Source: a virus
Direction: 5' to 3' (one strand)
DNA length: 64,000 nt
Virus record (IMG/VR): IMGVR_UViG_3300047480_000598
Location: 98,336 to 162,335 of that record
Shown here piece after piece: positions 1 through 64,000 of the stretch. Below the pieces are notes generated by a model, which was not told the DNA's origin, did not search any database, and saw nothing but the letters and a program-made list of their open reading frames with translations. Position 1 is the first letter of the stretch, and every line of letters begins with the position of its first letter. A program made the translations under genes and the position numbers.

Positions 1-1475
1 ACTAGATATGCGATTGTGCTATCACCGTCTGCAACTGCTCCGTATTCTCCGTAAACATTTGCGCTGTTGATACTTCTAAATTCTGCACCAAATATTAGAC
101 TTTGATTATATAATCCTTCTGTACCATTAAGAAGATGTATACCTTTCTTAGCATAGTATGTAAACGAATTTAGCCATTCAATTCGTACACCGTTCTTAGC
201 TGTAATTCCGTCTGCATTTGGTGTTATAAAAGTTACCGCATAAAATAAACATGTCGGCGGAATAGTTCCTGTCGGATCAGCAACAGACCCGTCTATGTAA
301 GCACCGCCGCCTGCATCTCCTTCATTGTAACCTAACGGATCTGATACTGTAGTAACTGATCCTCTAGTAATTACAGTAACATTAGAAATATAAGGACTTC
401 GAGCAATTGATTTGAAGTTTAGTGCTAGTTTAAATCCATATCCTGTATAAAAATTACGAATTGTTAGAAATTCTACAGTAGTATCGCCATTTAATAAAAA
501 TGCATCATTATTATTTGTGCTAATAGTCGGTTCAACACTAACAGCTCTAATTCCGGTACCTCTAACACTTACGCCTTGAGGTACTACTAATGGAAATTCT
601 TCTTCGTATTCACCTGGAAAAATGATAATCTCATCGCCTGATACTGCTTGACTTAACGCATACTTTAGCGTACGAAAAGTAGAATGTTGATGATCACCGT
701 GATTAGTGTCGTTTCCGTTTATGCTAACATATAGAGTATTACCTTGAGTTAACGACAGTTCTATATCATTAACAATGAAACTATCGTTAACTGTAAGAGT
801 GTTTGAATATACAGTATATGTGTATAGGTTACCCCACTCCTTTATTAGAGATCCGAGATCATGTTCATCATCGATATTAGGAATAAGATTACTATTAATG
901 TCTGAATTAAAATAAACACTATCATTATCATCAGAACCAATAAAAGTGCTTGTGCCGTCAACAGTAAATTTGCCTGTTACATACAATTCTCCATCGATGT
1001 TAACTTTGTATGTGTTAAATTCAACTATCCCGGTTCCCGAAGGCGATAATTCAATTGAGCTATCTGCAATAACATTTTCTATTAATTGATTAGAAACATG
1101 AATATTGTCGGTGCCGAATCGGGGACCAGATATTCTAGGATTAGTTGCTTGGTTGGGTTGTATGTATAGTGTACTTAAATCATAAAATCGTATTTCGTCG
1201 GAGCTTATTTTCCAGCTTTCTGAATCAATTTTAATATCGGTGTCAACAACAAGACCGTCAGTTCTTATTTCGTTAGGAACTAATAGATCGATGCCGAGTT
1301 GTGTCGAATCTGTAGTCATGCCTATGCGGCCATTTATTATGTCAAGAAATAAAAGATCGGTTTCAAATGCTAAGTTTGCATCATCGAGTTTGCCGCTATC
1401 TGCACCAATTAAATTTCGGCGTAATAGATTATTTTCAAGTAAAGGACCACTAATCCTACCTAATTGTTGAGCCAT
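1..1475 (-). CDS. Large virion structural/fibre protein with pectate-lyase-like beta-helix (partial)
   Basis: I translated the minus strand from ATG at 1475 to the left edge without a stop: 491 codons, C-terminus missing. The start has an AGGGG Shine-Dalgarno 4 nt upstream. Residues about 1-130 are an N-terminal region opening MAQQLGRISGPLLENNLLRR. Then comes a repeat of the type 'GKFTVDGTSTFIG' followed by DEHDLGSLIKEWGNLY, a motif shared with fibre-like proteins elsewhere in this window. From about residue 255 there is a parallel beta-helix entry (LYVSINGNDTN, then FRTLKYALSQAVSGDEIIIF and VPQGVSVRGTG), typical of pectate-lyase-fold (DUF1565-like) domains in phage fibres. It is the last visible gene of the leftward structural operon, so a virion part, probably a fibre, is likely. 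The exact position on the particle is unknown. Confidence 0.8.
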   Translation of the reverse strand, partial: MAQQLGRISGPLLENNLLRRNLIGADSGKLDDANLAFETDLLFLDIINGRIGMTTDSTQLGIDLLVPNEIRTDGLVVDTDIKIDSESWKISSDEIRFYDLSTLYIQPNQATNPRISGPRFGTDNIHVSNQLIENVIADSSIELSPSGTGIVEFNTYKVNIDGELYVTGKFTVDGTSTFIGSDDNDSVYFNSDINSNLIPNIDDEHDLGSLIKEWGNLYTYTVYSNTLTVNDSFIVNDIELSLTQGNTLYVSINGNDTNHGDHQHSTFRTLKYALSQAVSGDEIIIFPGEYEEEFPLVVPQGVSVRGTGIRAVSVEPTISTNNNDAFLLNGDTTVEFLTIRNFYTGYGFKLALNFKSIARSPYISNVTVITRGSVTTVSDPLGYNEGDAGGGAYIDGSVADPTGTIPPTCLFYAVTFITPNADGITAKNGVRIEWLNSFTYYAKKGIHLLNGTEGLYNQSLIFGAEFRSINSANVYGEYGAVADGDSTIAYL

Positions 1476-1495
1476 AATTCCCCTATGGACTTAAC

Positions 1496-2263
1496 TTATT
1501 GGTCAAATCCTTGTAATATTGTAACTGGTTTACCTAATGGTACAGGTGTATCAAATGCAACATAATACCCGCTAGTATATCCGCCGCTGATTGTAACTGT
1601 TGATCCTACTGATTCAGCTGTAATCGATTCAAGTACAGTGATAGTAGACGACGATACAGTATCAATTGTGTATGTTCCATCATTACTAGCTGATCCGGAT
1701 ATAGTAATTTCCATTCCTGAATAAAACTTTTTACTTAGAAAATCAACAATTCCGGTATTTGCGCTAATGATAGATTTTGTAACATTGTTAAACGAAAATA
1801 TAGTGTTAGTAACTTCTGCAGGATTTTGAATTAGTTCGTAGTTAGTTCCACTAATTTGGAATACATTTTCGACAAACACTAATATCTGTTTTGCTTTTTG
1901 AGTAATGTCCCAAGATGTTAATGTTGAATCAACAGTTGTTGCAAAAGGTCTATTTATAGGTCCAAAGAGTAATTCAACAAAATTACCGATTCCTAATTCT
2001 TGTTGTGTAATTTCGGTCGGTTCTTTAAATCTTAAACTTCTCCATGTTCCGCTCTGATAAATCTCAAGTTCTCCGCCAACTCCTAAAGATGTATTATATC
2101 GCAACATTCCATCAAGAGGCGATACCGGTCTTTGTGCAGTTGTTCCCTTAGGTACTAACAAGTTATTAGTAGTTGTCATTACGATACTATCGGTCATGTC
2201 AACATACAATCTTTGATCGTAGGGTGCTCTTTTGTTAATATTTTGTTGTCTTAAATATCGCAT
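1496..2263 (-). CDS. Virion structural protein, fibre-like
   Basis: A 255-residue protein with ATG start, in the leftward structural operon 2 nt after the stop of the next gene upstream. Residues 35-80 (NNLLVPKGTTAQRPVSPLDG, then LRYNTSLGVGGELEIYQSG.W) form the 'RP..G..RYNT....EIY..G.W' pattern common at the base of phage tail-fibre and decoration proteins. The rest is beta-rich with many Thr, Ser and Val and ends in a glycine-rich strand region. No enzyme motif, signal peptide or membrane segment is visible. By position and composition it is a virion protein; its exact role is not known. Confidence 0.7.
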   Translation of the reverse strand: MRYLRQQNINKRAPYDQRLYVDMTDSIVMTTTNNLLVPKGTTAQRPVSPLDGMLRYNTSLGVGGELEIYQSGTWRSLRFKEPTEITQQELGIGNFVELLFGPINRPFATTVDSTLTSWDITQKAKQILVFVENVFQISGTNYELIQNPAEVTNTIFSFNNVTKSIISANTGIVDFLSKKFYSGMEITISGSASNDGTYTIDTVSSSTITVLESITAESVGSTVTISGGYTSGYYVAFDTPVPLGKPVTILQGFDQ

Positions 2264-2265
2264 AA

Positions 2266-2598
2266 TTAGACTGCCAATGTACTTACTGTTGATACTAAAT
2301 TATCCGGTGATTCACTTTTTGCAATTAATCTATCTCCATCTGCAAGAACCATTTTTTCTTGATCAAAACTTACTGTTTCTCCTGCAGGAATAGGTAACTT
2401 ATTAACAATTAAGTGAACACTGCTTTGTGTTTCACCAAATGGAACAGCATACAAGTATAAGTATGTTTTTCCAGTTTCTGGATTTAAAGGATCATACACA
2501 GCAGTATTACATACGATTACTGTAGTAATGGCATTATTTCCGTTGCTAGTATAAAGTGTAGTATCTGTAGTTCCAATTGCGGTATTTTTAATTGCCAT
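2266..2598 (-). CDS. Small virion-associated protein
   Basis: A 110-residue protein beginning MAIKNTAIGTTDTTLYTS, with a TAAGG-type Shine-Dalgarno about 7 nt before the ATG. It looks like a single beta-sandwich: short strands, a central PETGKTYLYLYAVPFGE segment, and a C-terminal half ending in NLVSTVSTLAV. Proteins of this type ('..IGTTDTTLYTS.G..AITT..VCNT') are common next to fibre and decoration genes of marine T4-like phages, but the function is not established. It sits tightly between two structural genes, which supports co-transcription and a particle role. Confidence 0.65.
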   Translation of the reverse strand: MAIKNTAIGTTDTTLYTSNGNNAITTVIVCNTAVYDPLNPETGKTYLYLYAVPFGETQSSVHLIVNKLPIPAGETVSFDQEKMVLADGDRLIAKSESPDNLVSTVSTLAV

Positions 2599-2607
2599 AA
2601 ACTTTCC

Positions 2608-3627
2608 TTAAAATAACATGCTAAAAAGTAATGCTCGATTTTTAGCTACTAATTCGTCTGATGCTATATTGTTAGCAAAAAATATTCCACTTCTTCCGGG
2701 TGTTTGAGCTAATGTAGTTAACTGAGATTTTGAAAATATTTTAGTAGTTCCAGTTAACGGCCCCGGAGATAATAATTGATCATTTAGGTTTATAATTGCA
2801 TCAACTTCTACATTATTGTTGTTTGCAGTTAATACTAAATTATTTGTAGTATTTGTTATTGTATCTGTAAATAGATTAACATTATCTACATACAAACCAA
2901 AACTATTAATTCTAGATCTTAAAGATTCATTGATAAAAAAGTCTAACCGATTACTATATGCTTGTGTCCTTGACAAAATAGTTCCGCCTGTGCGATAAGT
3001 AATTTTATCAACATCGGCTACACCAGGAGTTACATTTCCTGCTTGTATATACATTTGCACATATCTTTTGTTAACTATGAAATTATCTTGAGCGGTTAAC
3101 GGGACAGTAATATCTGGATCACCGATAATTGGATCAGTTCCAAATACTCGTGTAGCATATGCCCCTGCATCGGTGTTAACTAGTTCAAGTGATTTATTAG
3201 TACCTTTAATATCAAAATATAAATTATGTTCTCCATCAACTCTAATTGTTGATAGTTGTAATCCACTTTTGTGACCGTCATCTGTTCTTAAAACAAATGT
3301 TCCGTCAAGATTAGTGGAAGAGTAAGGATCATAATGCTGTACGGTTTCGTCAAAAAGAAACTCTGCATTAGTTAAACTTCCTCTGTCGATAGTAATACCA
3401 GCTGTATCTTCAGTAATACCGGATCCTTGTTCTCCGTTGTTTAAGATAATTGTATTATCTTCTACATACATCTCTGTAACATTAACTGTAGTATATGTGC
3501 CATCAATTATTAAGTTGCCGGTAATTCTTACATCACCAACTTCGATTCCGGTGTCTAATATGATTGTACCGCCAGATTGAACTCTTAGACGATAATTATT
3601 TTCACTGACGTTTAGTACTCTTGACAT
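2608..3627 (-). CDS. Virion structural protein with fibre repeat
   Basis: A 339-residue protein, ATG start with TAAGG upstream. Residues 25-75 carry the repeat 'GDVRITGNLIIDGTYTTVNV' followed by TEMYVEDNTIILNNGE. The same unit occurs in the plus-strand fibre gene at 47,781-49,496 (GNLTVEGSSTTINTTNIYIE) and in degraded form in the gene at the left edge. This suggests a shared building block of head or tail fibres. The remainder is beta-rich without catalytic motifs. A GC-rich hairpin precedes the gene. It is probably a fibre or decoration component; its position on the particle cannot be told from sequence. Confidence 0.7.
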   Translation of the reverse strand: MSRVLNVSENNYRLRVQSGGTIILDTGIEVGDVRITGNLIIDGTYTTVNVTEMYVEDNTIILNNGEQGSGITEDTAGITIDRGSLTNAEFLFDETVQHYDPYSSTNLDGTFVLRTDDGHKSGLQLSTIRVDGEHNLYFDIKGTNKSLELVNTDAGAYATRVFGTDPIIGDPDITVPLTAQDNFIVNKRYVQMYIQAGNVTPGVADVDKITYRTGGTILSRTQAYSNRLDFFINESLRSRINSFGLYVDNVNLFTDTITNTTNNLVLTANNNNVEVDAIINLNDQLLSPGPLTGTTKIFSKSQLTTLAQTPGRSGIFFANNIASDELVAKNRALLFSMLF

Positions 3628-3644
3628 TATTAATCCTTAAAGTC

Positions 3645-3660
3645 GGGGGCCGGAGCCCCC
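3645..3660 (-). terminator. GC-rich intergenic hairpin (attenuator or partial terminator)
   Basis: A perfect 6-bp stem GGGGGC/GCCCCC. On the minus strand its loop is TCCG, giving a C(UNCG)G tetraloop in the RNA, which marks the minus transcript as the folding strand. It lies right after the stop codon at 3667 and before the Shine-Dalgarno of the next gene. Only three Us follow at a short distance, so it is a weak terminator at best. It may instead reduce read-through or protect the upstream message end. Confidence 0.5.
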
Positions 3661-3666
3661 TTTTAA

Positions 3667-4647
3667 TTAAGCGTTCTCAATTACAACTTGTGAGTCTTCA
3701 ATGGTTGTAGTAAATGACCACTTAGCACTTTGACCGCTAGCAAATTGACTACCTGCACTTGAACTCAATCTTGCTACTGCTGCTGGAACTAATACAACTT
3801 TTCTACTAGTGATTTTCTTTACTAGATAAGTTCCGCCGGCACTATCTGTTGCAACAACATTCATTTCGCCTGCTGCATCAGCAGTTGTTGTTGTAAGTTC
3901 ACAAATTCCAGTTCCGGTTGCATTTTCAACTTTGAATCTGCGATCGTTTGTTTGTTTAACAATATCTGCACGTAGTAAACTACCACCAGTTAAGTATGCA
4001 TAAGCAACGATTGCATTTTCGTTATTACCGTATTCGAATGCTGATCCTGAGTCAGTTTCAAGAACTACTGTACCGGCAGCTTTATCGCCTGCTCCGCCTG
4101 CACCGTTACTAAATGTTACTGCGGCATCTGCGGCATTTGTATAACCAGATCCTTGTTCTGTAACAACTACTGCTTTAACACGGTATGTTACATCGACTGT
4201 TAAATCATCACCGCCTTCACCAGTAACTTTAGTTGTTGTAACACCACTAGTTAATCCAGTTAGTACTGTTTGCTCACCACGCGAACCGCCTGTGAAATCT
4301 ACAGTTAACACTACACCGTTAGTCGGTGCATCGCTAACTGATGCGACACGAACAACCAAACCGCCTGCACCATCGACTGTGATTAAATCGCCAACATCAT
4401 AATCTGTTCCACCAGCATTAACGGTAACTGCTAATGCTTCCATAGTTACTGTTCCAGTTGCTCGAACAGCTCCAGCACCTGTTAAATCGGGTGTATCAAA
4501 AGTTGCAGTTGCTCTAGTGGTATATACTCCAGGGGTATCAATAGTTACACTAGCAACTCTTTTTCCGCCTAACTCGTCATCAGCTGTTGTGCTTGATGAT
4601 CCTAAATTACGATTACCAAAATATTTTTTGTTTAATGGACGTCCCAT
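3667..4647 (-). CDS. Head decoration-like virion protein downstream of gp23
   Basis: A 326-residue protein opening MGRPLNKKYFGNRN. It is rich in Gly, Ala, Thr and Val and built of beta-strand repeats such as 'G.GYT.AADAAVTFSNG' and 'AGGTDYDVGDLITVDG', like the 'G.GY...P.v..s' repeats in the giant baseplate protein of this phage. No enzyme motif is visible. It is the first gene after the capsid-gene terminator and has its own late-promoter box at 4730-4737, which implies high, separately controlled late expression. That fits a decoration or head-fibre protein, but this is inference from position and composition. Confidence 0.65.
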   Translation of the reverse strand: MGRPLNKKYFGNRNLGSSSTTADDELGGKRVASVTIDTPGVYTTRATATFDTPDLTGAGAVRATGTVTMEALAVTVNAGGTDYDVGDLITVDGAGGLVVRVASVSDAPTNGVVLTVDFTGGSRGEQTVLTGLTSGVTTTKVTGEGGDDLTVDVTYRVKAVVVTEQGSGYTNAADAAVTFSNGAGGAGDKAAGTVVLETDSGSAFEYGNNENAIVAYAYLTGGSLLRADIVKQTNDRRFKVENATGTGICELTTTTADAAGEMNVVATDSAGGTYLVKKITSRKVVLVPAAVARLSSSAGSQFASGQSAKWSFTTTIEDSQVVIENA

Positions 4648-4729
4648 TTGTTTTCTCCTTAAATATGACGTTCTAGGTCTACGCAGAGGGATTCTGCATA
4701 AGTCTCTTTCGAGCTCATTTTAGACATAG

Positions 4730-4737
4730 TATTTATT
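4730..4737 (-). promoter_or_regulatory. T4-type late promoter AATAAATA
   Basis: Minus-strand AATAAATA (context GAATAAATAC) lies between the gp23 terminator and the start codon at 4647. The context matches the plus-strand boxes at 25,459 and 49,501 (AATAAATAC). gp55 of this phage is the expected recognition factor. Confidence 0.55.
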
Positions 4738-4741
4738 CAAT

Positions 4742-4770
4742 CAAAAAGAAAGGCTCCGAAGAGCCTTTCT
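4742..4770 (-). terminator. Rho-independent terminator after major capsid gene
   Basis: On the minus strand there is a perfect 10-bp stem AGAAAGGCTC/GAGCCTTTCT with loop TTCG (a stable cUUCGg tetraloop), followed directly by a run of U. It begins 26 nt after the gp23 stop codon. This is the clearest intrinsic terminator in the window and would isolate the abundant capsid message from the genes further left. Confidence 0.9.
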
Positions 4771-4795
4771 AATAAAGTTCCAAAAAAGTAATTTC

Positions 4796-5959
4796 TTACT
4801 TGAACGAAACGTTTGAAAGTTCAACCTTTCCAAGGTAGTCAGCAGCGTTACCAAGTGATGATGCTGTGTTTGTTAACTCAACATATCCGTAACGTGTCAT
4901 GAAGCTAACTACTGGTTCGAAGGTAGACGGATCAAGAACAACACCGCTGCTCATTAATGGAATGTATGGGCAGTAGAATGCTGCTGCGTCACTTTCGCTA
5001 GAACCTTTATAACCGATAAGAACATCAGTTGAGTCAGTAGCATAAGTGTTAACATAGACCTTCATTGCATTGTTTAAAGTACCAACAAACTTAGTGTTAG
5101 TCGGAGCTTCAAAAGTACCTTCAGTTGTGCGAGCAAAAGCTGAAGTTGTAGCTGATTGAAGGATAGTTAGTGCAAATGGGCTAACAACTGCCCAGTTACC
5201 TGCACCGCGACGTGTACGTTGTGCAATTAAGTTAGATACACGGTTGATTAAAACTGCTAATGCAGCGTGTTCGTCACCGACGAATGTAGCTGTACCAGAA
5301 ACTGCATTTTGGTCAAAAGTTTCAGTAGCAGTACCTGCTAATGATGCTAATGAACCAAGGATTTCTTGGTCGATTTCAGCTGTGATTTCTTGAGCAAGAG
5401 CAGCCATTACTTCTGCTTCAATGTCAATACCTTGTTGAGCTTGTGCATCTTGTGCAGCTTCGAAAGTCCAGCGTGCGCTTAACTTACGAGTCTTAGCTTC
5501 AACAGTTTGCTTTAAGATCTGGATAGACATTCTCTTACCAGCTGCACCTTCTAATGTAGCTGTTGAGGTTGCCTTTGAACCTGGGTCTGCATCGTTACCT
5601 GAGTAACCAGCAGCAATCTTAAATGGGCTAAGTGCTTCTTCACCTGCTACTACGCCAGTTGCGTTATCTGCATAACGAACACGTAGAGTATGGATTTGCC
5701 CAACTGGTCCAGTCATTGGTTGAACACCAACTAATTCGTTAGCAATAACGGTTGGCATTACACGTCGAATTACTGGAAGAATGACGCGATTTAATGTTGA
5801 TATGTTGCCGGCAGAAGTAGCACCAGCAGTCGGTGATTCCATCAAATACTTACGAGTATTTTCTAGGGTAACACCCATTACTGATTTTTTTGTGCCTTGT
5901 AAGCCTTCTAATAGGGCTTCTTTAGTATCTGCCCAACGGCCAGTAAGTAGTTCTGACAT
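4796..5959 (-). CDS. gp23: Major capsid protein gp23
   Basis: A 387-residue homologue of T4 gp23, the hexamer-forming shell protein. Recognisable family stretches are VIRRVMPTVIANELVGVQPM (residues about 63-82), then GPVGQIHTLRVRY, and an RWTFEAAQDAQAQQGIDIEA segment near the middle. It is shorter than T4 gp23 (521 residues) but near-complete by alignment of the landmarks, so it is a compact version rather than a truncation. T4 gp21 cuts after (L/I)xE; LLE18 and LME41 are candidate processing sites in the N-terminal arm (inference). It follows scaffold gp22 by 11 nt with an AAGGAG-type ribosome site and is closed by a strong terminator. Order 20-core-21-22-23 is as in T4. Confidence 0.95.
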   Translation of the reverse strand: MSELLTGRWADTKEALLEGLQGTKKSVMGVTLENTRKYLMESPTAGATSAGNISTLNRVILPVIRRVMPTVIANELVGVQPMTGPVGQIHTLRVRYADNATGVVAGEEALSPFKIAAGYSGNDADPGSKATSTATLEGAAGKRMSIQILKQTVEAKTRKLSARWTFEAAQDAQAQQGIDIEAEVMAALAQEITAEIDQEILGSLASLAGTATETFDQNAVSGTATFVGDEHAALAVLINRVSNLIAQRTRRGAGNWAVVSPFALTILQSATTSAFARTTEGTFEAPTNTKFVGTLNNAMKVYVNTYATDSTDVLIGYKGSSESDAAAFYCPYIPLMSSGVVLDPSTFEPVVSFMTRYGYVELTNTASSLGNAADYLGKVELSNVSFK

Positions 5960-5970
5960 TTAAATTCTCC

Positions 5971-7065
5971 TTAAATTTTTAGTCCAGCAAGGCGGCGAAT
6001 GTCGACAATATTCGAATCATCCTCGCTGCTACGAATGCTGTTGGAAACTTTGTTTCCTGTAATTTCTTTAGCCTCAATTAGTGCCTGTTTCTTCTGCGGA
6101 GCTTTTCCAGCAACAACTGCCGGTAGATACTTGTCAAAACTTTCTGTAAGTTTCGATGTTTTCACACTCTCCATCAATTCACCCATGATTCGACGTTGCT
6201 CTGAACTTAACGGAGCAAGTAATTCACTCATGATTTCTTTTCTTTGTTGCGATTCTTTAAGTCTCGCAATCTCTGCGTTTTTACTTTCTACTAGTGACTT
6301 AGCTTCTAAAGCCTTATCTTCGGCTTCAGCGATTGCCAACTCCTTCATGTCTATGACCTTGAGTAACTTTGCAGTTTCAGATTTTTCGCTTAAGTAGGAA
6401 GTTGAGTATTCAGCTGCAAATGCTTCGAATAGCTTACGACCGAAATCGTTACGACGAGCTGAATCGATGTCTTCTTTAAGTGATGCTAGTTCAGTCTTTA
6501 AACTTTCGCTAACAACTTTGTTAACCATCTTAGCTGCACGTTGTACAAACTCTTCCTTAACTTTTTTGATCTGTTCTTTACCTTCGCGGACAACACGTAC
6601 CTTTGTAGCAGCTACGTCTTGCTTGTCCTTGTAAAACTCAGTAATTTCTTGAGCTAGAGCTTCGACAACAAATTGTTCTAATTTGCCAAACTTTTTAGCC
6701 ATTACGACTTGATCTTCATGCAATTCACGAACTTCTGATGCTAATTGACGAGTAACAAATTTACTCATTGTGTTAGCACTTTCAGTCATTTTCTTAGCAT
6801 ACTTTACTTTCATTTCTGCTAAGTGCTTGCGATCGTCTACGAATTCTGCAAGTTCGCCTGCTAGTCCGTCAGTAATCATACGATTAACTGCTTCAATCAT
6901 AACGTTCTTATCGTGATCGTATTTTTGTGCAAATTCTTCACGCAATTGTTGTGCAACTTGTTCGCGATTTTCAGTGATCTTCGCTTCCCAAGCTGACTCG
7001 ATTGACTCTTGAATCTCTTCAGAAATCACATTGTTTTCGAATAACTTTTTTAATGCATCCAACAT
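5971..7065 (-). CDS. gp22: Prohead core scaffold protein gp22
   Basis: A 364-residue, highly charged, Glu/Lys/Ala-rich protein predicted to be almost all alpha-helix and coiled coil (for example AIAEAEDKALEAKSLVESKN). It opens MLDALKKLFENNVISEEIQE, a pattern seen in marine T4-like gp22. In T4 the scaffold fills the prohead and is digested by gp21 before DNA packaging. Placement between gp21 and gp23 and co-direction with both support the call. The strong composition match rather than a catalytic motif is the evidence. It has a GGAGAAT-type ribosome site upstream of ATG 7065. Length is somewhat greater than T4 gp22 (269 residues), as is usual for marine relatives. Confidence 0.9.
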   Translation of the reverse strand: MLDALKKLFENNVISEEIQESIESAWEAKITENREQVAQQLREEFAQKYDHDKNVMIEAVNRMITDGLAGELAEFVDDRKHLAEMKVKYAKKMTESANTMSKFVTRQLASEVRELHEDQVVMAKKFGKLEQFVVEALAQEITEFYKDKQDVAATKVRVVREGKEQIKKVKEEFVQRAAKMVNKVVSESLKTELASLKEDIDSARRNDFGRKLFEAFAAEYSTSYLSEKSETAKLLKVIDMKELAIAEAEDKALEAKSLVESKNAEIARLKESQQRKEIMSELLAPLSSEQRRIMGELMESVKTSKLTESFDKYLPAVVAGKAPQKKQALIEAKEITGNKVSNSIRSSEDDSNIVDIRRLAGLKI

Positions 7066-7078
7066 GTGATTCTCCTTG

Positions 7079-7705
7079 TTATTGGAGTTTGCTTATTATT
7101 CCTAATAAGCTCTCTTTGAGATATTTTTGTGCTTTCGGATCACCCTTCACCTCTTGCGCTATGCGTAAGGCACTATAACCTCCCTTATTGTTCATAAGGT
7201 GTTCATAGATTGGTGTCGGATAAGCTCCCGGTGCACTAGGTTGAGCTACCATATCTACTGTGATAATCTCAAAATCTGATACTTCGCCAGATCCGTCATC
7301 TTTAACGTTTCCGGATCCTCGACTTGACACACCTAATTTTACGCCGCTTTCGAGCATAGTCTTAATTAGCTGTCCCATTGGGGTTGGTAAAATTTTCAAT
7401 TTACCATAACCATTTGGACCGTCCATCCACATATTTGTTATCATGTGCGACACACGGTCCAGGTTAATTTTTAGATCATCTGGATGGTCTACTTCTCCAA
7501 GAACAGAGTAACCATTTTGAATCTGATCGTTAAGAGTTTTCACTGCCCTGCTAATCTCACTCACAGGATAAACTCGTTGATTAGCATTGCGAATGCCTCC
7601 TTGTATACAAATACCATTCATATACAAGTTCTTACCTTCTTTATCGTCAGATTCAAGTACGATTTTTGCCTCGTTAAAGGTTAAGTTTTCTCGAAGATGT
7701 AACAT
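7079..7705 (-). CDS. gp21: Prohead core protease gp21
   Basis: A 208-residue serine protease of the T4 gp21 family. Likely catalytic residues are visible: His74 in GEVDHP and Ser127 in LGVSSRG, with the substrate-like loop GGIRNANQRVYP at residues 36-47. In T4 the enzyme is packed in the prohead, activates itself, and cuts gp22, gp23, gp67 and gp68 after (L/I)xE, clearing the inside for DNA. The start ATG at 7705 leaves a 10-nt gap from the core-protein gene upstream. Gene order and motifs both agree, so the identification is secure. Confidence 0.93.
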   Translation of the reverse strand: MLHLRENLTFNEAKIVLESDDKEGKNLYMNGICIQGGIRNANQRVYPVSEISRAVKTLNDQIQNGYSVLGEVDHPDDLKINLDRVSHMITNMWMDGPNGYGKLKILPTPMGQLIKTMLESGVKLGVSSRGSGNVKDDGSGEVSDFEIITVDMVAQPSAPGAYPTPIYEHLMNNKGGYSALRIAQEVKGDPKAQKYLKESLLGIISKLQ

Positions 7706-7715
7706 CTATATAACC

Positions 7716-8216
7716 TTATCTTACTTTCTTACCAATAAGACTGCTCTTATTGTCGGCCTTTTCAGAAGTGCCTTTCTTCTCTGCACCGTGACCTGGTTCT
7801 CTGTGTGTAAAGCCAGTCTTTCCTGCCTTACCGCCAGGTACATTGATGTTTCCAAAGTTTTCTTCCTTAGGATTGCCTTTGAATACACCGTTGCCTTTTA
7901 GGTGACCTTTATTTGCAAATGTAGGGGATTCAGTATCACCACGTAGGATGTTAGCTGTTGTTCCGCCCATATCGTTCTTCATGTTATCAACAACACTCTT
8001 GGTGTTAACACCGTTATCACCGTGCTTAGGAAGTGCTACTTTGTTCACATATTCCATGAATTCCATGAATTCTTCATCACTTGCTTGTGTTTCATCGTGG
8101 ATGTAGTGGTGTACTTCTTTGACTTCCTTATCGTCTGCACCCAAATTCGTCTCCGCCCATATCATCTTCTTCACCACCGAAATCCATTTCTGAATGTTCT
8201 GGTTCTTCTGATTCAC
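7716..8216 (-). CDS. C-terminal part of prohead core protein (gp67/68-like), frameshifted
   Basis: This frame is open for 166 codons from a GTG, but its first 26 residues are an out-of-frame reading of the acidic gene upstream. The natural part begins near 8141 with ADDKEVKEVHHYIHDE and contains MEFMEYVNKVALPKHGDNG, then NDMGGTTANI, VPGGKAGKTG and EPGHGAEKKG. From memory, those stretches occur at the C-terminus of single-chain prohead core proteins of marine T4-like phages. I therefore read it as the second half of the gene at 8128-8613, joined by a +1 frameshift at about 8140-8145. Either the sequence carries one extra base in a homopolymer, or the phage truly shifts frame. A separate, independently started protein is less likely because no good ribosome site precedes the natural part. 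Confidence 0.6.
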   Translation of the reverse strand: MNQKNQNIQKWISVVKKMIWAETNLGADDKEVKEVHHYIHDETQASDEEFMEFMEYVNKVALPKHGDNGVNTKSVVDNMKNDMGGTTANILRGDTESPTFANKGHLKGNGVFKGNPKEENFGNINVPGGKAGKTGFTHREPGHGAEKKGTSEKADNKSSLIGKKVR

Positions 8217-8613
8217 CGGACATTAATTGATCAAATTCAGCTTTTAGTTCTTCTAAAGCATCTTCAAGATCCATAACGCGATCTTCTAAATCTTCGTCTC
8301 CACTTTCTGAATCAAATTCAGTGTCAGAGTCGTCAGCAAAGTCGTCAGAAGCATCACCTTCTTCATCTTCACCTTCTTCATCTTCCTCTTCTTCGCCTTC
8401 TTCCTCTTCACCGCCGAAAGGGTTAGATGAATCGTCTTCTGACTCTTCTTCCTCTTCTTCAGCTTCGTTTAGATCGAAGTCTTCTGCTAATAATTCTTCA
8501 TAAATTTCACGCGATTTCGCAACTACGATATTGTGAAATATTTCCTTTGCTGCTTCTTGGTCTTCGTTAATTAAGGCCTCAAGCATTGCTTCAAATTGAG
8601 CACGGTCAGTCAT
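8128..8613 (-). CDS. Acidic prohead core protein (gp67-like), N-terminal part
   Basis: A 161-residue protein, extremely Glu/Asp-rich (runs of EEEEGEEEE type at residues about 50-90), opening MTDRAQFEAMLEALINEDQE with IFHNIVVAKSREIYEELL. It occupies the place of T4 gene 67 between portal and protease. In T4, gp67 is an essential acidic core protein whose fragments stay in the head after gp21 cleavage. A VMDLEDALEELKAEF helix (about residues 120-135) precedes the end. The last three residues (CRR) come after the suspected frameshift; with one base fewer the chain would run on for about 140 further residues, giving about 298 in total. A late promoter box lies 110 nt upstream. Confidence 0.8.
   Translation of the reverse strand: MTDRAQFEAMLEALINEDQEAAKEIFHNIVVAKSREIYEELLAEDFDLNEAEEEEEESEDDSSNPFGGEEEEGEEEEDEEGEDEEGDASDDFADDSDTEFDSESGDEDLEDRVMDLEDALEELKAEFDQLMSGESEEPEHSEMDFGGEEDDMGGDEFGCRR
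8140..8145 (-). other. Apparent +1 frameshift site in prohead core gene
   Basis: On the minus strand the sequence is GAA TTT GGG TGC in the acidic frame. Dropping one base from the TTTGGG run restores GAA TTT GGT GCA GAC GAT, joining the two halves into a protein like those of related phages. The site is a double homopolymer, so a sequencing or assembly indel is the first suspicion; programmed shifting is the alternative. Confidence 0.6.
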
Positions 8614-8725
8614 AATTTTTTTCTCCTGTGAATAATTACAAGGCTGTAGTATTATTTACAATTAATTTATAAAAATAGGATAATATCGCCTAAAAATAGA
8701 CGATTTTAATCTCATGTAGGATTAT
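8614..8725. other. 112-bp gene-free leader of prohead core gene
   Basis: Between the small gene and the core gene. It is very AT-rich and holds only the late promoter box at its right end and a GGAG-type ribosome site before ATG 8613. No open frame or hairpin of note is seen. It would form a leader of about 100 nt on the late transcript. Confidence 0.5.
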
Positions 8726-8730
8726 TTATA
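8723..8730 (-). promoter_or_regulatory. T4-type late promoter TATAAATA
   Basis: An exact match to the T4 late promoter consensus TATAAATA on the minus strand, 110 nt upstream of the prohead core gene. It also contains the TAA stop of the small gene at 8726-8965. It would drive core protein, gp21, gp22 and gp23. Confidence 0.6.
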
Positions 8731-8965
8731 TCTGAGGAGGTGGTTGTGTCTTATACATACTTTGTATAAACGATAGCTCACCCTCTTGTTCGATAATGTG
8801 CGCTTCGCTAGATTTTCTAAGTTCGTTTAACTGTTTTAATGTTAATCGTGTTTTTCTAGTGTCATTGCGGTGCAGGGTAGTAGCATCTCGGTTAGAATCA
8901 TATCTAAAATCGTTTGCTACACGTCTAGTATCCGGATCAATATAAAACAATTCTCTTAATATCAT
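8726..8965 (-). CDS. Conserved small protein between portal and core genes
   Basis: A 79-residue protein opening MILRELFYIDPDTRRVANDF, followed by a charged helical region (TLKQLNELRKSSEAHIIEQE) and a Pro-rich end (QPPPQI). Small proteins starting '(M)xLRELFY' occupy this same place in cyanophage genomes as I recall them; no function is known. It follows gp20 by 8 nt in the same direction, so it is made with the portal. A head-assembly role is a guess from position only. Confidence 0.7.
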   Translation of the reverse strand: MILRELFYIDPDTRRVANDFRYDSNRDATTLHRNDTRKTRLTLKQLNELRKSSEAHIIEQEGELSFIQSMYKTQPPPQI

Positions 8966-8973
8966 AATCTTAT

Positions 8974-10719
8974 TTATACCGTAGGCGGTGTTGCAGGAGC
9001 TGTTGTACTTGCAGGAGGTGCTGTTTCGGCTCCTGTAGCTCCTGCGTCTTCTTCAGATGGGATATCGTCTGGGCCTGTTAAATCTCCCATTGCGCCTAAA
9101 TCTCCTTCGATTCCTGCTGCCGATAGCCCTGCAGATCTTAATTCACCTGCAGAATCTGTAATAGTTGGTTGTCCTTTACCGTTTTCTTCTCCCCATAGAC
9201 GTTCGTTTTCTGCAACTTCTTCGTCTGTTAGTCCAAGGAATCTCTTTAATGCAAAGCGTTTACTCATAAAAGGCACGCCAGTAATAGTAGTAAATGTTCC
9301 TATTCTTTCCGAATCTAGTTGACTTTGTCGTGTACTTGCAAAATTTAAAGGAGGATTAAACTTTAATTCAAATAGGTTTGCATCGATATTCACACCTCTT
9401 GAATACATATACATCTTAAATTCTTCATCAAATACTGCGGTTACAAGTGCTTGTAGTCGTTCACAATACTTGTTAAATCGTAATTCTTGAATATATGCTG
9501 TACCTACACGACCGTCATTATAAGATGCTTGAGAATCGTCTGCTCCTGTTGGTAAGTAAGAGCTAGGAATACGTAAACCACGAAATAATTTGTTTGTAAA
9601 GTATTTTAAATCGTCAATTTCTCCTAAGTTAGTACCGCCTGGAAGTGTATCTACCTTCGATCCTCTACCATCTGCTGTTTGGGGGAAGAAGTAATCTTCG
9701 TTGATTGATAGTGGGTTGTATGCACTATCGATAACATTCTGTCCTCCACCACTCTGACTCGGAATACGACGTTGATGTATTTCATTTTTAATTCTTTCAA
9801 CATAACTCATTGCCATGTGTCCAGGCATGTTACCTACATCGATATAAAAAATTCTACGTTCAGGAGCACGTTGTATACGATAAATTAGAATTGCATCTTC
9901 TAATAACTCCTTTTGCTTGTAAACTTTAAAAATATTTTCAAGTAAGCTATTACCAAATGGGAAATTATTATCTAGACCTTCTGATAAAGAAATGTGTACA
10001 ATATGTTCAGCATCGATCGCATGTTCAGTTTCAGATGATCCAAACCTTGTTCCCATTGAACTTTGCGGATAAGGTCCTGAAGATCCTCTACTTTGACCAC
10101 CTTGACCTAAATAACTTGCTCCGGTAACAATGCTACCGTTAACATTTTGAGGATTAATGTTTGGAGTAATTTGTGTAGCTACTAAATTCATAAAATTTGG
10201 TGCTAAATCTTTAATTACATACTGTTCAGGTGCTTTACCGTCGCTTTCGTTGACAATAATTTTTGTTACTTTAGTTGGATCAATGTAATTCCACTTCTGT
10301 GTTTCGGGATCTCTAATAAAGAATGCATCTCCATATTTAAATGTATTGCGCATGATTCTAAAGATACGAACATCAAATTTTTGAAGTTTGCACCATTGTT
10401 GTAAGTACTCAGCAAGGATTCTAACTTCCGAATTAGTCGCTTTATGTCGCCACTGTACTCCAAACGGCGTCTTACCGTCCTTTAATTTTTGTGTGCAAAA
10501 TTCTGCTAGAATGTCTAGTGCTGCATTAACTTCGGGATCGCTATCCATTACTTCGTATTGTTGATATCTTTCAATACGATTTGGATTTCCGGTATAAACA
10601 TCGGGCAAATAACTTGAATAGTTTGTTTGTGCTGGTCCTGGCTTTGCTGTGTTAGTTCCTGATATAGGACTTAACTCAGTTGAAGTTGGTACTGGTGTAA
10701 AATATTTTTTCCAAGACAT
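8974..10719 (-). CDS. gp20: Portal vertex protein gp20
   Basis: A 581-residue homologue of T4 gp20, the dodecameric ring at the special capsid vertex through which DNA enters and to which the neck attaches. Family landmarks are visible: RIERYQQYEVMDSDPEVNAA (about residues 47-66), GDAFFIRD, then LLEDAILIYRIQRAPERRIF, YIDVGNMPG and the YFFPQTADGRGSKVDTLPGG region. These are strongly conserved in the g20 marker of marine myoviruses. Length is close to the family norm (about 520-580). The C-terminal 60 residues are Pro/Ala/Thr-rich and low in complexity. ATG 10719 has an AAGGAAAC-type ribosome site. Confidence 0.96.
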   Translation of the reverse strand: MSWKKYFTPVPTSTELSPISGTNTAKPGPAQTNYSSYLPDVYTGNPNRIERYQQYEVMDSDPEVNAALDILAEFCTQKLKDGKTPFGVQWRHKATNSEVRILAEYLQQWCKLQKFDVRIFRIMRNTFKYGDAFFIRDPETQKWNYIDPTKVTKIIVNESDGKAPEQYVIKDLAPNFMNLVATQITPNINPQNVNGSIVTGASYLGQGGQSRGSSGPYPQSSMGTRFGSSETEHAIDAEHIVHISLSEGLDNNFPFGNSLLENIFKVYKQKELLEDAILIYRIQRAPERRIFYIDVGNMPGHMAMSYVERIKNEIHQRRIPSQSGGGQNVIDSAYNPLSINEDYFFPQTADGRGSKVDTLPGGTNLGEIDDLKYFTNKLFRGLRIPSSYLPTGADDSQASYNDGRVGTAYIQELRFNKYCERLQALVTAVFDEEFKMYMYSRGVNIDANLFELKFNPPLNFASTRQSQLDSERIGTFTTITGVPFMSKRFALKRFLGLTDEEVAENERLWGEENGKGQPTITDSAGELRSAGLSAAGIEGDLGAMGDLTGPDDIPSEEDAGATGAETAPPASTTAPATPPTV

Positions 10720-10729
10720 TTATGTTTCC

Positions 10730-13066
10730 TTAAATTCTGCTGCCCGACATTCCGTTCGTAATAGCTTTTGTTTGTCTGCTGACACCATCTACTACTCGAT
10801 CAGTATGTGATATTAATTCTTTTATTGACATATTTAACTTTACAAGCTCATCTTTAACATCAGTCATGGTGGTTTTATCAACCGATTGTACTGTTGTTTG
10901 ATCAGATTGTTGCTGTTCTGGTTTCTTCAACGGTTCTTCTGTTGTAGTTGTTGTTTTTGTATTAGTTTTTTCTTTTGGTGGTTCTTTTAATTCTGAAGAC
11001 AAAGTCGATTGCCAAGATTTAAGGGCATTACCCATTCCCGGCATATTTTTTAATGGATCAAAAGTTTTTTGATTCATTGTAGCATCTATCATTTTTTGCT
11101 TCATACCCAATGCAGCATTGATTTCATTATCTTTTTTAGTCGTAGCAGGTGAACCATTAAATCCTGTAACACCCATATCTTTTAATGTTGTGTTTAAATC
11201 TTTTGATGCAATATCGGATAAACCTTTTGCAGCTTTTGATATTGTTTCAGGAGAATATGCGTGTTGAAATACTCCGTCTGGTCCAGTCATTCCTCGTTGC
11301 AAAGTTCTTAAAAACTCTGATATACGAGCACCTTGAGGAGAATCTTCGGCAAATTCAGTTAGTGTTTGATTGTTTGTGTACCATTTTTCGCCATTTGAAT
11401 CTGTACGTGTTGAAAATAAATTAGCAATATCTTTTAATTGCTGTTCAGTTATTACAGCTTCTTTACCATGTAACTCAACTAATTCCCCATCTGGATCAAA
11501 TTCTTCAAAAACTTTACCTGTTGCACCTAATGTTCCAGTTCGTCGTTTCTTTGTTGTTACCGGAATTGATGTTGCTTCTTTAGCTGCATTTTTAAGTGAT
11601 TCCTTTCCTGTGTCGACCATATCGCCGATCTTTTTAATAGTACCTTCAGGTGTTGCCATTTCTTTTAGGAAGTTATTAAATTTTGGTAACGAATCTTTAA
11701 CCGAATTTCCTAATTCATCGTTTAATTTTTTAAATCCATCGGATGTTGTAGCAGCTATAACTTTACCAAGATTATCTAAAGAGTTAATAGATCTTGAAGC
11801 TGCTGCACCTAAATCTGCTTCTCCGGATGGTAGTTCACCTTTATCTCGACTAATACCGGCTGCTCTCATTTCTTCAATTGCTGCTCGAGCTTGTTCCGGA
11901 GTAGTACCTTCTCCCATTTCTTTTTGTTTTGCAGCAACCGCTTTTTCTAATCCTAATTCTTGCTGGAAGACCTTTGCTGCGGTCCCTCCAAATATCTGTC
12001 CTTCTGTCGATACAATGCCTGTTAAGAAACTTTTATCTCTCATTCGTTCAACAATTGCTGCTTGTGCATCAATTTTTGATTTTTCCATTGTAGCTTCGTC
12101 GCCTGTTTCGATAGATTCGGCTACTTTTCTTAATTGTTCCGCTGCTTGTCCGTATGATGTAACTAATTCGACATCCTCTTTTGACCTCGGGCCACCTGTT
12201 GCATAAATTCCTACTACTCTTTTTGCAGATTCTGACATGCCAACTGTTGTCTTTTCAAGATTTTCTGCAAACTTTTCGCCTTTTAGCATAATCATTGCTT
12301 GTATATCAGGGCGACTTTGTTCTTTCTTTAGCTCTTCTTCTTCTTGTTTTCTACTTTTGCCTGTAACTTGTGCAGCTAAATCGATCTCAGTAGCTAGATA
12401 AACTGCGGCTGCCGCTGCTTCTTCTCTAGACTTTTTATCTGTTATATCTAATCCCCGGCGATTCATTGCACTAATTTGTGTAATTTCGGCCAGTTCTCTT
12501 GAACTCATACCGGCAGCTTTTAAATCTCTAGCAACATCGGACTCAGCTACATCACTTAACATAGTAGTAAATGCTTTAGCAGACTTGTCCATGCCACCGC
12601 CTAGGCCTGCAAGATCTTGTGAACTCTGTGCAACAATTTCAGCAAACTCTTCCATAGTTAAATGACCATGCATTACTGCTTGATTAAAGTCACCTAGGTT
12701 ACCGTTCATAGTAATACCATATTGTGCAGTTTGTTTCATGGTATTATTAACTTGTAATACTACTCCACCTAATGTAGTAAGGGCATCGCCTGCAATATTT
12801 CCAACAGTTCCTCCAAATTTTGTTAAAACAAAGTCGGCAGCTTTGATAGCGTCGGCTGTAGTTGCTGTACCTGTGGATATTTTATTGAATACTGCAAACA
12901 TACTATCGGCTGCTGTATTCAATTTAGAACCAAAGTCGGATAGCATAGGACTTCCGCCTGTCGGAGGAGGGCTAGATGGAGGTCTTGGTCTATTGCCAGT
13001 TAGTCGATTATTTTCTTCTAACGCTGCTGCTAACCGTTGAAAATCGGAACTTGTTGGATCACTCAT
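10730..13066 (-). CDS. Probable tail tape-measure protein
   Basis: A 778-residue, mostly helical protein. The N-terminus is Pro-rich (RPRPPSSPPPTGG). A middle helical region includes LGDFNQAVMHGHLTMEEFAE and AGMSSRELAEITQISAMNRR, and the C-terminal tail contains a Thr/Lys stretch. Composition (Ala, Lys, Glu, Gly, long amphipathic helices) and length fit a tape measure; at about 0.15 nm per residue it would span about 115 nm. It lies beside the gp26-like gene, which looks like a frameshifting tail chaperone, the usual neighbour of tape-measure genes. T4's counterpart gp29 is shorter (590). I cannot show homology to gp29 directly, so the role is inferred from context. Confidence 0.6.
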   Translation of the reverse strand: MSDPTSSDFQRLAAALEENNRLTGNRPRPPSSPPPTGGSPMLSDFGSKLNTAADSMFAVFNKISTGTATTADAIKAADFVLTKFGGTVGNIAGDALTTLGGVVLQVNNTMKQTAQYGITMNGNLGDFNQAVMHGHLTMEEFAEIVAQSSQDLAGLGGGMDKSAKAFTTMLSDVAESDVARDLKAAGMSSRELAEITQISAMNRRGLDITDKKSREEAAAAAVYLATEIDLAAQVTGKSRKQEEEELKKEQSRPDIQAMIMLKGEKFAENLEKTTVGMSESAKRVVGIYATGGPRSKEDVELVTSYGQAAEQLRKVAESIETGDEATMEKSKIDAQAAIVERMRDKSFLTGIVSTEGQIFGGTAAKVFQQELGLEKAVAAKQKEMGEGTTPEQARAAIEEMRAAGISRDKGELPSGEADLGAAASRSINSLDNLGKVIAATTSDGFKKLNDELGNSVKDSLPKFNNFLKEMATPEGTIKKIGDMVDTGKESLKNAAKEATSIPVTTKKRRTGTLGATGKVFEEFDPDGELVELHGKEAVITEQQLKDIANLFSTRTDSNGEKWYTNNQTLTEFAEDSPQGARISEFLRTLQRGMTGPDGVFQHAYSPETISKAAKGLSDIASKDLNTTLKDMGVTGFNGSPATTKKDNEINAALGMKQKMIDATMNQKTFDPLKNMPGMGNALKSWQSTLSSELKEPPKEKTNTKTTTTTEEPLKKPEQQQSDQTTVQSVDKTTMTDVKDELVKLNMSIKELISHTDRVVDGVSRQTKAITNGMSGSRI

Positions 13067-13082
13067 AAGAAAAATCTCAAAA

Positions 13083-13094
13083 ATATACGTATAT
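13083..13094. repeat. 12-bp palindrome ATATACGTATAT, copy 1
   Basis: A perfect palindrome in the 62-bp space between the leftward tape-measure gene (13066) and the rightward gp26-like gene (13129). It overlaps the late promoter TATAAATA. An identical copy is at 19,794-19,805 in the other divergent region, so it may be an operator. Confidence 0.6.
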
Positions 13095-13099
13095 AAATA
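13092..13099 (+). promoter_or_regulatory. T4-type late promoter TATAAATA
   Basis: An exact plus-strand TATAAATA, 37 nt upstream of ATG 13129. Transcription would start near 13106, inside the upstream-most possible start codon at 13102, which helps choose 13129 as the real start. Confidence 0.7.
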
Positions 13100-13128
13100 C
13101 GATGTATTATATTTATCCGGAGTTTAGT

Positions 13129-13956
13129 ATGGTTAATAACCCGTTACAGCAATTTTTTAGACAGCCAAAAATTTTTATCAGCTTACCTTCGTTAGGAGTT
13201 TACAATAATCCCGGAGTTATTCAAGGTGATGTATCAAGTTTGCCTGTTTACGGAATGACAGGTATGGACGAGATATTAATGAAGACTCCGGACGCATTAA
13301 TGACAGGAGATAGTACTGTTAAAGTAATTGAAAGTTGTTGTCCTGCAATTAAAGACGGATGGGATGTTTCTACATTAGATGTTAATTTAATTTTAATTGC
13401 TATCAGAATTGCAACATACGGTGATAGCTTAGAAGTCACGCACACATGCACACATTGCGAAACGGAAAACAATTACGATATTAAATTAACTGCATTGATT
13501 GATCATTATAATACTTTTAAATATGATAATCGATTAGTATTAAAAGATCTATCGATATCTGTTAAACCATTAAATTACAAGCAATCTACTGCATTTTCTC
13601 TAAAGAACTTTGAGTTACAACAAAAAGTTTCTCAGATTCAAACAATTAGCGACACATTAGAAAGAAATGCATTAGTAGCAGCACTATTTCAAGATTTAAG
13701 TGTACTTCAAAAAGAATTATTTAAAGAAAGTATTGAATCTATTCACATAGGTACAATGGAAGTTACTGAACAAGAATATATTAATGAATGGTTGAATAAT
13801 TGTGATCAATCTTATTACGAAAGTATTAAGAAGCACATTAATTTAACTAAAGATTCTATACAGATACCGCCGTTTACAGTAAATTGCGGAGAGTGCAGTA
13901 AGGAAAATTACATCACTATAGACTTAGATCAATCAAATTTTTTCGGAAAAGCCTAA
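13129..13956 (+). CDS. gp26-like baseplate hub / tail assembly chaperone
   Basis: A 275-residue protein. I chose ATG 13129 (MVNNPLQQFFRQPKIFISLP) because GGAG lies 7 nt before it, while ATG 13102 would fall at or before the transcription start of the late promoter. It contains IKDGWDVSTLDVNLILIAIR and two Cys pairs, CTHC (about residue 106) and CGEC (about 258), probably binding zinc. This matches the T4 gp26 (T4 baseplate, PF12322-type) family as seen in marine myoviruses. The 3' end carries a U UUU UUC slippery heptamer, and the -1 frame runs on for 77 codons, the pattern of G/GT-type tail chaperones. The short form ends SNFFGKA. Confidence 0.7.
   Translation: MVNNPLQQFFRQPKIFISLPSLGVYNNPGVIQGDVSSLPVYGMTGMDEILMKTPDALMTGDSTVKVIESCCPAIKDGWDVSTLDVNLILIAIRIATYGDSLEVTHTCTHCETENNYDIKLTALIDHYNTFKYDNRLVLKDLSISVKPLNYKQSTAFSLKNFELQQKVSQIQTISDTLERNALVAALFQDLSVLQKELFKESIESIHIGTMEVTEQEYINEWLNNCDQSYYESIKKHINLTKDSIQIPPFTVNCGECSKENYITIDLDQSNFFGKA
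13938..13944 (+). promoter_or_regulatory. Candidate -1 ribosomal frameshift site T TTT TTC
   Basis: In the gp26-like reading frame the codons are AAT TTT TTC GGA. The heptamer U UUU UUC fits X XXY YYZ, so both tRNAs can re-pair after slipping back one base. It lies 10 nt before the zero-frame stop (13954-13956). The -1 frame is then open from 13944 to 14177. Confidence 0.6.
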
Positions 13957-14177
13957 TTGGTAAGTCTGTTGAAGATATCGAGCAGAAGCTAATTAGGCTA
14001 GATACTGAAATAAAAGAGTTTAAAGAAGAGCTATTTAGAATCAGTTGGCATATGAGGGGAGGTCTTTCTATGAATGATCTCTTATTTTATTACTCACACG
14101 ATGATAGAGTCATGCTTTATAACATCATTAAAGAAAACATTGACTTAACTAAGAATGCTCGTATGCCGTTTCTTTAA
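13944..14177 (+). CDS. C-terminal extension of gp26-like protein made by -1 frameshift
   Basis: A 77-codon open frame, beginning RKSLIGKSVEDIEQ after the slip, with a heptad-like helix (KLIRLDTEIKEFKEELFRIS), then WHMRGGLSMNDLLFYYSHDD and IIKENIDLTKNARMPFL before the stop. There is no ATG, GTG or TTG in frame from 13944 until ATG 14052, yet the sequence reads like protein throughout, which argues for entry by frameshifting; the fused product would be 349 residues. The alternative is a 35-residue protein from ATG 14070, which has a strong GGGGAGG site 7 nt upstream. The stop overlaps by 4 nt the end of the convergent gene on the minus strand. Confidence 0.65.
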   Translation, partial: RKSLIGKSVEDIEQKLIRLDTEIKEFKEELFRISWHMRGGLSMNDLLFYYSHDDRVMLYNIIKENIDLTKNARMPFL

Positions 14178-14896
14178 CGTTTCCACCCAATATTAAACTT
14201 ATTTGGATCTCCTGATGTTGAAGGAGTAGACTGAAGATATGTATAAGATCCAACATCGTGAGCTGTATCAGTAGGAGTAGTTGATGCGCCTTGTCCTGGA
14301 GGAGGTGTAGAAGCAGATGTAGGAGGTATAATCTTATCTAATGTTTTTTCTTTTGCTTTTTCTATATAAGGATTAGCTGCACGCAATGCTCCTAATATTC
14401 CTCCACCTACATATTTTTCATATAAAGGTCCTGACTTATTAAGTAATGGAAATTTTTCTGAAAATGCAACACCTGTTAGCCAATTACTAATAATTTTTGT
14501 CACTTCTTCTGAATTAACCCATAACATAAACTTTGCTTGACCAATAGTAGAAAGTACTTCACTAAGATAACTCGCAACAGGACTATAATCTTTAAATTTA
14601 AGTATTCCAAATGCAATTTTATCGATAAGTTTATTTCCGATAATAATCGCTGCAACTTCTGCAGAGCATTTAGCTAATTCATTTGCTTGTATTTGATTAA
14701 CTTTTTCTGCTGTATATCCCGGTTGTTTTTGATTATACGCATCATTTGCTGCTTTCATATTTCTCCATGCTTCTACTATAGGTTGTCCTATATTAAATGC
14801 CTTAAATATTCCCCATACAGCAGATCCTAACCAACCAAGTCCTAACTTTTCATTAAGAGATTCATCTTTTTCAGAGAGTATTTCACTAATTTTCAT
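14174..14896 (-). CDS. Protein of unknown function, MKISEIL-type
   Basis: A 240-residue protein, if started at ATG 14896 (MKISEILSEKDESLNEKLGL), which has GGA about 8 nt upstream; a TTG four codons earlier is less likely. There is a hydrophobic stretch at about residues 18-40 (GLGWLGSAVWGIFKAFNIGQ) and another (KCSAEVAAIIIGNKLIDKIA) that could associate with membrane. The C-terminal 50 residues are Pro/Thr/Ser/Gly-rich and disordered. I do not recognise a family. A late-promoter box lies 28 nt before the start, so it is probably made late, perhaps as a virion or internal protein. Confidence 0.65.
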   Translation of the reverse strand: MKISEILSEKDESLNEKLGLGWLGSAVWGIFKAFNIGQPIVEAWRNMKAANDAYNQKQPGYTAEKVNQIQANELAKCSAEVAAIIIGNKLIDKIAFGILKFKDYSPVASYLSEVLSTIGQAKFMLWVNSEEVTKIISNWLTGVAFSEKFPLLNKSGPLYEKYVGGGILGALRAANPYIEKAKEKTLDKIIPPTSASTPPPGQGASTTPTDTAHDVGSYTYLQSTPSTSGDPNKFNIGWKR

Positions 14897-14916
14897 TTTT
14901 ATTTCCAATTATCTGA

Positions 14917-14924
14917 TATTTATT
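14917..14924 (-). promoter_or_regulatory. T4-type late promoter AATAAATA
   Basis: Minus-strand AATAAATA, 28 nt from box start to ATG 14896. The spacing matches the plus-strand boxes at 19,816, 25,459 and 44,987 (27-28 nt). Confidence 0.6.
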
Positions 14925-14933
14925 AACGTTTCA

Positions 14934-14958
14934 AGATGAACAGAGTTCATCTGTTTTT
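14934..14958 (+). terminator. Possible plus-strand terminator hairpin
   Basis: Perfect 8-bp stem AGATGAAC/GTTCATCT with a 3-nt loop followed by GTTTTT on the plus strand. No plus-strand gene ends just upstream, but transcripts running past 14,177 from the gp26-like gene would meet it. On the minus strand no U run follows. Confidence 0.45.
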
Positions 14959-15124
14959 CGCTTACGCTCAAACATTTTTCTTCTTAAGATATTTAAGGGC
15001 GAAATGAAATGAAGCACTTGATTGATATTATCTAGATAAAGCGGTCATACATCGCCCTTTGCAGGGCGAAAAAAATAAACTGGACATTATCTGAGTATCA
15101 CAGTCATACAACGTTAGGACTACT

Positions 15125-15175
15125 ATGTTACATAAAGATAGCATATTCATTAAACATGTCATCTTTATGTAACAT
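15125..15175. repeat. 15-bp perfect inverted repeat
   Basis: Arms ATGTTACATAAAGAT (15125-15139) and ATCTTTATGTAACAT (15161-15175), with partial pairing continuing inward around GCAT/ATGT. It is the strongest single hairpin in the gene-free region. It lacks a U run, so it is not an intrinsic terminator in either direction. It could be an RNase III site, a replication-related structure or part of a larger RNA fold. Confidence 0.7.
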
Positions 15176-15462
15176 TTCGCAGGCGGTCATCCGGTACCTG
15201 CTCATCCCGTCTTCATTACGACGGCGGCTTACAAACATACGTTATCATGCTTGCAAACGCGAGGGTTTTCTCCTCTCTTTTAGCCTTTATTTTTCTAGAT
15301 AGTTTAAATCGGTTTTGTGAAGGCACATCCGATCGTCGTCCTGTTAAGGATAGTAAACTAAATCTCTGCTACAACCCAGAAATCCCTCCTTGCGACATCA
15401 CCAAGGGTAAGGGCACCTAAATATCTTGCCGGTGCGAGCTTTATTTGTAGTTTGTTTGCCTA

Positions 15463-15888
15463 TTATGATTTTAAAATATGTGAGCCATGGACGCGAACTT
15501 GTATGTGTCCGTTGTAATAATCAGTAGATTCTAAAACTCGTCTACTAAATTGCTCTCTTGCCTCTACGTATGAACATTCTGCCTTTGTTTTGCAAAAATA
15601 AAGTATTTCTCTAGTAAAGTTTTCTTTGCCTAATTGTTGGATATCTTTGTTTAAAAGATCGCTTGAACCGTAATAATCTCTCCAATCAGAATCGACTTTA
15701 GATTTAATTCTCTTCTTTTTCTTAGTACCATTCTTTAGTATAACAGTTTTATAAGATGTTTTAGAAAATTTTGCTAATTTTTTGCCGATATATTTCCGAC
15801 CAGTGAGTTTATTAGTGATAAGATAGACAAAACCTATATATTCTTCGGGAATTTCCTTCACGAGTTTCTTCTTATAGGTCCATGTCAT
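15463..15888 (-). CDS. GIY-YIG endonuclease (Seg-like)
   Basis: A 141-residue protein starting MTWTYKKKLVKEIPEEYIGF; I prefer ATG 15888 over the TTG just before it. It has a GIY-YIG nuclease core: FVYLITN (GIY position, about residues 20-26), RKYIGKK (YIG position), WRDYYGSS, then GKENFTREILYFC and SYVEAREQF carrying the likely metal-binding Glu, and YYN near the end. Proteins of this type are common in marine T4-like phages and are called Seg-like or homing endonucleases. It is the last gene of the gp55-47-46 operon and borders the folded gene-free region, so intron or homing association is possible but not shown. No DNA-binding tail is obvious. Confidence 0.8.
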   Translation of the reverse strand: MTWTYKKKLVKEIPEEYIGFVYLITNKLTGRKYIGKKLAKFSKTSYKTVILKNGTKKKKRIKSKVDSDWRDYYGSSDLLNKDIQQLGKENFTREILYFCKTKAECSYVEAREQFSRRVLESTDYYNGHIQVRVHGSHILKS

Positions 15889-15891
15889 CAA

Positions 15892-16155
15892 CTAATTATC
15901 AGATTCATCTTCTCCGGTGCCTAAATTCTGAGCCTTTCTAAGTCTTTTATCCGAATCGACTGCATAGCGCCAGTTCATAATAACTGCTCGCTGATCTTTT
16001 GCTAAGTTTCTAAGCTCGGATAAATGAGTTCTAGTTTCCATTCCTGCCTTACGTGTGCCTTTAGTCATCCATTGTTGATGTGCCTTAAAATATTTGTGAA
16101 ATGCCTGCATAATAGCTTCGTGCAATGTTTCGTCGCGCTTAATTATTTTGGTCAT
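15892..16155 (-). CDS. Small conserved protein after gp46
   Basis: An 87-residue basic, helical protein opening MTKIIKRDETLHEAIMQAFH, with HKYFKAHQQWMTKGTRKAG and LSELRNLAKDQRAVIMNWRY. It overlaps the end of gp46 by 4 nt, so it is translationally coupled to the recombination genes. No motif identifies its function. The abundance of Lys, Arg and Trp might suggest nucleic-acid contact, but that is only a suggestion. Confidence 0.7.
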   Translation of the reverse strand: MTKIIKRDETLHEAIMQAFHKYFKAHQQWMTKGTRKAGMETRTHLSELRNLAKDQRAVIMNWRYAVDSDKRLRKAQNLGTGEDESDN

Positions 16156-17930
16156 TCTGTTATCTCTAAATCGTTAGAATATGAAGTAAATCCATTTTCT
16201 TTTATAACTTTTAGTACATTGTTTACTCGTCCAACTAATTCGTCCTTGTGACTAATTAAGAATATATTTTTATTTCGTTCTCTTCCGATACCTTTTAATA
16301 CAGATAGTGCATTTTCAACACCGATTGAATCTAATCCGTTATCGATAAGTTCGTCAACAAACAATAGATTAACATTATGATAAAGACTTTCCCAAACATC
16401 ACGAAATGCCCAAGATAGTCCTAAGATTAATCGATTCCTTTCTCCTCTAGACAAATTATCAAAGTCTAAATCTTGTCCTAATTGAGTAATTTCAACACTT
16501 AGATCGTTTTGAAACACAACTAAGTGAGGTAATCCCATCTTATCAAGGTAGTAAGATAAGCGACTATTTAGATAAGCTAGGTTTTGATCAATAATTTTCT
16601 TACGTATAAACGAATCTTTATTTGTTAAGAGCTTTAATAAGAATTCTTGATGATCTTTTACAACAGTTAAGTCGTTAACTGTATCCCAATTAATATCTTG
16701 AAGTGCAGTATTTTGCAGATCATAGATTTGATCTTGATAAGGATCAGTTTCGTTATATTTTGTAAGTAATTGAGATTCAAGAATCTTTAAGTTACTTTGA
16801 TGTTGGAGTGCATCTTCGACTGTTTCGTAATAAGTTTCCGGTGCCTGCTCTAATGTTACTAATGAATTTAAATCTTTTAACACCATCTCTAAGTCAGAAG
16901 TAACTTTATCTAAATACTTTTGTGATTCACTAACATCATGGTTCTTTTTAGCAGTAAGTTCTTCGTGTTTGTGATCATGTAATTCTTGTTCGCAAGCATG
17001 ACAGATTTTATTTGCTAAACTATCCAATTCTTTAACGCATTTATCGCGAGTTTTTACTGCTTGCATAAGTGCAGCTTCTAAGGTTGCTTTTTGCTTGTTT
17101 AAACTAGATCTTTTTGCCTTTAATTCGTTGTATTCCTTTAATGAAGCATGAGACTCGATCTCTTGTTCAATATCAACTCCTTCAAGTTCTACAATAGACT
17201 TGCCTAGTTTTTCTAAATCGTTTTCCTTTTGTTTAATCCATGCCGTTTGTTTAAGCTCTAAACTATCGATACTTTGTTGTATTTTTTCATTTGCCTTTTT
17301 AATAGCTTCAATATTGGCAGTTTCTTGTGTTATTTTGTCTTTAACATCTTTAGTTAAAAGTTTTAAAGATTCTGCTTTTTCGGATAGCAACGTAATTCCG
17401 AGAAGTTGTTCTATAATTTCTCGTTGATCGTTAGCCTTCATCGATAAAAACGGTTCGGTATAAGTGTTTAGAGCCAAAACATGTTTAAACATAGTATGGC
17501 TCATATCAATAAGTTTTGTTAAATCTTTTTGTGTTTCTCGACTATCACCTTGAGATTCGTCAGACTCTAAATCTTCTTGTTCAACATCGTTAACAAAGAA
17601 TTTTAAAATAGTAGGCTTTCTACCTCGTTCGATTCGATAATTGATGTTATCTTTTTCGAAAGACAATGTAACAAGCATATTTTTACTGTTAATTTTATTG
17701 ATCAAATTGTCTCTTTTAATATTAGTTAGAGCAACTCCGTATAATGCGTAACTTAGCGCATTAACAATAGTAGTTTTACCGGTTCCATTTCGAGATCCAG
17801 AATCGTCTCCGCCCATATCTAAGTTTTCACCTAGTACAAGTGTAAGGTTTTCCTGATCAAAGTTAACTGCTTGTGTTTGATTACCAACACTCATAAAGTT
17901 TTTTACAGTTAATGTTTTATATTTGATCAT
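16152..17930 (-). CDS. gp46: gp46, SbcC/Rad50-like recombination ATPase
   Basis: A 592-residue SMC-like ATPase, the partner of nuclease gp47. Walker A is at residues 45-54 (GSRNGTGKTT). A long coiled coil spans about 190-370 and is interrupted by a zinc hook CHAC at Cys310/Cys313. The ABC signature LSRGER is at 493-498 and Walker B LLFVDE at 522-527. In T4 the gp46-gp47 complex resects double-strand ends for recombination-dependent replication and helps degrade host DNA. Length matches T4 gp46 (560). It overlaps gp47 by 4 nt (ATGA), so the two are co-translated. Identification is secure. Confidence 0.96.
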   Translation of the reverse strand: MIKYKTLTVKNFMSVGNQTQAVNFDQENLTLVLGENLDMGGDDSGSRNGTGKTTIVNALSYALYGVALTNIKRDNLINKINSKNMLVTLSFEKDNINYRIERGRKPTILKFFVNDVEQEDLESDESQGDSRETQKDLTKLIDMSHTMFKHVLALNTYTEPFLSMKANDQREIIEQLLGITLLSEKAESLKLLTKDVKDKITQETANIEAIKKANEKIQQSIDSLELKQTAWIKQKENDLEKLGKSIVELEGVDIEQEIESHASLKEYNELKAKRSSLNKQKATLEAALMQAVKTRDKCVKELDSLANKICHACEQELHDHKHEELTAKKNHDVSESQKYLDKVTSDLEMVLKDLNSLVTLEQAPETYYETVEDALQHQSNLKILESQLLTKYNETDPYQDQIYDLQNTALQDINWDTVNDLTVVKDHQEFLLKLLTNKDSFIRKKIIDQNLAYLNSRLSYYLDKMGLPHLVVFQNDLSVEITQLGQDLDFDNLSRGERNRLILGLSWAFRDVWESLYHNVNLLFVDELIDNGLDSIGVENALSVLKGIGRERNKNIFLISHKDELVGRVNNVLKVIKENGFTSYSNDLEITE

Positions 17931-18940
17931 AAGCTATTATAAATTTCCAGTAATTTTGCGCTATTATACGCATCAGAATCAATATTTACAAGTTGATTTG
18001 AAACAATTTGATCCACTGATTCAAATGTACTAAAATCAGTTTGATTGTCTACAGCAATGTGTTTTCTTTCTGTAATTAACGTTACTTCACGAATGTTGTA
18101 TTTTTCAATAAACGTTTCTTTTATAAATGTTGCTTCTTCGAAACTAATATCGATATCTAAATTAACTCGCAAGTGCTGCTTAGGCCTTAGTATTGATTCA
18201 GCATCGTCGATCATTTGGCTTAATTTAATGGTTCTAAAAGTAGGTTGATCCGGCCAACTAAAATATTCCGGTTGACTCCCCCATTCTAAGACCATCATTC
18301 CTCTATTATCATCCCATGCATCGGAATAATTGTGGGGAAATGCATTACCGATGTAACAAATATTTTGATTTACTTGCCGTTTATGGAAGTGTCCGCTAAA
18401 TGCCATTTCAAAGTTTTTAAAATGATCAAGTTGCATTTCTCCATGATCAGGCATTTGAACCATGGCATTCATAAAGAATGTTGGTAGTTCAAAATGTCCA
18501 AAAATGTACTTTGATGATTTTTTTGTAATGTGTTTCCATTCGTCTCCTACTAGCCAAGGACAAAGAGTTACATCGCCTTGAGTTATTGGACTATCGACAA
18601 TAGTAACTCCTGGTATATATTTTCCAAACTCTACAGAATGAATATCCCGCTTGTCTTTATAGTATAAATCATGATTGCCAGGGAAAAAATAAAAATTATC
18701 AAACGCTTGACCCAATTTTTCAAGGGCCCGTAAACTATAATCCATGGTAGTAATATTAAGACTGTTGCGGTTATGATGCCAATCGCCCAAGAATATTCCT
18801 GTGTCACAGCCTTCCTCCTTTGCTTTTTTAATGTACCAATCTACAAAATCTTCGCAGTCTTTGTTATGAATTGAGCTGTTAGATTTAAGTCCAAAATGAA
18901 TGTCAGTAAAACAAGCAGCTTTTTTAAAAAGATTACTCAT
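17927..18940 (-). CDS. gp47: gp47, SbcD/Mre11-like nuclease
   Basis: A 337-residue metallophosphoesterase nuclease. The five metal-binding motifs are visible: D13-H15 (FTDIHFG), D53-H55 (LGDWHHN), GNHD at residues 88-91, H149 (FGHFE) and GHFH at 183-186. This is the Mre11/SbcD pattern. It acts with gp46 in end resection and recombination. Length equals T4 gp47 (339). It overlaps gp55 upstream and gp46 downstream by 4 nt each, so all three are one translational unit. Nothing odd is seen. Confidence 0.96.
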   Translation of the reverse strand: MSNLFKKAACFTDIHFGLKSNSSIHNKDCEDFVDWYIKKAKEEGCDTGIFLGDWHHNRNSLNITTMDYSLRALEKLGQAFDNFYFFPGNHDLYYKDKRDIHSVEFGKYIPGVTIVDSPITQGDVTLCPWLVGDEWKHITKKSSKYIFGHFELPTFFMNAMVQMPDHGEMQLDHFKNFEMAFSGHFHKRQVNQNICYIGNAFPHNYSDAWDDNRGMMVLEWGSQPEYFSWPDQPTFRTIKLSQMIDDAESILRPKQHLRVNLDIDISFEEATFIKETFIEKYNIREVTLITERKHIAVDNQTDFSTFESVDQIVSNQLVNIDSDAYNSAKLLEIYNSL

Positions 18941-19767
18941 TCTGTGTCCTCGTTGTATCTCTTTACTGCATAATCGTATTCGCTATCACCTAACCGAGTG
19001 TAACTAGGATTCATGCCGTTAATTTCGAGTAAATCATCTCGAATATTTTGATTTCGTTTTTCTATATTAATGACACGGACAAAACTATTAGTAACTGCCG
19101 CAGTGAAGTATGCAAATGGATTATCGGATTTAGATTCGTCGAACTGTAATCCAATTTGAGTAAGCTGTAGAATTGCTTGTCCACGCATCTCGTCGTTATA
19201 CGTGTATCCGCGAACATTACCTCGAGTGCCGTATCGTTCGCATAATTTTAACATCATTCTAGCTAGATTATCTGTTATCTGTCCTTTATATCGATCAAAT
19301 TCGCCCAACGCTAAGTCACCTTTCCAATGACTTTTACCTACACAAATTAAATGATCGTTTTCGTCAAACTTCCAATGTTGGAATGGGGGGAAATTAACTT
19401 TGTCGTGCCTGTCGGCGACGTTTTTTGGATTCTTTTTTCGTAAAGCATTTAATGGAATATGATCATAAGTCATAATCCTAAAAATTAAATCTGTTTTATT
19501 AATTTTTTTGTAATCTATTTCGCAGTCGGCTTGCTTTACTTTTTCGCCTTCTGCTTTTCTTTTTTGATAAGCAAGATCTCCGATTCTTTTTGCTTGATTT
19601 CTTTTTGCCTCTGCAATTGTTCTTATGTTAATCTTGTCTATACTAGTTAGAATAATATCGTATTGATGATATTCAGGTTTTTCAAAACTACAAAAAGAAC
19701 TCTTCGATCTATGTATCTCTAACAACATATCCTTGTTGTTTAAATAATTAACTTTGGTTGGTACCAT
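18937..19767 (-). CDS. gp55: gp55, late-transcription sigma factor
   Basis: A 276-residue protein matching the enlarged gp55 of marine T4-like phages. The C-terminal sigma-like core is YTYNDEMRGQAILQLTQIGL, then SDNPFAYFTAAVTNSFVRVI and NIEKRNQNIRDDLLEINGM. In T4 the factor replaces sigma70 and reads the TATAAATA box with help of the sliding clamp and gp33. The N-terminal 150 residues (MLLEIHRSKSSFC with LIFRIMTYDHIPL and FPPFQHWKFDENDHLICVGK; start ATG 19767) are absent from T4 gp55 (185 residues) but usual in cyanophage versions. It is preceded by a sigma70-type promoter, so it would be made early, as its role demands. Confidence 0.88.
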   Translation of the reverse strand: MVPTKVNYLNNKDMLLEIHRSKSSFCSFEKPEYHQYDIILTSIDKINIRTIAEAKRNQAKRIGDLAYQKRKAEGEKVKQADCEIDYKKINKTDLIFRIMTYDHIPLNALRKKNPKNVADRHDKVNFPPFQHWKFDENDHLICVGKSHWKGDLALGEFDRYKGQITDNLARMMLKLCERYGTRGNVRGYTYNDEMRGQAILQLTQIGLQFDESKSDNPFAYFTAAVTNSFVRVINIEKRNQNIRDDLLEINGMNPSYTRLGDSEYDYAVKRYNEDTE

Positions 19768-19787
19768 ATCTTCTCCTATACTAGGTT

Positions 19788-19816
19788 ACTATAATATACG
19801 TATATAAAAAAGTCAA
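19788..19816 (-). promoter_or_regulatory. Sigma70-type early promoter of gp55 operon
   Basis: Minus-strand TTGACT (19811-19816), a 17-nt spacer, then TATAGT (19788-19793). Spacing is ideal. It faces gp55-47-46. The spacer contains the whole ATATACGTATAT palindrome, and its -35 box touches the opposing late promoter at 19,816. Confidence 0.75.
19794..19805. repeat. 12-bp palindrome ATATACGTATAT, copy 2
   Basis: Identical to the copy at 13,083-13,094 and, as there, followed on the plus strand by AAA. Here it fills the spacer of the gp55 promoter, where a bound protein would block RNA polymerase. Confidence 0.6.
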
Positions 19817-19823
19817 ATAAATA
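19816..19823 (+). promoter_or_regulatory. T4-type late promoter AATAAATA
   Basis: Plus-strand AATAAATA, 28 nt before ATG 19844. It would start the long rightward baseplate operon and touches the -35 box of the leftward gp55 promoter. Confidence 0.6.
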
Positions 19824-19843
19824 ATAAACCAAAAGGAAATACT

Positions 19844-20839
19844 ATGACTTTATTGAATACAAGTAATACTGGCCAGAATTTAGGCTCTACAATAGCTGCT
19901 TCTTCTGCAACATTTGGCGCAATTACTTCCGGTATTAATACTATTGGAAGTATGTTTGATAGTGCTGGAAATTTTAATCCTCGATTACAGGGCGGAATTT
20001 TAAATGCAATAGGAAATACCGCAGGAGATATAGCAAGTGCAGTATCAATGTTTTCCGATAATGCAGACCCGAACGATTGGAGAGTCAGGTTAAGTTTACC
20101 TAACTGGATAAGTTTTAGAACTAGTCCGGTACTCAAACCGTTACAAGATGCAGGCGGATTAATATTTCCTTACACTCCGACGATTAATATCAAATCTGAC
20201 GCAAATTACAGTGCAGAACCGATAACTCATAACAACTATTCTGTAACATCGTATAGGAATAGTGTTCCGGGAGAAATATCAATTAATGCTCCGATGAATG
20301 TTGAAGATGCTACCCAAGCGACTTATTGGATTGCAGCAGTACATTATTTAAGGTCTGTAACAAAAATGTTCAGCGGAAATGACCCTAAGGCCGGCAATCC
20401 ACCTCCACTGGTATATTTAAATGGTTACGGTAATTATGTTTTTAAAAATGTTCCGGTAGTAGTGACTAGATTCGAATGCCAGTTAGGTAATGACTGCGAT
20501 TATATCGGTGTAAATGTTGTAGGTAATATCGCAAGCGTAGTTAGTGGAGTTTCTGATTCGCTTGGAGGTCTGGCAAGTACATTAGGCGGTGCTGTATCGG
20601 GATTGTCAGGAATTACTAGTACTATTAGCAACATTGCAGGAGGAGTTGGGCAAGTATCAAATCTTCTCGGTGCATATAATGTTGGAGGAACTACATCAGG
20701 TGGAAGAACATATGTTCCTACCAAAAGTTCGTTTTCAATATCATTAAGACCTGTATATAGTAGGACAAGTATTAAGAACTTTAGTTTAGACACATTTGTT
20801 TCAGGCGGATATCTATTAAATTATTACGGATACGTTTAA
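19844..20839 (+). CDS. Baseplate/tail-tube junction protein (gp48/gp54-like)
   Basis: A 331-residue protein at the head of the rightward baseplate operon. The middle (about residues 75-215) holds DWRVRLSLPNWISFRTSPVL, FPYTPTINI, and HNNYSVTSYRNSVPGEISIN, then LRSVTKMFSG and FECQLGNDCDYIGVNV. That pattern is shared by tail-tube-related proteins that start the tube on the baseplate (T4 gp48 and gp54) in marine myoviruses. The N- and C-terminal parts are Gly/Ser-rich. Position before gp53, hub and spike genes fits. I cannot decide between gp48 and gp54 from sequence alone; a tube-protein relative is the third option. Confidence 0.6.
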   Translation: MTLLNTSNTGQNLGSTIAASSATFGAITSGINTIGSMFDSAGNFNPRLQGGILNAIGNTAGDIASAVSMFSDNADPNDWRVRLSLPNWISFRTSPVLKPLQDAGGLIFPYTPTINIKSDANYSAEPITHNNYSVTSYRNSVPGEISINAPMNVEDATQATYWIAAVHYLRSVTKMFSGNDPKAGNPPPLVYLNGYGNYVFKNVPVVVTRFECQLGNDCDYIGVNVVGNIASVVSGVSDSLGGLASTLGGAVSGLSGITSTISNIAGGVGQVSNLLGAYNVGGTTSGGRTYVPTKSSFSISLRPVYSRTSIKNFSLDTFVSGGYLLNYYGYV

Positions 20840-20840
20840 T

Positions 20841-21140
20841 ATGGCAACATACACAAATACCAGCCCTTGGTTTACTACTGATATAACTCAAAATTATCTT
20901 AGTATATTAAAAATTAGACCAGTGAGTGCAGAACCGGATGATTATTTGTATACAATTGATCCTCAATACAAATATCGACCGGATTTATTAGCATATGATT
21001 TATATGGACAACCAAATCTATGGTGGGTTTTTATACAACGAAATTTAGATGTTTTACAAGATCCTATTTTTGATTTTGTTCCCGGAACTAGAATTTATAT
21101 TCCAAAACCGAATAGTTTAAGATCTGTATTAGGGTTATAA
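20841..21140 (+). CDS. gp53: Baseplate wedge protein gp53
   Basis: A 99-residue protein with the gp53 family signature YRPDLLAYDLYGQPNLWWVF (residues about 43-62), then RNLDVLQDPIFDFVPGTRIY. T4 gp53 (196 residues) clamps wedges together around the hub; the marine forms are about half that length and keep this core with its LysM-like ending (IYIPKPNSLRSVLGL). The ATG follows the previous stop by 1 nt, and the next gene begins 1 nt after its stop, so all are coupled. Confidence 0.88.
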   Translation: MATYTNTSPWFTTDITQNYLSILKIRPVSAEPDDYLYTIDPQYKYRPDLLAYDLYGQPNLWWVFIQRNLDVLQDPIFDFVPGTRIYIPKPNSLRSVLGL

Positions 21141-21141
21141 C

Positions 21142-23403
21142 ATGGCAACAGATTCAGCAACTACCGCCGTATCGACTACTGTAAAAAAAGTTTCTAATAC
21201 AAATTTATTAGATAGTGCAATCGCTTCTTTTAAAGAATTATTAAATGTATCTCTACCATTACCGAACGAATTATCGGACTATGCAACATACACATATGTA
21301 GTTAGTATTGGTGTATTAACAGCAGACGATTTAAACAATCCTGACGGTACATATATGGCAGGAAAAAGAATTCCTTTATTGTGTAAAACTGCTGGTGGCG
21401 ATCCTAATAATAGAATTCAAACACCTTACGGAAAGTTTGAGTTTTATGTTGACAATATAAAAATAGATTCTGTTATTGGATTTTCAGTTAATAAAAACAC
21501 TAACGTTGCTACTATGGAGTTTGATATTTACGAACCATATAGTATGGGTATGTTTATGGTTGCATTACAGACAGCATCGCAACAAGCAGGATATACAAAC
21601 TGGAGAGAAGTTCCGTTATTAATGACAATTTCCTTTCAAGGGAATACACAAGCAGGACTTCCGTTAGATCTTGCAAAAACTACCAGGTACATACCATTTA
21701 GAGTTGGCGAAATGAGTATGAATACTACTGAAAAAGGAACTAGATATCATTTTACAGGGTATGCTCACAATGCCATAGGGCAAACAGAAGAAAAGTCGAG
21801 TTTAAAAAGTGATACAGCAGTTAAAGGAAAGACAGTACAAGAAGTATTGCAAACAGGTGAAAAAAGTTTACAAGCAGTTGTAAATGAAAGATTACGTCAA
21901 TATAAAGATGACGGAATAGTAGAAGTTCCGGATGAAATTGTAATCTTATTTCCTATCGACTCATCAAGCGCCTCAACAAATTCAGGAAATAATTCTTCAA
22001 AAGAATCTTCAACTACTGCTACTTCATCAACAACAGGATCAGGATCAGATATCTATAAAAAATTAGGTTTAGTTCGAGATTCAACAACAAAAAATCTTAT
22101 TCAGTCATCAGGTCAATGTAATTCTATTGGAAAACAGTCAATGGGTTACGACATGAAGAAGAAGTCAGAACCTGCAATGGCAAAAGATGATTCTGTATAT
22201 AATTCCAAAACTGGTACATGGGATCAGTCTAAAAACACATATGATGCAACTGAAGGTAATTTAAAATTTACACAAGATATTGATATACCAACTGCAATTA
22301 ATCAGGTAATCCTAGCAAGCAATTATCCAAATGTTGCATTAGATAAAAATACAGTTGATAGCAACGGTATGCGCCCGATGTGGAAAGTTGATACGCAAGT
22401 TTTTGATATCGATTCTGATGCTAACATGGCAAAGACTGGTACAAAACCGAGATTAATTGTATATCGAGTAGTGCAGTATGATGTACATTCGAGTCATATG
22501 GCCACACCTAATACAAAGCCCCCGGGAATTGATTCATTAACTAAACAACTAGTAAAAGTATATGACTACATTTATACAGGAAAAAATACAGAAGTTTTAA
22601 AATTTAATATTGATTTTAGTTACGGTTTTAATAATATCTTTCCGGCAGACAACTTTAAAAGAACACAGGATGCACAACTACAATCAAAATATGCAGGAAC
22701 ATTTAGACTATCGGATATTTCAAACTTGGTAGGAGATCTTCTCGGTGGAGGATTCCTTGGCGGATTAGTTGGCGGAGTAATTGGCGGTATTATAGGAGAT
22801 ATCCCCGGAGCAGTTAAATCGGTTTTTGCCGGTTATGCACCGTCGAAGGATATAGGAGCAATTCCTACACAAATTTCTTTCATGGGAACTAAAGTATCAA
22901 CTGACGGACAAGGCGGCGGCGGATTGGAAAACGTAATTAATAGGTCGGCTCGATATATGTTTGATGCATTTACTTCTCCGAATAATATGGTTAATTTAGA
23001 CATGGAAATTCTAGGAGATCCTTTCTGGATAGCTCAAAGCGGTGTTGCTAATTACACAGGAAAAATGACACAATTTAAAGACTTGTTAAGCGACGGTAGT
23101 GTAAATTATCAAAACGGTGAAGTGCATGTAGGAGTTAATTTTAGGACTCCTATCGATATTAATCAAGCAACAGGTTTGTACGATTTTGGTCCATCCTCTA
23201 CAGTTTCGGTTACTCATTTCAGTGGAATTTATAAAGTTAATAAAGTTACTAGCACTTTCAATCAAGGACGATTTACACAACTTTTAGAAGGATATAGAAT
23301 TCCAGGACAAGAAAGTAAAAATGCAAGTGACCCGGGGCAACTATTTAATATTAATTCTTTGCTCGATAGTGTAACAAGTATAATAGGCGGAGTTTTTAAA
23401 TGA
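21142..23403 (+). CDS. Baseplate central hub protein (gp27-like)
   Basis: A 753-residue protein placed directly before the gp5-like spike, where the hub protein belongs. N-terminal part: YATYTYVVSIGVLTADDLNN, FYVDNIKIDSVIGFSV, FDIYEPYSMGMFMVALQTAS and VPLLMTISFQG, then RYIPFRVGEMSMN. These are features of the tube-like hub domains of gp27 relatives (a trimer that mates the six-fold tube to the spike). A Ser/Thr-rich linker lies at about residues 272-305. A Gly-rich segment (DLLGGGFLGGLVGGVIGGII) near residue 535-555 could be a hydrophobic loop. It ends 4 nt into the spike gene. It is nearly twice T4 gp27 in length (391), so extra domains are present; the homology call is by pattern and place. 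Confidence 0.65.
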   Translation: MATDSATTAVSTTVKKVSNTNLLDSAIASFKELLNVSLPLPNELSDYATYTYVVSIGVLTADDLNNPDGTYMAGKRIPLLCKTAGGDPNNRIQTPYGKFEFYVDNIKIDSVIGFSVNKNTNVATMEFDIYEPYSMGMFMVALQTASQQAGYTNWREVPLLMTISFQGNTQAGLPLDLAKTTRYIPFRVGEMSMNTTEKGTRYHFTGYAHNAIGQTEEKSSLKSDTAVKGKTVQEVLQTGEKSLQAVVNERLRQYKDDGIVEVPDEIVILFPIDSSSASTNSGNNSSKESSTTATSSTTGSGSDIYKKLGLVRDSTTKNLIQSSGQCNSIGKQSMGYDMKKKSEPAMAKDDSVYNSKTGTWDQSKNTYDATEGNLKFTQDIDIPTAINQVILASNYPNVALDKNTVDSNGMRPMWKVDTQVFDIDSDANMAKTGTKPRLIVYRVVQYDVHSSHMATPNTKPPGIDSLTKQLVKVYDYIYTGKNTEVLKFNIDFSYGFNNIFPADNFKRTQDAQLQSKYAGTFRLSDISNLVGDLLGGGFLGGLVGGVIGGIIGDIPGAVKSVFAGYAPSKDIGAIPTQISFMGTKVSTDGQGGGGLENVINRSARYMFDAFTSPNNMVNLDMEILGDPFWIAQSGVANYTGKMTQFKDLLSDGSVNYQNGEVHVGVNFRTPIDINQATGLYDFGPSSTVSVTHFSGIYKVNKVTSTFNQGRFTQLLEGYRIPGQESKNASDPGQLFNINSLLDSVTSIIGGVFK

Positions 23404-24998
23404 ATAGAAATACAGAGCATGTCCCATCAAGTAAAACAGGTACCGGGGGCGGAGGCGGAGGCCCTTATATAGGGAAAGTTGTAAGCCATCTAGATCCAAC
23501 TTATATGGGCATGTTAGAAGTGGAACTACTACGACCGACAGGTAACTCGGGTACAGGTGCTCAAGGGCAGTTACATCAAGTTAAGATGATAACTCCGTTC
23601 TTTGGAACAACAGCATCTGAGTATTTAGGAGAAGATCCGGACGATTATAATAATACTCAAAAAAGTTACGGAATGTGGTTTGTCCCACCAGATGTAGGTT
23701 CATTAGTTCTTGTATTTTTTATTGACGGAGATGCAAAAAGAGGGTATTGGTATGGTTGTATTCCCGACGAAGGGATGAATATGATGTATCCTGGTATTGC
23801 AGCTACAGAAATGGTTGTTAACGGAAAAAATAAAGAACGTGTTCCTGTTGCAAATTATAACAAAGTTGTTCATAAAGAAGTTAAAGATGCATCGAAAGAT
23901 GTAAAAAAACCAAAACATCCCTTTTCGGGAGTGTATGCAGGACAAGGGTTATTAAGAGATGATATTCGAGGAATTACTACTAGTAGTGCAAGAAGAGAAG
24001 TACCGAGTATGGTATTTGGAGTATCAACACCGGGTCCTGTTGATAAACGACCGAATGCAAAAAAAGGAAGAGTAGGAAAGAAAGAACATCGAGTTAACGA
24101 TATATTTGTTAGTAGATTAGGCGGTACTAGCCTTGTTTTTGATGACGGAGATGAACAATTCTTAAGAAAAAAACAAGCATCAGCAGGACCGCCGGATTAT
24201 GCATCAGTTGGACAAGGAGAAACAGGTGGTGATGTTACTATTCCGCATAACGAGTTAGTTCGACTAAGAACAAGAACAGGTCATCAAATTTTATTGCATA
24301 ACAGTGAAGATTTAATTTATATAGGAAATGCAAGAGGAACGGCATGGATTGAGCTAACAAGCAACGGAAAAATCGACATTTATTCAGCTGATAGTATCAA
24401 TATTCATAGTTCGATGGATTTAAATATCCGTGCAAATCGAGATATTAATTTAGAAGCAGGAAGAAATCTTAACTTTAAAGCATTAAACGAATGCCATTTA
24501 GAAACATCGAAGAATCTTAATCTAGTAGTCGGCCAGAATGGAACTATTACTACAGAAAAGGGATTATCAGTAAAAGTAAAAGATGGTAGTGTTAATACAC
24601 AAACATCAAAAAATGTCACATTTAAGTGTGGTGGAAGTCATGTAATTACAGCAAAATCAATTAATGCAAATGGTCCAACTGCGCCCGATGTGGAAGCTAT
24701 TTCTACCTTAAAAACTCATGTATTGCCAACTGAAACTAAAGATGGAACAATCACATCGATAATGAGAAGAATGCCTACAAGAGAACCTTATCCTCATCAC
24801 GAAAATTTAGATCCGGCTGCATATGTACCTAAAGCGACAGATAGAGATGTAGATGGTAGATATAACGATGGATCCCAAAGTAAACCGTCAGAGACCTTAA
24901 AAACGCCGGCTGAATGGTGGACTAAAGCTAACGATAAGAATCCTCAATATACTACAAAAACTGATCCGTTTATGAAGATCAGAGGAAAAGAAAAATGA
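23400..24998 (+). CDS. gp5: Baseplate spike protein gp5-like (no lysozyme domain seen)
   Basis: A 532-residue spike. After a Gly run (residues 15-22), residues about 22-140 form an OB-fold (YIGKVVSHLDPTYMGMLEVE, WFVPPDVGSLVLVFFIDGDA, KRGYWYGCIPDEGMN). A basic linker follows, and then from about residue 280 a VgrG/gp5-type needle (NELVRLRTRTGHQILLHNSE, then IDIYSADSINIHSS and INLEAGRNLNFKA repeats). T4 gp5 carries a lysozyme between OB and needle; here no lysozyme motif (such as the E..D/C..T triad context) is visible. It starts inside the hub gene (ATGA overlap) with GGAG upstream and runs into gp25 with 4-nt overlap. Confidence 0.82.
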   Translation: MNRNTEHVPSSKTGTGGGGGGPYIGKVVSHLDPTYMGMLEVELLRPTGNSGTGAQGQLHQVKMITPFFGTTASEYLGEDPDDYNNTQKSYGMWFVPPDVGSLVLVFFIDGDAKRGYWYGCIPDEGMNMMYPGIAATEMVVNGKNKERVPVANYNKVVHKEVKDASKDVKKPKHPFSGVYAGQGLLRDDIRGITTSSARREVPSMVFGVSTPGPVDKRPNAKKGRVGKKEHRVNDIFVSRLGGTSLVFDDGDEQFLRKKQASAGPPDYASVGQGETGGDVTIPHNELVRLRTRTGHQILLHNSEDLIYIGNARGTAWIELTSNGKIDIYSADSINIHSSMDLNIRANRDINLEAGRNLNFKALNECHLETSKNLNLVVGQNGTITTEKGLSVKVKDGSVNTQTSKNVTFKCGGSHVITAKSINANGPTAPDVEAISTLKTHVLPTETKDGTITSIMRRMPTREPYPHHENLDPAAYVPKATDRDVDGRYNDGSQSKPSETLKTPAEWWTKANDKNPQYTTKTDPFMKIRGKEK

Positions 24999-25438
24999 GT
25001 TCAAACCCAAGTTTATACGATAAAACAATATTAAAGCCTGTAGCAAACGCCGATCGGGTTAGCTCAAAAATGTACAGAGGATTTAGTACAGTTAGTGAAA
25101 ATACTGAAAATTATAGTTTATATGATTATCAGTTAATACAACAGGATATTTTGAATCATTTCTATATAAAACAAGGCGAGCGATTAATGAATCCAACATT
25201 CGGAACAATTATATGGGATTTAATATTTGAACCGTTAACTGACGAAGTTAAATCAATGATAACAAGAAATGTTGATGTGATCCTTAATAGCGATCCTAGA
25301 GTAAAAGCTGATCAAATTATTATTACTCCGTACGAATCTGGAATACAAATTGAATGTTTACTAACTTATGTTCCGTATAACGTAAGTCAAGTAATGCAGT
25401 TAAAATTTGATCAAAATAACGGTTTAATTGTAGGATAA
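24995..25438 (+). CDS. gp25: Baseplate wedge protein gp25
   Basis: A 147-residue member of the GPW/gp25 family, which links the wedge ring to the start of the sheath. Signature regions: LYDYQLIQQDILNHFYIKQG, RLMNPTFGTIIWDLIFEPLT and a SDPRVKADQIIITPY ending. The EPL motif that matches the T4 gp25 core is present. Length is like T4 gp25 (132). It overlaps the spike gene by 4 nt and is followed by a late-promoter box before gp6. Confidence 0.92.
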   Translation: MSSNPSLYDKTILKPVANADRVSSKMYRGFSTVSENTENYSLYDYQLIQQDILNHFYIKQGERLMNPTFGTIIWDLIFEPLTDEVKSMITRNVDVILNSDPRVKADQIIITPYESGIQIECLLTYVPYNVSQVMQLKFDQNNGLIVG

Positions 25439-25458
25439 TATACGTACAAAATCGTTTC

Positions 25459-25466
25459 AATAAATA
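25459..25466 (+). promoter_or_regulatory. T4-type late promoter AATAAATA
   Basis: AATAAATAC, 27 nt before the gp6 start codon, in a 47-bp gap. A related ATATACGTAC half-palindrome lies just upstream at about 25,439. Confidence 0.65.
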
Positions 25467-25485
25467 CACGTATTAGGGATTAAGT

Positions 25486-28400
25486 ATGAGTGTTACAGCT
25501 AGACAGAATAAAATTTTAGTTACAGAAGATTGGAAAAAAATATATCAATCTTTTAAAAATGCTGATTTTCAAAGTTACGATTTTGAAAACTTACGCAGAA
25601 CGATGATAGATTATCTTCGAACAAATTATCCTGAAGATTTCAATGATTACATCGAAAGTTCCGAATATCTAGCACTTATCGATCTTATTGCGTTCCTTGG
25701 GCAAAGTATTGCATTTAGGGTAGATTTAAATGCTAGAGACAATTTCTTAGAGTTAGCAGAGCGAAGAGAAGCAATTTTAAGACTTGCAAGAACTATTAGC
25801 TATAATTCACGAAGAAATTCAGCAGCACAAGGATTATTAAAATTTTCAACCATTTCGACTACAGAAAGTGTTATTGATAGTAACGGTAGAAATTTAGCAG
25901 GACAATTTATTACCTGGAATGACTCGTCTAATGATAGCTGGTATGATCAGTTTATTAAGGTGATGAATGCAGCATTTCCTGCTACACAACAATTTGGAAA
26001 ACCTTCAGATAAACGTGTAATATATTCAATCCCAACCGAGCAATACAGATTTCAAAGCATCAACGTGGGTGTGCCAATTTACGGATTTACTAAAACAGTA
26101 TCCGGCCGCTCAATGAATTTTGAAATTACAAGCACTACATTTAAAGATCAAGATTTTATCTATGAGGAATCTCCTAGCTCCGGTAATACCCTGGCATGTG
26201 TGTATCGAGATGACGGAAGAGGTGCTGCAAGTCCTAGTTCTGGTTTCTTTTTAAATTTTGTTCAAGGTACATTAAATCAAGGTACATTTACTATTAATCA
26301 GCCGAGTACTAATGAGTCGGTAGACATCGATGCAATAAACATTAATAACACCGATGTCTGGTTATATAGATTAGATACTAGCGGGAACGAAGCCGAACAA
26401 TGGACTTCAGTGTCTAATTTTGAAGCAAATAACATCATTTACAATAGTTTGAACAAAAATATTAGAAATATATTTTCAGTTATAACAAAAGCAGGTGACC
26501 GAGTTAGTTTGCAGTTTAGCGACGGATTATTCGGAAATTTACCTTTAGGTGATTTTAAAACTTATTATCGAGTTAGCAACGGATTAGAATATACTATTAA
26601 TCCTCAAGATATTCGATCAGTCGCATTAACGATTCCTTACACTTCAAATACCGGACAAGTAGAAACATTAAGTATTACATTAAGTTTAACAAGCTCAATA
26701 TCTAACGCATCGTCTACAGAAACAAATGCAAGTATTAAGGCAAATGCACCGGCAACTTATTATACTCAAAACCGAATGATTACTGGCGAAGATTATAATA
26801 TTAGTCCGTTATCAGTTAATTCTCAAGTTGTAAAAATTAAGTCTCTAAACAGAATTTCTAGCGGAATTAGTAGATATTTTGACTTAGCCGATCCGACAGG
26901 AAAGTATAGTTCGGTGATGTTATTTGCTGACGACGGTGTTATCTACAGTGAAGAATACACATCAAAAATTAGATTTTCTTACAACTCAAAGACTGATATA
27001 GAAGGAATAATTTATAATCAAATATTTGAAATTCTAAGATCAGAAAGTTTAAAGAATTATTATTACCTAAAGTTTAACAAGTATATCATTTTAAGTCTTA
27101 CCGTTAAATGGAATAGACAAACGGAAGATTCAACCGCTTCGTCGGGGTCAATAATCGACGAAGCAGGTATAATTCGAAAAGTTGGATCATCATACACCGA
27201 TAATGATTTAAAGTATTTTACTCCTGGTGCATTAGTAAAATTTGAATGTGCAACTGGGTTTTATTTTGATACTCTAAATAATAACATAATAAAACAAAAT
27301 GCATCGAGCGAAATTATAGAAGGAGCAGTAACATCTCTGTGGGCAGAAGTAGTATCTGTGTACGACGACGGAACCGCAACAGGGACTGGAGTATTATCTT
27401 CCGGGTATGGGCCTATAGTCCTTAATAAAAACATTCCGTCAAATGCGATTATTACTCAATTAATTCCAAAATGGAAAACAACAATTGATTCGTCTGTAAT
27501 TACAACAATGGTTGATTTAATTTTTGCAAATAAACCTTTTGGTCTTAGGTACTCTGCAGAATTACAAAATTGGAGAATAATTTTTGAATCAAATTTAAAC
27601 TTGTATACTAACTTTAATTTAGGAAAACAAGGAGATTTAAGTAATACACAACAAGATTCTAGCTGGTTGATACTTTTTACAACAGATAACGAGTATTATA
27701 CTGTTAGATCAAGAAACCAGAGATATATCTTCGAAAGTGATAATCAAATTCAATTTTACTGCGACGAGTCGAACAAAATTTATGATAGTAAAACTAACTC
27801 GATAGTTAAAGATTTAATCAATGTACTGAGCATTAATACAGTACCGTCTTCGATTAATTCTTTTACAATTGATCAAAAATGGGATGTAGTATCTAGTTAT
27901 TATGGTATTGATGGTTACATAGATCCAAAGAAAATAGTAATATCATTTGCAGATTCAGACGATAATGGCGTAGTAGATAATCCAGATTTATTTACAGATA
28001 TTGTAACTCCGTATGTTGAAAAATTTGCAACAGGGGTTTTTGCAAGCAATGCTATCATTGTTGATACATCGGCGGGATTAGTAGTTGGGATGTCAGTATC
28101 TGGAACAGGCGTCGGAATAAATGCAAGAATTTTAGGTATTAGTACAATCGTAGTAGATAATGATGTAAAAACACAAGTAATATTGAGTAAAAATAATACA
28201 AGCAATGTTGATACTAAAGTGAAGTTTGAATTAATAACATATATCATTCAAGAAAAGTACAATATTTCAGTAGGACAAGAAGATTATCGATATGTTTCGA
28301 ACAATAATAAAGTAGTAATAATTGAAACAGATCCTGGAGTAAGTATCAATTCGATACCTTCGGAATATAAAAATAACGGGCAACATTTTTATTTTGTTGA

Positions 28401-29166
28401 TACAAAAGTAGTTAAAAAGATTAACGGAACATCGTTAGAACCTTCGTTAAATTATAAGGTATACGTTGGAAGAGATAATTTAAAATTCCAGTATGTACAT
28501 AGTGCCGATTATGAATCGAGAATTGATCCTAGTGCAACGAATATTATTGATGTATACATATTAACAAAAACTTATGATATACAATTTAGACAATATGTAG
28601 TAGGGTCGTTAACCGATAAACCATTACCTATGAGCACAGACGAATTATATAATTTAGTTTCGAAAGATTTAAATTTAATAAAATCAATATCGGACGAAAT
28701 CGTATATCATCCAGTGTCTTATAAGATATTATTTGGAGCAATGGCTGATGAGAATTTACAAGCAGTATTTCAAATAGTAAAAAATCCTAATCAAGTAATT
28801 TCTGACAATGATATCAAATCTAGAGTGGTAACAGCAATAAATCAATTTTTTACACTTGAGAATTGGGACTTTGGAGATACATTTTACTTTACCGAATTAT
28901 CGACTTATATCATGACACAATTGATACCGTACATAGCAAGTGTAGTAATTGTTCCGAGAAAAAGTGGTCTTACATTTGGTAATTTATTTGAAATAAAATC
29001 TGCAAGCGACGAGTTGTTCATTAGCGGAGCAACAGTTGATGATATCGAAATAGTTACAGGTCTTACGCCAAGTTCTTTAAAAGCAATTCAAAGCGATGAA
29101 TTAGGTTCAAGTGTGTTTTCTCAACAAAAAGTTTTAAGTTCAACATATGGAGTTTCAAATGGCTGA
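25486..29166 (+). CDS. gp6: Baseplate wedge protein gp6
   Basis: A 1,226-residue homologue of T4 gp6 (660 residues), which forms the inner ring dimers of the baseplate and belongs to the baseplate J/gp47 superfamily. The N-terminal region is diagnostic: FENLRRTMIDYLRTNYPEDF, then SSEYLALIDLIAFLGQSIAF and RVDLNARDNFLELAERREAI. A wedge-like middle section includes TYYTQNRMITGEDYN. The C-terminal 120 residues (SRVVTAINQFFTLENWDFGD) resemble the gp6 end. It is almost twice the T4 length, with insertions of beta-rich sequence. GGGATTAAG precedes ATG 25486. Its last codons overlap the next gene. Confidence 0.88.
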   Translation: MSVTARQNKILVTEDWKKIYQSFKNADFQSYDFENLRRTMIDYLRTNYPEDFNDYIESSEYLALIDLIAFLGQSIAFRVDLNARDNFLELAERREAILRLARTISYNSRRNSAAQGLLKFSTISTTESVIDSNGRNLAGQFITWNDSSNDSWYDQFIKVMNAAFPATQQFGKPSDKRVIYSIPTEQYRFQSINVGVPIYGFTKTVSGRSMNFEITSTTFKDQDFIYEESPSSGNTLACVYRDDGRGAASPSSGFFLNFVQGTLNQGTFTINQPSTNESVDIDAININNTDVWLYRLDTSGNEAEQWTSVSNFEANNIIYNSLNKNIRNIFSVITKAGDRVSLQFSDGLFGNLPLGDFKTYYRVSNGLEYTINPQDIRSVALTIPYTSNTGQVETLSITLSLTSSISNASSTETNASIKANAPATYYTQNRMITGEDYNISPLSVNSQVVKIKSLNRISSGISRYFDLADPTGKYSSVMLFADDGVIYSEEYTSKIRFSYNSKTDIEGIIYNQIFEILRSESLKNYYYLKFNKYIILSLTVKWNRQTEDSTASSGSIIDEAGIIRKVGSSYTDNDLKYFTPGALVKFECATGFYFDTLNNNIIKQNASSEIIEGAVTSLWAEVVSVYDDGTATGTGVLSSGYGPIVLNKNIPSNAIITQLIPKWKTTIDSSVITTMVDLIFANKPFGLRYSAELQNWRIIFESNLNLYTNFNLGKQGDLSNTQQDSSWLILFTTDNEYYTVRSRNQRYIFESDNQIQFYCDESNKIYDSKTNSIVKDLINVLSINTVPSSINSFTIDQKWDVVSSYYGIDGYIDPKKIVISFADSDDNGVVDNPDLFTDIVTPYVEKFATGVFASNAIIVDTSAGLVVGMSVSGTGVGINARILGISTIVVDNDVKTQVILSKNNTSNVDTKVKFELITYIIQEKYNISVGQEDYRYVSNNNKVVIIETDPGVSINSIPSEYKNNGQHFYFVDTKVVKKINGTSLEPSLNYKVYVGRDNLKFQYVHSADYESRIDPSATNIIDVYILTKTYDIQFRQYVVGSLTDKPLPMSTDELYNLVSKDLNLIKSISDEIVYHPVSYKILFGAMADENLQAVFQIVKNPNQVISDNDIKSRVVTAINQFFTLENWDFGDTFYFTELSTYIMTQLIPYIASVVIVPRKSGLTFGNLFEIKSASDELFISGATVDDIEIVTGLTPSSLKAIQSDELGSSVFSQQKVLSSTYGVSNG

Positions 29167-32100
29167 TAGTAAGAATAATAAAAATGTTAAGAGTTCAAAT
29201 TTCTTACCGAATTTTTATAAAACTGATCCAAATAAAAAGTTTTTACAAGCAACACTTGATCAGTTAATACAGCCAGGAACTGTTAAAAAAATTAATGGGT
29301 ACATAGGTCGACAAAATGCTAAATCAACTAAGGTATCTGATATTTTTATTTCAGAAGCCACAAAAGATAGAGAACACTATCAATTAGAACCTAGTCTTGT
29401 AGTTAAAGATGATCTAGGAAATACTACATATTTTAAAGATTATTCTGATTATATAAATCAACTCGATGTATTTGGTGGAAATGTAAAAAATCATAGCCGA
29501 ATTAATTCTCAAGATTTTTATAGCTGGGATCCCCATATCGATTGGGACAAATTTGTTAATTTTCAAAATTATTATTGGTTACCTTACGGCCCTGAGATTA
29601 TCAATATTTCCGGACAACAACAAAATATTGAAACAACATATGATGTAGTAATCGAAAAAGATCCAGATTCACATGCGTATCTATTTTCTCCAAAAGGATC
29701 TCTTGGATTAGTAAGAAATCCAACAATTAAGTTGTATAAAGGAATTACATATAAGTTTCAATTTGAAAATATACAAGATGTATTTTTGATTAAAACTATT
29801 AGATCCGGCGAAAATCTTAACGAATACACAAGTGAAAATCTTACAACACGAACTTTAGAAAACGGTATTGTTGAAATAGAATTTTTAATCGATCATAATA
29901 CACCTGGAGTATTATATTATCTTAGTTCGACGGATATCGATGTAGGCGGAACATTTGAAATTTTATCAATTACAGAAAATACATTTTTAAATGTAGATCA
30001 AGAAATTTTAGGTAAGAAGACATATATTTTACCGAACGGAACTGCTTTGAGTAACGGAATGAAGGTTCGATTTGTAGGAAATGTAGAACCTGAAAGTTAT
30101 TCAATTGGGCAATATTATGTAGAAGGTGTAGGTGATTCGATCACTTTAGTTGATGAGAGAATTTTAGAAGTTGTAAGTTCTTATTCAGATTCTCAATCAA
30201 TTTTATTTGATAATACCCCGTTTGATTCTCTTCCGTTCAATGATGCTACAGAGTTTGCTGGAACTCCGGATTATATTGTAATTAATAGAAGTAGCATCGA
30301 TAGAAATCAATGGTCGAGGTATAATCGATGGTTCCATAAAGATGTTATTGAAGAAAGTGCAGTTTATAATGGCCAAATTCCTAATTTGAGTCAGACATCG
30401 AGAGCTGTTCGTCCTATTATTGAATTTGAAGCTAATTTGAAATTATTTAATTTTGGAATCCAGGCAACTCTTGATATTGATCTTATTGATGACTATACAA
30501 CTGATGTATTTTCTAATATCGAAGGACAGTTAGGATATAATATCGATGGAATACAATTAGCGCAAAATCAAAAAATTCTATTTGTCGCTGATAACGACAT
30601 ATTAGTTAAGAACAAAATTTTTCAAGTAGAATTTTTAACATTAAATGGTACACGCCAAATTCATTTAAATTTAATTGCAACTCCGTCTGATATGGATGTG
30701 GCATTAATTAGAAACGGTAAAACAAATCAAGGAAAAATGTATTGGTTTGACGGAGCTACATGGATTCAAGGACAACAAAAAACAGAATTAAATCAAGCTC
30801 CTTTATTTGATCTAATAAATTCAAACAAGGAATTTTTGAGCGATTCGGATGTGTATGACGGGTCAACATTTGCAGGAACAAAAATCTTTTCTTACAAAGC
30901 AGGGTCGGGAAACATCGATTCTAATTTAGGATTTGCATTGTCATACAAAAATATTGAAAATATAGGAGATATTGTTTTTAATTTTAATTTAGAAACTGAC
31001 ACTTTTCAGTATAAAGATATCGTAAATCTTAAAACCCTTAAAGTTAACACAGCTTATTTGATTAAAACTATTAATAATAAATCAACGTATGTTAATGGTT
31101 GGCAGACAGCATCGGTATCTAATATTCAGCCAGGTGTTAGAATATATAAAGATTCAAAAATAATTAATGCTTCAAATATTGTTAAAGGAAATACTTATAC
31201 AATTATTGAGTTAGGAGATACTGAGTTTACTGATTTAGGCTCAGTAAACAACTATATAGGAACTACATTTGTTGCATCTAAAACCGGAAGTGGTACAGGA
31301 AAAGTAATTAATAAAACATTTGAGCTAGATTTATTTGAAGATATTAATAACTTAGCTGATTTAGTTTTGCGGGTATATGTTAATGGTATCCGAGTAGATC
31401 AGTATACATCGAAAACCGGCCCGGCAAACTGGTCAATCGAAGACGGGGTCGGTTATAAAAAAATTAATTTTAATTATGATATTAAAGGCGACGATGTTAT
31501 AACATTTAAAGCATTTTCGTCACAACCGATTAATAACAACGGTTATTATGAAATACCTATCAATCTTCAAAATAATCCATTAAACGACAGTATACAAGAA
31601 CTTACACTAGGTGAAGTAATTGACCATGTTACGTCGATTGCGGAAAATTTGTCTGGATTTATCGGATTTACCCCGGGAAGTAATAACATAAGAGATTTAG
31701 GTAATGTTACAAAATATGGTACAAAGTTTGTACAACATACCGGCCCATTAGGGTTGTCTATGTACCATATTACCTCAGAAACAAATAATATTATTAAAGC
31801 ACTAGAAAAGTCTCGAGATGATTATAATAGATTTAAAAGAAATTTTTTAACAGTAGCGGAAACGTTAGGTATCGATGCTGATTCGATTACTTTAGTTGAT
31901 TTAATATTACAAAAAATTAATAAGGACAAGCCGGACACATTCCCTTACTACTTTAGTGACATGGTTCCGTATGGAGCAAATGTAAGAAACGAATATCAAA
32001 TTTTAGATTATCGAATAAAGACTTATCCGTTGACTGAAATATTTAATTTAAATGAATTATCAAACAAAGCAGTATTAATATATTATATCGATCGTGAGTT

Positions 32101-35100
32101 AGATACAACTACACAACTAGTATACGGACGAGATTATTCTTTTGATAGTCAAGGGTTTGTTGTTATTAGTTCTGAACTTAAAAATGATGATACTATTGTC
32201 ATTTATGAATACGATAGTACACACGGGTCATTTGTTCCTGCAACTCCAACAAAACTAGGATTATGGCCGAAATATCAACCTATGATTTATACAGATACTA
32301 CGCTATTAACTCCTAGAGTTATGATTCAAGGTCACGATGGTAGTCAAATTTTAGCATACAATGATTATAGAGATGAGTTAATATTAGAATTAGAAAAAAG
32401 AATTTTTAATAACATTAAAGTCTCTTACGATCAGACAATTTTTGATATTAATGATGTAATACCTCAGTATCATAGATCGTCTCTTTATAGCTTAAAAGAA
32501 TTTAATGAAACATTAGCACCTAGTTTTTATAAATGGACAAGTTTAATTGATAGAGACTTTTCAAAGCCGTTGAGTTACGATCGTCAAGATCCTAAGACAT
32601 TCAATTATCGAGGTCAAGCAGCACCTGACGGAAGAGAAGTTCCGGGATATTGGAAAGGAATCTACTTATGGATTTTAGGAACAGATCGACCTAATTTATG
32701 TCCTTGGGAGATGCTCGGAATTTATGAAAAACCTACATGGTGGGAAGATTTATACGGTCCAGCTCCTTACACTAGTGATAATCTAATATTATGGAATGAT
32801 CTTTCAAATGGCATTATTCGAGGAACTAGTGCAGTTCCTACAATTTCTGAAAAATATAAAAGACCATATTTAATTGATCATATTCCGGTCGACGGACACG
32901 GAAATATTATTAGTCCTATTGAATCCGGTTTAGCACTTGGAATTATAACACAAGCAACATCTGGTGATTTTGTATTTGGTGATGTTAGTCCTGTCGAATC
33001 TGCATGGAGAAGAAGTTCTTTCTATCCTTATAGTGTTATATTAACATCGATGTTGCTATATCCTGCTAAGACATTTGGGCTGTTATTAGATAGATCTAGA
33101 ATTATTCGAAATCTTGCCGGTCAATTAATTTATAAAGATACCGGTGTTAGAGTTAATGCAAAAGACATTATGCTACCTAGTATATACTCTAGCTCATCAA
33201 CGGTATACACATCAGGGATCATTAACTATCTTGTTGATTATATTTTAAGTGATAATTTAAAATCTTATAATGTTTATCGATATGAATTAAAGAATTTAAC
33301 AACAAATATGTCTTATCGCATCGGTGGATTTACTAGTAAAGAAAAATTTAAACTGTTGTTAGATTCTAAAACTCCTCTATCATCTGGAAGTGTGTTTATA
33401 CCGTCTGAAGATTATGATATTATTTTAAACTTATCATCTGCAATAAAGAAAATAACATATAGTGCAGTTATTGTTACTAAACTTGAAGACGGATACGAAT
33501 TAAAAGGATATAGTAGAACACAGCCATATTTCAAATATTATCCATGGTACAATTCGGGTTATAATGTAAATGTTGGAGGTATTTCTAATTCTTATTTTAT
33601 TTGGACTCCGGGCGAAAAATATCGATCAGGAAACATTGTAAAGTATAATAATTCTTTTTATAGAGTTACTACTCCGCATATAGCAAAAGAGGAAATTGAT
33701 TTACAATATTGCGAACTATTACCGTCTTTACCTTATGTTGGAGGTAGTGATGCAATATTTCGAACAAAGTGGGATCGAGATGAAGAAATAATATTCCCTT
33801 ATGGTACTAAGTTAAAAACAGTTCAAGAAGTAGTCGACTTTTTATTAGGATACGGAGAATGGTTAAAAGATCAGGGATTTGTATTTGACGAGTTTAATAA
33901 ATCTTTAAATGCTGTTACTAATTGGGAAACTAGTGCTAAAGAATTTATGTTCTGGACTACACAGAATTGGTCAACAGGACAGGATAAATGGCAAGATTGG
34001 TTACCGAACAATTCCTACAAGTATATGGAAATTGTAAAATATAACGGTGACTACTATAAAGCGATACGAACTACAGATCCGTCTCCGATATTTAACGATG
34101 ACGAATTTGTAAAATTAGACGGATTAAGTACTATCGGAAGTTCAGTTCTAGCACTAAGCCCGGCAGCAAATAGCATTGTGTTTTCAACTCAGTTATCTGT
34201 AGTCGACGATATAAGAAATTCGTTTAACGGATACGAAATATTTACAGTAGATGGATTACCGTTAGCACCGAGTTTTATCAATTCGTATAGAGATGATAAT
34301 TTAGTTACATATATTCCGAAAGAAAACAACGGTATTTATTGTGCTACATTTTACTTAAAACAACAAGAACAAGTAGTTATCTTAAACAATAATACAATGT
34401 TTAATGATACCATTTATAATCCAGTTAGCGGATATCGTCAAGAAAAAATTAAGGTAGCAGGATATAAAACTACAAGTTGGAACGGATCATTTAATGCTCC
34501 TGGATTTATTTTTGATAGAGCTATTATACAAGAATGGGAACTATGGAACGATTACAATTTAGGTGACATAGTAAAATATAAAGAATTTTATTATAGTGCT
34601 AAAACATTCTTGCCGGGTGTAGCTACCTTTAATCCAAATAATTGGATAAAATTAGACGAAAAACCGTCTTCAAGATTAATACCAAATTGGTCATATAAAG
34701 CAAGCCAATTTGAAGATTTTTATAGTTTAGATAGTGATAATTTTGATATTGATCAGCAAACAGTTGCACAACATTTAGTAGGATACCAAAAAAGACAATA
34801 TTTAAGTAATATTATCAAAGATGATGTATCTGAATTTAAATTTTATCAAGGAATGATTACTGAAAAAGGCACACATAATTCTCTTAATAAATTGTTTGAT
34901 GTATTAAGTGCCGATAATCAAGAAAGTATTGATTTTTACGAAGAATGGGCAGTTAGGACAGGTAATTATGGTGCAATTAATGCGTTTAATACAATCGAAT
35001 TTGTATTAGATGAATCGTTATTTAGAACTAACCCGCAAAACTTAGAGTTAAGCGAAAATGTTTCCCAAAGTAATATAGCTGATTTAGTTATAAGACAGGG

Positions 35101-38100
35101 AGTAAATGATGTTTATTTAAAACCTATTGGTTATAATTCTAATCCATGGCCTATCAGAACTAGTAATTCTACATATCTCCGTACTCCGGGATTTGTAAGA
35201 ACTAGTGATGTTCAATTTATTTTTAGAAAATTAGAAGATCTATTATGTTTAGACGAATGGAGCCTTGATGTACTTTATAATTATAAAGATACAGTAAATT
35301 ATGATGGTAAGAGGTATGTTTCTCTTACCACTAATCGAGGATCGGTCCCGAGTATTGAACAATCTAATTGGGAAGAATTCACAATACAACAATTTAAAAA
35401 TCGAGATTATATATGGTGCGGATTTGAAAATACATCTTGGGATGTGTATCGATTTACCCCAAAGGATGTTTCTATCATAGATGTGACTTTAATCGGCACT
35501 ACTGCAACTATTCAATTAGACCGATTAGTAAGTTATAATGAAGGAGACATTATCGGAATTTATGGATCTGAGATCGAAGGATTTTATAAAATAGATTCAG
35601 TTTCGTTAGATACATTTAATATTACATTACAGGCTACAACATTGCCCGATACTATTAGTGTAACTTCTATAATTATTGTTGGACTTGACCAACAAAAATT
35701 AGATACAATCGACGATCTTAATGAAACTATAGAATCTTTTGAAGAAAATGATTTAATATGGACCTTAGACTCAGGAGACGGAAAATGGGCAACATGGAAA
35801 AGAAATTCTGTTTATGAATCTAATGATATTCTTAATCCGTCTCCTCAAGAAGTAGAAATTGATAGCGTATCAACTATTGTTACCTATGGGAGAAAACTAG
35901 CACTTAATCATAGAAGTGATGTTTTAGCAGTTTCGAACTCATTAGGCGAAATTGTTATTTTAAATAAGTTAAGTCCTAATACTCCGTGGATACAAAAACA
36001 AACAGTAGTTCCTCCTTTTATCTCTAAAAAGGTCGGATTTGTATATCCTACAGAAGATAGCGAAACCGGTGATGTTATTGGATTATCTAATAATGACTTA
36101 TGGTTAGTTACAGGAACCCCGACAGCATCAAATGTTTGCACAAATTACGTCGGACAGTGGAATATCTCAGTAGAATATGTAACTAACAACATTGTAAAGT
36201 CGGATGGTGTCTATTACCGTGCTAAAAGTAATGTTCCTGTAGGTAATTCTCCTGAAGAAAATACTTCGTATTGGAAGAAATTGTATTATCTACCGATAGA
36301 ACAGTCAGGAACTAATTCGGCATTTACACAACAAGGTGTTATTACAATTTATAGAAGAGATGCAAACAAATTATACACAGTATTAGATACAATTGCCAGT
36401 CCAAATCTTGCATCGAATGAAAAATTTGGCACAAATGTTTCTATAAAAGAAAATGAGCTTTTTGTAAGCGCAATTGGCCATTCAACTAACAAAGGAATAG
36501 TATATAGATATTCATATATTGATCGAGTCGAAGCCTCGGCATATTACAATCCGGTTAATAGTGGTGGATCAACTATTACAGTTTCAAGTACTGAAAACAT
36601 TGAAGTTGGGATGAAATTAAAAGGTACAGGCTTTGACCCAACATACGTAGTAGTTCAAATAATCGATTCTACAACCTTACTGTTAAATCAAGAGCCGAGC
36701 GATACTCCGTCTGGATTAATTGAGTTTTATTATACTTTGTGGGGATTTACACAAGCACTCGAATTCCCGCTAACTACGACAACAAATGATAGTTTTGGGT
36801 ATGCTATTGATCTTAGCAATGATTTATCTACTTTGGTAATATCGTCGATAAACAACACTAATGTGGGAAAAGTGTTTGTTTATAATAAAGTTAACGATAT
36901 ATTTGTGCTGGCTCAGACCATCTCAACATCTACAAATGATAGATTTGGGAATAGCCTAGCATTATCTGACGACGCGATGTACTTAGCGGCATCGTCTACA
37001 GAATACGACGGATTGAGCCTTAAACAAGGACTTGTTAGCATCTATTCTAGAGAAACTGGTGTTTATGTAAAAGAACAAAATATCGTTGACACTAATCCAA
37101 AAGAAAGATTACCGGAATTTTTCGGAAGTAAAGTTTTCTTTATGAACGATTCTAAAACATTAGTAATTTACAGCTCTAAAGCAGATGTATACGTTCCTAC
37201 TACATATGATACATATTCAGTAACATTTGATGAGTTTGAGTTCATTGACGAGACACACACTCCGTCAACTTATCAAACGTCGACATATGTAAACGATCCT
37301 AATTCTCCTAAAATTGACTCACCGACTACTTTTGATAACGAATTAACAAGATTTACAAAAAGTTCTAAGTATGACAGCGGAAGAATTGATGTATACGATC
37401 GATATGCAACTAAATGGGTATTCAGCGAAAGTATTAATCAAAATTTAGATGAAATCGATAACTTTGGTGAGGGTATTGCAGTAGGCAGTAATTGTATATT
37501 AGCAAGTGCACCGAATGCAATTGATAAGAACATAAGATCTGGTAAAGTTTTTGAATATGCAAAAAGAAATAATGATTACACTTGGAAAAAAGTACATTAT
37601 CAAGAAAGTTCGGTTGATGTTACAAAGATTAAACGAGCATTTTTATATAACAAATCAACTAATCAATTAGTAAAGTACCTTGATGTATTAGATCCTGCTC
37701 AAGGAAAAATTCCGGGAATTGCAGATCAAGAAATTAGATTTAAAACTTTTTATGATCCAGCAATATATTCTACAGGCACTTTAGATGTTACTGTTGACGA
37801 AGGAATTTCGTGGAACAAGTCGAAAGTTGGTCAGTTATGGTGGGATTTAAGAACAGCAAAGTTTATCGACAGTTATAGTAACGATTCGATTTATAAAAAT
37901 AGCAACTGGAATAGATTATTCCCAGGGGCAAGTATTGACATTTATGAATGGGTAGAAACTACATTACTTCCTTCGGAATGGGATGAGTTAGCGGATACTG
38001 ATGCAGGAATTACAGACGCTATTAGTGGTCAGAGTTTATACGGAGATTTGGCATATTCATCTATAAAAACATATGATAAAATTAGTAGAAGTTATACAAC

Positions 38101-41100
38101 TACCTATTATTATTGGGTTAAAAATAAAAAGACAGTTCCGAACATTCGTTCTAGATCTTTATCAGCTGAAGATGTTGCTAATTTAATAGAAAATCCAAGA
38201 GGTGAAGGGTATTCGTATATCGGATTCACAGGATCCAACTCGCTTAGTATCTCAAATGTTAAATCTCTATTAAGAAATAAAGATATTATTTTATCTGTAG
38301 ATTATTGGACAGTTGATAATATTAAGCAAAATATCCATTCAGAGTGGAAAGTAATTAGTACTGATATTAGAACTACTTTACCTAAACAAATCGAAGAAAA
38401 ATGGTATGATAGTTTATGCGGGAAGGATCATAACGGTCGAGAAGTTCCGGATATGACATTACCGTTAAAAGTTCGATATGGTATAGAAAATAGACCACGA
38501 CAAGGAATGTTTATTAATAGATTCGAAGTGTTAAAACAAATAATTGAAGAAACGAATAGAACACTATTAAAGTATCAGATAGCAAAAGATAGAGATTTAT
38601 CGAAGTTAGAAACATATGATGTTATTCCAAGTCCTGTACAAGGATTCTATGATATAGTTCTTGATACTGATTCTGAATTAAGATTTGCAGGAGCAGGAGC
38701 ATTTTTTGAACCAGAATTAACACCGGTTATTGTTAATGGAAAGATTGTGTCAGTAACAATTAGTGATTCGGGGTCTGGGTTCGGAAGACTTAGTCCGGTA
38801 GAGTATGATATAAACGGAAACGCAGTTTTATGGGACGGTCCGTTGGTTGTAGTTAATGGTTCAGGAGTAGATGCAGAAATTAAAACTTTCGTTAATTCAA
38901 GAGGGCAGATATCGTTAGTTGAAATAATTTCTTCGGGATACGGATATTTAGATGTTCCTAATACTACTATATCGATTAGAAGTTTCTCTGCATTAGTAAC
39001 TAATGACAGTCAAAATGCCGGTGGATGGTCAATATATGCTTATGACTTAACTACTAAACTTTGGTCAAGAATCAAAGCTCAATCATATGATACTAGAACA
39101 TATTGGGAATATATCGATTGGTTTGAAGAGGGATATAATCAATTTGTAAGTTTCGATCATGCAATTGATACTTTTTCAGAATTAAATTCTCTCGAAACTT
39201 CTATTGGCGATATTGTTAAAATTAGAAGAACCGGTGATAATAAGTGGATACTGTTAGAAAAGTATAATACTTCGGATTCAAGTGATTGGACACAATCATA
39301 CCGTACTGTTGGATTACAAGAAGGTACCATTCAATTTAAGTCTTCGATATACAAGTACATTGATTCTATATACGGATATGATGGATCATTATATGACACA
39401 CAAGGATTTGATGATTATGCAGCGATTGAAATTAGATACATTTTAGAAGCATTGCGAGATAATATTTTTATCGACAATTTAAAAGAACAGTATTTAAATT
39501 TATTCTTTACATCAATTCGATACTTATTAAGTGAACAATTATATGTTGATTGGATCTTTAAAACTAGTTTTGTAAAAGCAAGACATAATGTTGGAGAGTT
39601 AAAAGAGAAAGTTACTTATAATAACGATAACTTATCAGATTTTGAAGCATATGTTGCTGAAGTAAAACCTTATAGGACTCAAATTAGAGAATATATAAGT
39701 TCTTACAACAAATTAGATAATAGTTATACAGCCTTTACTGACTTTGACTTACCATCTGTGTATGAAAACGGAAAATTAGAACCAGTAAATGTTGAAGTTA
39801 TTAATGGAGAAATTGTATCAAATACAAATCAAATTCTAACATACCCGTGGAAATTTTGGTATGATAATGCAGGATTTAAAGTAACTGAAATAAAAATAGT
39901 AGACGGAGGTTCTGGATATTTGTCAGCACCGACTTTAACATTTAATAGTTTATCCGGAAGTGGCGCAGTTGCAAAAGCATATATTACTCAAGGAAAAGTT
40001 AATCGAGTTATATTAATAAGTTCCGGAGAAGGATATTTAAGTGCTCCGACGATTGAAGTAAATGGAAGTTTAGAAGACGGCGGTACTCCGGCTAAAATTG
40101 TAGCTATTATCGGTGATAGTGTAGTTAGGTCAAATCATCTTAAAATGAAATTTGATCGAATTACAAATTCATATTACCTAACTTCTTTACAACAAACAGA
40201 GACATTTACTGGAACAGGATCAAGATTGCAATATCCATTAACATGGGCTCCGGATATTCGAATTGGAAAATCTACTGTTCTTGTTAACGGAATTGAAGAG
40301 TTAAGAGAAAACTATAGATTATCGATAGTTAAATCTACTTCAAGAGGGTATACTAGTTATAGCGGATCGATTATTTTTGAAACACCGCCGACAAGCGGAT
40401 CGTCTATATCGGTGACTTATCTAAAAGATTGGTCTATATTAAATGCGGCTGATAGGATACAATATTATTACAATCCGACCGAAGGGCAGTTAGGTAAAGA
40501 TTTAGCTCAATTAATGACTGGAGTTGATTACGGCGGCGTTGTTATCAACGGTATGGGATTTGATGTAAGTTTTGGTTGGGATAGTGTTCCTTATTATTCA
40601 GGAAAGTGGGATAGTTATGATGGATCTTTTGATGACTACATAGAAACAGTATCGGCAGATAAACACATTTTTACGTTACCGTATATCCCAGATCAAGGTG
40701 TTGAAATTAATGTTTATTATTCAACATTAAAGACATTCATAACAGATATTACAAGTGAAAATAATAATACAACAGTATTTTCTTATGATCCAGTTGTAGT
40801 ATATCCTCCTAAAGTTTCTGTTACTAAAACAGCTATAACTAATGTAATCAATTATAAAGGATTTACACAGTTTACAGTAGTTGACTCGACAGGAATTAAA
40901 ATAGATGATGTAATATCTACAGATCCAGTATTAGTTGACGGAGATTTACAGAACCCGTTCGGATTTGGCACCAAAGTAATTGATATTGTAGGTAATGTTC
41001 TTATTCTAAGTCAGATCTTCTATATTGATATTCCTTCCGGAAGAACAATTACATTTACAAGAGAGTTAATTGATCCGACAGATTGTACTATAAATCAAAA

Positions 41101-43744
41101 CGGAACGGTATTTTTAGTTGATGCACTTGCAATTGGAAGTAAATTAATAATTACATCACCTCTCACACCGATAAGAATAGATGATCCAAATTACGGTGGA
41201 GTAGATCCTATTGAAAATAGCAATGCAATTATGGAAACATTTTATGGTGACAATTTAACTGACACTATTGAAATTCCATCTGAATTAGTTGTTAGTGCAG
41301 GGGACAAATTTATCTTTAGAAAGAGTACTAGCGACGGTGCTATTAATCCTCAAGATTTTGATTATGATACAGCATTAAGCGGTGGAGACCTAGCATATAA
41401 TTCAGCAACAGGAATAGCAGCCGACGATATATTAGTAGACGGTGACGGATTTGTAACTCCTAATACCAGTCCGGCTACAGAAGAAGTTGTCCCCGGACAA
41501 GTAGTAGATGCAGTTGCAATTAAAGTATTTGATAGACCTAAAAACGGATCAGCAAATATTAAAGTCGACAACTATATCGGTGACGGGTTAACTACAGAAT
41601 TTGTTATTACACAACAGATAAACAGCAATCGAGCAGTTATTGTTAAGACCGAAACAGGAACAAGTGAAAAGTTAACAGATATACAAATTAACATATTTGA
41701 AGATGAATATACAATTGATTATGTTCAAAATAAGATTGTATTCAATGTTGCTCCTGCAGAAAATGCAGTAATTTCAATTACTAGTTTTGGATTTAACGGA
41801 TTAAATATTCTTGATATTGATTATGTAATTGCAGATGGATTTACATCTGAATTTGTTACATCTGCAAGATGGTCTAATAATGTTGTATCATTAATCTATC
41901 TTAACGGTATACAGGTTACAGGAACCGAAGTAGAGTTATTCCAAACATCGGATCCAAGTCCTAATAGAATTGGAATACGATTCTTAACTACACCGGTCGA
42001 AAATTCTTTAATAAATTATTTAATAGTCGACGGATCAGTACAAACATTCTCGGTTATGAATACTCAGCGTATTTTAGTTAATGGCTCCGATGAATATACC
42101 TTAGATTATATTGCGGGAACAAATAAACCTATAGAATCAAATATGATTGTAAGAGTAAACAACAAGATTTTAAAATCTCCAATGAATTGCTATTACACTA
42201 TTAAAAACAATAGATTAACATATAAGTTAGATACTATTAAGTTTGCTCCGTATTCAGTCTCAGTAGATGACATTATTGTAATAGCTGATCAAAATATTTT
42301 AGTTCAAAATGTTGATTATATAGTAGATGTTAAAGGAATTAACATCAAGTTAATTAAGAGTGTATATAACAAATATGCAGGAAAGAGTTTGATTATATCA
42401 ATTATAGCAGGGGCAGAATATGAATATATTTCCGATTCTCCTGCAAGAATTAAATTTAATAATTTATATAATAATAATGAAGTAGTTGAAGTAATTACTG
42501 CATATAATCATGATATTTTAGATGCTCAAAGAACTAGAGCAAAATATGTAGATCAGTTGTCGTTAACTCCTGATACAATTGAATATTTTAATTACTTAAA
42601 AGTTTCTACAGGCGTGATTCAGTTAGACCGCGCAGTGTTAGATGATAGCTTTGTTTGGGTAATTAAGAACGGTTCATTATTAACCCCGAGTGTAGATTTC
42701 AAATTAAATCCAAATAAATCGAGTATCACTCTTTCAAAAGAGCCAAATAATAACGATGAATATTCGATAATGACATTTGGGTCTAATGTATTAACGTCTG
42801 GTATTGCATATATGCAATTTAAGGATATGTTAAACAGATATCATTTTAAGAGATTGAGTAGAAACAAACAAACTATCTTAGTAAAAGATTTAAGATACAA
42901 CGATCTTGTTATTAAGGTAGAGGATGCATTATCGTTTGACTTACCAAATCCGACAAAAAACAAGCCGGGTGTAATCGAGATTCGAGGCGAGAGAATTGAA
43001 TATTTTAGCATAATTCAAGAAGAATTTACTGACGAAGATGGTACAAGAGAAATTTCAGTACTTGGAAAATTAAGAAGAGGAACGTTAGGAACAGGAGCTT
43101 CTAAGATTCACAGAAAAGGAGCTAAAGTGCAATGTATCGGTCCTAGTGAAACTTTACCGTACACCGAAATCGATATTATTGAAAAATCTTTATGCGACGG
43201 AAATTCAAATGTAGTAAATCTATCATTTACTCCGGCAAGAGCAACATTACCGGCTATAAGCATATCGAAGCTTTCTAGAACTGAAGAATTAGTGGAATGG
43301 GATTATCAAGATAGTACTTTTGAATCATTAATTCCGGCAGGGTATGGACAAGCTGATGAAATTGAAGTATTTGTTGGCGGAATTAGATTAAAAAAGAAGC
43401 CGTATATGCTTTATGATAGTTCAATACATCCTGAAAGTCCCGAAGGTGATGTTCAATTTGATGCAGAATTTTCTGTAAACGGAGTTACTAATGAAATTTT
43501 ATTAACTAAGCAGTACGATTTTGGAACACAAATTGTTGTGATAAAACGAACAGGTACTGATTGGGATTCTTTTGATAATATTCAATATTCCGATACAAAG
43601 ATTGCACAGTTCTTAAAAGCAACACCGGGTATATGGTATACAGCTATCGATAAATATGAAAGTAAATCAGATGAGACTGTTAGCACATTCGATAGCAGTG
43701 CAGGAACATTCGACAGCACAGATATAACATTCGATCAAGGATAA
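29159..43744 (+). CDS. Giant baseplate/fibre protein in gp7 position (4,861 residues)
   Basis: A single uninterrupted chain of 4,861 residues, about 540 kDa. I chose ATG 29159 (MADSKNNKNVKSSNFLPNFY) because GGAG (29149-29152) lies 6 nt before it; an upstream ATG at 29147 destroys that spacing. It follows gp6, where T4 has gp7, and giant proteins hold this place in cyanophages and pelagiphages. Visible modules: a domain around residues 670-720 (SNIVKGNTYTIIELGDTEFT); five CBM5/12-like units near residues 1480, 1615, 1795, 2035 and 2335 (pattern W...Y..gdIVky.g.yY.a); FG-GAP-like propeller repeats from about 2240 to 2810; 'GSGYLSAPTLTF' repeats near 3580-3640; and a Phe-Asp repeat end (TFDSSAGTFDSTDITFDQG). 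It may combine wedge function with host binding. Confidence 0.85.
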   Translation: MADSKNNKNVKSSNFLPNFYKTDPNKKFLQATLDQLIQPGTVKKINGYIGRQNAKSTKVSDIFISEATKDREHYQLEPSLVVKDDLGNTTYFKDYSDYINQLDVFGGNVKNHSRINSQDFYSWDPHIDWDKFVNFQNYYWLPYGPEIINISGQQQNIETTYDVVIEKDPDSHAYLFSPKGSLGLVRNPTIKLYKGITYKFQFENIQDVFLIKTIRSGENLNEYTSENLTTRTLENGIVEIEFLIDHNTPGVLYYLSSTDIDVGGTFEILSITENTFLNVDQEILGKKTYILPNGTALSNGMKVRFVGNVEPESYSIGQYYVEGVGDSITLVDERILEVVSSYSDSQSILFDNTPFDSLPFNDATEFAGTPDYIVINRSSIDRNQWSRYNRWFHKDVIEESAVYNGQIPNLSQTSRAVRPIIEFEANLKLFNFGIQATLDIDLIDDYTTDVFSNIEGQLGYNIDGIQLAQNQKILFVADNDILVKNKIFQVEFLTLNGTRQIHLNLIATPSDMDVALIRNGKTNQGKMYWFDGATWIQGQQKTELNQAPLFDLINSNKEFLSDSDVYDGSTFAGTKIFSYKAGSGNIDSNLGFALSYKNIENIGDIVFNFNLETDTFQYKDIVNLKTLKVNTAYLIKTINNKSTYVNGWQTASVSNIQPGVRIYKDSKIINASNIVKGNTYTIIELGDTEFTDLGSVNNYIGTTFVASKTGSGTGKVINKTFELDLFEDINNLADLVLRVYVNGIRVDQYTSKTGPANWSIEDGVGYKKINFNYDIKGDDVITFKAFSSQPINNNGYYEIPINLQNNPLNDSIQELTLGEVIDHVTSIAENLSGFIGFTPGSNNIRDLGNVTKYGTKFVQHTGPLGLSMYHITSETNNIIKALEKSRDDYNRFKRNFLTVAETLGIDADSITLVDLILQKINKDKPDTFPYYFSDMVPYGANVRNEYQILDYRIKTYPLTEIFNLNELSNKAVLIYYIDRELDTTTQLVYGRDYSFDSQGFVVISSELKNDDTIVIYEYDSTHGSFVPATPTKLGLWPKYQPMIYTDTTLLTPRVMIQGHDGSQILAYNDYRDELILELEKRIFNNIKVSYDQTIFDINDVIPQYHRSSLYSLKEFNETLAPSFYKWTSLIDRDFSKPLSYDRQDPKTFNYRGQAAPDGREVPGYWKGIYLWILGTDRPNLCPWEMLGIYEKPTWWEDLYGPAPYTSDNLILWNDLSNGIIRGTSAVPTISEKYKRPYLIDHIPVDGHGNIISPIESGLALGIITQATSGDFVFGDVSPVESAWRRSSFYPYSVILTSMLLYPAKTFGLLLDRSRIIRNLAGQLIYKDTGVRVNAKDIMLPSIYSSSSTVYTSGIINYLVDYILSDNLKSYNVYRYELKNLTTNMSYRIGGFTSKEKFKLLLDSKTPLSSGSVFIPSEDYDIILNLSSAIKKITYSAVIVTKLEDGYELKGYSRTQPYFKYYPWYNSGYNVNVGGISNSYFIWTPGEKYRSGNIVKYNNSFYRVTTPHIAKEEIDLQYCELLPSLPYVGGSDAIFRTKWDRDEEIIFPYGTKLKTVQEVVDFLLGYGEWLKDQGFVFDEFNKSLNAVTNWETSAKEFMFWTTQNWSTGQDKWQDWLPNNSYKYMEIVKYNGDYYKAIRTTDPSPIFNDDEFVKLDGLSTIGSSVLALSPAANSIVFSTQLSVVDDIRNSFNGYEIFTVDGLPLAPSFINSYRDDNLVTYIPKENNGIYCATFYLKQQEQVVILNNNTMFNDTIYNPVSGYRQEKIKVAGYKTTSWNGSFNAPGFIFDRAIIQEWELWNDYNLGDIVKYKEFYYSAKTFLPGVATFNPNNWIKLDEKPSSRLIPNWSYKASQFEDFYSLDSDNFDIDQQTVAQHLVGYQKRQYLSNIIKDDVSEFKFYQGMITEKGTHNSLNKLFDVLSADNQESIDFYEEWAVRTGNYGAINAFNTIEFVLDESLFRTNPQNLELSENVSQSNIADLVIRQGVNDVYLKPIGYNSNPWPIRTSNSTYLRTPGFVRTSDVQFIFRKLEDLLCLDEWSLDVLYNYKDTVNYDGKRYVSLTTNRGSVPSIEQSNWEEFTIQQFKNRDYIWCGFENTSWDVYRFTPKDVSIIDVTLIGTTATIQLDRLVSYNEGDIIGIYGSEIEGFYKIDSVSLDTFNITLQATTLPDTISVTSIIIVGLDQQKLDTIDDLNETIESFEENDLIWTLDSGDGKWATWKRNSVYESNDILNPSPQEVEIDSVSTIVTYGRKLALNHRSDVLAVSNSLGEIVILNKLSPNTPWIQKQTVVPPFISKKVGFVYPTEDSETGDVIGLSNNDLWLVTGTPTASNVCTNYVGQWNISVEYVTNNIVKSDGVYYRAKSNVPVGNSPEENTSYWKKLYYLPIEQSGTNSAFTQQGVITIYRRDANKLYTVLDTIASPNLASNEKFGTNVSIKENELFVSAIGHSTNKGIVYRYSYIDRVEASAYYNPVNSGGSTITVSSTENIEVGMKLKGTGFDPTYVVVQIIDSTTLLLNQEPSDTPSGLIEFYYTLWGFTQALEFPLTTTTNDSFGYAIDLSNDLSTLVISSINNTNVGKVFVYNKVNDIFVLAQTISTSTNDRFGNSLALSDDAMYLAASSTEYDGLSLKQGLVSIYSRETGVYVKEQNIVDTNPKERLPEFFGSKVFFMNDSKTLVIYSSKADVYVPTTYDTYSVTFDEFEFIDETHTPSTYQTSTYVNDPNSPKIDSPTTFDNELTRFTKSSKYDSGRIDVYDRYATKWVFSESINQNLDEIDNFGEGIAVGSNCILASAPNAIDKNIRSGKVFEYAKRNNDYTWKKVHYQESSVDVTKIKRAFLYNKSTNQLVKYLDVLDPAQGKIPGIADQEIRFKTFYDPAIYSTGTLDVTVDEGISWNKSKVGQLWWDLRTAKFIDSYSNDSIYKNSNWNRLFPGASIDIYEWVETTLLPSEWDELADTDAGITDAISGQSLYGDLAYSSIKTYDKISRSYTTTYYYWVKNKKTVPNIRSRSLSAEDVANLIENPRGEGYSYIGFTGSNSLSISNVKSLLRNKDIILSVDYWTVDNIKQNIHSEWKVISTDIRTTLPKQIEEKWYDSLCGKDHNGREVPDMTLPLKVRYGIENRPRQGMFINRFEVLKQIIEETNRTLLKYQIAKDRDLSKLETYDVIPSPVQGFYDIVLDTDSELRFAGAGAFFEPELTPVIVNGKIVSVTISDSGSGFGRLSPVEYDINGNAVLWDGPLVVVNGSGVDAEIKTFVNSRGQISLVEIISSGYGYLDVPNTTISIRSFSALVTNDSQNAGGWSIYAYDLTTKLWSRIKAQSYDTRTYWEYIDWFEEGYNQFVSFDHAIDTFSELNSLETSIGDIVKIRRTGDNKWILLEKYNTSDSSDWTQSYRTVGLQEGTIQFKSSIYKYIDSIYGYDGSLYDTQGFDDYAAIEIRYILEALRDNIFIDNLKEQYLNLFFTSIRYLLSEQLYVDWIFKTSFVKARHNVGELKEKVTYNNDNLSDFEAYVAEVKPYRTQIREYISSYNKLDNSYTAFTDFDLPSVYENGKLEPVNVEVINGEIVSNTNQILTYPWKFWYDNAGFKVTEIKIVDGGSGYLSAPTLTFNSLSGSGAVAKAYITQGKVNRVILISSGEGYLSAPTIEVNGSLEDGGTPAKIVAIIGDSVVRSNHLKMKFDRITNSYYLTSLQQTETFTGTGSRLQYPLTWAPDIRIGKSTVLVNGIEELRENYRLSIVKSTSRGYTSYSGSIIFETPPTSGSSISVTYLKDWSILNAADRIQYYYNPTEGQLGKDLAQLMTGVDYGGVVINGMGFDVSFGWDSVPYYSGKWDSYDGSFDDYIETVSADKHIFTLPYIPDQGVEINVYYSTLKTFITDITSENNNTTVFSYDPVVVYPPKVSVTKTAITNVINYKGFTQFTVVDSTGIKIDDVISTDPVLVDGDLQNPFGFGTKVIDIVGNVLILSQIFYIDIPSGRTITFTRELIDPTDCTINQNGTVFLVDALAIGSKLIITSPLTPIRIDDPNYGGVDPIENSNAIMETFYGDNLTDTIEIPSELVVSAGDKFIFRKSTSDGAINPQDFDYDTALSGGDLAYNSATGIAADDILVDGDGFVTPNTSPATEEVVPGQVVDAVAIKVFDRPKNGSANIKVDNYIGDGLTTEFVITQQINSNRAVIVKTETGTSEKLTDIQINIFEDEYTIDYVQNKIVFNVAPAENAVISITSFGFNGLNILDIDYVIADGFTSEFVTSARWSNNVVSLIYLNGIQVTGTEVELFQTSDPSPNRIGIRFLTTPVENSLINYLIVDGSVQTFSVMNTQRILVNGSDEYTLDYIAGTNKPIESNMIVRVNNKILKSPMNCYYTIKNNRLTYKLDTIKFAPYSVSVDDIIVIADQNILVQNVDYIVDVKGINIKLIKSVYNKYAGKSLIISIIAGAEYEYISDSPARIKFNNLYNNNEVVEVITAYNHDILDAQRTRAKYVDQLSLTPDTIEYFNYLKVSTGVIQLDRAVLDDSFVWVIKNGSLLTPSVDFKLNPNKSSITLSKEPNNNDEYSIMTFGSNVLTSGIAYMQFKDMLNRYHFKRLSRNKQTILVKDLRYNDLVIKVEDALSFDLPNPTKNKPGVIEIRGERIEYFSIIQEEFTDEDGTREISVLGKLRRGTLGTGASKIHRKGAKVQCIGPSETLPYTEIDIIEKSLCDGNSNVVNLSFTPARATLPAISISKLSRTEELVEWDYQDSTFESLIPAGYGQADEIEVFVGGIRLKKKPYMLYDSSIHPESPEGDVQFDAEFSVNGVTNEILLTKQYDFGTQIVVIKRTGTDWDSFDNIQYSDTKIAQFLKATPGIWYTAIDKYESKSDETVSTFDSSAGTFDSTDITFDQG

Positions 43745-43748
43745 TAAT

Positions 43749-44966
43749 ATGAAAGAAACAATTAATATAGGAGAATCTGTAAACGACGGCACAGGTGATA
43801 CATTACGATCCGGTGCTGTTAAAATTAATCAAAATTTTACAGAACTATATAATCGAACAGAATCGATGATAACCGGAATATACGACGGTGAAGGGATACT
43901 AGTTACTCAATCGTTTGGACAAATAACAATTACAAATAATCTTCCAAATAGAGGGTCGTTTAATAGTGTCGAAGTTGCAGGTCAACAAGCAATAGAAACA
44001 AGCCAATTAACAGATACGTTAACACTTGTAGCAGGGCAAAATATTCAGTTACTTACAAATCCAGTATCTAAAAGTGTTACAATTTCTGTCGAAAGTTTAC
44101 AAGATCAAGTATTTGATGGTGATTTTACAGGATCATTTACTGGTGATTTAACTGGCAACCTTAATTCAAGTAGAGTTAGGATACTTGGGAACGAAGAAGC
44201 AGCACAAAGTTATTATGATTCGTTAATTTCTCAACAATCGATATTAGCAAATCAAATTATTATACTACAAGGATCTCTAGAGAGTTATCAATTACAAAAA
44301 CAAGAATTATTAGACGATCAAGCATATTGGAATTCGCAACCTGAAAGTTCACAGAAGACAGCAGCATTACTAAGTATCTCGGGTCAGTTAATATCAGTAC
44401 AAGCACAAATTGACGGAGCAACTCTTGAGTTATCAAATAAAGAAACCGAACAAGATCTTTTAACAGCGACGATTAACGATTTTTCTCCGACATTAACTAC
44501 ACCTTATACTGATATTCTTTATAATGCAGTTAACTTGAACTGTTCGATAAGTAGAGAACTTGATCTTCCTAGTCTAACAGTAGATAATTTTACATTTGAC
44601 GACACCGGTATTCTTTACAGTAATTTACATACTTGGGCTAAACCTCAAACAAGCACAGTATTACAGTCAGCAACATCGGTTATATTTTCGTCAGTTGGCG
44701 CAAATTCGCAAACTTTAAAATTATTGGTACTTGCTAAATGCGGAGGAGAAGTTCAATCTTGTGAAATTATAGTATCTAGAAGTAATAGCAATGTAGTAAC
44801 ATGCTCGGTATACGGAATTGTGTACACAGGATTAGCATCGTTATGTGAGTTTAATGCACAGTGGAATTCAAATACAAGTCAAATAGATGTATTAGCAACA
44901 AATTTAAGTTCGACTACAACTGCATACTTTACTGTAAAAGCAGATGAATTATCGAGCACCAATTAA
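43749..44966 (+). CDS. Virion structural protein with coiled coil
   Basis: A 405-residue protein opening MKETINIGESVNDGTGDTLR, then KINQNFTELYNRTESM, a pattern seen at the N-terminus of many marine myovirus fibre or baseplate proteins (from memory). A coiled coil occupies about residues 155-240 (ILANQIIILQGSLESYQLQK; AQIDGATLELSNKETEQDLL), suggesting a trimeric stalk, and the C-terminal part is a beta-domain ending in YFTVKADELSSTN. The AAGGATAATAAT ribosome site overlaps the end of the giant gene. The role is probably in fibre or baseplate; the exact part is unknown. Confidence 0.7.
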   Translation: MKETINIGESVNDGTGDTLRSGAVKINQNFTELYNRTESMITGIYDGEGILVTQSFGQITITNNLPNRGSFNSVEVAGQQAIETSQLTDTLTLVAGQNIQLLTNPVSKSVTISVESLQDQVFDGDFTGSFTGDLTGNLNSSRVRILGNEEAAQSYYDSLISQQSILANQIIILQGSLESYQLQKQELLDDQAYWNSQPESSQKTAALLSISGQLISVQAQIDGATLELSNKETEQDLLTATINDFSPTLTTPYTDILYNAVNLNCSISRELDLPSLTVDNFTFDDTGILYSNLHTWAKPQTSTVLQSATSVIFSSVGANSQTLKLLVLAKCGGEVQSCEIIVSRSNSNVVTCSVYGIVYTGLASLCEFNAQWNSNTSQIDVLATNLSSTTTAYFTVKADELSSTN

Positions 44967-44986
44967 CTTAGCATATAATTCATATA

Positions 44987-44994
44987 GATAAATA
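44987..44994 (+). promoter_or_regulatory. T4-type late promoter GATAAATA
   Basis: GATAAATA in the 48-bp gap, 28 nt before ATG 45015, the same spacing as other boxes here. Confidence 0.6.
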
Positions 44995-45014
44995 TTGAAT
45001 AAAGAGAGAGTATT

Positions 45015-45623
45015 ATGCAAATTAATGATCTAACCGGGTTCCACATAGAAGGTCATATACATATTCATGATCCAGTTGAAAAAGTTACCTTTGTAAACAA
45101 AAGAAATGCAATTCACTATGAAAACATGAGTATTGCAATGGCACAAAGTATTGCAAATAGTGGACAAGGATTTATATATGAATTAGCATTAGGGAACGGC
45201 GGAACCGCAATAGATCCGACAGGAATTATTACATATTTGACTCCAAATAGTTCAGGTTCAAATTCTAGTTTATATAACGAAACTTATAAAAAAATTGTCG
45301 ATGATCGATCTGATAATAATGTTGATCCGACTAGAAATTTTATCGAAACACGACATGTAACTGGAACAACATATACTGATGTATTTGTAACTTGTTTATT
45401 AGACTACGGCGAACCAACAGGCCAGTTAGCATTTGATAACTCAACAAATAACGATGCAGCTTATATTTTTGATGAACTAGGTCTTAAGTCCTATAGTACA
45501 ACTGGAAATCAACTATTACTAACTCATGTAATTTTTCATCCAGTTCAAAAGTCGTTAAACAGATTAATTCAAATAGATTATACTGTTAGAATTCAAAGTT
45601 TAACAGGATTGGCAGGAGTATAA
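45015..45623 (+). CDS. Virion structural protein, conserved in marine T4-like phages
   Basis: A 202-residue protein opening MQINDLTGFHIEGHIHIHDP, then NAIHYENMSIAMAQSIANSG, ALGNGGTAIDPTGIITYLTP, VTCLLDYGEPTGQLAFDN and the end VIFHPVQKSLNRLIQIDYTV. I recognise this as a widely conserved protein of cyanophage structural modules, with no assigned function. It is compact, beta-rich and has no signal or membrane segment. It has its own late box, a strong GAGAGAG ribosome site, and leads the fibre cluster with a 1-nt gap to the next gene. A baseplate-to-fibre connector would fit the place (inference). Confidence 0.7.
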   Translation: MQINDLTGFHIEGHIHIHDPVEKVTFVNKRNAIHYENMSIAMAQSIANSGQGFIYELALGNGGTAIDPTGIITYLTPNSSGSNSSLYNETYKKIVDDRSDNNVDPTRNFIETRHVTGTTYTDVFVTCLLDYGEPTGQLAFDNSTNNDAAYIFDELGLKSYSTTGNQLLLTHVIFHPVQKSLNRLIQIDYTVRIQSLTGLAGV

Positions 45624-45624
45624 T

Positions 45625-47784
45625 ATGACATATCAAGTCAAATTTACTGAAACATCTAATCCGTCGAAACCGTCACTAACTGTTGACGATCAACAACTAA
45701 ACACACAGACAAGTTTAAGATTCGTGGGTAAAAATTATCCGGGATATGGACAGCCGATAGCTGAAAATTTTTTACACTTATTAGAAAATTTTGCTAATAA
45801 CGAATCACCGGCAAATCCAGTAGAAGGTCAACTCTGGTATGATAATGGAACAAACATATTAAGAGTCTTTGATGGAACAGAGTGGGCTCCGACGGGATCG
45901 ATTAAAAAATCTAATACAGCACCGACATTAACAAATACAACCGGTGATATATGGGTTGATACACTAAAGAAACAGTTATATATTTCGTCAGGATCGACAT
46001 GGTTGCTTGTAGGACCTCAATATAGTAACGGTATTAAAACAGGGCCAGAGACAGAAACAATCACTGATACTGACAATGTTGATCATTTAGTAACAACACT
46101 TTTTGCAGAAAATGAAAGAATTGCAATTGTAAGTAAATCCGCTTTTACTCCAAAGACAACACTTATCGGATTTCCTGCTATCAACCAAGGACTTAATTTA
46201 AGCAAGGTTGATTCAGCAAGTGCAACAAATCCGTCGAAGTTTTGGGGACGTTCAAGCGAGGCAGATGCATTAAATGTTAATGGATCTACAATTGATGCTA
46301 GTAACTTTTTAAGAAGTGATATCACAAGTACTACTAACAATCAGTTTAATATTCGATCAAAAAATGGAATATCAATAGGTGCTGATTTATCTTTCAGTAT
46401 AAGCACTGATACATCTACATTATTTTATTCTAAAAGTAGCGGTAAAAATATCAATGTTCGCGTGAATCACGCGGGTGATGCTGAGTTAAACCCAGGAGAA
46501 TACATTGCACTATCGATTGGGTCAAATACAAAAATTGGAATTGGTCCGGATAATGTAAATCCTCTTGCTACACTTGATGTTAAGGGAGATTTTAGATCTT
46601 CGGGTAATATTTACGTAACAAATACCGGAAGTTCTGCGAATGGAACATACCTAGGGGACGAAAATAACAGTATTGCCACTGAAGGTAGTTTATCAATTAA
46701 TGGTAAATCGTTCTTAGGAGATAGTGTTGTTACATATGGTCCGATTACTCTTAATAAATTACAAGATTTACATAGTGGTAGTCCAATAATTGGAACTAGT
46801 GTTATTGTGCCCGGTGCAACGAATAGTTACGATATAGGTTCATCAAGTCTTAGATTTAGAAATATTTGGGCAAGTACCATAATCGGTAATGTTCAAGGAA
46901 CTTTTTCAGGACCTCTATCCGGTACAGCCGACATTGCAAAAAAATTAGAAAATGCAACAACTTTTAGAATTCGAGGCGATGTCACTTCTTCCCCTGATAT
47001 ACAATTCGACGGCGAAACGACCGACGGCACAGTTACTTTTAACACTATTATCGGTGCTGATATTATTAATGCTAAGACCGAAGTGTTTGACACATATGAT
47101 AGCGATACGTTAATTGTATACAGAGGTGGGAACGTTAGTCCGGGTCTTAAAAAGACAACAAAAGCATCTTTTATTGCAAATATACCGACAGTACCGGTTG
47201 GTGCAATATTTCCGTTTGCCGGTCCGACACCTCCGTCTGGATACTTACTATGTGACGGTAGTGAAGTTAGTATATCGAGATATATTAAATTATTCGAAGT
47301 TATCGGTTATGCATATAAACCATCTAGTAACATGTCGGGACAAGCAGCATTTGCATTACCTGATTTGAGAGGTAGATTTGCATTAGGCCGTGACAATATG
47401 GACAATGAAAAAACCATTCCTGATAAAAACTCTCCAGAAGTATTAATAGATGCAGGCGGCGGATCTTCAAACCGTGTTACTTCGGCAGTAGCTGACTCGT
47501 TAGGAAGTGGTTCTGGATCTGAGCAAACTACAATACAACTTAATAACTTACCGGAACACAAACACAATATGAGCAGTTCGTCGGCTCAATATTATGCAGC
47601 CGGTGTCCCAGGAACAACAGACATCAATGCCTTACCAGGAAGAGGATTGCCAACAGGCACTATTGACGGATACGGATTACCAAATAGTGGAGGGGTGATA
47701 TCAACAAGTCTATCACAGCCTCTAAACATTATGAATCCTTATTTAACTATTAACTACATAATTTATACTGGGGTTGCAGAATGA
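45625..47784 (+). CDS. Tail fibre protein with phage tail-collar domain
   Basis: A 719-residue fibre. N-terminal module (residues about 1-125): TSLRFVGKNYPGYGQPIAEN, FLHLLENFANNESPANPVEG, QLWYDNGTNILRVFDGTEW. This same module begins the next two genes, so the three are paralogues that probably attach at like sites. The middle has trimer-like repeats (IGIGPDNVNPLATLDVKGDF). Near residues 525-600 is a tail-collar domain (PSGYLLCDGSEVSISRYIKL; ALPDLRGRFALGRDN), as in T4 gp12 and many short fibres, with a following NLPEHKHNMSSS segment (His-rich metal site as in gp12). Host-receptor contact is the likely job. It overlaps the next gene by 4 nt. Confidence 0.85.
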   Translation: MTYQVKFTETSNPSKPSLTVDDQQLNTQTSLRFVGKNYPGYGQPIAENFLHLLENFANNESPANPVEGQLWYDNGTNILRVFDGTEWAPTGSIKKSNTAPTLTNTTGDIWVDTLKKQLYISSGSTWLLVGPQYSNGIKTGPETETITDTDNVDHLVTTLFAENERIAIVSKSAFTPKTTLIGFPAINQGLNLSKVDSASATNPSKFWGRSSEADALNVNGSTIDASNFLRSDITSTTNNQFNIRSKNGISIGADLSFSISTDTSTLFYSKSSGKNINVRVNHAGDAELNPGEYIALSIGSNTKIGIGPDNVNPLATLDVKGDFRSSGNIYVTNTGSSANGTYLGDENNSIATEGSLSINGKSFLGDSVVTYGPITLNKLQDLHSGSPIIGTSVIVPGATNSYDIGSSSLRFRNIWASTIIGNVQGTFSGPLSGTADIAKKLENATTFRIRGDVTSSPDIQFDGETTDGTVTFNTIIGADIINAKTEVFDTYDSDTLIVYRGGNVSPGLKKTTKASFIANIPTVPVGAIFPFAGPTPPSGYLLCDGSEVSISRYIKLFEVIGYAYKPSSNMSGQAAFALPDLRGRFALGRDNMDNEKTIPDKNSPEVLIDAGGGSSNRVTSAVADSLGSGSGSEQTTIQLNNLPEHKHNMSSSSAQYYAAGVPGTTDINALPGRGLPTGTIDGYGLPNSGGVISTSLSQPLNIMNPYLTINYIIYTGVAE

Positions 47785-49496
47785 GCTATATTATAAACAA
47801 AACCGACGGGAGTGTACTAGTTGAAGTTGTTGATGGTACAATTAATCAAACAGCAACTGATATTACATTAATAGGTAAAAACTCTAGCTCTTACGGAGAG
47901 TTTATTAACGAAAATTTAGTTCATATTTTAGAAAATTTTGCAGATTCAATTAGCCCAGCTAATCCAATTATTGGACAAATTTGGTACGATATTGGGGAAG
48001 GAAGATTAAAAGTATATGACGGTTCGACTTTTAAGGTATCAGGAGGCACTATTGTTTCTGGAACACTGCCTACCTCGTTTACACAAGGCGACATATGGAT
48101 TGATAGTACTAAAAAACAAGTTCATTTTTATGACGGCGAGAGTAGAATTTTAGCAGGACCTATATATTCATCCACTCAGGGAGTCTCGGGGTTTGTAGCC
48201 GAGGATGTATTCGACACTAATCAACTATTACACACTATTGTTTTATTATATGTATCGGAAGTATTAATAGGAATTTATAGTAAAGATCAATTTATTCCTG
48301 CATCACCTATTGCAGGATATTCTACATCTTTAACACCAAAACAAATTAATGTAGGATTTAATGTAGGCACTTATAGTGGCATAAGTTATGACGTGCCGGT
48401 TACAAAGGCATCGGCTCTGATTGCAGGTGACGACTCATTAAGAACTGCTGAAAGCTTCTTATCAGCATTTGAAGATACATTTGCTAGCGGATCTATTACT
48501 ATTCAAAATAGTGTACCTTTAGTTTTAGGACCAACTCAAAATTTAGAAGTTAACATTACAACAGGAAGTGTGCGAATAAATTCAACTATTAGTGATCAAA
48601 ATTTTTCGATCAATATGTTGAATTCGTTAGGCACAAAGCCGTCGATATTTATTGATGCATATAACGAACATATTGGTTTATACACTGAAACACCGACTGA
48701 TACATTAGATGTTAACGGGGGAGTAAGAATACGTGGAAATTTAACAGTTGAAGGATCATCTACTACGATTAATACAACTAACATCTACATTGAAGATTTA
48801 GTATTCGAAATAGGCAAAGTAGACACCCCAACTGATAGTACTGCTAATGGAGGGGGTATTTCTCTACAGGCCGGTTTAGATGGGAATAAAACATGGTTAT
48901 GGCAGCAATCGACTACAGCATGGACTTCGTCTGAAAACATCGATTTATTATCTGGTAAGGCGTTTCATATTGACGGATCTCAAGTTTTAAGTGAAACTGC
49001 ATTAGGTATATCGGTAGTATCTGCGCCTGGGTTGCATAGTATAGGAGAACTAGGATCGTTAGTTGCAGCAAAATTAGTTATAACTCATGATGATATGAAT
49101 AATATCTCAATAGTTACATATACTAACCCTTCAAGCGCAACTGGAACAATAACATTAGCACCGAAAGGTAGCGGAACAGTTGATGTTAGTAGTAAAAGAA
49201 TTACTAGCGTATCGGACCCTGTAAGCAGTACTGATGCAGTTAATTATCAAACACTAACCTCAGAAGTAAGAACAAAACAAGTAGCATTTTATGCAGATAC
49301 AACAGGACTAAGCACTACATTAATAGGATCAAAAATTTTAGACATTGTGTATCCGTCAGATTATGTTGATGATGATACAATATGTCGAATTTACTGCGTC
49401 GATTCTGCTATAGCACCACAAGGGTATATCGTCAGAGAATATCAAATGGTTAGCGGAATATGGTCTCATGTACTCGACCTTCCTTATCCAAGTTAA
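47781..49496 (+). CDS. Tail fibre paralogue 2
   Basis: A 571-residue fibre paralogue. The N-terminal module repeats that of the previous gene (LIGKNSSSYGEFINENLVHI; then NPIIGQIWYDIGEGRLKVYD). From about residue 305 a stalk unit (GGVRIRGNLTVEGSSTTINT, TNIYIEDLVFEIG) is shared with the minus-strand gene at 2,608-3,627, and the GLDGNKTWLWQQSTTAWTSS segment follows. The end (FYADTTGLSTTLIGSKILDI; VLDLPYPS) has no collar domain. It starts within the stop of the previous gene (ATGA). It is probably a fibre segment or alternative adhesin. Confidence 0.78.
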   Translation: MSYIINKTDGSVLVEVVDGTINQTATDITLIGKNSSSYGEFINENLVHILENFADSISPANPIIGQIWYDIGEGRLKVYDGSTFKVSGGTIVSGTLPTSFTQGDIWIDSTKKQVHFYDGESRILAGPIYSSTQGVSGFVAEDVFDTNQLLHTIVLLYVSEVLIGIYSKDQFIPASPIAGYSTSLTPKQINVGFNVGTYSGISYDVPVTKASALIAGDDSLRTAESFLSAFEDTFASGSITIQNSVPLVLGPTQNLEVNITTGSVRINSTISDQNFSINMLNSLGTKPSIFIDAYNEHIGLYTETPTDTLDVNGGVRIRGNLTVEGSSTTINTTNIYIEDLVFEIGKVDTPTDSTANGGGISLQAGLDGNKTWLWQQSTTAWTSSENIDLLSGKAFHIDGSQVLSETALGISVVSAPGLHSIGELGSLVAAKLVITHDDMNNISIVTYTNPSSATGTITLAPKGSGTVDVSSKRITSVSDPVSSTDAVNYQTLTSEVRTKQVAFYADTTGLSTTLIGSKILDIVYPSDYVDDDTICRIYCVDSAIAPQGYIVREYQMVSGIWSHVLDLPYPS

Positions 49497-49500
49497 TAGG

Positions 49501-49508
49501 AATAAATA
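49501..49508 (+). promoter_or_regulatory. T4-type late promoter AATAAATA
   Basis: AATAAATAC right after the preceding stop codon, 33 nt before ATG 49534. The same octamer plus C is found at 25,459. Confidence 0.6.
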
Positions 49509-49533
49509 CATAAAGATTTAAGAGATTTATAAC

Positions 49534-51060
49534 ATGCCATATACTATAAACAAATATAACGGAGATCAGATTACTGTTATTACAGACGGTACTATCGACA
49601 ACAGATTAGACATTAAGTTAATCGGTAAAAACTATGCCGGATATGGTGAAGTACAAAATGAAAATTTTGTGTTCATGCTTGAAAACTTTGCTAATTCATC
49701 TCCTCCTCCGAGACCAATTGCAGGACAAATTTGGTATGATTCATCTAACGGTAAAGTAAAATTTTACGATGGTTTAAAATTTAGAACTATCGGAGGATCC
49801 GAAACCGGAACTGTAGAACCTTCCGGGTTATCTGTTGGAGACTTTTGGTTTGATACAACTAATAATCAATTTTATGTATGGGACGGATCCAAATATGTTT
49901 TAATTGGGCCGCAAGGAATCCCTGGTTCTGCTACTACACAGATGAGATCAAGAAAGGTAACAGATACTTTAGGTAATACACATGCAATTGTTGAAGGTGT
50001 TGCAAACGGAGTTACTGTATTCATTATTAGTTCTGATCCGGTATTTACATTAAAGCCAGGTACAGATGATATTACAGGTTTTTCAAAGATACATGAAGGT
50101 TTAACATTAATTTATACTAATAATGATGATCCAAGTCATATCGGTGAAACAACATCGGCACATCGATTCTGGGGAACTGCTACAAATGCTGAGAGATTGG
50201 GCGGATATACTGAATCTGACTTCGTTAGAACAGGTGATGCAACATTTACTGGTGTAGTATCATTTGGAGATGACGGATTCACAGTAGGATCAACTAATCC
50301 TCCAAAGTTACTTATTAAGAACGAAAGTGCTGAAACGCCAATTTTTAGGAACCAAGCAGGCGGAACAATGAAGTTCCAGACAACTGTAAACTCTACTACT
50401 AGAACTCCGTTGCAGTTAGTTGATCTTAATGTTCGTCCGGGTGAAGATAACGTCACTGATTTAGGTACAGTTTCTTATAAGTTTAAGAAAGTATATGCAT
50501 ATGACTTTGAAGGAACAGCATCTTTAGCTAATAAGATGGTAGTTAATACCGAATTATCACCGGCACCGGCAACTGCAAGTGAATATCAATCTTCGGGAAC
50601 AGTAGTTGTAAGAACTTCTGCACAACAAACAATTAATTCGACAGTAATTCCGGCAGGTGCGATTAAAGGATCGTTCTTTGTAGGTACAGCAACATCGGCA
50701 AATTACGCAGACTTAGCAGAAAAATACTTACCTGATGCTGATTACGAAGTTGGTACAGTAATGGTTGTTGGCGGAGAAAAAGAAATTACAGCAAGCTCAT
50801 ACGGAAAACGTGCAATTGGTGTTATATCTGAAAATCCTGCATATATGATGAATTCAGAATTAGAAGGCGGCGTGTATGTTGCATTAAAAGGAAGAGTTCC
50901 TGTTAAAGTTAGTGGACCTGTTAATAAAGGAGATTCATTAGTAGCAGCAGCAGACGGAACAGCTAGTATAGTTAATACAGTAGATAGTAGAGTATTTGCT
51001 ATTGCATTAGAGTCAAATAGCTCGTTCGACGTCAAATTAGTCGAGTGTGTAATACTTTAA
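49534..51060 (+). CDS. Tail fibre paralogue 3 with conserved C-terminal fibre domain
   Basis: A 508-residue fibre. The N-terminal module is again present (DIKLIGKNYAGYGEVQNENF; RPIAGQIWYDSSNGKVKFYD). The middle has a trimer-type stalk (TDLGTVSYKFKKVYAYDFEG, an arrangement typical before C-terminal chaperone or knob domains). The last 130 residues are a domain widespread in marine phage fibres: YADLAEKYLPDADYEVGTVM, GKRAIGVISENPAYMMN, then LKGRVPVKVSGPVNKGDSLV. It resembles in style the self-cleaving peptidase G2/intramolecular chaperone ends, but I cannot see cleavage residues with confidence. It has its own late promoter box. Confidence 0.8.
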   Translation: MPYTINKYNGDQITVITDGTIDNRLDIKLIGKNYAGYGEVQNENFVFMLENFANSSPPPRPIAGQIWYDSSNGKVKFYDGLKFRTIGGSETGTVEPSGLSVGDFWFDTTNNQFYVWDGSKYVLIGPQGIPGSATTQMRSRKVTDTLGNTHAIVEGVANGVTVFIISSDPVFTLKPGTDDITGFSKIHEGLTLIYTNNDDPSHIGETTSAHRFWGTATNAERLGGYTESDFVRTGDATFTGVVSFGDDGFTVGSTNPPKLLIKNESAETPIFRNQAGGTMKFQTTVNSTTRTPLQLVDLNVRPGEDNVTDLGTVSYKFKKVYAYDFEGTASLANKMVVNTELSPAPATASEYQSSGTVVVRTSAQQTINSTVIPAGAIKGSFFVGTATSANYADLAEKYLPDADYEVGTVMVVGGEKEITASSYGKRAIGVISENPAYMMNSELEGGVYVALKGRVPVKVSGPVNKGDSLVAAADGTASIVNTVDSRVFAIALESNSSFDVKLVECVIL

Positions 51061-51084
51061 GATTAAATAAACAAAGGATAATTT

Positions 51085-51993
51085 ATGGCAGGTAAAAATA
51101 CTCTAATACTAGCGTCGGATTTTAATGCATTGCAATCGTCGGCAGCACTTGTGTTAGGACAAGGATCCGGAACTTATGGGTACGGGCAATCAGTAACTAG
51201 TTCTCAAGTATCAACAGGTACTAGAATTTCGATATCTCAATGGGAAAATTTACGAAATGATTTGTTAAAATGTATACAACATCAAACTGATACTAGTTAT
51301 GCAAACAATTTAACTACGCCTGCTGCAAACGTAACATTAGCATCAGAAATTTATGACGAATACAAGTTAGTATCGGATGCAATTGGACCTGGAAGATTTG
51401 CATTACCTGCTGGACAAGCAACTAGGGCAACTATTAATTCGGCTCAACGGGTGGCGTCGTGGAATACTGTAGTGTCGCATACTGTTGTTGTTAACTTTAC
51501 CGAATCAACAATTTATCCAGGAACATATAATTCACGATACTTCTTTAACTCTGGAGGAAAGATAGAGTTTACTGCAAGTCGAACCGGAGGAAATAGCGGT
51601 TCTAAGAATACATCTTGGACAACTCTATTAACAAACATGGGTACAATTACGTTTGATTATGATACTACATCAACATCAGGACAGGGTACAGGGTCAGGTA
51701 TTGGTTTTTATGATTTAACTACTTCTGATCAAACAATTTTTACTAGAGCATTAACATCGGCTGAATCTTATTATCCAAACAAGTATTACATTAATGCGCG
51801 AGTAAATGATACAACCAATAGAAATCAAATTACTTTTACAATATATTTTGCCGACGATTCAGGACAACCAAATCCACCTTGGGGAACAGACGAATCAGTC
51901 GACGGTACATTAACTAGCACAGTTCAAACATATCGTGCAACCGGTAGTAATGTATCTATTTTACAGCCAACATCACCGACATCCACTTTATAG
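51085..51993 (+). CDS. Virion structural protein, last of the fibre cluster
   Basis: A 302-residue protein opening MAGKNTLILASDFNALQSSA, with VLGQGSGTYGYGQSVTSSQV and SISQWENLRNDLLKCIQHQT, then a beta-rich Gly/Ser/Thr part (FFNSGGKIEFTASRTGGNSG; YYPNKYYINARVNDTTNRNQ) ending in PTSPTSTL. This type is common at the end of fibre clusters in marine T4-like phages; function is not known. AAAGGATAA precedes the ATG. It is followed at once by an early promoter, which marks the end of the late structural region. Confidence 0.7.
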   Translation: MAGKNTLILASDFNALQSSAALVLGQGSGTYGYGQSVTSSQVSTGTRISISQWENLRNDLLKCIQHQTDTSYANNLTTPAANVTLASEIYDEYKLVSDAIGPGRFALPAGQATRATINSAQRVASWNTVVSHTVVVNFTESTIYPGTYNSRYFFNSGGKIEFTASRTGGNSGSKNTSWTTLLTNMGTITFDYDTTSTSGQGTGSGIGFYDLTTSDQTIFTRALTSAESYYPNKYYINARVNDTTNRNQITFTIYFADDSGQPNPPWGTDESVDGTLTSTVQTYRATGSNVSILQPTSPTSTL

Positions 51994-52005
51994 TAATCTT
52001 AATAC

Positions 52006-52034
52006 TTGACCTGATAATTATTTTAGTGTAAAAT
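52006..52034 (+). promoter_or_regulatory. Sigma70-type early promoter of glycosyltransferase cassette
   Basis: TTGACC (52006-52011), a 17-nt spacer and TAAAAT (52029-52034), with the start codon at 52053 and AGAGG ribosome site between. It lies in the only gap between the late fibre genes and the next five genes, so these can be expressed early and apart from the virion genes. Confidence 0.7.
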
Positions 52035-52052
52035 CACTAAAAGAGGTTAAGT

Positions 52053-52403
52053 ATGGATGAAAAAGTTGAAAAAGCCTTTGATGTAGCAAATTATATTGCA
52101 TCTTTATCAAATCAAAGACGTGTTATTTTAGAAGAATTTGAACAAAAAACTGTATACTACATTAACGGTGGTACTTTTAAAATAACTCCTGAATTAATAT
52201 CTTTTACTAATTTAATGATTCATCGAGGAATTGTTAAGGATGCAGCCTTTATTGATGCAAATAATTTTCCTGTAATTGTAAATGATGTTAATAAATTTTA
52301 CGATGATGTTGTAAATACCTATTTTAATGCAGTAAACGAGTATGCTACTCGATTTGCAGACATAAAAAACAAAAGAAGAGTAGAGGATATTGTCTCGTTA
52401 TGA
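52053..52403 (+). CDS. Small helical protein leading the glycosyltransferase cassette
   Basis: A 116-residue protein opening MDEKVEKAFDVANYIASLSN, then RRVILEEFEQKTVYYINGGT and NAVNEYATRFADIKNKRRVE. It is mostly helical, charged and lacks recognised motifs. Its stop codon overlaps the start of the next gene (ATGA), so it is coupled to the first glycosyltransferase-like gene. I do not recognise the family. A cofactor or regulator of the cassette is possible but not shown. Confidence 0.6.
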   Translation: MDEKVEKAFDVANYIASLSNQRRVILEEFEQKTVYYINGGTFKITPELISFTNLMIHRGIVKDAAFIDANNFPVIVNDVNKFYDDVVNTYFNAVNEYATRFADIKNKRRVEDIVSL

Positions 52404-53239
52404 ATGGAGCAGTAATCTTTGCTCAAAATAATGGAATTATTGACTACAGTAAACTAGCATACTTTTGTGCAGTACGAATTAAGAAGTATTTAGATCTTCC
52501 TGTTAGCATTATTACAGATAATCCTGATTCTTTTTTAGAATATCCTAAAGATACATTCGATAGGATCATCAAGATTCCATACGAAAATTGTACACAAAAA
52601 TTGTTTTATGACGGTACATTAAGTTCTAAAAAAGTAGAATGGAAAAATACCTCACGAAATCAAGTATACGAACTTACACCTTATCAAAAAACTCTAGTAA
52701 TTGACAGTGATTTTATTATCAATTCTTCAAAATTAAAACAAGCATTCGACCGAGATGCATTGTTTCAAATTTATCACAATAGCTTTGACTTGTCTCAATG
52801 GAGAAAAGACGAGTATTTTACTCGGGTAAATCCATATTCTGTCCCATTCTATTGGGCAACTGCATTTGTATTTGAAAAACATCCGGTAATGGAATGTTTC
52901 TTTACTTTGATAAATTACATAAAAGAAAACTGGGGCTACTTCAAAGTATTATATAACATTGAATCGATCTTATATCGAAATGATTATTCGTTTAGTATTG
53001 CAATTCACATAATGAATGGTAAAACAAACGGTGAATTTGCAACAGAATTACCCGGTAAAATGACATATATTTTAGAGCAAGATTACTTGATCGATATGAA
53101 TGACACTGATATGCAATTTTTAATTCAAAAACCAAATAGTTATGGTGAATATCTTGCAGTAAAAACATCAGGAATAGATGTTCACGTAATGAATAAAATG
53201 AGCCTTTTAAGATTTATCGATGGAGGTACCGGTGTCTAA
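52400..53239 (+). CDS. Glycosyltransferase-like protein (GT-A type), copy A
   Basis: A 279-residue protein opening MNGAVIFAQNNGIIDYSKLA. It has a Rossmann-like start, then YELTPYQKTLVIDSDFII with a DSD motif at residues 102-104, the place of the metal-binding DxD of GT-A transferases, followed by FDLSQWRKDEYF and YWATAFVFEKH. The layout is like GT8 or related families that move sugar from a nucleotide sugar; donor and acceptor are unknown. It is paralogous to the next gene: AVIFAQN matches FLIFAQN, and LTPYQKTLVIDSD matches VTPYDETIVLDSD. It lies in a cassette of five genes read from the promoter at 52,006. Confidence 0.7.
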   Translation: MNGAVIFAQNNGIIDYSKLAYFCAVRIKKYLDLPVSIITDNPDSFLEYPKDTFDRIIKIPYENCTQKLFYDGTLSSKKVEWKNTSRNQVYELTPYQKTLVIDSDFIINSSKLKQAFDRDALFQIYHNSFDLSQWRKDEYFTRVNPYSVPFYWATAFVFEKHPVMECFFTLINYIKENWGYFKVLYNIESILYRNDYSFSIAIHIMNGKTNGEFATELPGKMTYILEQDYLIDMNDTDMQFLIQKPNSYGEYLAVKTSGIDVHVMNKMSLLRFIDGGTGV

Positions 53240-54092
53240 AGGATTTTTAATATTTGCACAAAATACGAAAGATACAAATTATGTTCAGCAAGCGTATGCT
53301 CTAGCATTATCTATTAAAAATAGTCAAAAAAACGTAACAAATGTGTCTTTAGTTACTAACGATAAAGTAATTAAAAAACACCAAAAAGTATTTGATCATA
53401 TAATTGAAATTCCTTGGGTTAACACAGAAGAAGTTACAAGATATAGAGGGGAACATAGATGGAAATTATATCATGTAACTCCGTACGACGAAACAATTGT
53501 ATTAGATTCGGATATGTTAATATTAGAAGATATCTCGCAATGGTGGGATTATTGTAGTAATTATAATCTAAAATTTTGTTCGAGAATTAAAAATTATAAA
53601 TTAGAAGTAGTTAATGATACAACTAATGTTTACCGAAAAACATTTACTGCAAACAATTTGCCAAGTCCGTATTATGCATTGCATTATTTTAAAAAATGCC
53701 AAGAAACACACGACTTTTATAAAATTTTGGAATTTGTATGTAATAACTGGCAATGGTGTTATGATCGATTTGCATTAAAAGAATATCAAGATTGTTTAAG
53801 TATGGATTTAGCAACAGCAATAGCAATTGAAATATTTGGAGTTAACGAAACAGTTATTGACGACTGTTCTCCCTTAGAATTTATACATCTAAAACCAGGG
53901 ATACAAGGATGGCCGATATTATTTGAAAGTTGGCAAGATGCTGTACCGTGTGCATTTAATTCTAGAGGAGAATTAGTAATCGGTAATATTAAACAGTCGA
54001 AGATTGCACATTACATAGAAAATAGTTTCTTAACATCGCAAATGATTAAAAAGTTAGAAGGATTAGTAAATGGCAAAGAAAAAGTTCATTGA
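53232..54092 (+). CDS. Glycosyltransferase-like protein (GT-A type), copy B
   Basis: A 286-residue protein. I prefer the GTG start at 53232 (MSKGFLIFAQN) over ATG 53220, because GGAGG (53222-53226) stands 5 nt before it and the protein then lines up with the start of copy A (MNGAVIFAQN). DSD lies at residues 92-94 in YDETIVLDSDMLI, the DxD position, with QWWDYC and FVCNNWQWCYDRFALKEYQD further on. It is a likely GT-A transferase, target unknown. The reading frame overlaps copy A by 8 nt and the next gene by 23 nt. The two copies share only moderate identity, so the duplication is old. Confidence 0.68.
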   Translation: MSKGFLIFAQNTKDTNYVQQAYALALSIKNSQKNVTNVSLVTNDKVIKKHQKVFDHIIEIPWVNTEEVTRYRGEHRWKLYHVTPYDETIVLDSDMLILEDISQWWDYCSNYNLKFCSRIKNYKLEVVNDTTNVYRKTFTANNLPSPYYALHYFKKCQETHDFYKILEFVCNNWQWCYDRFALKEYQDCLSMDLATAIAIEIFGVNETVIDDCSPLEFIHLKPGIQGWPILFESWQDAVPCAFNSRGELVIGNIKQSKIAHYIENSFLTSQMIKKLEGLVNGKEKVH

Positions 54093-54660
54093 CATTCCAG
54101 TAAAATTTTATGCATTTTACGATCAAAAGTCCGGTGAAATTTTATCAGTGTCTAACGAAAAAAGTATCGACTATGAACACGGAATAGAAATACCGCAATA
54201 TGAAGCAACAAAGTTAATATCAGGAGAATGGAAATTTTCTGAATATATTGTTGGCAGAAAGAAGCAGAATGGTATTACAATTAAATGTATAATGCCGGTA
54301 TTAGATCAAGATTATGTGTTTCGAAATAATGTATTCGAATGGATCGAAGAAACAAAAAAGTTTTCTGAGTTAGTAGTAGAATGGAATTTACCAAAAAAGA
54401 AATGGGTAGTTTCTTTAGATAGCTCTGTAAAAGAACATTACAAAACAGAGCTTTTACTTTCAAAAATAGTAATCTTTATTACATTAGAAAATGATTTTGA
54501 TTTTTTAATTCGAACTATGTATATTGATATAAAAGATTTATTAGATTTAGAAAACATTGAATTTCAGTTTACAAGTAAAAAAGAATTAGATATTACAAAG
54601 TTATCGATATCTTCAAAGATAGTATTTAAATCATACGGGCTAAAAACAGTATATGAGTAA
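54070..54660 (+). CDS. Protein of unknown function in glycosyltransferase cassette
   Basis: A 196-residue protein opening MAKKKFIDIPVKFYAFYDQK, with SGEILSVSNEKSIDYEHGIE, then KKKWVVSLDSSVKEHYKTEL. It is rich in Lys, Ile and Phe; no enzyme motif or membrane span is seen. It begins 23 nt inside the previous gene and ends 8 nt inside the next, which implies tight co-translation with the transferase-like proteins. I do not recognise a family; it might be a partner subunit or a target-binding protein. Confidence 0.6.
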   Translation: MAKKKFIDIPVKFYAFYDQKSGEILSVSNEKSIDYEHGIEIPQYEATKLISGEWKFSEYIVGRKKQNGITIKCIMPVLDQDYVFRNNVFEWIEETKKFSELVVEWNLPKKKWVVSLDSSVKEHYKTELLLSKIVIFITLENDFDFLIRTMYIDIKDLLDLENIEFQFTSKKELDITKLSISSKIVFKSYGLKTVYE

Positions 54661-55558
54661 CATAATTAAGATTATAGATCAAGATATAATTTTCCTCAGC
54701 TATGACGAACCGAACGCTGAAAAAAACTATGCAGATTTATTAAGTAAAATTCCGTGGGCAAAGAGAGTACACGGAGTAAAAGGTAGTGATGCAGCTCATA
54801 AGGCATGTGCAGCAGAAAGTGAAACAGAATATTTTGTTACAGTTGATGCCGATAATATAGTAGATCCAAAGTTTTTGAGATTAGAACTAAATTTAGATGA
54901 GTTAGGATTAACAAAAGATCATGTTTTTAGTTGGTGCGGAAAAGTTCATGTTAACGGATTAATGTACGGTAACGGAGGTTTAAAAATGTGGACTCGAAAG
55001 TTTGTTAACGAAATGAGAACACATGAAAATTCGGATCCTGATGATATTAAAGGAAAAGTTGAATTTTGTTTTGATGAGAGGTATTTTCAGTTCAACGAGT
55101 GCTATTCTGAAAGCTATACAAATGCAAGCCCGTTTCAAGCATGGAGAGCAGGATTTCGAGAAGGCGTAAAGATGAGCCTTGATCAAGGTGCAAAAGCATT
55201 AGATATTAAAAAAGTTTGGTGGCAAAATTATCAGCGATTGTTAATTTGGTGTAGTGTCGGCATGGATGTTCAACACGGAATATGGTCTATATATGGTGCA
55301 CGAGAAGGTGCATATCTTACAAATTGTACTGATTGGGATTATAGTCTAGTTAGAGATTTTGATTGGTTAACAGAACAATGGGAATCAAAATATAGCAAGT
55401 ATACTATAGATTTAGATATGTTGCCTTACGAAGTGTTAGGATTAGGACACACTTTAAAAAGAGAATGTGGATTAGAAATTGCCGATCTAGAGCCCGACAG
55501 TTCTACATTCTTCAAAACAGTATATAATAACAATAGACGAATTTTGAGAAGAGATTAA
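54653..55558 (+). CDS. Glycosyltransferase-like protein with DAD motif
   Basis: A 301-residue protein with IIFLSYDEPNAEKNYADLLS and WAKRVHGVKGSDAAHKACAA, then YFVTVDADNIVDPKF, carrying DAD at residues 65-67 in the GT2-like DxD place. Further on, GLMYGNGGLKMWTRKF and the FQAWRAGFREGVKMSL segment match the last domain of the following gene (YGYGGVKLLPRD; FNTWKSAFRECAKL). A transferase acting on phage or host glycans or DNA is possible; the substrate cannot be told. This family is frequent in marine T4-like phages. The stop overlaps the next start (TAATG). Confidence 0.7.
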   Translation: MSNIIKIIDQDIIFLSYDEPNAEKNYADLLSKIPWAKRVHGVKGSDAAHKACAAESETEYFVTVDADNIVDPKFLRLELNLDELGLTKDHVFSWCGKVHVNGLMYGNGGLKMWTRKFVNEMRTHENSDPDDIKGKVEFCFDERYFQFNECYSESYTNASPFQAWRAGFREGVKMSLDQGAKALDIKKVWWQNYQRLLIWCSVGMDVQHGIWSIYGAREGAYLTNCTDWDYSLVRDFDWLTEQWESKYSKYTIDLDMLPYEVLGLGHTLKRECGLEIADLEPDSSTFFKTVYNNNRRILRRD

Positions 55559-57555
55559 TGTACGATATATTTTACATATCGGATATTCCTGCAGGGTTAA
55601 AAAAACTTCGTACACGTTATCCTTTTGCAAAACACGCTAGCACATTAACAGAAGCAAAATCTCAGGCTTTTACATCGATGTTTTGGGTAGTATGGGATGA
55701 CATCGTTTTAAAGGATAGTTTTAACTTTGATTACGAAGTTCCGACTTGGGATCAAGAATACATACATGTGTTTAAAAATGACACTACTTTTAACGGTGTG
55801 TGTTTAGTACCTAAAACAGCATCGATATCTGAGAGAGAATTTCAATATCGATTTTTTCTAAACAAAAAAGAAGTTGATATACAATCTAGTACACCACTTA
55901 AAATTTATGATATTTTTGAAATCGATACATATCAAGAATATCTAGATGCATTAGAAAATACTACAACTGAGATGTTTTGGATGACGTCAAAAAACATCAG
56001 TCCGGTTGATGATTTTAAATTTGATATATTTTTTACAAAACGAACAAATGAATTTTATCAGGATCGAAATTCAAATCATGCATTTATACATGAAGAAGAT
56101 GAGAAAGAGACGTATGACGGAATTTTTCTATTAAGTAAAAATGTCCAGTTAAGTAAAAAAGAAATAGAATTTAGGTTTCCGGTTAATAGGAAAGAATGGA
56201 ACATTGTAGCAAGTAAACCAAAGCTATATGACATCTTCACAATTGATACATATCAAGAATATCTAGATGCGTTAGAAAATACCACAACTGAGATGTTTTG
56301 GATGACATCGAAGAATATTACACCAGTTGATAATTTTAAATTTGATTTATATTTTTCAAAAAAGAATCATAATCATGATTATGATAGAGAATATAATCAT
56401 GCATTTATACATCAAGAAGATGGAAACGAAACATATGATGGAATCTTTTTATTAAGTAAAAATGTTCAATTAAGCAAGCGAGAAATAGAATTTAGATTTC
56501 CAGTTAATAGAAAAGAGTGGAATATTGTAGCAAGTAAACCAAAACTGTATGATCAATTTATAGTTGAAAATTATAATGACTATCTTAATGCATTTCGAAA
56601 AACAACTACTGAACTGTTCTGGGTTATTCCTTCAGAAGTTGAACCATTAGATACATTTAATTTTGATCTATACTATACACAGAAGTCTCAAAAGTACGAA
56701 TATGAAAGAAGCATGAATCATGTTTTTAAGAATATATTTGGCAATAAAGAAGTGTATACCGGATCAATAATGTTAATGACATCCGAAAAACCCGTTACAG
56801 AAAGGGAAATAAATTTTAGATTTTTAATGGATAAAATCGAACATAATATCATTGCATCGAAAACAAAATTATATGATATAGTCTTTATCAGCTATAACGA
56901 GCCAAATGCTGATGAAAATTATAAAATTCTTAAATCAAAATATCCATTTGCTAAACGTGTACACAAAGTTAAAGGAATACATAAAGCACATATAGAAGCA
57001 GCAAAAAAAGCAACTACTCATATGTTTTGGGTAGTAGACGGTGATGCTATCATAGAGGATAATTTTAAGTTTGATTATTTAGTTACTAGATACGAGAGAG
57101 ATATTGTACATACATGGAATAGTAAAAATCCTATGAATAATCTAATTTATGGATACGGAGGAGTAAAACTGTTGCCCAGAGATCTAACACTGAATATGGA
57201 TGTTAATACCCCTGATATGACAACAGCAATAAGCAAAAGATTTAAGGTTGTAAATGAAGTTTCAAATATAACAGCATTTAATACAGATCCATTTAATACA
57301 TGGAAATCGGCATTTCGAGAATGTGCAAAACTCGCATCAAAAACTATTCAAGGACAAGTTAATGCAGAAACTGAAGAAAGATTGAATGTATGGTGTACGG
57401 TTGCCGAAGGACCATTTGCAATTAATGCTATCCAAGGTGCAAGAGCAGGTAGATTATATGGAGAAGAAAATGCCGGAAATTTACCGGCACTTTCAAAAAT
57501 TAACGATTTTAAATGGTTAGAGGAAAAGTTTAAACTGACATCGGTGCTACGATAG
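55558..57555 (+). CDS. Modular glycosyltransferase-like protein with tandem half-domains
   Basis: A 665-residue protein. Its C-terminal part (from residue 437) is a full domain like the previous protein (YDIVFISYNEPNADENYKIL; DGD at 494-496 in MFWVVDGDAIIED). In front are four copies of only the first half of that domain: residues 1-114, 115-221, 222-328 and 329-436, with a unit of 107, 107 and 108 residues. Copies 2 and 3 are nearly identical even in DNA (TYQEYLDALENTTTEMFWMT; FLLSKNVQLSK; EIEFRFPVNRKEWNIVASKP), so duplication is recent. In the copies the DGD is replaced (WDD, SKN, SKN, PSE), so they are unlikely to catalyse. Perhaps they bind substrate or extend the protein. It ends 26 nt past the stop of the convergent thyA gene. 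Confidence 0.75.
   Translation: MYDIFYISDIPAGLKKLRTRYPFAKHASTLTEAKSQAFTSMFWVVWDDIVLKDSFNFDYEVPTWDQEYIHVFKNDTTFNGVCLVPKTASISEREFQYRFFLNKKEVDIQSSTPLKIYDIFEIDTYQEYLDALENTTTEMFWMTSKNISPVDDFKFDIFFTKRTNEFYQDRNSNHAFIHEEDEKETYDGIFLLSKNVQLSKKEIEFRFPVNRKEWNIVASKPKLYDIFTIDTYQEYLDALENTTTEMFWMTSKNITPVDNFKFDLYFSKKNHNHDYDREYNHAFIHQEDGNETYDGIFLLSKNVQLSKREIEFRFPVNRKEWNIVASKPKLYDQFIVENYNDYLNAFRKTTTELFWVIPSEVEPLDTFNFDLYYTQKSQKYEYERSMNHVFKNIFGNKEVYTGSIMLMTSEKPVTEREINFRFLMDKIEHNIIASKTKLYDIVFISYNEPNADENYKILKSKYPFAKRVHKVKGIHKAHIEAAKKATTHMFWVVDGDAIIEDNFKFDYLVTRYERDIVHTWNSKNPMNNLIYGYGGVKLLPRDLTLNMDVNTPDMTTAISKRFKVVNEVSNITAFNTDPFNTWKSAFRECAKLASKTIQGQVNAETEERLNVWCTVAEGPFAINAIQGARAGRLYGEENAGNLPALSKINDFKWLEEKFKLTSVLR
55900..56865 (+). 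repeat. Three tandem 321-324-nt coding repeats
   Basis: Repeat units begin at 55900, 56221 and 56542, with the full domain starting at 56866. The first two are highly similar in DNA over most of their length, and synonymous differences are scattered. The unit encodes the KxYDxFxI...NIVASKP half-domain. Confidence 0.85.
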
Positions 57556-58402
57556 CAGGATGCGGATCGTAATTTTCTAGTTTAAAATCATCTATATTAT
57601 ATTCGTCAAATTTCTTACCTACTGTAAAATATAAAGTAGGAAGATCTTTCGGTTCTCTAGTTAATTGTTCTTTTACAGCATCAAGATGGTCTTTGTAAAT
57701 ATGACAATCGCCACCTGTCCAAATAAAATCTCCTACTTTTAAATCGCATTCTCTAGCAATAATGTGTGTAAGTAAGCTATAACTTGCAATGTTAAACGGG
57801 ACTCCTAAAAACATGTCGCAACTACGCTGATATAGTTGACAGCTTAAATATCCATCTGTAACATCAAATTGACACATAACATGACAAGGAGGAAGAGCCA
57901 TTAAATCTAATTCTCCAGGATTCCATGCAGTAAGAATATGCCTGCGACTATCGGGTGCAGTCTTAATACCATTAATTAATTCTTGTAATTGATCGATCAC
58001 AACTGGCTCGAAAGTGCTTGAATTAAGCCATTTACGATGCGGAGTTCTCCAGTGTCTCCATTGTACACCGTATATACGTCCTAAATCTCCGTCGGTTTTT
58101 GCCATCGGTTTCCAGTATTCGGAATTTGCATTTGCTGACCAAATAGTACTTCTATCAGTAGCACTAGTGCCGTACAAAATCTCTTTTAGCCTAAGTTCGC
58201 TGCCAGACCCTTCTAAAAACCACAGCAGCTCGCTTACTACAGCGCGCCATGCTAGCTTTTTTGTTGTTACAGCAGGAAAACCCAGTCTAAGGTCAAAACG
58301 TAGCTGCATGCCGAATATACTAAGCGTACCTGTTCCTGTACGATCAGTTTTTTCTTTGCCGTTTTCTAAAATTTGTTTAAGTGCTTCGTTGTATTGCTTC
58401 AT
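57530..58402 (-). CDS. thyA: Thymidylate synthase ThyA
   Basis: A 290-residue ThyA, which methylates dUMP to dTMP with methylene-tetrahydrofolate. Landmarks: DRTGTGTLSIFGMQLRFDL (residues 20-38), WFLEGS, GRIYGVQWRHW, RRHILTAWNPGELDLMALPP with catalytic Cys173, and CQLYQRSCDMFLGVPFNIAS. It is full length with the usual PMSV end. It overlaps dihydrofolate reductase at its start by 26 nt, so the pair that makes dTMP and regenerates folate is coupled, as in T4 (td-frd). No intron is seen here, unlike T4 td. Confidence 0.96.
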   Translation of the reverse strand: MKQYNEALKQILENGKEKTDRTGTGTLSIFGMQLRFDLRLGFPAVTTKKLAWRAVVSELLWFLEGSGSELRLKEILYGTSATDRSTIWSANANSEYWKPMAKTDGDLGRIYGVQWRHWRTPHRKWLNSSTFEPVVIDQLQELINGIKTAPDSRRHILTAWNPGELDLMALPPCHVMCQFDVTDGYLSCQLYQRSCDMFLGVPFNIASYSLLTHIIARECDLKVGDFIWTGGDCHIYKDHLDAVKEQLTREPKDLPTLYFTVGKKFDEYNIDDFKLENYDPHPAIVAPMSV

Positions 58403-58874
58403 ATTCCTCTACCTTGCAAGATCCTAAATCTCTAGTATTAGTTAGTATAAAGCCTTCTAAGAAGTTTTCTAAATTGATTTGAGTATCTGCATCATATATT
58501 CCAGGAATACGAGTAATGTATAATTTTTCTAAAACAGGTTTTGCCTGCAATAGAATATTAACTCCACCGATGACAAAAACATCTTTATCTAAATATTGAA
58601 GAGTTAATAATTTTAGTGCATCTGGTACATTTCCGGAGAATACAACATCTGCATGTTTAATTTCGGTGCAATTGTTTGCAATTACAACATTTGTTCTTTT
58701 TGGAAGAGGCTTGGGCATATCGGGACTATTCCATGTAGTTTTACCCATTACTACAATGTGATTTAAAGTAGTTTCTCTAAACCATTTAAAGTCTTCTTTA
58801 TTTGGAGGCCAAGGCATTCCGCCGTTATTTCCGACACCACTGTTATCATCAACAGCAAACATACCTATAATCAT
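58377..58874 (-). CDS. frd: Dihydrofolate reductase
   Basis: A 165-residue DHFR opening MIIGMFAVDDNSGVGNNGGM, with PWPPNKEDFKWFRETTLNHI, VVMGKTTWNS and VIGGVNILLQ, the standard NADPH and folate binding marks. It reduces the dihydrofolate made by ThyA. The upstream unknown gene overlaps its start by 4 nt, and it overlaps thyA by 26 nt. Residue count is typical of bacterial and phage DHFR. Confidence 0.93.
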   Translation of the reverse strand: MIIGMFAVDDNSGVGNNGGMPWPPNKEDFKWFRETTLNHIVVMGKTTWNSPDMPKPLPKRTNVVIANNCTEIKHADVVFSGNVPDALKLLTLQYLDKDVFVIGGVNILLQAKPVLEKLYITRIPGIYDADTQINLENFLEGFILTNTRDLGSCKVEEYEAIQRST

Positions 58875-59191
58875 ATATTTTTTTTATTGAAGAATTTTTG
58901 AGTTTTTTTCTTGATGTCTTTTTTAACTTTTTCGATATCTAATTGAAAGTCGATATCAATGATTGATGTTTCGTAGTTTTGAACAAGCTCACTAAGTGTT
59001 TGTTCAAATGTTTCCCATCCATCTTTTTTTATTTTTGAAGTTACTTTAATTTCCCAACTTTTTCCATCTTGAAAATTAATTAAGACAGAATGAAGATATT
59101 GAAGAGGCAACACATTAATTGTTACCTCTTCGAATACTTCTGGCCAGTAATCGATTGCTTCTTTAGGAAGGATCCGTCCCTTATTAATCAC
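58871..59191 (-). CDS. Conserved small protein upstream of DHFR
   Basis: A 106-residue protein opening MINKGRILPKEAIDYWPEVF, then NVLPLQYLHSVLINFQDGKS and DFQLDIEKVKKDIKKKTQKF. I recall similar proteins in cyanophage genomes, beside the next gene, as core T4-like genes of unknown function. The last 20 residues are strongly basic. It overlaps both neighbours by 4 nt, so it belongs to the same translational chain. Confidence 0.7.
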   Translation of the reverse strand: MINKGRILPKEAIDYWPEVFEEVTINVLPLQYLHSVLINFQDGKSWEIKVTSKIKKDGWETFEQTLSELVQNYETSIIDIDFQLDIEKVKKDIKKKTQKFFNKKNI

Positions 59192-59802
59192 TTAGACTTT
59201 TTGGTCGGAACCAACTCCTCTGCTTTCCTTCTAAAAGATGCTGCTTCTTTAGAAAGTTTATCGGCTTGTGAGCGATAATATTTTGCTTCGTCTTCCACGG
59301 TATCAAACGACACTGGATCGACGTTAATTACAGCAGGTTCTTCTGCTGGAGAAGTTTTAAGTTCTGTTGCAGTAGCAACTTCTTTTATCTCTGCCTTTGA
59401 ATTTCCTAATCCGTCTTTAACAGCCAAGTCGTCAATTGCAACTCCTCTTTGCTCAGCAATAATCTGATTTAATTCGGACAGCAAAATTGAAGTTCCGATA
59501 GTCGGCAGCATTTCAACTTCGCCAGTTGCAACTTTAATCAGTTTTCCTTTTGCATGTAATGACGGTAACATACGGCTTCCGTCTGGAAATTGTGTTCTAT
59601 CTAATGCTTCGGCTAATTCGTTTGCTTCTTGCGCAGCAGCACTTTCGACTAAGTTAATAAGAGCATTGTGATAGCTATCGTCTAACGATTCTGTAGGGAT
59701 AACTAAACAGTTATATGCATCACCGGGTAATGTTCTAAATGCAACTAAAACTTTACGGCCCGACTGTTTCATACGACCTACATGTTTTAATTGATTAGCC
59801 AT
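59188..59802 (-). CDS. Conserved protein of marine T4-like phages
   Basis: A 204-residue protein opening MANQLKHVGRMKQSGRKVLV, then AFRTLPGDAYNCLVIPTESL, AAQEANELAEALDRTQFPDG and SRMLPSLHAKGKLIKV. These stretches are highly conserved in marine T4-like phages as I recall them, yet the function is unknown. The C-terminal quarter is helical (YYRSQADKLSKEAASFRRKA) and basic. It overlaps the upstream gene by 8 nt. It is probably expressed with the DNA-metabolism genes; no catalytic motif is visible. Confidence 0.72.
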   Translation of the reverse strand: MANQLKHVGRMKQSGRKVLVAFRTLPGDAYNCLVIPTESLDDSYHNALINLVESAAAQEANELAEALDRTQFPDGSRMLPSLHAKGKLIKVATGEVEMLPTIGTSILLSELNQIIAEQRGVAIDDLAVKDGLGNSKAEIKEVATATELKTSPAEEPAVINVDPVSFDTVEDEAKYYRSQADKLSKEAASFRRKAEELVPTKKSK

Positions 59803-60028
59803 TCTTCTTACCTTGTTGTTCGGCTTGCTTAGCCACTTGATCTAAGAATGCTGTTAGCTTAGTATACGTTTGGCCAACAACAGACATTTCGTTCGGTTTA
59901 AATGCGCCTCTAGAACTTGCAATGTCAATAATTACTTTCATTGCATTTAGATCATTTAAATTTAATTCTGTAGCAGATTCAGGTTGTACTTCTGAGTTTT
60001 CTTGAATCTGATCTTTTTCTTCTGACAT
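59795..60028 (-). CDS. Small conserved protein
   Basis: A 77-residue acidic protein opening MSEEKDQIQENSEVQPESAT, with the core ELNLNDLNAMKVIIDIASSR and TYTKLTAFLDQVAKQAEQQG. The core is helical and typical of a small conserved protein found next to the previous gene in relatives. It has an exceptionally good ribosome site, GGAGG 4 nt before the ATG. It overlaps the next gene by 8 nt. The role is unknown. Confidence 0.7.
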   Translation of the reverse strand: MSEEKDQIQENSEVQPESATELNLNDLNAMKVIIDIASSRGAFKPNEMSVVGQTYTKLTAFLDQVAKQAEQQGKKNG

Positions 60029-60056
60029 AATACCTCCTTTGCAAAGTACTATGTAG

Positions 60057-60344
60057 TTATCTTGTATTTAAATGAGGACAGGCAATCTTGAAAAAACTTA
60101 GATCTTTTTCTGATTCAAATCCAAGTTTCGTAGTGTAGATAATATTGTTATTAGCATCTAAGCCAATGTCCTGGCCGATGTAATATCGATTGTTTAAGTT
60201 AGTCAAAATCCACTTATCGAATAATCTAACGAGAGTAGGATTATATTCGTTGAAAGTTGTATATTTAAAATGCGGAGGAGAAAATTCTACTCTCCGCATC
60301 TTAAAATAATTTAACGGATTAGGTTTACCGTTCTTTAAAGCCAC
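60057..60344 (-). CDS. Small conserved protein with GTG start
   Basis: A 95-residue protein starting at a GTG (MALKNGKPNPLNYFKMRRVE) 2 nt after the upstream stop, then FSPPHFKYTTFNEYNPTLVR and DKWILTNLNNRYYIGQDIGL. Translation is probably coupled to the metallopeptidase gene; no good Shine-Dalgarno stands alone. Rich in Tyr, Phe and Asn. An internal start at residue 16 is possible. No family function is known to me. Confidence 0.65.
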   Translation of the reverse strand: MALKNGKPNPLNYFKMRRVEFSPPHFKYTTFNEYNPTLVRLFDKWILTNLNNRYYIGQDIGLDANNNIIYTTKLGFESEKDLSFFKIACPHLNTR

Positions 60345-60346
60345 TA

Positions 60347-61525
60347 TTAAGTTCCCGCTGAAAACGTATAGTATGCATATTCACCGAACGGCGGAACAAT
60401 AGTGTTATTACCGTGAATAATGAACACAGTATCGCAATATCCTTCATCACCCCAAGAACCACACGGATAACCATCTGTGAACATAATGAACTTCTTCGGT
60501 TGAATCTCGTTTTCCTTCATGTATTCCCAGTTAGCTTCGAATGCAGTACCACCGCCGCCTGCGATTTGATAGTTTACAAATTCATCTGAATTGTAACCAT
60601 CAAAATCTGCTTCGTTATATACAGCAGTATCAAAACACCACAGTTTAAGTTTAAAGTCTTTAAACTCGTCCATAATGCCTTTGACTTCGGTTAAAAAGTC
60701 TCTTGCTTCTACAGCACCGATTGATCCGGACATATCGAGTGCAACACATACATCGATAGTTTCGGCAAAACTAGTACCTGGAAGAACAGCGTTCATATGC
60801 CAGCCCTTACGGTTAGGACGCATGAATGTATAGTCGTTTCGAATAATGCTTTGAATTTGCTGACGGATAATATCTCGCCAGTTCATCTTCGGTTCAGTTA
60901 GTTCTTTAATTAGTCTTGCTACGCCTGCAGGAGTATTACCTGCACCTGCGGCTTGTGCAGCCGATACAGTAGCTTCTCTAATCTCGTCTCTAATTGCTTT
61001 CAGTTCTTCTTTAGTATATGTAGGCTGACCGTTTCCGGAACTTTTTTCCCAGTCGATATGTTCGTCAAGTAGCTTACCGAGTGCATCAAGCATATCAGAG
61101 TCCATCTTTTCATAGATGTCATCATAGACTTGTTCTGCACTCCACCCGTAGTATTTTTGATCGTGAAACATTTGAAAATCCTTAATAGGATCTCCGATAC
61201 GATCTCTTACTAGTTGCCCGTTAACACAGTAGTCTGCGGCAGCATTAAAAATCTTTCGATCTCTACCTTCACATCGTCCCATGTGGTCAAATACGTTATG
61301 CAGAATTTCGTGAGCAATAACAAATTCAACATTTTTGTTAGTAAGTGTTTCAAAGAAATCACGATTAAAATAAATTGATCGACCGTCGGTTGCAGCAGTT
61401 TTACACCAGTCACTGCCGTCTTCGATTTTAAGACGTGTAGCCATATTACCAAAGAACGGATGTCTTAGTAACAATCCAACTCGTGCTACAATAATCTTGT
61501 CAATAACTGGATCTAAGTGTGCCAT
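60347..61525 (-). CDS. Metallopeptidase/VWA-like protein (DUF2201 type)
   Basis: A 392-residue protein of two parts. Residues 60-90 hold a zinc-peptidase HExxH (H72 E73 I L H76) in FVIAHEILHNVFDHMGR. A helical linker (about 125-225) leads to a VWA-like domain with MIDAS D264-M-S266-G-S268 (VALDMSGSIG) and later FIMFTDGYPCGSWGD. It is the usual partner of a MoxR AAA+ ATPase, here the gene just upstream, and the pair is thought to remodel or mature protein targets. Its role in phage is unknown. It has its own sigma70-type promoter at 61,556-61,584. Confidence 0.85.
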   Translation of the reverse strand: MAHLDPVIDKIIVARVGLLLRHPFFGNMATRLKIEDGSDWCKTAATDGRSIYFNRDFFETLTNKNVEFVIAHEILHNVFDHMGRCEGRDRKIFNAAADYCVNGQLVRDRIGDPIKDFQMFHDQKYYGWSAEQVYDDIYEKMDSDMLDALGKLLDEHIDWEKSSGNGQPTYTKEELKAIRDEIREATVSAAQAAGAGNTPAGVARLIKELTEPKMNWRDIIRQQIQSIIRNDYTFMRPNRKGWHMNAVLPGTSFAETIDVCVALDMSGSIGAVEARDFLTEVKGIMDEFKDFKLKLWCFDTAVYNEADFDGYNSDEFVNYQIAGGGGTAFEANWEYMKENEIQPKKFIMFTDGYPCGSWGDEGYCDTVFIIHGNNTIVPPFGEYAYYTFSAGT

Positions 61526-61555
61526 ATAAATGTCCTACGTTTTACAATAGTATAT

Positions 61556-61584
61556 AGTATAACACCGCCCGGAGGCGGTGTCAA
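61556..61584 (-). promoter_or_regulatory. Sigma70-type promoter whose spacer is an inverted repeat
   Basis: Minus-strand TTGACA (61579-61584), a 17-nt spacer, TATACT (61556-61561): a near-perfect sigma70 promoter 31 nt before ATG 61525. The spacer plus part of the -35 box is the hairpin at 61,562-61,581. Confidence 0.75.
61562..61581 (-). terminator. Hairpin inside promoter, possible terminator of the AAA+ gene
   Basis: An 8-bp stem ACACCGCC/GGCGGTGT with a TCCG loop in the minus transcript (UNCG tetraloop). It stands 24 nt after the AAA+ stop codon. The U content after it is weak (UUAUACUAU), so termination is likely partial. As DNA it could also be an operator. Confidence 0.55.
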
Positions 61585-61604
61585 TTACTACAATATCCGA
61601 ATAA

Positions 61605-62693
61605 TTATTTTTCGGTTGCCTGTGCAATATACTTACCGAACTTTGAATGGAACTCGTCGAAGCAGTCAATTTCGTCCGGATCCAGTGGCAACTTGTAAGT
61701 AGACAGCGCCATCTTAGTACCCATAATAACAAGTTCAGTTTCGAAATTGTTCATAATAAAGTTAAAGAAGTGATTAACTTGATTGTTCCAGTCATTAGCC
61801 TTCTTATCACATGCTTCCTTCAATTCATAGCACAGTGACACAGTCAAAGAGTACATTGCTGAAATCTCTTTAGATTCCATCTTAGTAACCTTACCGCTAA
61901 GAATGTCAGTCGGAGCAGGCATCTTGCTAGCAATCTTACGATGTGCCATAAACTTTACAGCAAGACCTTCACCGATCGACCCAGAAGTCAGATCTGATAA
62001 AGTATCTGCATCGGTGTCGTCGTCGGTAAGCAATTCACTTACAAAGCACCATGATCGAGGAGTTGCAAATGCACGTGAAGAAGACTTCGGATCAAAATCA
62101 TACAAGTCCTTCTTGCTAAAAGTAAGGAAGCCGAGTACATCCTTATGGATCCTATTGTCAGCAGCCCAGTCAAACCAGTCATCCCAGTCAACTTGCATTT
62201 CGAGATGCACAAAACGATTTGCAAGCGGAGCCGGCATACGATATGTTACACCCTTGTCGGTTTCTCTATTACCTGCTGCAACCATTACAACATTGTCAGG
62301 AAGTTCATAAGTACCAACACGGCGATTAAGAACAAGCTGATATGCTGCTGCTTGTACAGCCGGTGCTGCACTATTCATTTCGTCCATAAACAAGATAATC
62401 ATCTTGTGATTTGCGGCAAAATCTTTACTCGGCAATTCAGCAGGCGGTGCCCATCGCATAGTACTGTCATTGCTATCAAAGTACGGAATGCCTTTAATAT
62501 CAGTCGGTTCCCACAATGAAAGTCGAACATCGATTACATGAGCATCGAGCTCAGAACCAAGCTGTTTAATAATGTCCGACTTGCCGATACCAGGAGGTCC
62601 CCACAAAAAGATTGGACGCTTACTATTGAACGCCTTACGCAGTGCCTTCTTAGCACCTTTAGGACCAACAGTACGGCTAATAATTTCACTCAT
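61605..62693 (-). CDS. MoxR-type AAA+ ATPase
   Basis: A 362-residue AAA+ ATPase. Walker A is at residues 32-39 (GPPGIGKS), Walker B at 100-105 (ILFMDE), and sensor 1 in MVAAGNRETDKG. The pattern APLANRFVHLEMQVDWDDWF fits the MoxR group (sensor and arginine finger region). Its likely partner is the metallopeptidase/VWA protein encoded next. Together they resemble the MoxR-VWA chaperone pairs of bacteria; what they act on in phage infection is not known. It has a strong early promoter at 62,750-62,778. Confidence 0.88.
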   Translation of the reverse strand: MSEIISRTVGPKGAKKALRKAFNSKRPIFLWGPPGIGKSDIIKQLGSELDAHVIDVRLSLWEPTDIKGIPYFDSNDSTMRWAPPAELPSKDFAANHKMIILFMDEMNSAAPAVQAAAYQLVLNRRVGTYELPDNVVMVAAGNRETDKGVTYRMPAPLANRFVHLEMQVDWDDWFDWAADNRIHKDVLGFLTFSKKDLYDFDPKSSSRAFATPRSWCFVSELLTDDDTDADTLSDLTSGSIGEGLAVKFMAHRKIASKMPAPTDILSGKVTKMESKEISAMYSLTVSLCYELKEACDKKANDWNNQVNHFFNFIMNNFETELVIMGTKMALSTYKLPLDPDEIDCFDEFHSKFGKYIAQATEK

Positions 62694-62749
62694 GTATAAT
62701 TACCTATGTGTGTGGTTGAAAAAGTTAAGTAATTTCTTACTATGCATAC

Positions 62750-62778
62750 ATTGTATAGCCAACGGCATAATGTGTCAA
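62750..62778 (-). promoter_or_regulatory. Sigma70-type early promoter of AAA+ gene
   Basis: Minus-strand TTGACA (62773-62778), a 17-nt spacer, TACAAT (62750-62755). The -35 box is consensus and the spacing ideal. The leader to ATG 62693 is about 50 nt. Confidence 0.78.
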
Positions 62779-62785
62779 TAAGTTT

Positions 62786-63175
62786 TTAAGAATTTTTTTC
62801 ACGTTCTGTCATAGCTTTAATTAAGCCGTATTTTCGAATGTCATCTGAAAATAAACAAAGTTCAAATGATTTCTTTTCTGAAAATACTGTAATGCTATCT
62901 TTTCTTAAATGATAAGGACAATCAATATACCTTTCTAAAAATATAATAGTTTGAGGACTTAATTCAACATATTCAGTAAATGGGATTTCGTACGATTTTA
63001 AGTTTAAAGTTTGTTGAAGAAACTCTAACCCTTCGTCAGTAAGTCGTAACGCAGATTGCTTACTAGCTCTGTTGCATTGCCACCACTTGTAACTATACAG
63101 TTTTACATTTGCGTCGTCAACACTTTTACCCCATTGATTGAGAAATATTTTTGTTAACGAGTTTCTAGTGATCAT
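62786..63175 (-). CDS. Conserved protein of unknown function
   Basis: A 129-residue protein opening MITRNSLTKIFLNQWGKSVD, then SALRLTDEGLEFLQQTLNLK, SYEIPFTEYVELSPQTIIFL and DCPYHLRKDSITVFSEKKSF, ending EREKNS. I recall the same build in cyanophages ('RLT.EGL.F', 'IDCPY', 'SE...FEL.LF..D.RKYG'), with no function. The pattern is compact, perhaps winged-helix like, but I cannot claim that. It overlaps the upstream gene by 4 nt. Confidence 0.68.
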   Translation of the reverse strand: MITRNSLTKIFLNQWGKSVDDANVKLYSYKWWQCNRASKQSALRLTDEGLEFLQQTLNLKSYEIPFTEYVELSPQTIIFLERYIDCPYHLRKDSITVFSEKKSFELCLFSDDIRKYGLIKAMTEREKNS

Positions 63176-63456
63176 TTTACAATAGTGCCAGATGTTAGTT
63201 TAACAACTTCAAAGTCGGTTGTATTAAAAGTAGTATTCAATTTTTTAGCTAAATTACGAGCATGTCCAGGATTACTAAAACTAACCTTTTTATATTTAGG
63301 ACCAGGGTAACTTGTAAGGCTATTAAAGCTCTTTAAATTGAAAGGTTCATTTTTATAAAAGACAGCCCAAATTGCATCTGCTTCTAAAATTTGTTCTGCA
63401 CGATAATTTTTTTTATTTACGTGTTCTAATATTATACGCGGTTTCGGTCTCGACAT
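63172..63456 (-). CDS. Conserved small protein
   Basis: A 94-residue basic protein opening MSRPKPRIILEHVNKKNYRA, with EQILEADAIWAVFYKNEPFN and KYKKVSFSNPGHARNLAKKL. It resembles small conserved proteins of marine T4-like phages in the same place; no function is known to me. GGAGAG is 5 nt upstream of the ATG and a late-type box 31 nt upstream. It overlaps the next gene by 4 nt. Confidence 0.65.
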   Translation of the reverse strand: MSRPKPRIILEHVNKKNYRAEQILEADAIWAVFYKNEPFNLKSFNSLTSYPGPKYKKVSFSNPGHARNLAKKLNTTFNTTDFEVVKLTSGTIVK

Positions 63457-63479
63457 TTATCTCTCCGGATAACTACGTA

Positions 63480-63487
63480 TATTTATC
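63480..63487 (-). promoter_or_regulatory. T4-type late promoter GATAAATA
   Basis: Minus-strand GATAAATA followed by TACGTA, 31 nt before ATG 63456. The TACGTA next to it echoes the palindrome of the two divergent regions. Confidence 0.5.
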
Positions 63488-63491
63488 TAGT

Positions 63492-63734
63492 TTATTCGTC
63501 GAAATTCCCGCCGTCCATGCTAATCGAAACTACATCCGACGACGAATTAGTTTTAAGCTCGTGTAGTAACTGCTCGTAATCTTGATTAACTTTATCTAAG
63601 AGCTCTGTTAATGTAAGACTTAGCAATCGAGCCTGAAGTATAGTCATCTTAACATCTTTTGATTGAGTTAGTTCGGCAGACTTTACTTGTTGTATAAATT
63701 GAGCAACAGGGGATATATTAATTTGATTTTGCAT
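63492..63734 (-). CDS. Small helical protein
   Basis: An 80-residue protein opening MQNQINISPVAQFIQQVKSA, with VKMTILQARLLSLTLTELLD and an acidic end (SMDGGNFDE). It is helical and reminiscent of small coiled-coil phage proteins. It overlaps the previous frame by 17 nt. Function is unknown and no motif is recognised. Confidence 0.6.
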   Translation of the reverse strand: MQNQINISPVAQFIQQVKSAELTQSKDVKMTILQARLLSLTLTELLDKVNQDYEQLLHELKTNSSSDVVSISMDGGNFDE

Positions 63735-64000
63735 TTGATAGCACTGATTTCATTTCTGTTTCTGTTTTGAACGGGCCTTTATGTGGATATCGTTCGATAG
63801 TAATTAGCTTAGGACAAAAACTTTTAACCCATCCTTTATCAAACTTAATAACATAATACCCTGCACAATAGATACTTTTACTTTGTTCGCTTTTTGTGAA
63901 CAGTGGCAATTTCTGTCGAACATCAAACATAGAATTATACGGCTTACAAGAACACGGATAACCGTTTACTTCTTTAACTTGCGTAGTCGAAACTTTAACT
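63718..64000 (-). CDS. Small protein of unknown function (5' end beyond window)
   Basis: The frame has an ATG at 63930 giving 70 residues (MFDVRQKLPLFTKSEQSKSI), but it is open without a stop to the right edge, adding 23 more codons (VKVSTTQVKEVNGYPCSCKP). There is no Shine-Dalgarno before ATG 63930, so the true start is probably outside the window. The Cys pair CSC and CAGYYVIKFDKGWVKSFCP suggest a compact, perhaps metal-binding fold. Function unknown. Confidence 0.6.
   Translation of the reverse strand, partial: VKVSTTQVKEVNGYPCSCKPYNSMFDVRQKLPLFTKSEQSKSIYCAGYYVIKFDKGWVKSFCPKLITIERYPHKGPFKTETEMKSVLSNAKSN

What the first reader, a model, noticed from the sequence alone, without database searches (positions are those of the whole stretch)
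13938..14177. Candidate programmed -1 frameshift extends the gp26-like protein by 77 residues
Seen: the gene at 13129-13956 ends 10 nt after a T TTT TTC heptamer in the correct phase for -1 slipping. The -1 frame is open from there to 14177 and encodes a helical, protein-like stretch (KLIRLDTEIKEFKEELFRIS, WHMRGG). The first 36 codons of that stretch contain no ATG, GTG or TTG, so conventional initiation cannot make them. Known: tail-assembly genes of many dsDNA phages (lambda G/GT type) make a short and an extended chaperone by frameshifting next to the tape-measure gene. Inference: this T4-like phage uses the same device, with the probable tape measure just across the divergent promoter. I know of no description of this for the T4 gp26 group.
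Basis: partly seen in the sequence, partly recalled or inferred. Interest (0 to 1): 0.78.

Follow-up and report, generated by a model that had tools for sequence, protein, structure and literature searches.

The report
Frameshifted tail chaperone in T4-like phage
A virus of bacteria related to T4 appears to make a short and a long version of one tail-building helper protein from a single gene by having some ribosomes slip back one letter; the sequence evidence is very strong, but this trick is well known in other phages and has already been discussed for T4's relatives.

Summary
The gene at 13129-13956 is a T4 gp26/gp51-family protein (PF12322). T TTT TTC (13938-13944) lies in phase for -1 slippage, and the -1 frame stays open to 14177, giving a 349-aa fusion. 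In relatives chosen only by their gp26 part, 91/91 distinct loci keep T TTT TTC and the open -1 frame. The extension is under purifying selection, and most relatives lack an early start codon. The same heptamer sits at the same place in cyanophage P-SSM5, phiAS5, RaK2, 121Q, CBB and Atu_ph07. In P-SSM5 and phiAS5 the -1 frame is the ORF labelled 'gp51', homologous to the tail of T4 gp51. T4 instead has two PF12322 genes, 26 (short) and 51 (long). Best reading: a lambda G/GT-type tail-assembly chaperone with slippery site plus hairpin. This is not a new kind: Vladimirov et al. [quoted passage not shown] No expression data exist here. Homology of the window's extension to the gp51 tail is unresolved.

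The parts
13129..13956 (+). gp26/gp51-family gene (PF12322 T4_baseplate, phrog_150): short form, 275 aa; the putative tail assembly chaperone TAC-N
   Evidence: Pfam E 2.9e-17, PHROG E 4.4e-18; only PF12322 gene in the 162-kb virus record; Foldseek matches to T4-like baseplate hub assembly proteins, E 1e-20
13938..13944 (+). slippery heptamer T TTT TTC, -1 phase
   Evidence: sequence; invariant in 91/91 distinct IMG/VR relatives and 34/35 wider genes, the exception being T TTT TTT in Vibrio phage VmeM-32
13954..13956 (+). zero-frame stop TAA, just after the heptamer and inside the 5' arm of the stem
13950..13961 (+). 5' arm of downstream stem-loop, 5-6 nt after the heptamer (A13950 is an optional extra pair)
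   Evidence: 55-nt fold -22.5 kcal/mol, z -6.2; covariation in 17 relatives
13988..13999 (+). 3' arm of the stem-loop
13938..14177 (+). -1 frame extension (79 codons from the heptamer; 77 residues added beyond the shared FF), predicted helical
   Evidence: open in 91/91 relatives, 79 codons in 90 of them; pN/pS 0.42 in the -1 frame versus 1.05 and 1.86 in the others; AlphaFold2 pLDDT 88
14055..14072 (+). Shine-Dalgarno-like AGGGGAGGT and ATG 14070: possible internal start for a 35-aa product, not conserved in relatives
   Evidence: a start at this codon with an SD-like motif in 9/91 relatives
10730..13066 (-). divergent 778-aa gene between gp26 and the gp20-like portal; probable tape measure protein (inferred)
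   Evidence: starts about 57-71 nt from the gp26 ATG in relatives, length 630 to over 970 aa; profile match to the protein at the same place in phage 121Q, probability 98.1; no PHROG or Pfam name

Best explanation
The gene encodes the tail assembly chaperone of a T4-like myovirus. Most ribosomes stop at 13956 and make the 275-aa short form. A minority, paused by the stem-loop at 13950-13999 while decoding TTT TTC, slip back one base on U UUU UUC, bypass the stop inside the stem's 5' arm, and make a 349-aa long form with a helical C-terminal domain. By analogy with lambda gpG/gpGT, many short and few long copies would coat the tape measure protein (probably the divergent 778-aa gene), and the extension would recruit tube subunits. 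Shown here: family, heptamer, open and selected -1 frame, covarying stem. Inferred: that the shift occurs, its rate, and the chaperone role.
For: PF12322/phrog_150 membership. Relatives ascertained through gp26 only: 91/91 with T TTT TTC and an open -1 frame, 62/91 with no ATG/GTG/TTG before codon 33, 77/91 with at least 10 contiguous bp starting 3-6 nt after the heptamer versus 4/455 control stretches. TTT TTC is expected in 0.17 of genes from the family's own Phe codon usage, but seen in 34/35. pN/pS in codons 9-34, before the first conserved ATG, is 0.54 in the -1 frame versus 0.92 and 1.74 in the other two. Stem: 96.3% of cells paired, 16 double-changed cells versus 3.7 in shuffles, and all slid versions worse. 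Same device at the same place in Phosso, Atu_ph07, 121Q, Cassandra, RaK2, CBB, XaC1, P-SSM5, LG08 and phiAS5. In P-SSM5 the extension matches phrog_634 'baseplate hub assembly catalyst' (2e-29) and the C-terminal end of phrog_150, and the cyanophage-group extensions match the T4 gp51 tail at probability 98.7 (shuffles at most 4.9). T4 gp26 and gp51 are both PF12322.
Against: No proteomic or ribosome-profiling evidence. Fourteen of 91 relatives lack a 10-bp stem, so it is not universal. Phosso, Atu_ph07 and 121Q also have an ATG overlapping or next to the gp26 stop, and Cygsa01 has lost the heptamer (C ATT TTC) but has TAATG, so a separate downstream product is possible in some lineages. The window clade's extension is not significantly related to the T4 gp51 tail by profile (14.6%, at the top of the shuffle range; 22% pooled with jumbo phages versus shuffles at most 9.1). 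The chaperone role and tape-measure identity are inferred.
Confidence: 0.92

Rival explanations
1. The -1 frame is a separate small gene translated by its own initiation (ATG 14052 or 14070) or by reinitiation after the gp26 stop, and the T-run is incidental.
For: In the window AGGGGAGGT lies 6 nt before ATG 14070. Phosso, Atu_ph07 and 121Q have an ATG at or near the gp26 stop, and Cygsa01 lacks the heptamer but has TAATG.
Against: Only 4/91 relatives have an SD-like motif before the codon-39 ATG and 9/91 have a start plus SD at codon 45, whereas 79/91 have one before gp26 itself. Selection acts on the codons upstream of these starts. It does not explain the invariant heptamer or the covarying stem. 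Only 14/91 have any start codon within the first 14 codons.
Confidence: 0.04
2. Transcriptional slippage on the six-T run, not ribosomal frameshifting, gives mRNAs with shifted frames.
For: A run of six T is present in all members with the site, and T TTT TTT occurs in one (VmeM-32).
Against: Six T is short for RNA polymerase slippage (established knowledge, not tested). The C that ends the run is kept in 34/35 genes although longer T runs would slip more, and the run is always in the X XXY YYZ phase with, in most, a stem 5-6 nt downstream, as expected for ribosomal frameshifting.
Confidence: 0.03
3. The frameshift happens, but the stem-loop is a transcription terminator or other mRNA element unrelated to it, and only the heptamer matters.
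For: The arms lie in coding sequence, and some pairing could follow from conserved residues (LI.L ... LV.L). Fourteen of 91 relatives do without a 10-bp stem.
Against: No T run follows the stem. Pairs change on both sides, including A-U to G-C in L015/L017/L019, and the distance from the heptamer is nearly constant. No Rfam family matches above its gathering score.
Confidence: 0.1

Closest known systems
Lambda G/GT (and P2 E/E+E') tail assembly chaperone frameshift
   Same: Short tail-assembly protein whose gene ends just after a slippery heptamer; -1 frame extends it by a further domain; short and long forms from one gene; probable tape measure gene adjacent
   Different: No detectable sequence relation was looked for; heptamer U UUU UUC; conserved stem-loop; the probable tape measure gene is divergent rather than downstream on the same strand
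T4 gp26 and gp51 (baseplate hub assembly chaperones)
   Same: Same PF12322 family; T4 gp51 is a PF12322 domain plus a short C-terminal tail, like the frameshift product
   Different: T4 has two separate genes, no slippery site and no open -1 frame after gp26; homology of the window clade's extension to the gp51 tail is not established
Cyanophage and Aeromonas T4-like phages with a short 'gp51' ORF after gp26 (P-SSM5, phiAS5)
   Same: T TTT TTC at the same place and the ORF in the -1 frame; the database entry treats it as a separate gene 51
   Different: Shorter extension, same strand as the following large gene, different sequence family (phrog_634)
Pakpunavirus Adele and other Vandenendeviridae tail assembly chaperone frameshift (PMC12846349)
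   Same: Myovirus chaperone gene with conserved poly-T slippery site and an uninterrupted -1 frame
   Different: Different phage families and different slippery motif (GTTTTT)

Membership tests
PF12322 / phrog_150 (T4 gp26-gp51 family) | profile match above the curated cut-off | tested here: met
   63.5 bits versus cut-off 24.5; phrog_150 E 4.4e-18
G/GT-type frameshifted tail assembly chaperone | canonical X XXY YYZ slippery heptamer near the 3' end in -1 phase | tested here: met
   T TTT TTC 13938-13944, conserved 91/91
G/GT-type frameshifted tail assembly chaperone | -1 frame open beyond the stop, conserved, no conserved independent start | tested here: met
G/GT-type frameshifted tail assembly chaperone | located beside the tape measure gene | tested here: inconclusive
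   divergent 778-aa gene of variable length in relatives, no named family
G/GT-type frameshifted tail assembly chaperone | both short and long proteins made, long form a minority | not testable with these tools
   needs proteomics or a reporter
G/GT-type frameshifted tail assembly chaperone | proteins needed for tail assembly, bind tape measure and tube protein, absent from the virion | not testable with these tools
   needs genetics and binding assays
-1 programmed frameshift signal with stimulatory RNA structure | stem-loop about 5-9 nt after the heptamer with compensatory changes | tested here: met
   that it stimulates frameshifting is not tested
gp51 C-terminal tail (phrog_634) | extension homologous to the T4 gp51 tail | tested here: inconclusive
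   cyanophage group yes (98.7%); window clade 14.6%, pooled 22%; no PHROG hit for the window's extension at E 0.01

The most novel reading that the evidence does not exclude
A single gene 26 with U UUU UUC plus a downstream stem-loop is the ancestral state of the whole T4-like supergroup, and T4's essential gp51 is the frameshift product made permanent by duplication and fusion; the many 'gp51' and 'hypothetical' ORFs after gp26 in cyanophage and jumbo phage records are halves of frameshift proteins annotated as separate genes.
Probability: 0.6. Interest if true: 0.55.

Novelty: new member of a known kind. Interest (0 to 1): 0.42.

Why it matters
It adds a well-supported case to the conserved long-tailed-phage frameshift, which a 2016 review (PMC5009743) called widespread 'except T4'. 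It gives a clear slippery site plus hairpin that can be tested in E. coli, a simple account of why T4 needs both gp26 and gp51, and a reason to re-annotate the small ORFs after gp26 in cyanophages and jumbo phages as parts of a frameshift product.

Tried and rejected
tblastn of the extension in known phages found nothing, so relatives were found through gp26. Rfam gave only a sub-threshold hit, drum RNA, taken as chance. Foldseek of the gp26 model against PDB found no credible match; the extension model's best viral hits are small uncharacterised phage proteins, with a weak match to a 'baseplate hub assembly catalyst' (rank 16, probability 0.33). PHROG and Pfam did not name the divergent gene, and tblastn found no relative of it in known phages. 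Homology of the window extension to the gp51 tail was tried with several groupings and not established. A +1 shift was rejected: that frame closes shortly after the stop in most loci and carries no conserved protein. The overlapping A AAT TTT heptamer one codon upstream was set aside because it is not conserved (preceding codon AAT, AGT, CAT, GAT, TCT or CGT).

Full report
What is there. The gene at 13129-13956 is a member of the T4 gp26/gp51 family (PF12322, E 2.9e-17, 63.5 bits against a cut-off of 24.5; phrog_150 'baseplate hub', 4.4e-18). It is the only PF12322 gene in the 162,335-base virus record that holds the window. Its last codons are AAT TTT TTC GGA AAA GCC TAA, so the heptamer T TTT TTC at 13938-13944 is in phase for simultaneous -1 slippage. 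The -1 frame is open to 14177 and would add 77 residues to the 272 shared ones (349 aa). Its first possible start codon is ATG 14052, followed by ATG 14070.

Is it more than chance. The first set of relatives and a second set found with gp26 peptide patterns (418 relatives in IMG/VR, the best 80 fetched) were ascertained without looking at the extension. After removing duplicates and truncated ends, 91 loci remain. All 91 have T TTT TTC in phase and an open -1 frame, 79 codons long in 90 of them; 62 have no ATG, GTG or TTG before codon 33. These loci are not independent samples, but gp26 protein identities to the window are about 40-57%. Phe codon usage elsewhere in the same genes predicts TTT TTC in 0.17 of cases; it is seen in 34 of 35 in a wider set, the exception being T TTT TTT. 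In the window itself only one other ORF of at least 100 aa ends near an in-phase heptamer with a long open -1 frame.

The -1 frame is protein-coding. Pooled pairwise comparison gives pN/pS 0.42 in the -1 frame against 1.05 and 1.86 in the other two frames. For codons 9-34, which lie before the first conserved ATG, it is 0.54 against 0.92 and 1.74. The residues FFR, K29, W37, M39, R40, G41, D56 and N67 are invariant in 24 members. AlphaFold2 predicts four helices with mean pLDDT 88. Internal initiation is not conserved: an SD-like motif precedes the codon-39 ATG in 4/91 and a start codon with SD at codon 45 occurs in 9/91, against 79/91 with an SD before gp26 itself. The strong AGGGGAGGT before ATG 14070 in the window is therefore a feature of few members.

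Directly downstream, 13950-13961 pairs with 13988-13999; the 55-nt stretch folds at -22.5 kcal/mol, z -6.2. In 17 relatives with the stem, 96.3% of cells pair, 5 of 11 pairs have changes on both sides, 16 cells are double-changed against 3.7 in shuffles, and every slid version is worse. These 17 were picked because they have the stem, so the percentage paired is biased upward; on the unselected 22 the signal remains (28 double-changed cells against 10.6). In 77 of 91 loci a helix of at least 10 contiguous pairs starts 3-6 nt after the heptamer, against 4 of 455 control stretches from the same genes. The zero-frame stop lies inside the 5' arm. Heptamer, a spacer of 5-6 nt and a stem-loop are the standard layout of a bacterial -1 frameshift signal (established knowledge). 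Hairpins also follow the heptamer in P-SSM5, LG08, Atu_ph07 and Cassandra, by eye from the folds, with z-scores there of -3.5, -2.9, -2.6 and -2.7.

How far it extends. The same heptamer at the end of gp26 with an open, related -1 frame occurs in Sinorhizobium phage Phosso, Agrobacterium phage Atu_ph07, E. coli 121Q, Pseudomonas Cassandra, Klebsiella RaK2, Pectobacterium CBB and Xanthomonas XaC1. Their extensions are homologous to the window clade's (probability 99.2 for Phosso/Atu, 95.7 for the 121Q/RaK2 group). It also occurs, with a shorter extension, in cyanophage P-SSM5, Rhizobium LG08 and Aeromonas phiAS5, and as T TTT TTT in Vibrio VmeM-32. In P-SSM5 and phiAS5 the -1 frame is annotated as a separate gene 'gp51 / baseplate hub assembly catalyst'; it matches phrog_634 (2e-29 and 2e-15) and, as a profile, the tail of T4 gp51 (probability 98.7; column shuffles at most 4.9). 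Pseudomonas phage Cygsa01 is an informative exception: it has C ATT TTC instead, and an ATG overlapping the stop.

T4 itself. T4 gp26 and gp51 are both PF12322 (8.8e-64 and 3.9e-52). gp51 is a PF12322 domain followed by about 50 further residues. After T4 gp26 there is no slippery site and the -1 frame is closed. RB43 likewise has a long gp51-like gene, with a further open frame that ends like gp26 directly after it. So one group makes two proteins from one gene and the other from two genes. The window clade's extension cannot be tied to the gp51 tail by sequence: 14.6% alone, equal to the top of its shuffle range, 22% pooled with jumbo phages against at most 9.1 in shuffles. I treat that as suggestive only.

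Function. In lambda, gpG and gpGT coat the tape measure protein and the T part recruits tube subunits; neither stays in the virion (PMC5009743). T4 gp26 and gp51 are listed as hub assembly chaperones (PMC3004832). The divergent gene 10730-13066 starts about 57-71 nt from gp26 in its relatives, varies from 630 to over 970 aa among them, and matches the protein at the same place in 121Q (98.1%). That fits a tape measure protein but does not prove it.

Known or new. The G/GT frameshift is classical, and the 2016 review calls it widespread 'except T4'. [quoted passage not shown] the paper is not held, so I know only its title and what others say. [quoted passage not shown] I therefore file this as a new member of a known kind. 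What I did not find described is the covarying stem-loop in this lineage and the invariance of U UUU UUC across this range of phages, but absence from the open-access library is weak evidence of novelty.

Noticed in passing
   Followed up: yes
window 14055-14072: Shine-Dalgarno-like AGGGGAGGT before an in-frame ATG inside the extension; could give a 35-aa product in this phage, not conserved
   Followed up: partly
window 10730-13066 (minus strand): Divergent gene next to gp26 whose length varies from 630 to over 970 aa among relatives; probable tape measure without any database name
   Followed up: partly
L065 (Pseudomonas phage Cygsa01) around 1797-1812: Relative with the slippery site lost (C ATT TTC) and a TAATG overlap instead, a natural change of expression strategy
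   Followed up: partly
L061 2193-2366 and L064 2262-2384: Annotated 'gp51' ORFs of P-SSM5 and phiAS5 lie in the -1 frame of gp26 and are probably halves of a frameshift product
   Followed up: yes
window about 58873 (minus strand): A 106-aa ORF ends near an in-phase A AAA AAT with a -1 frame open for 168 codons
   Followed up: no
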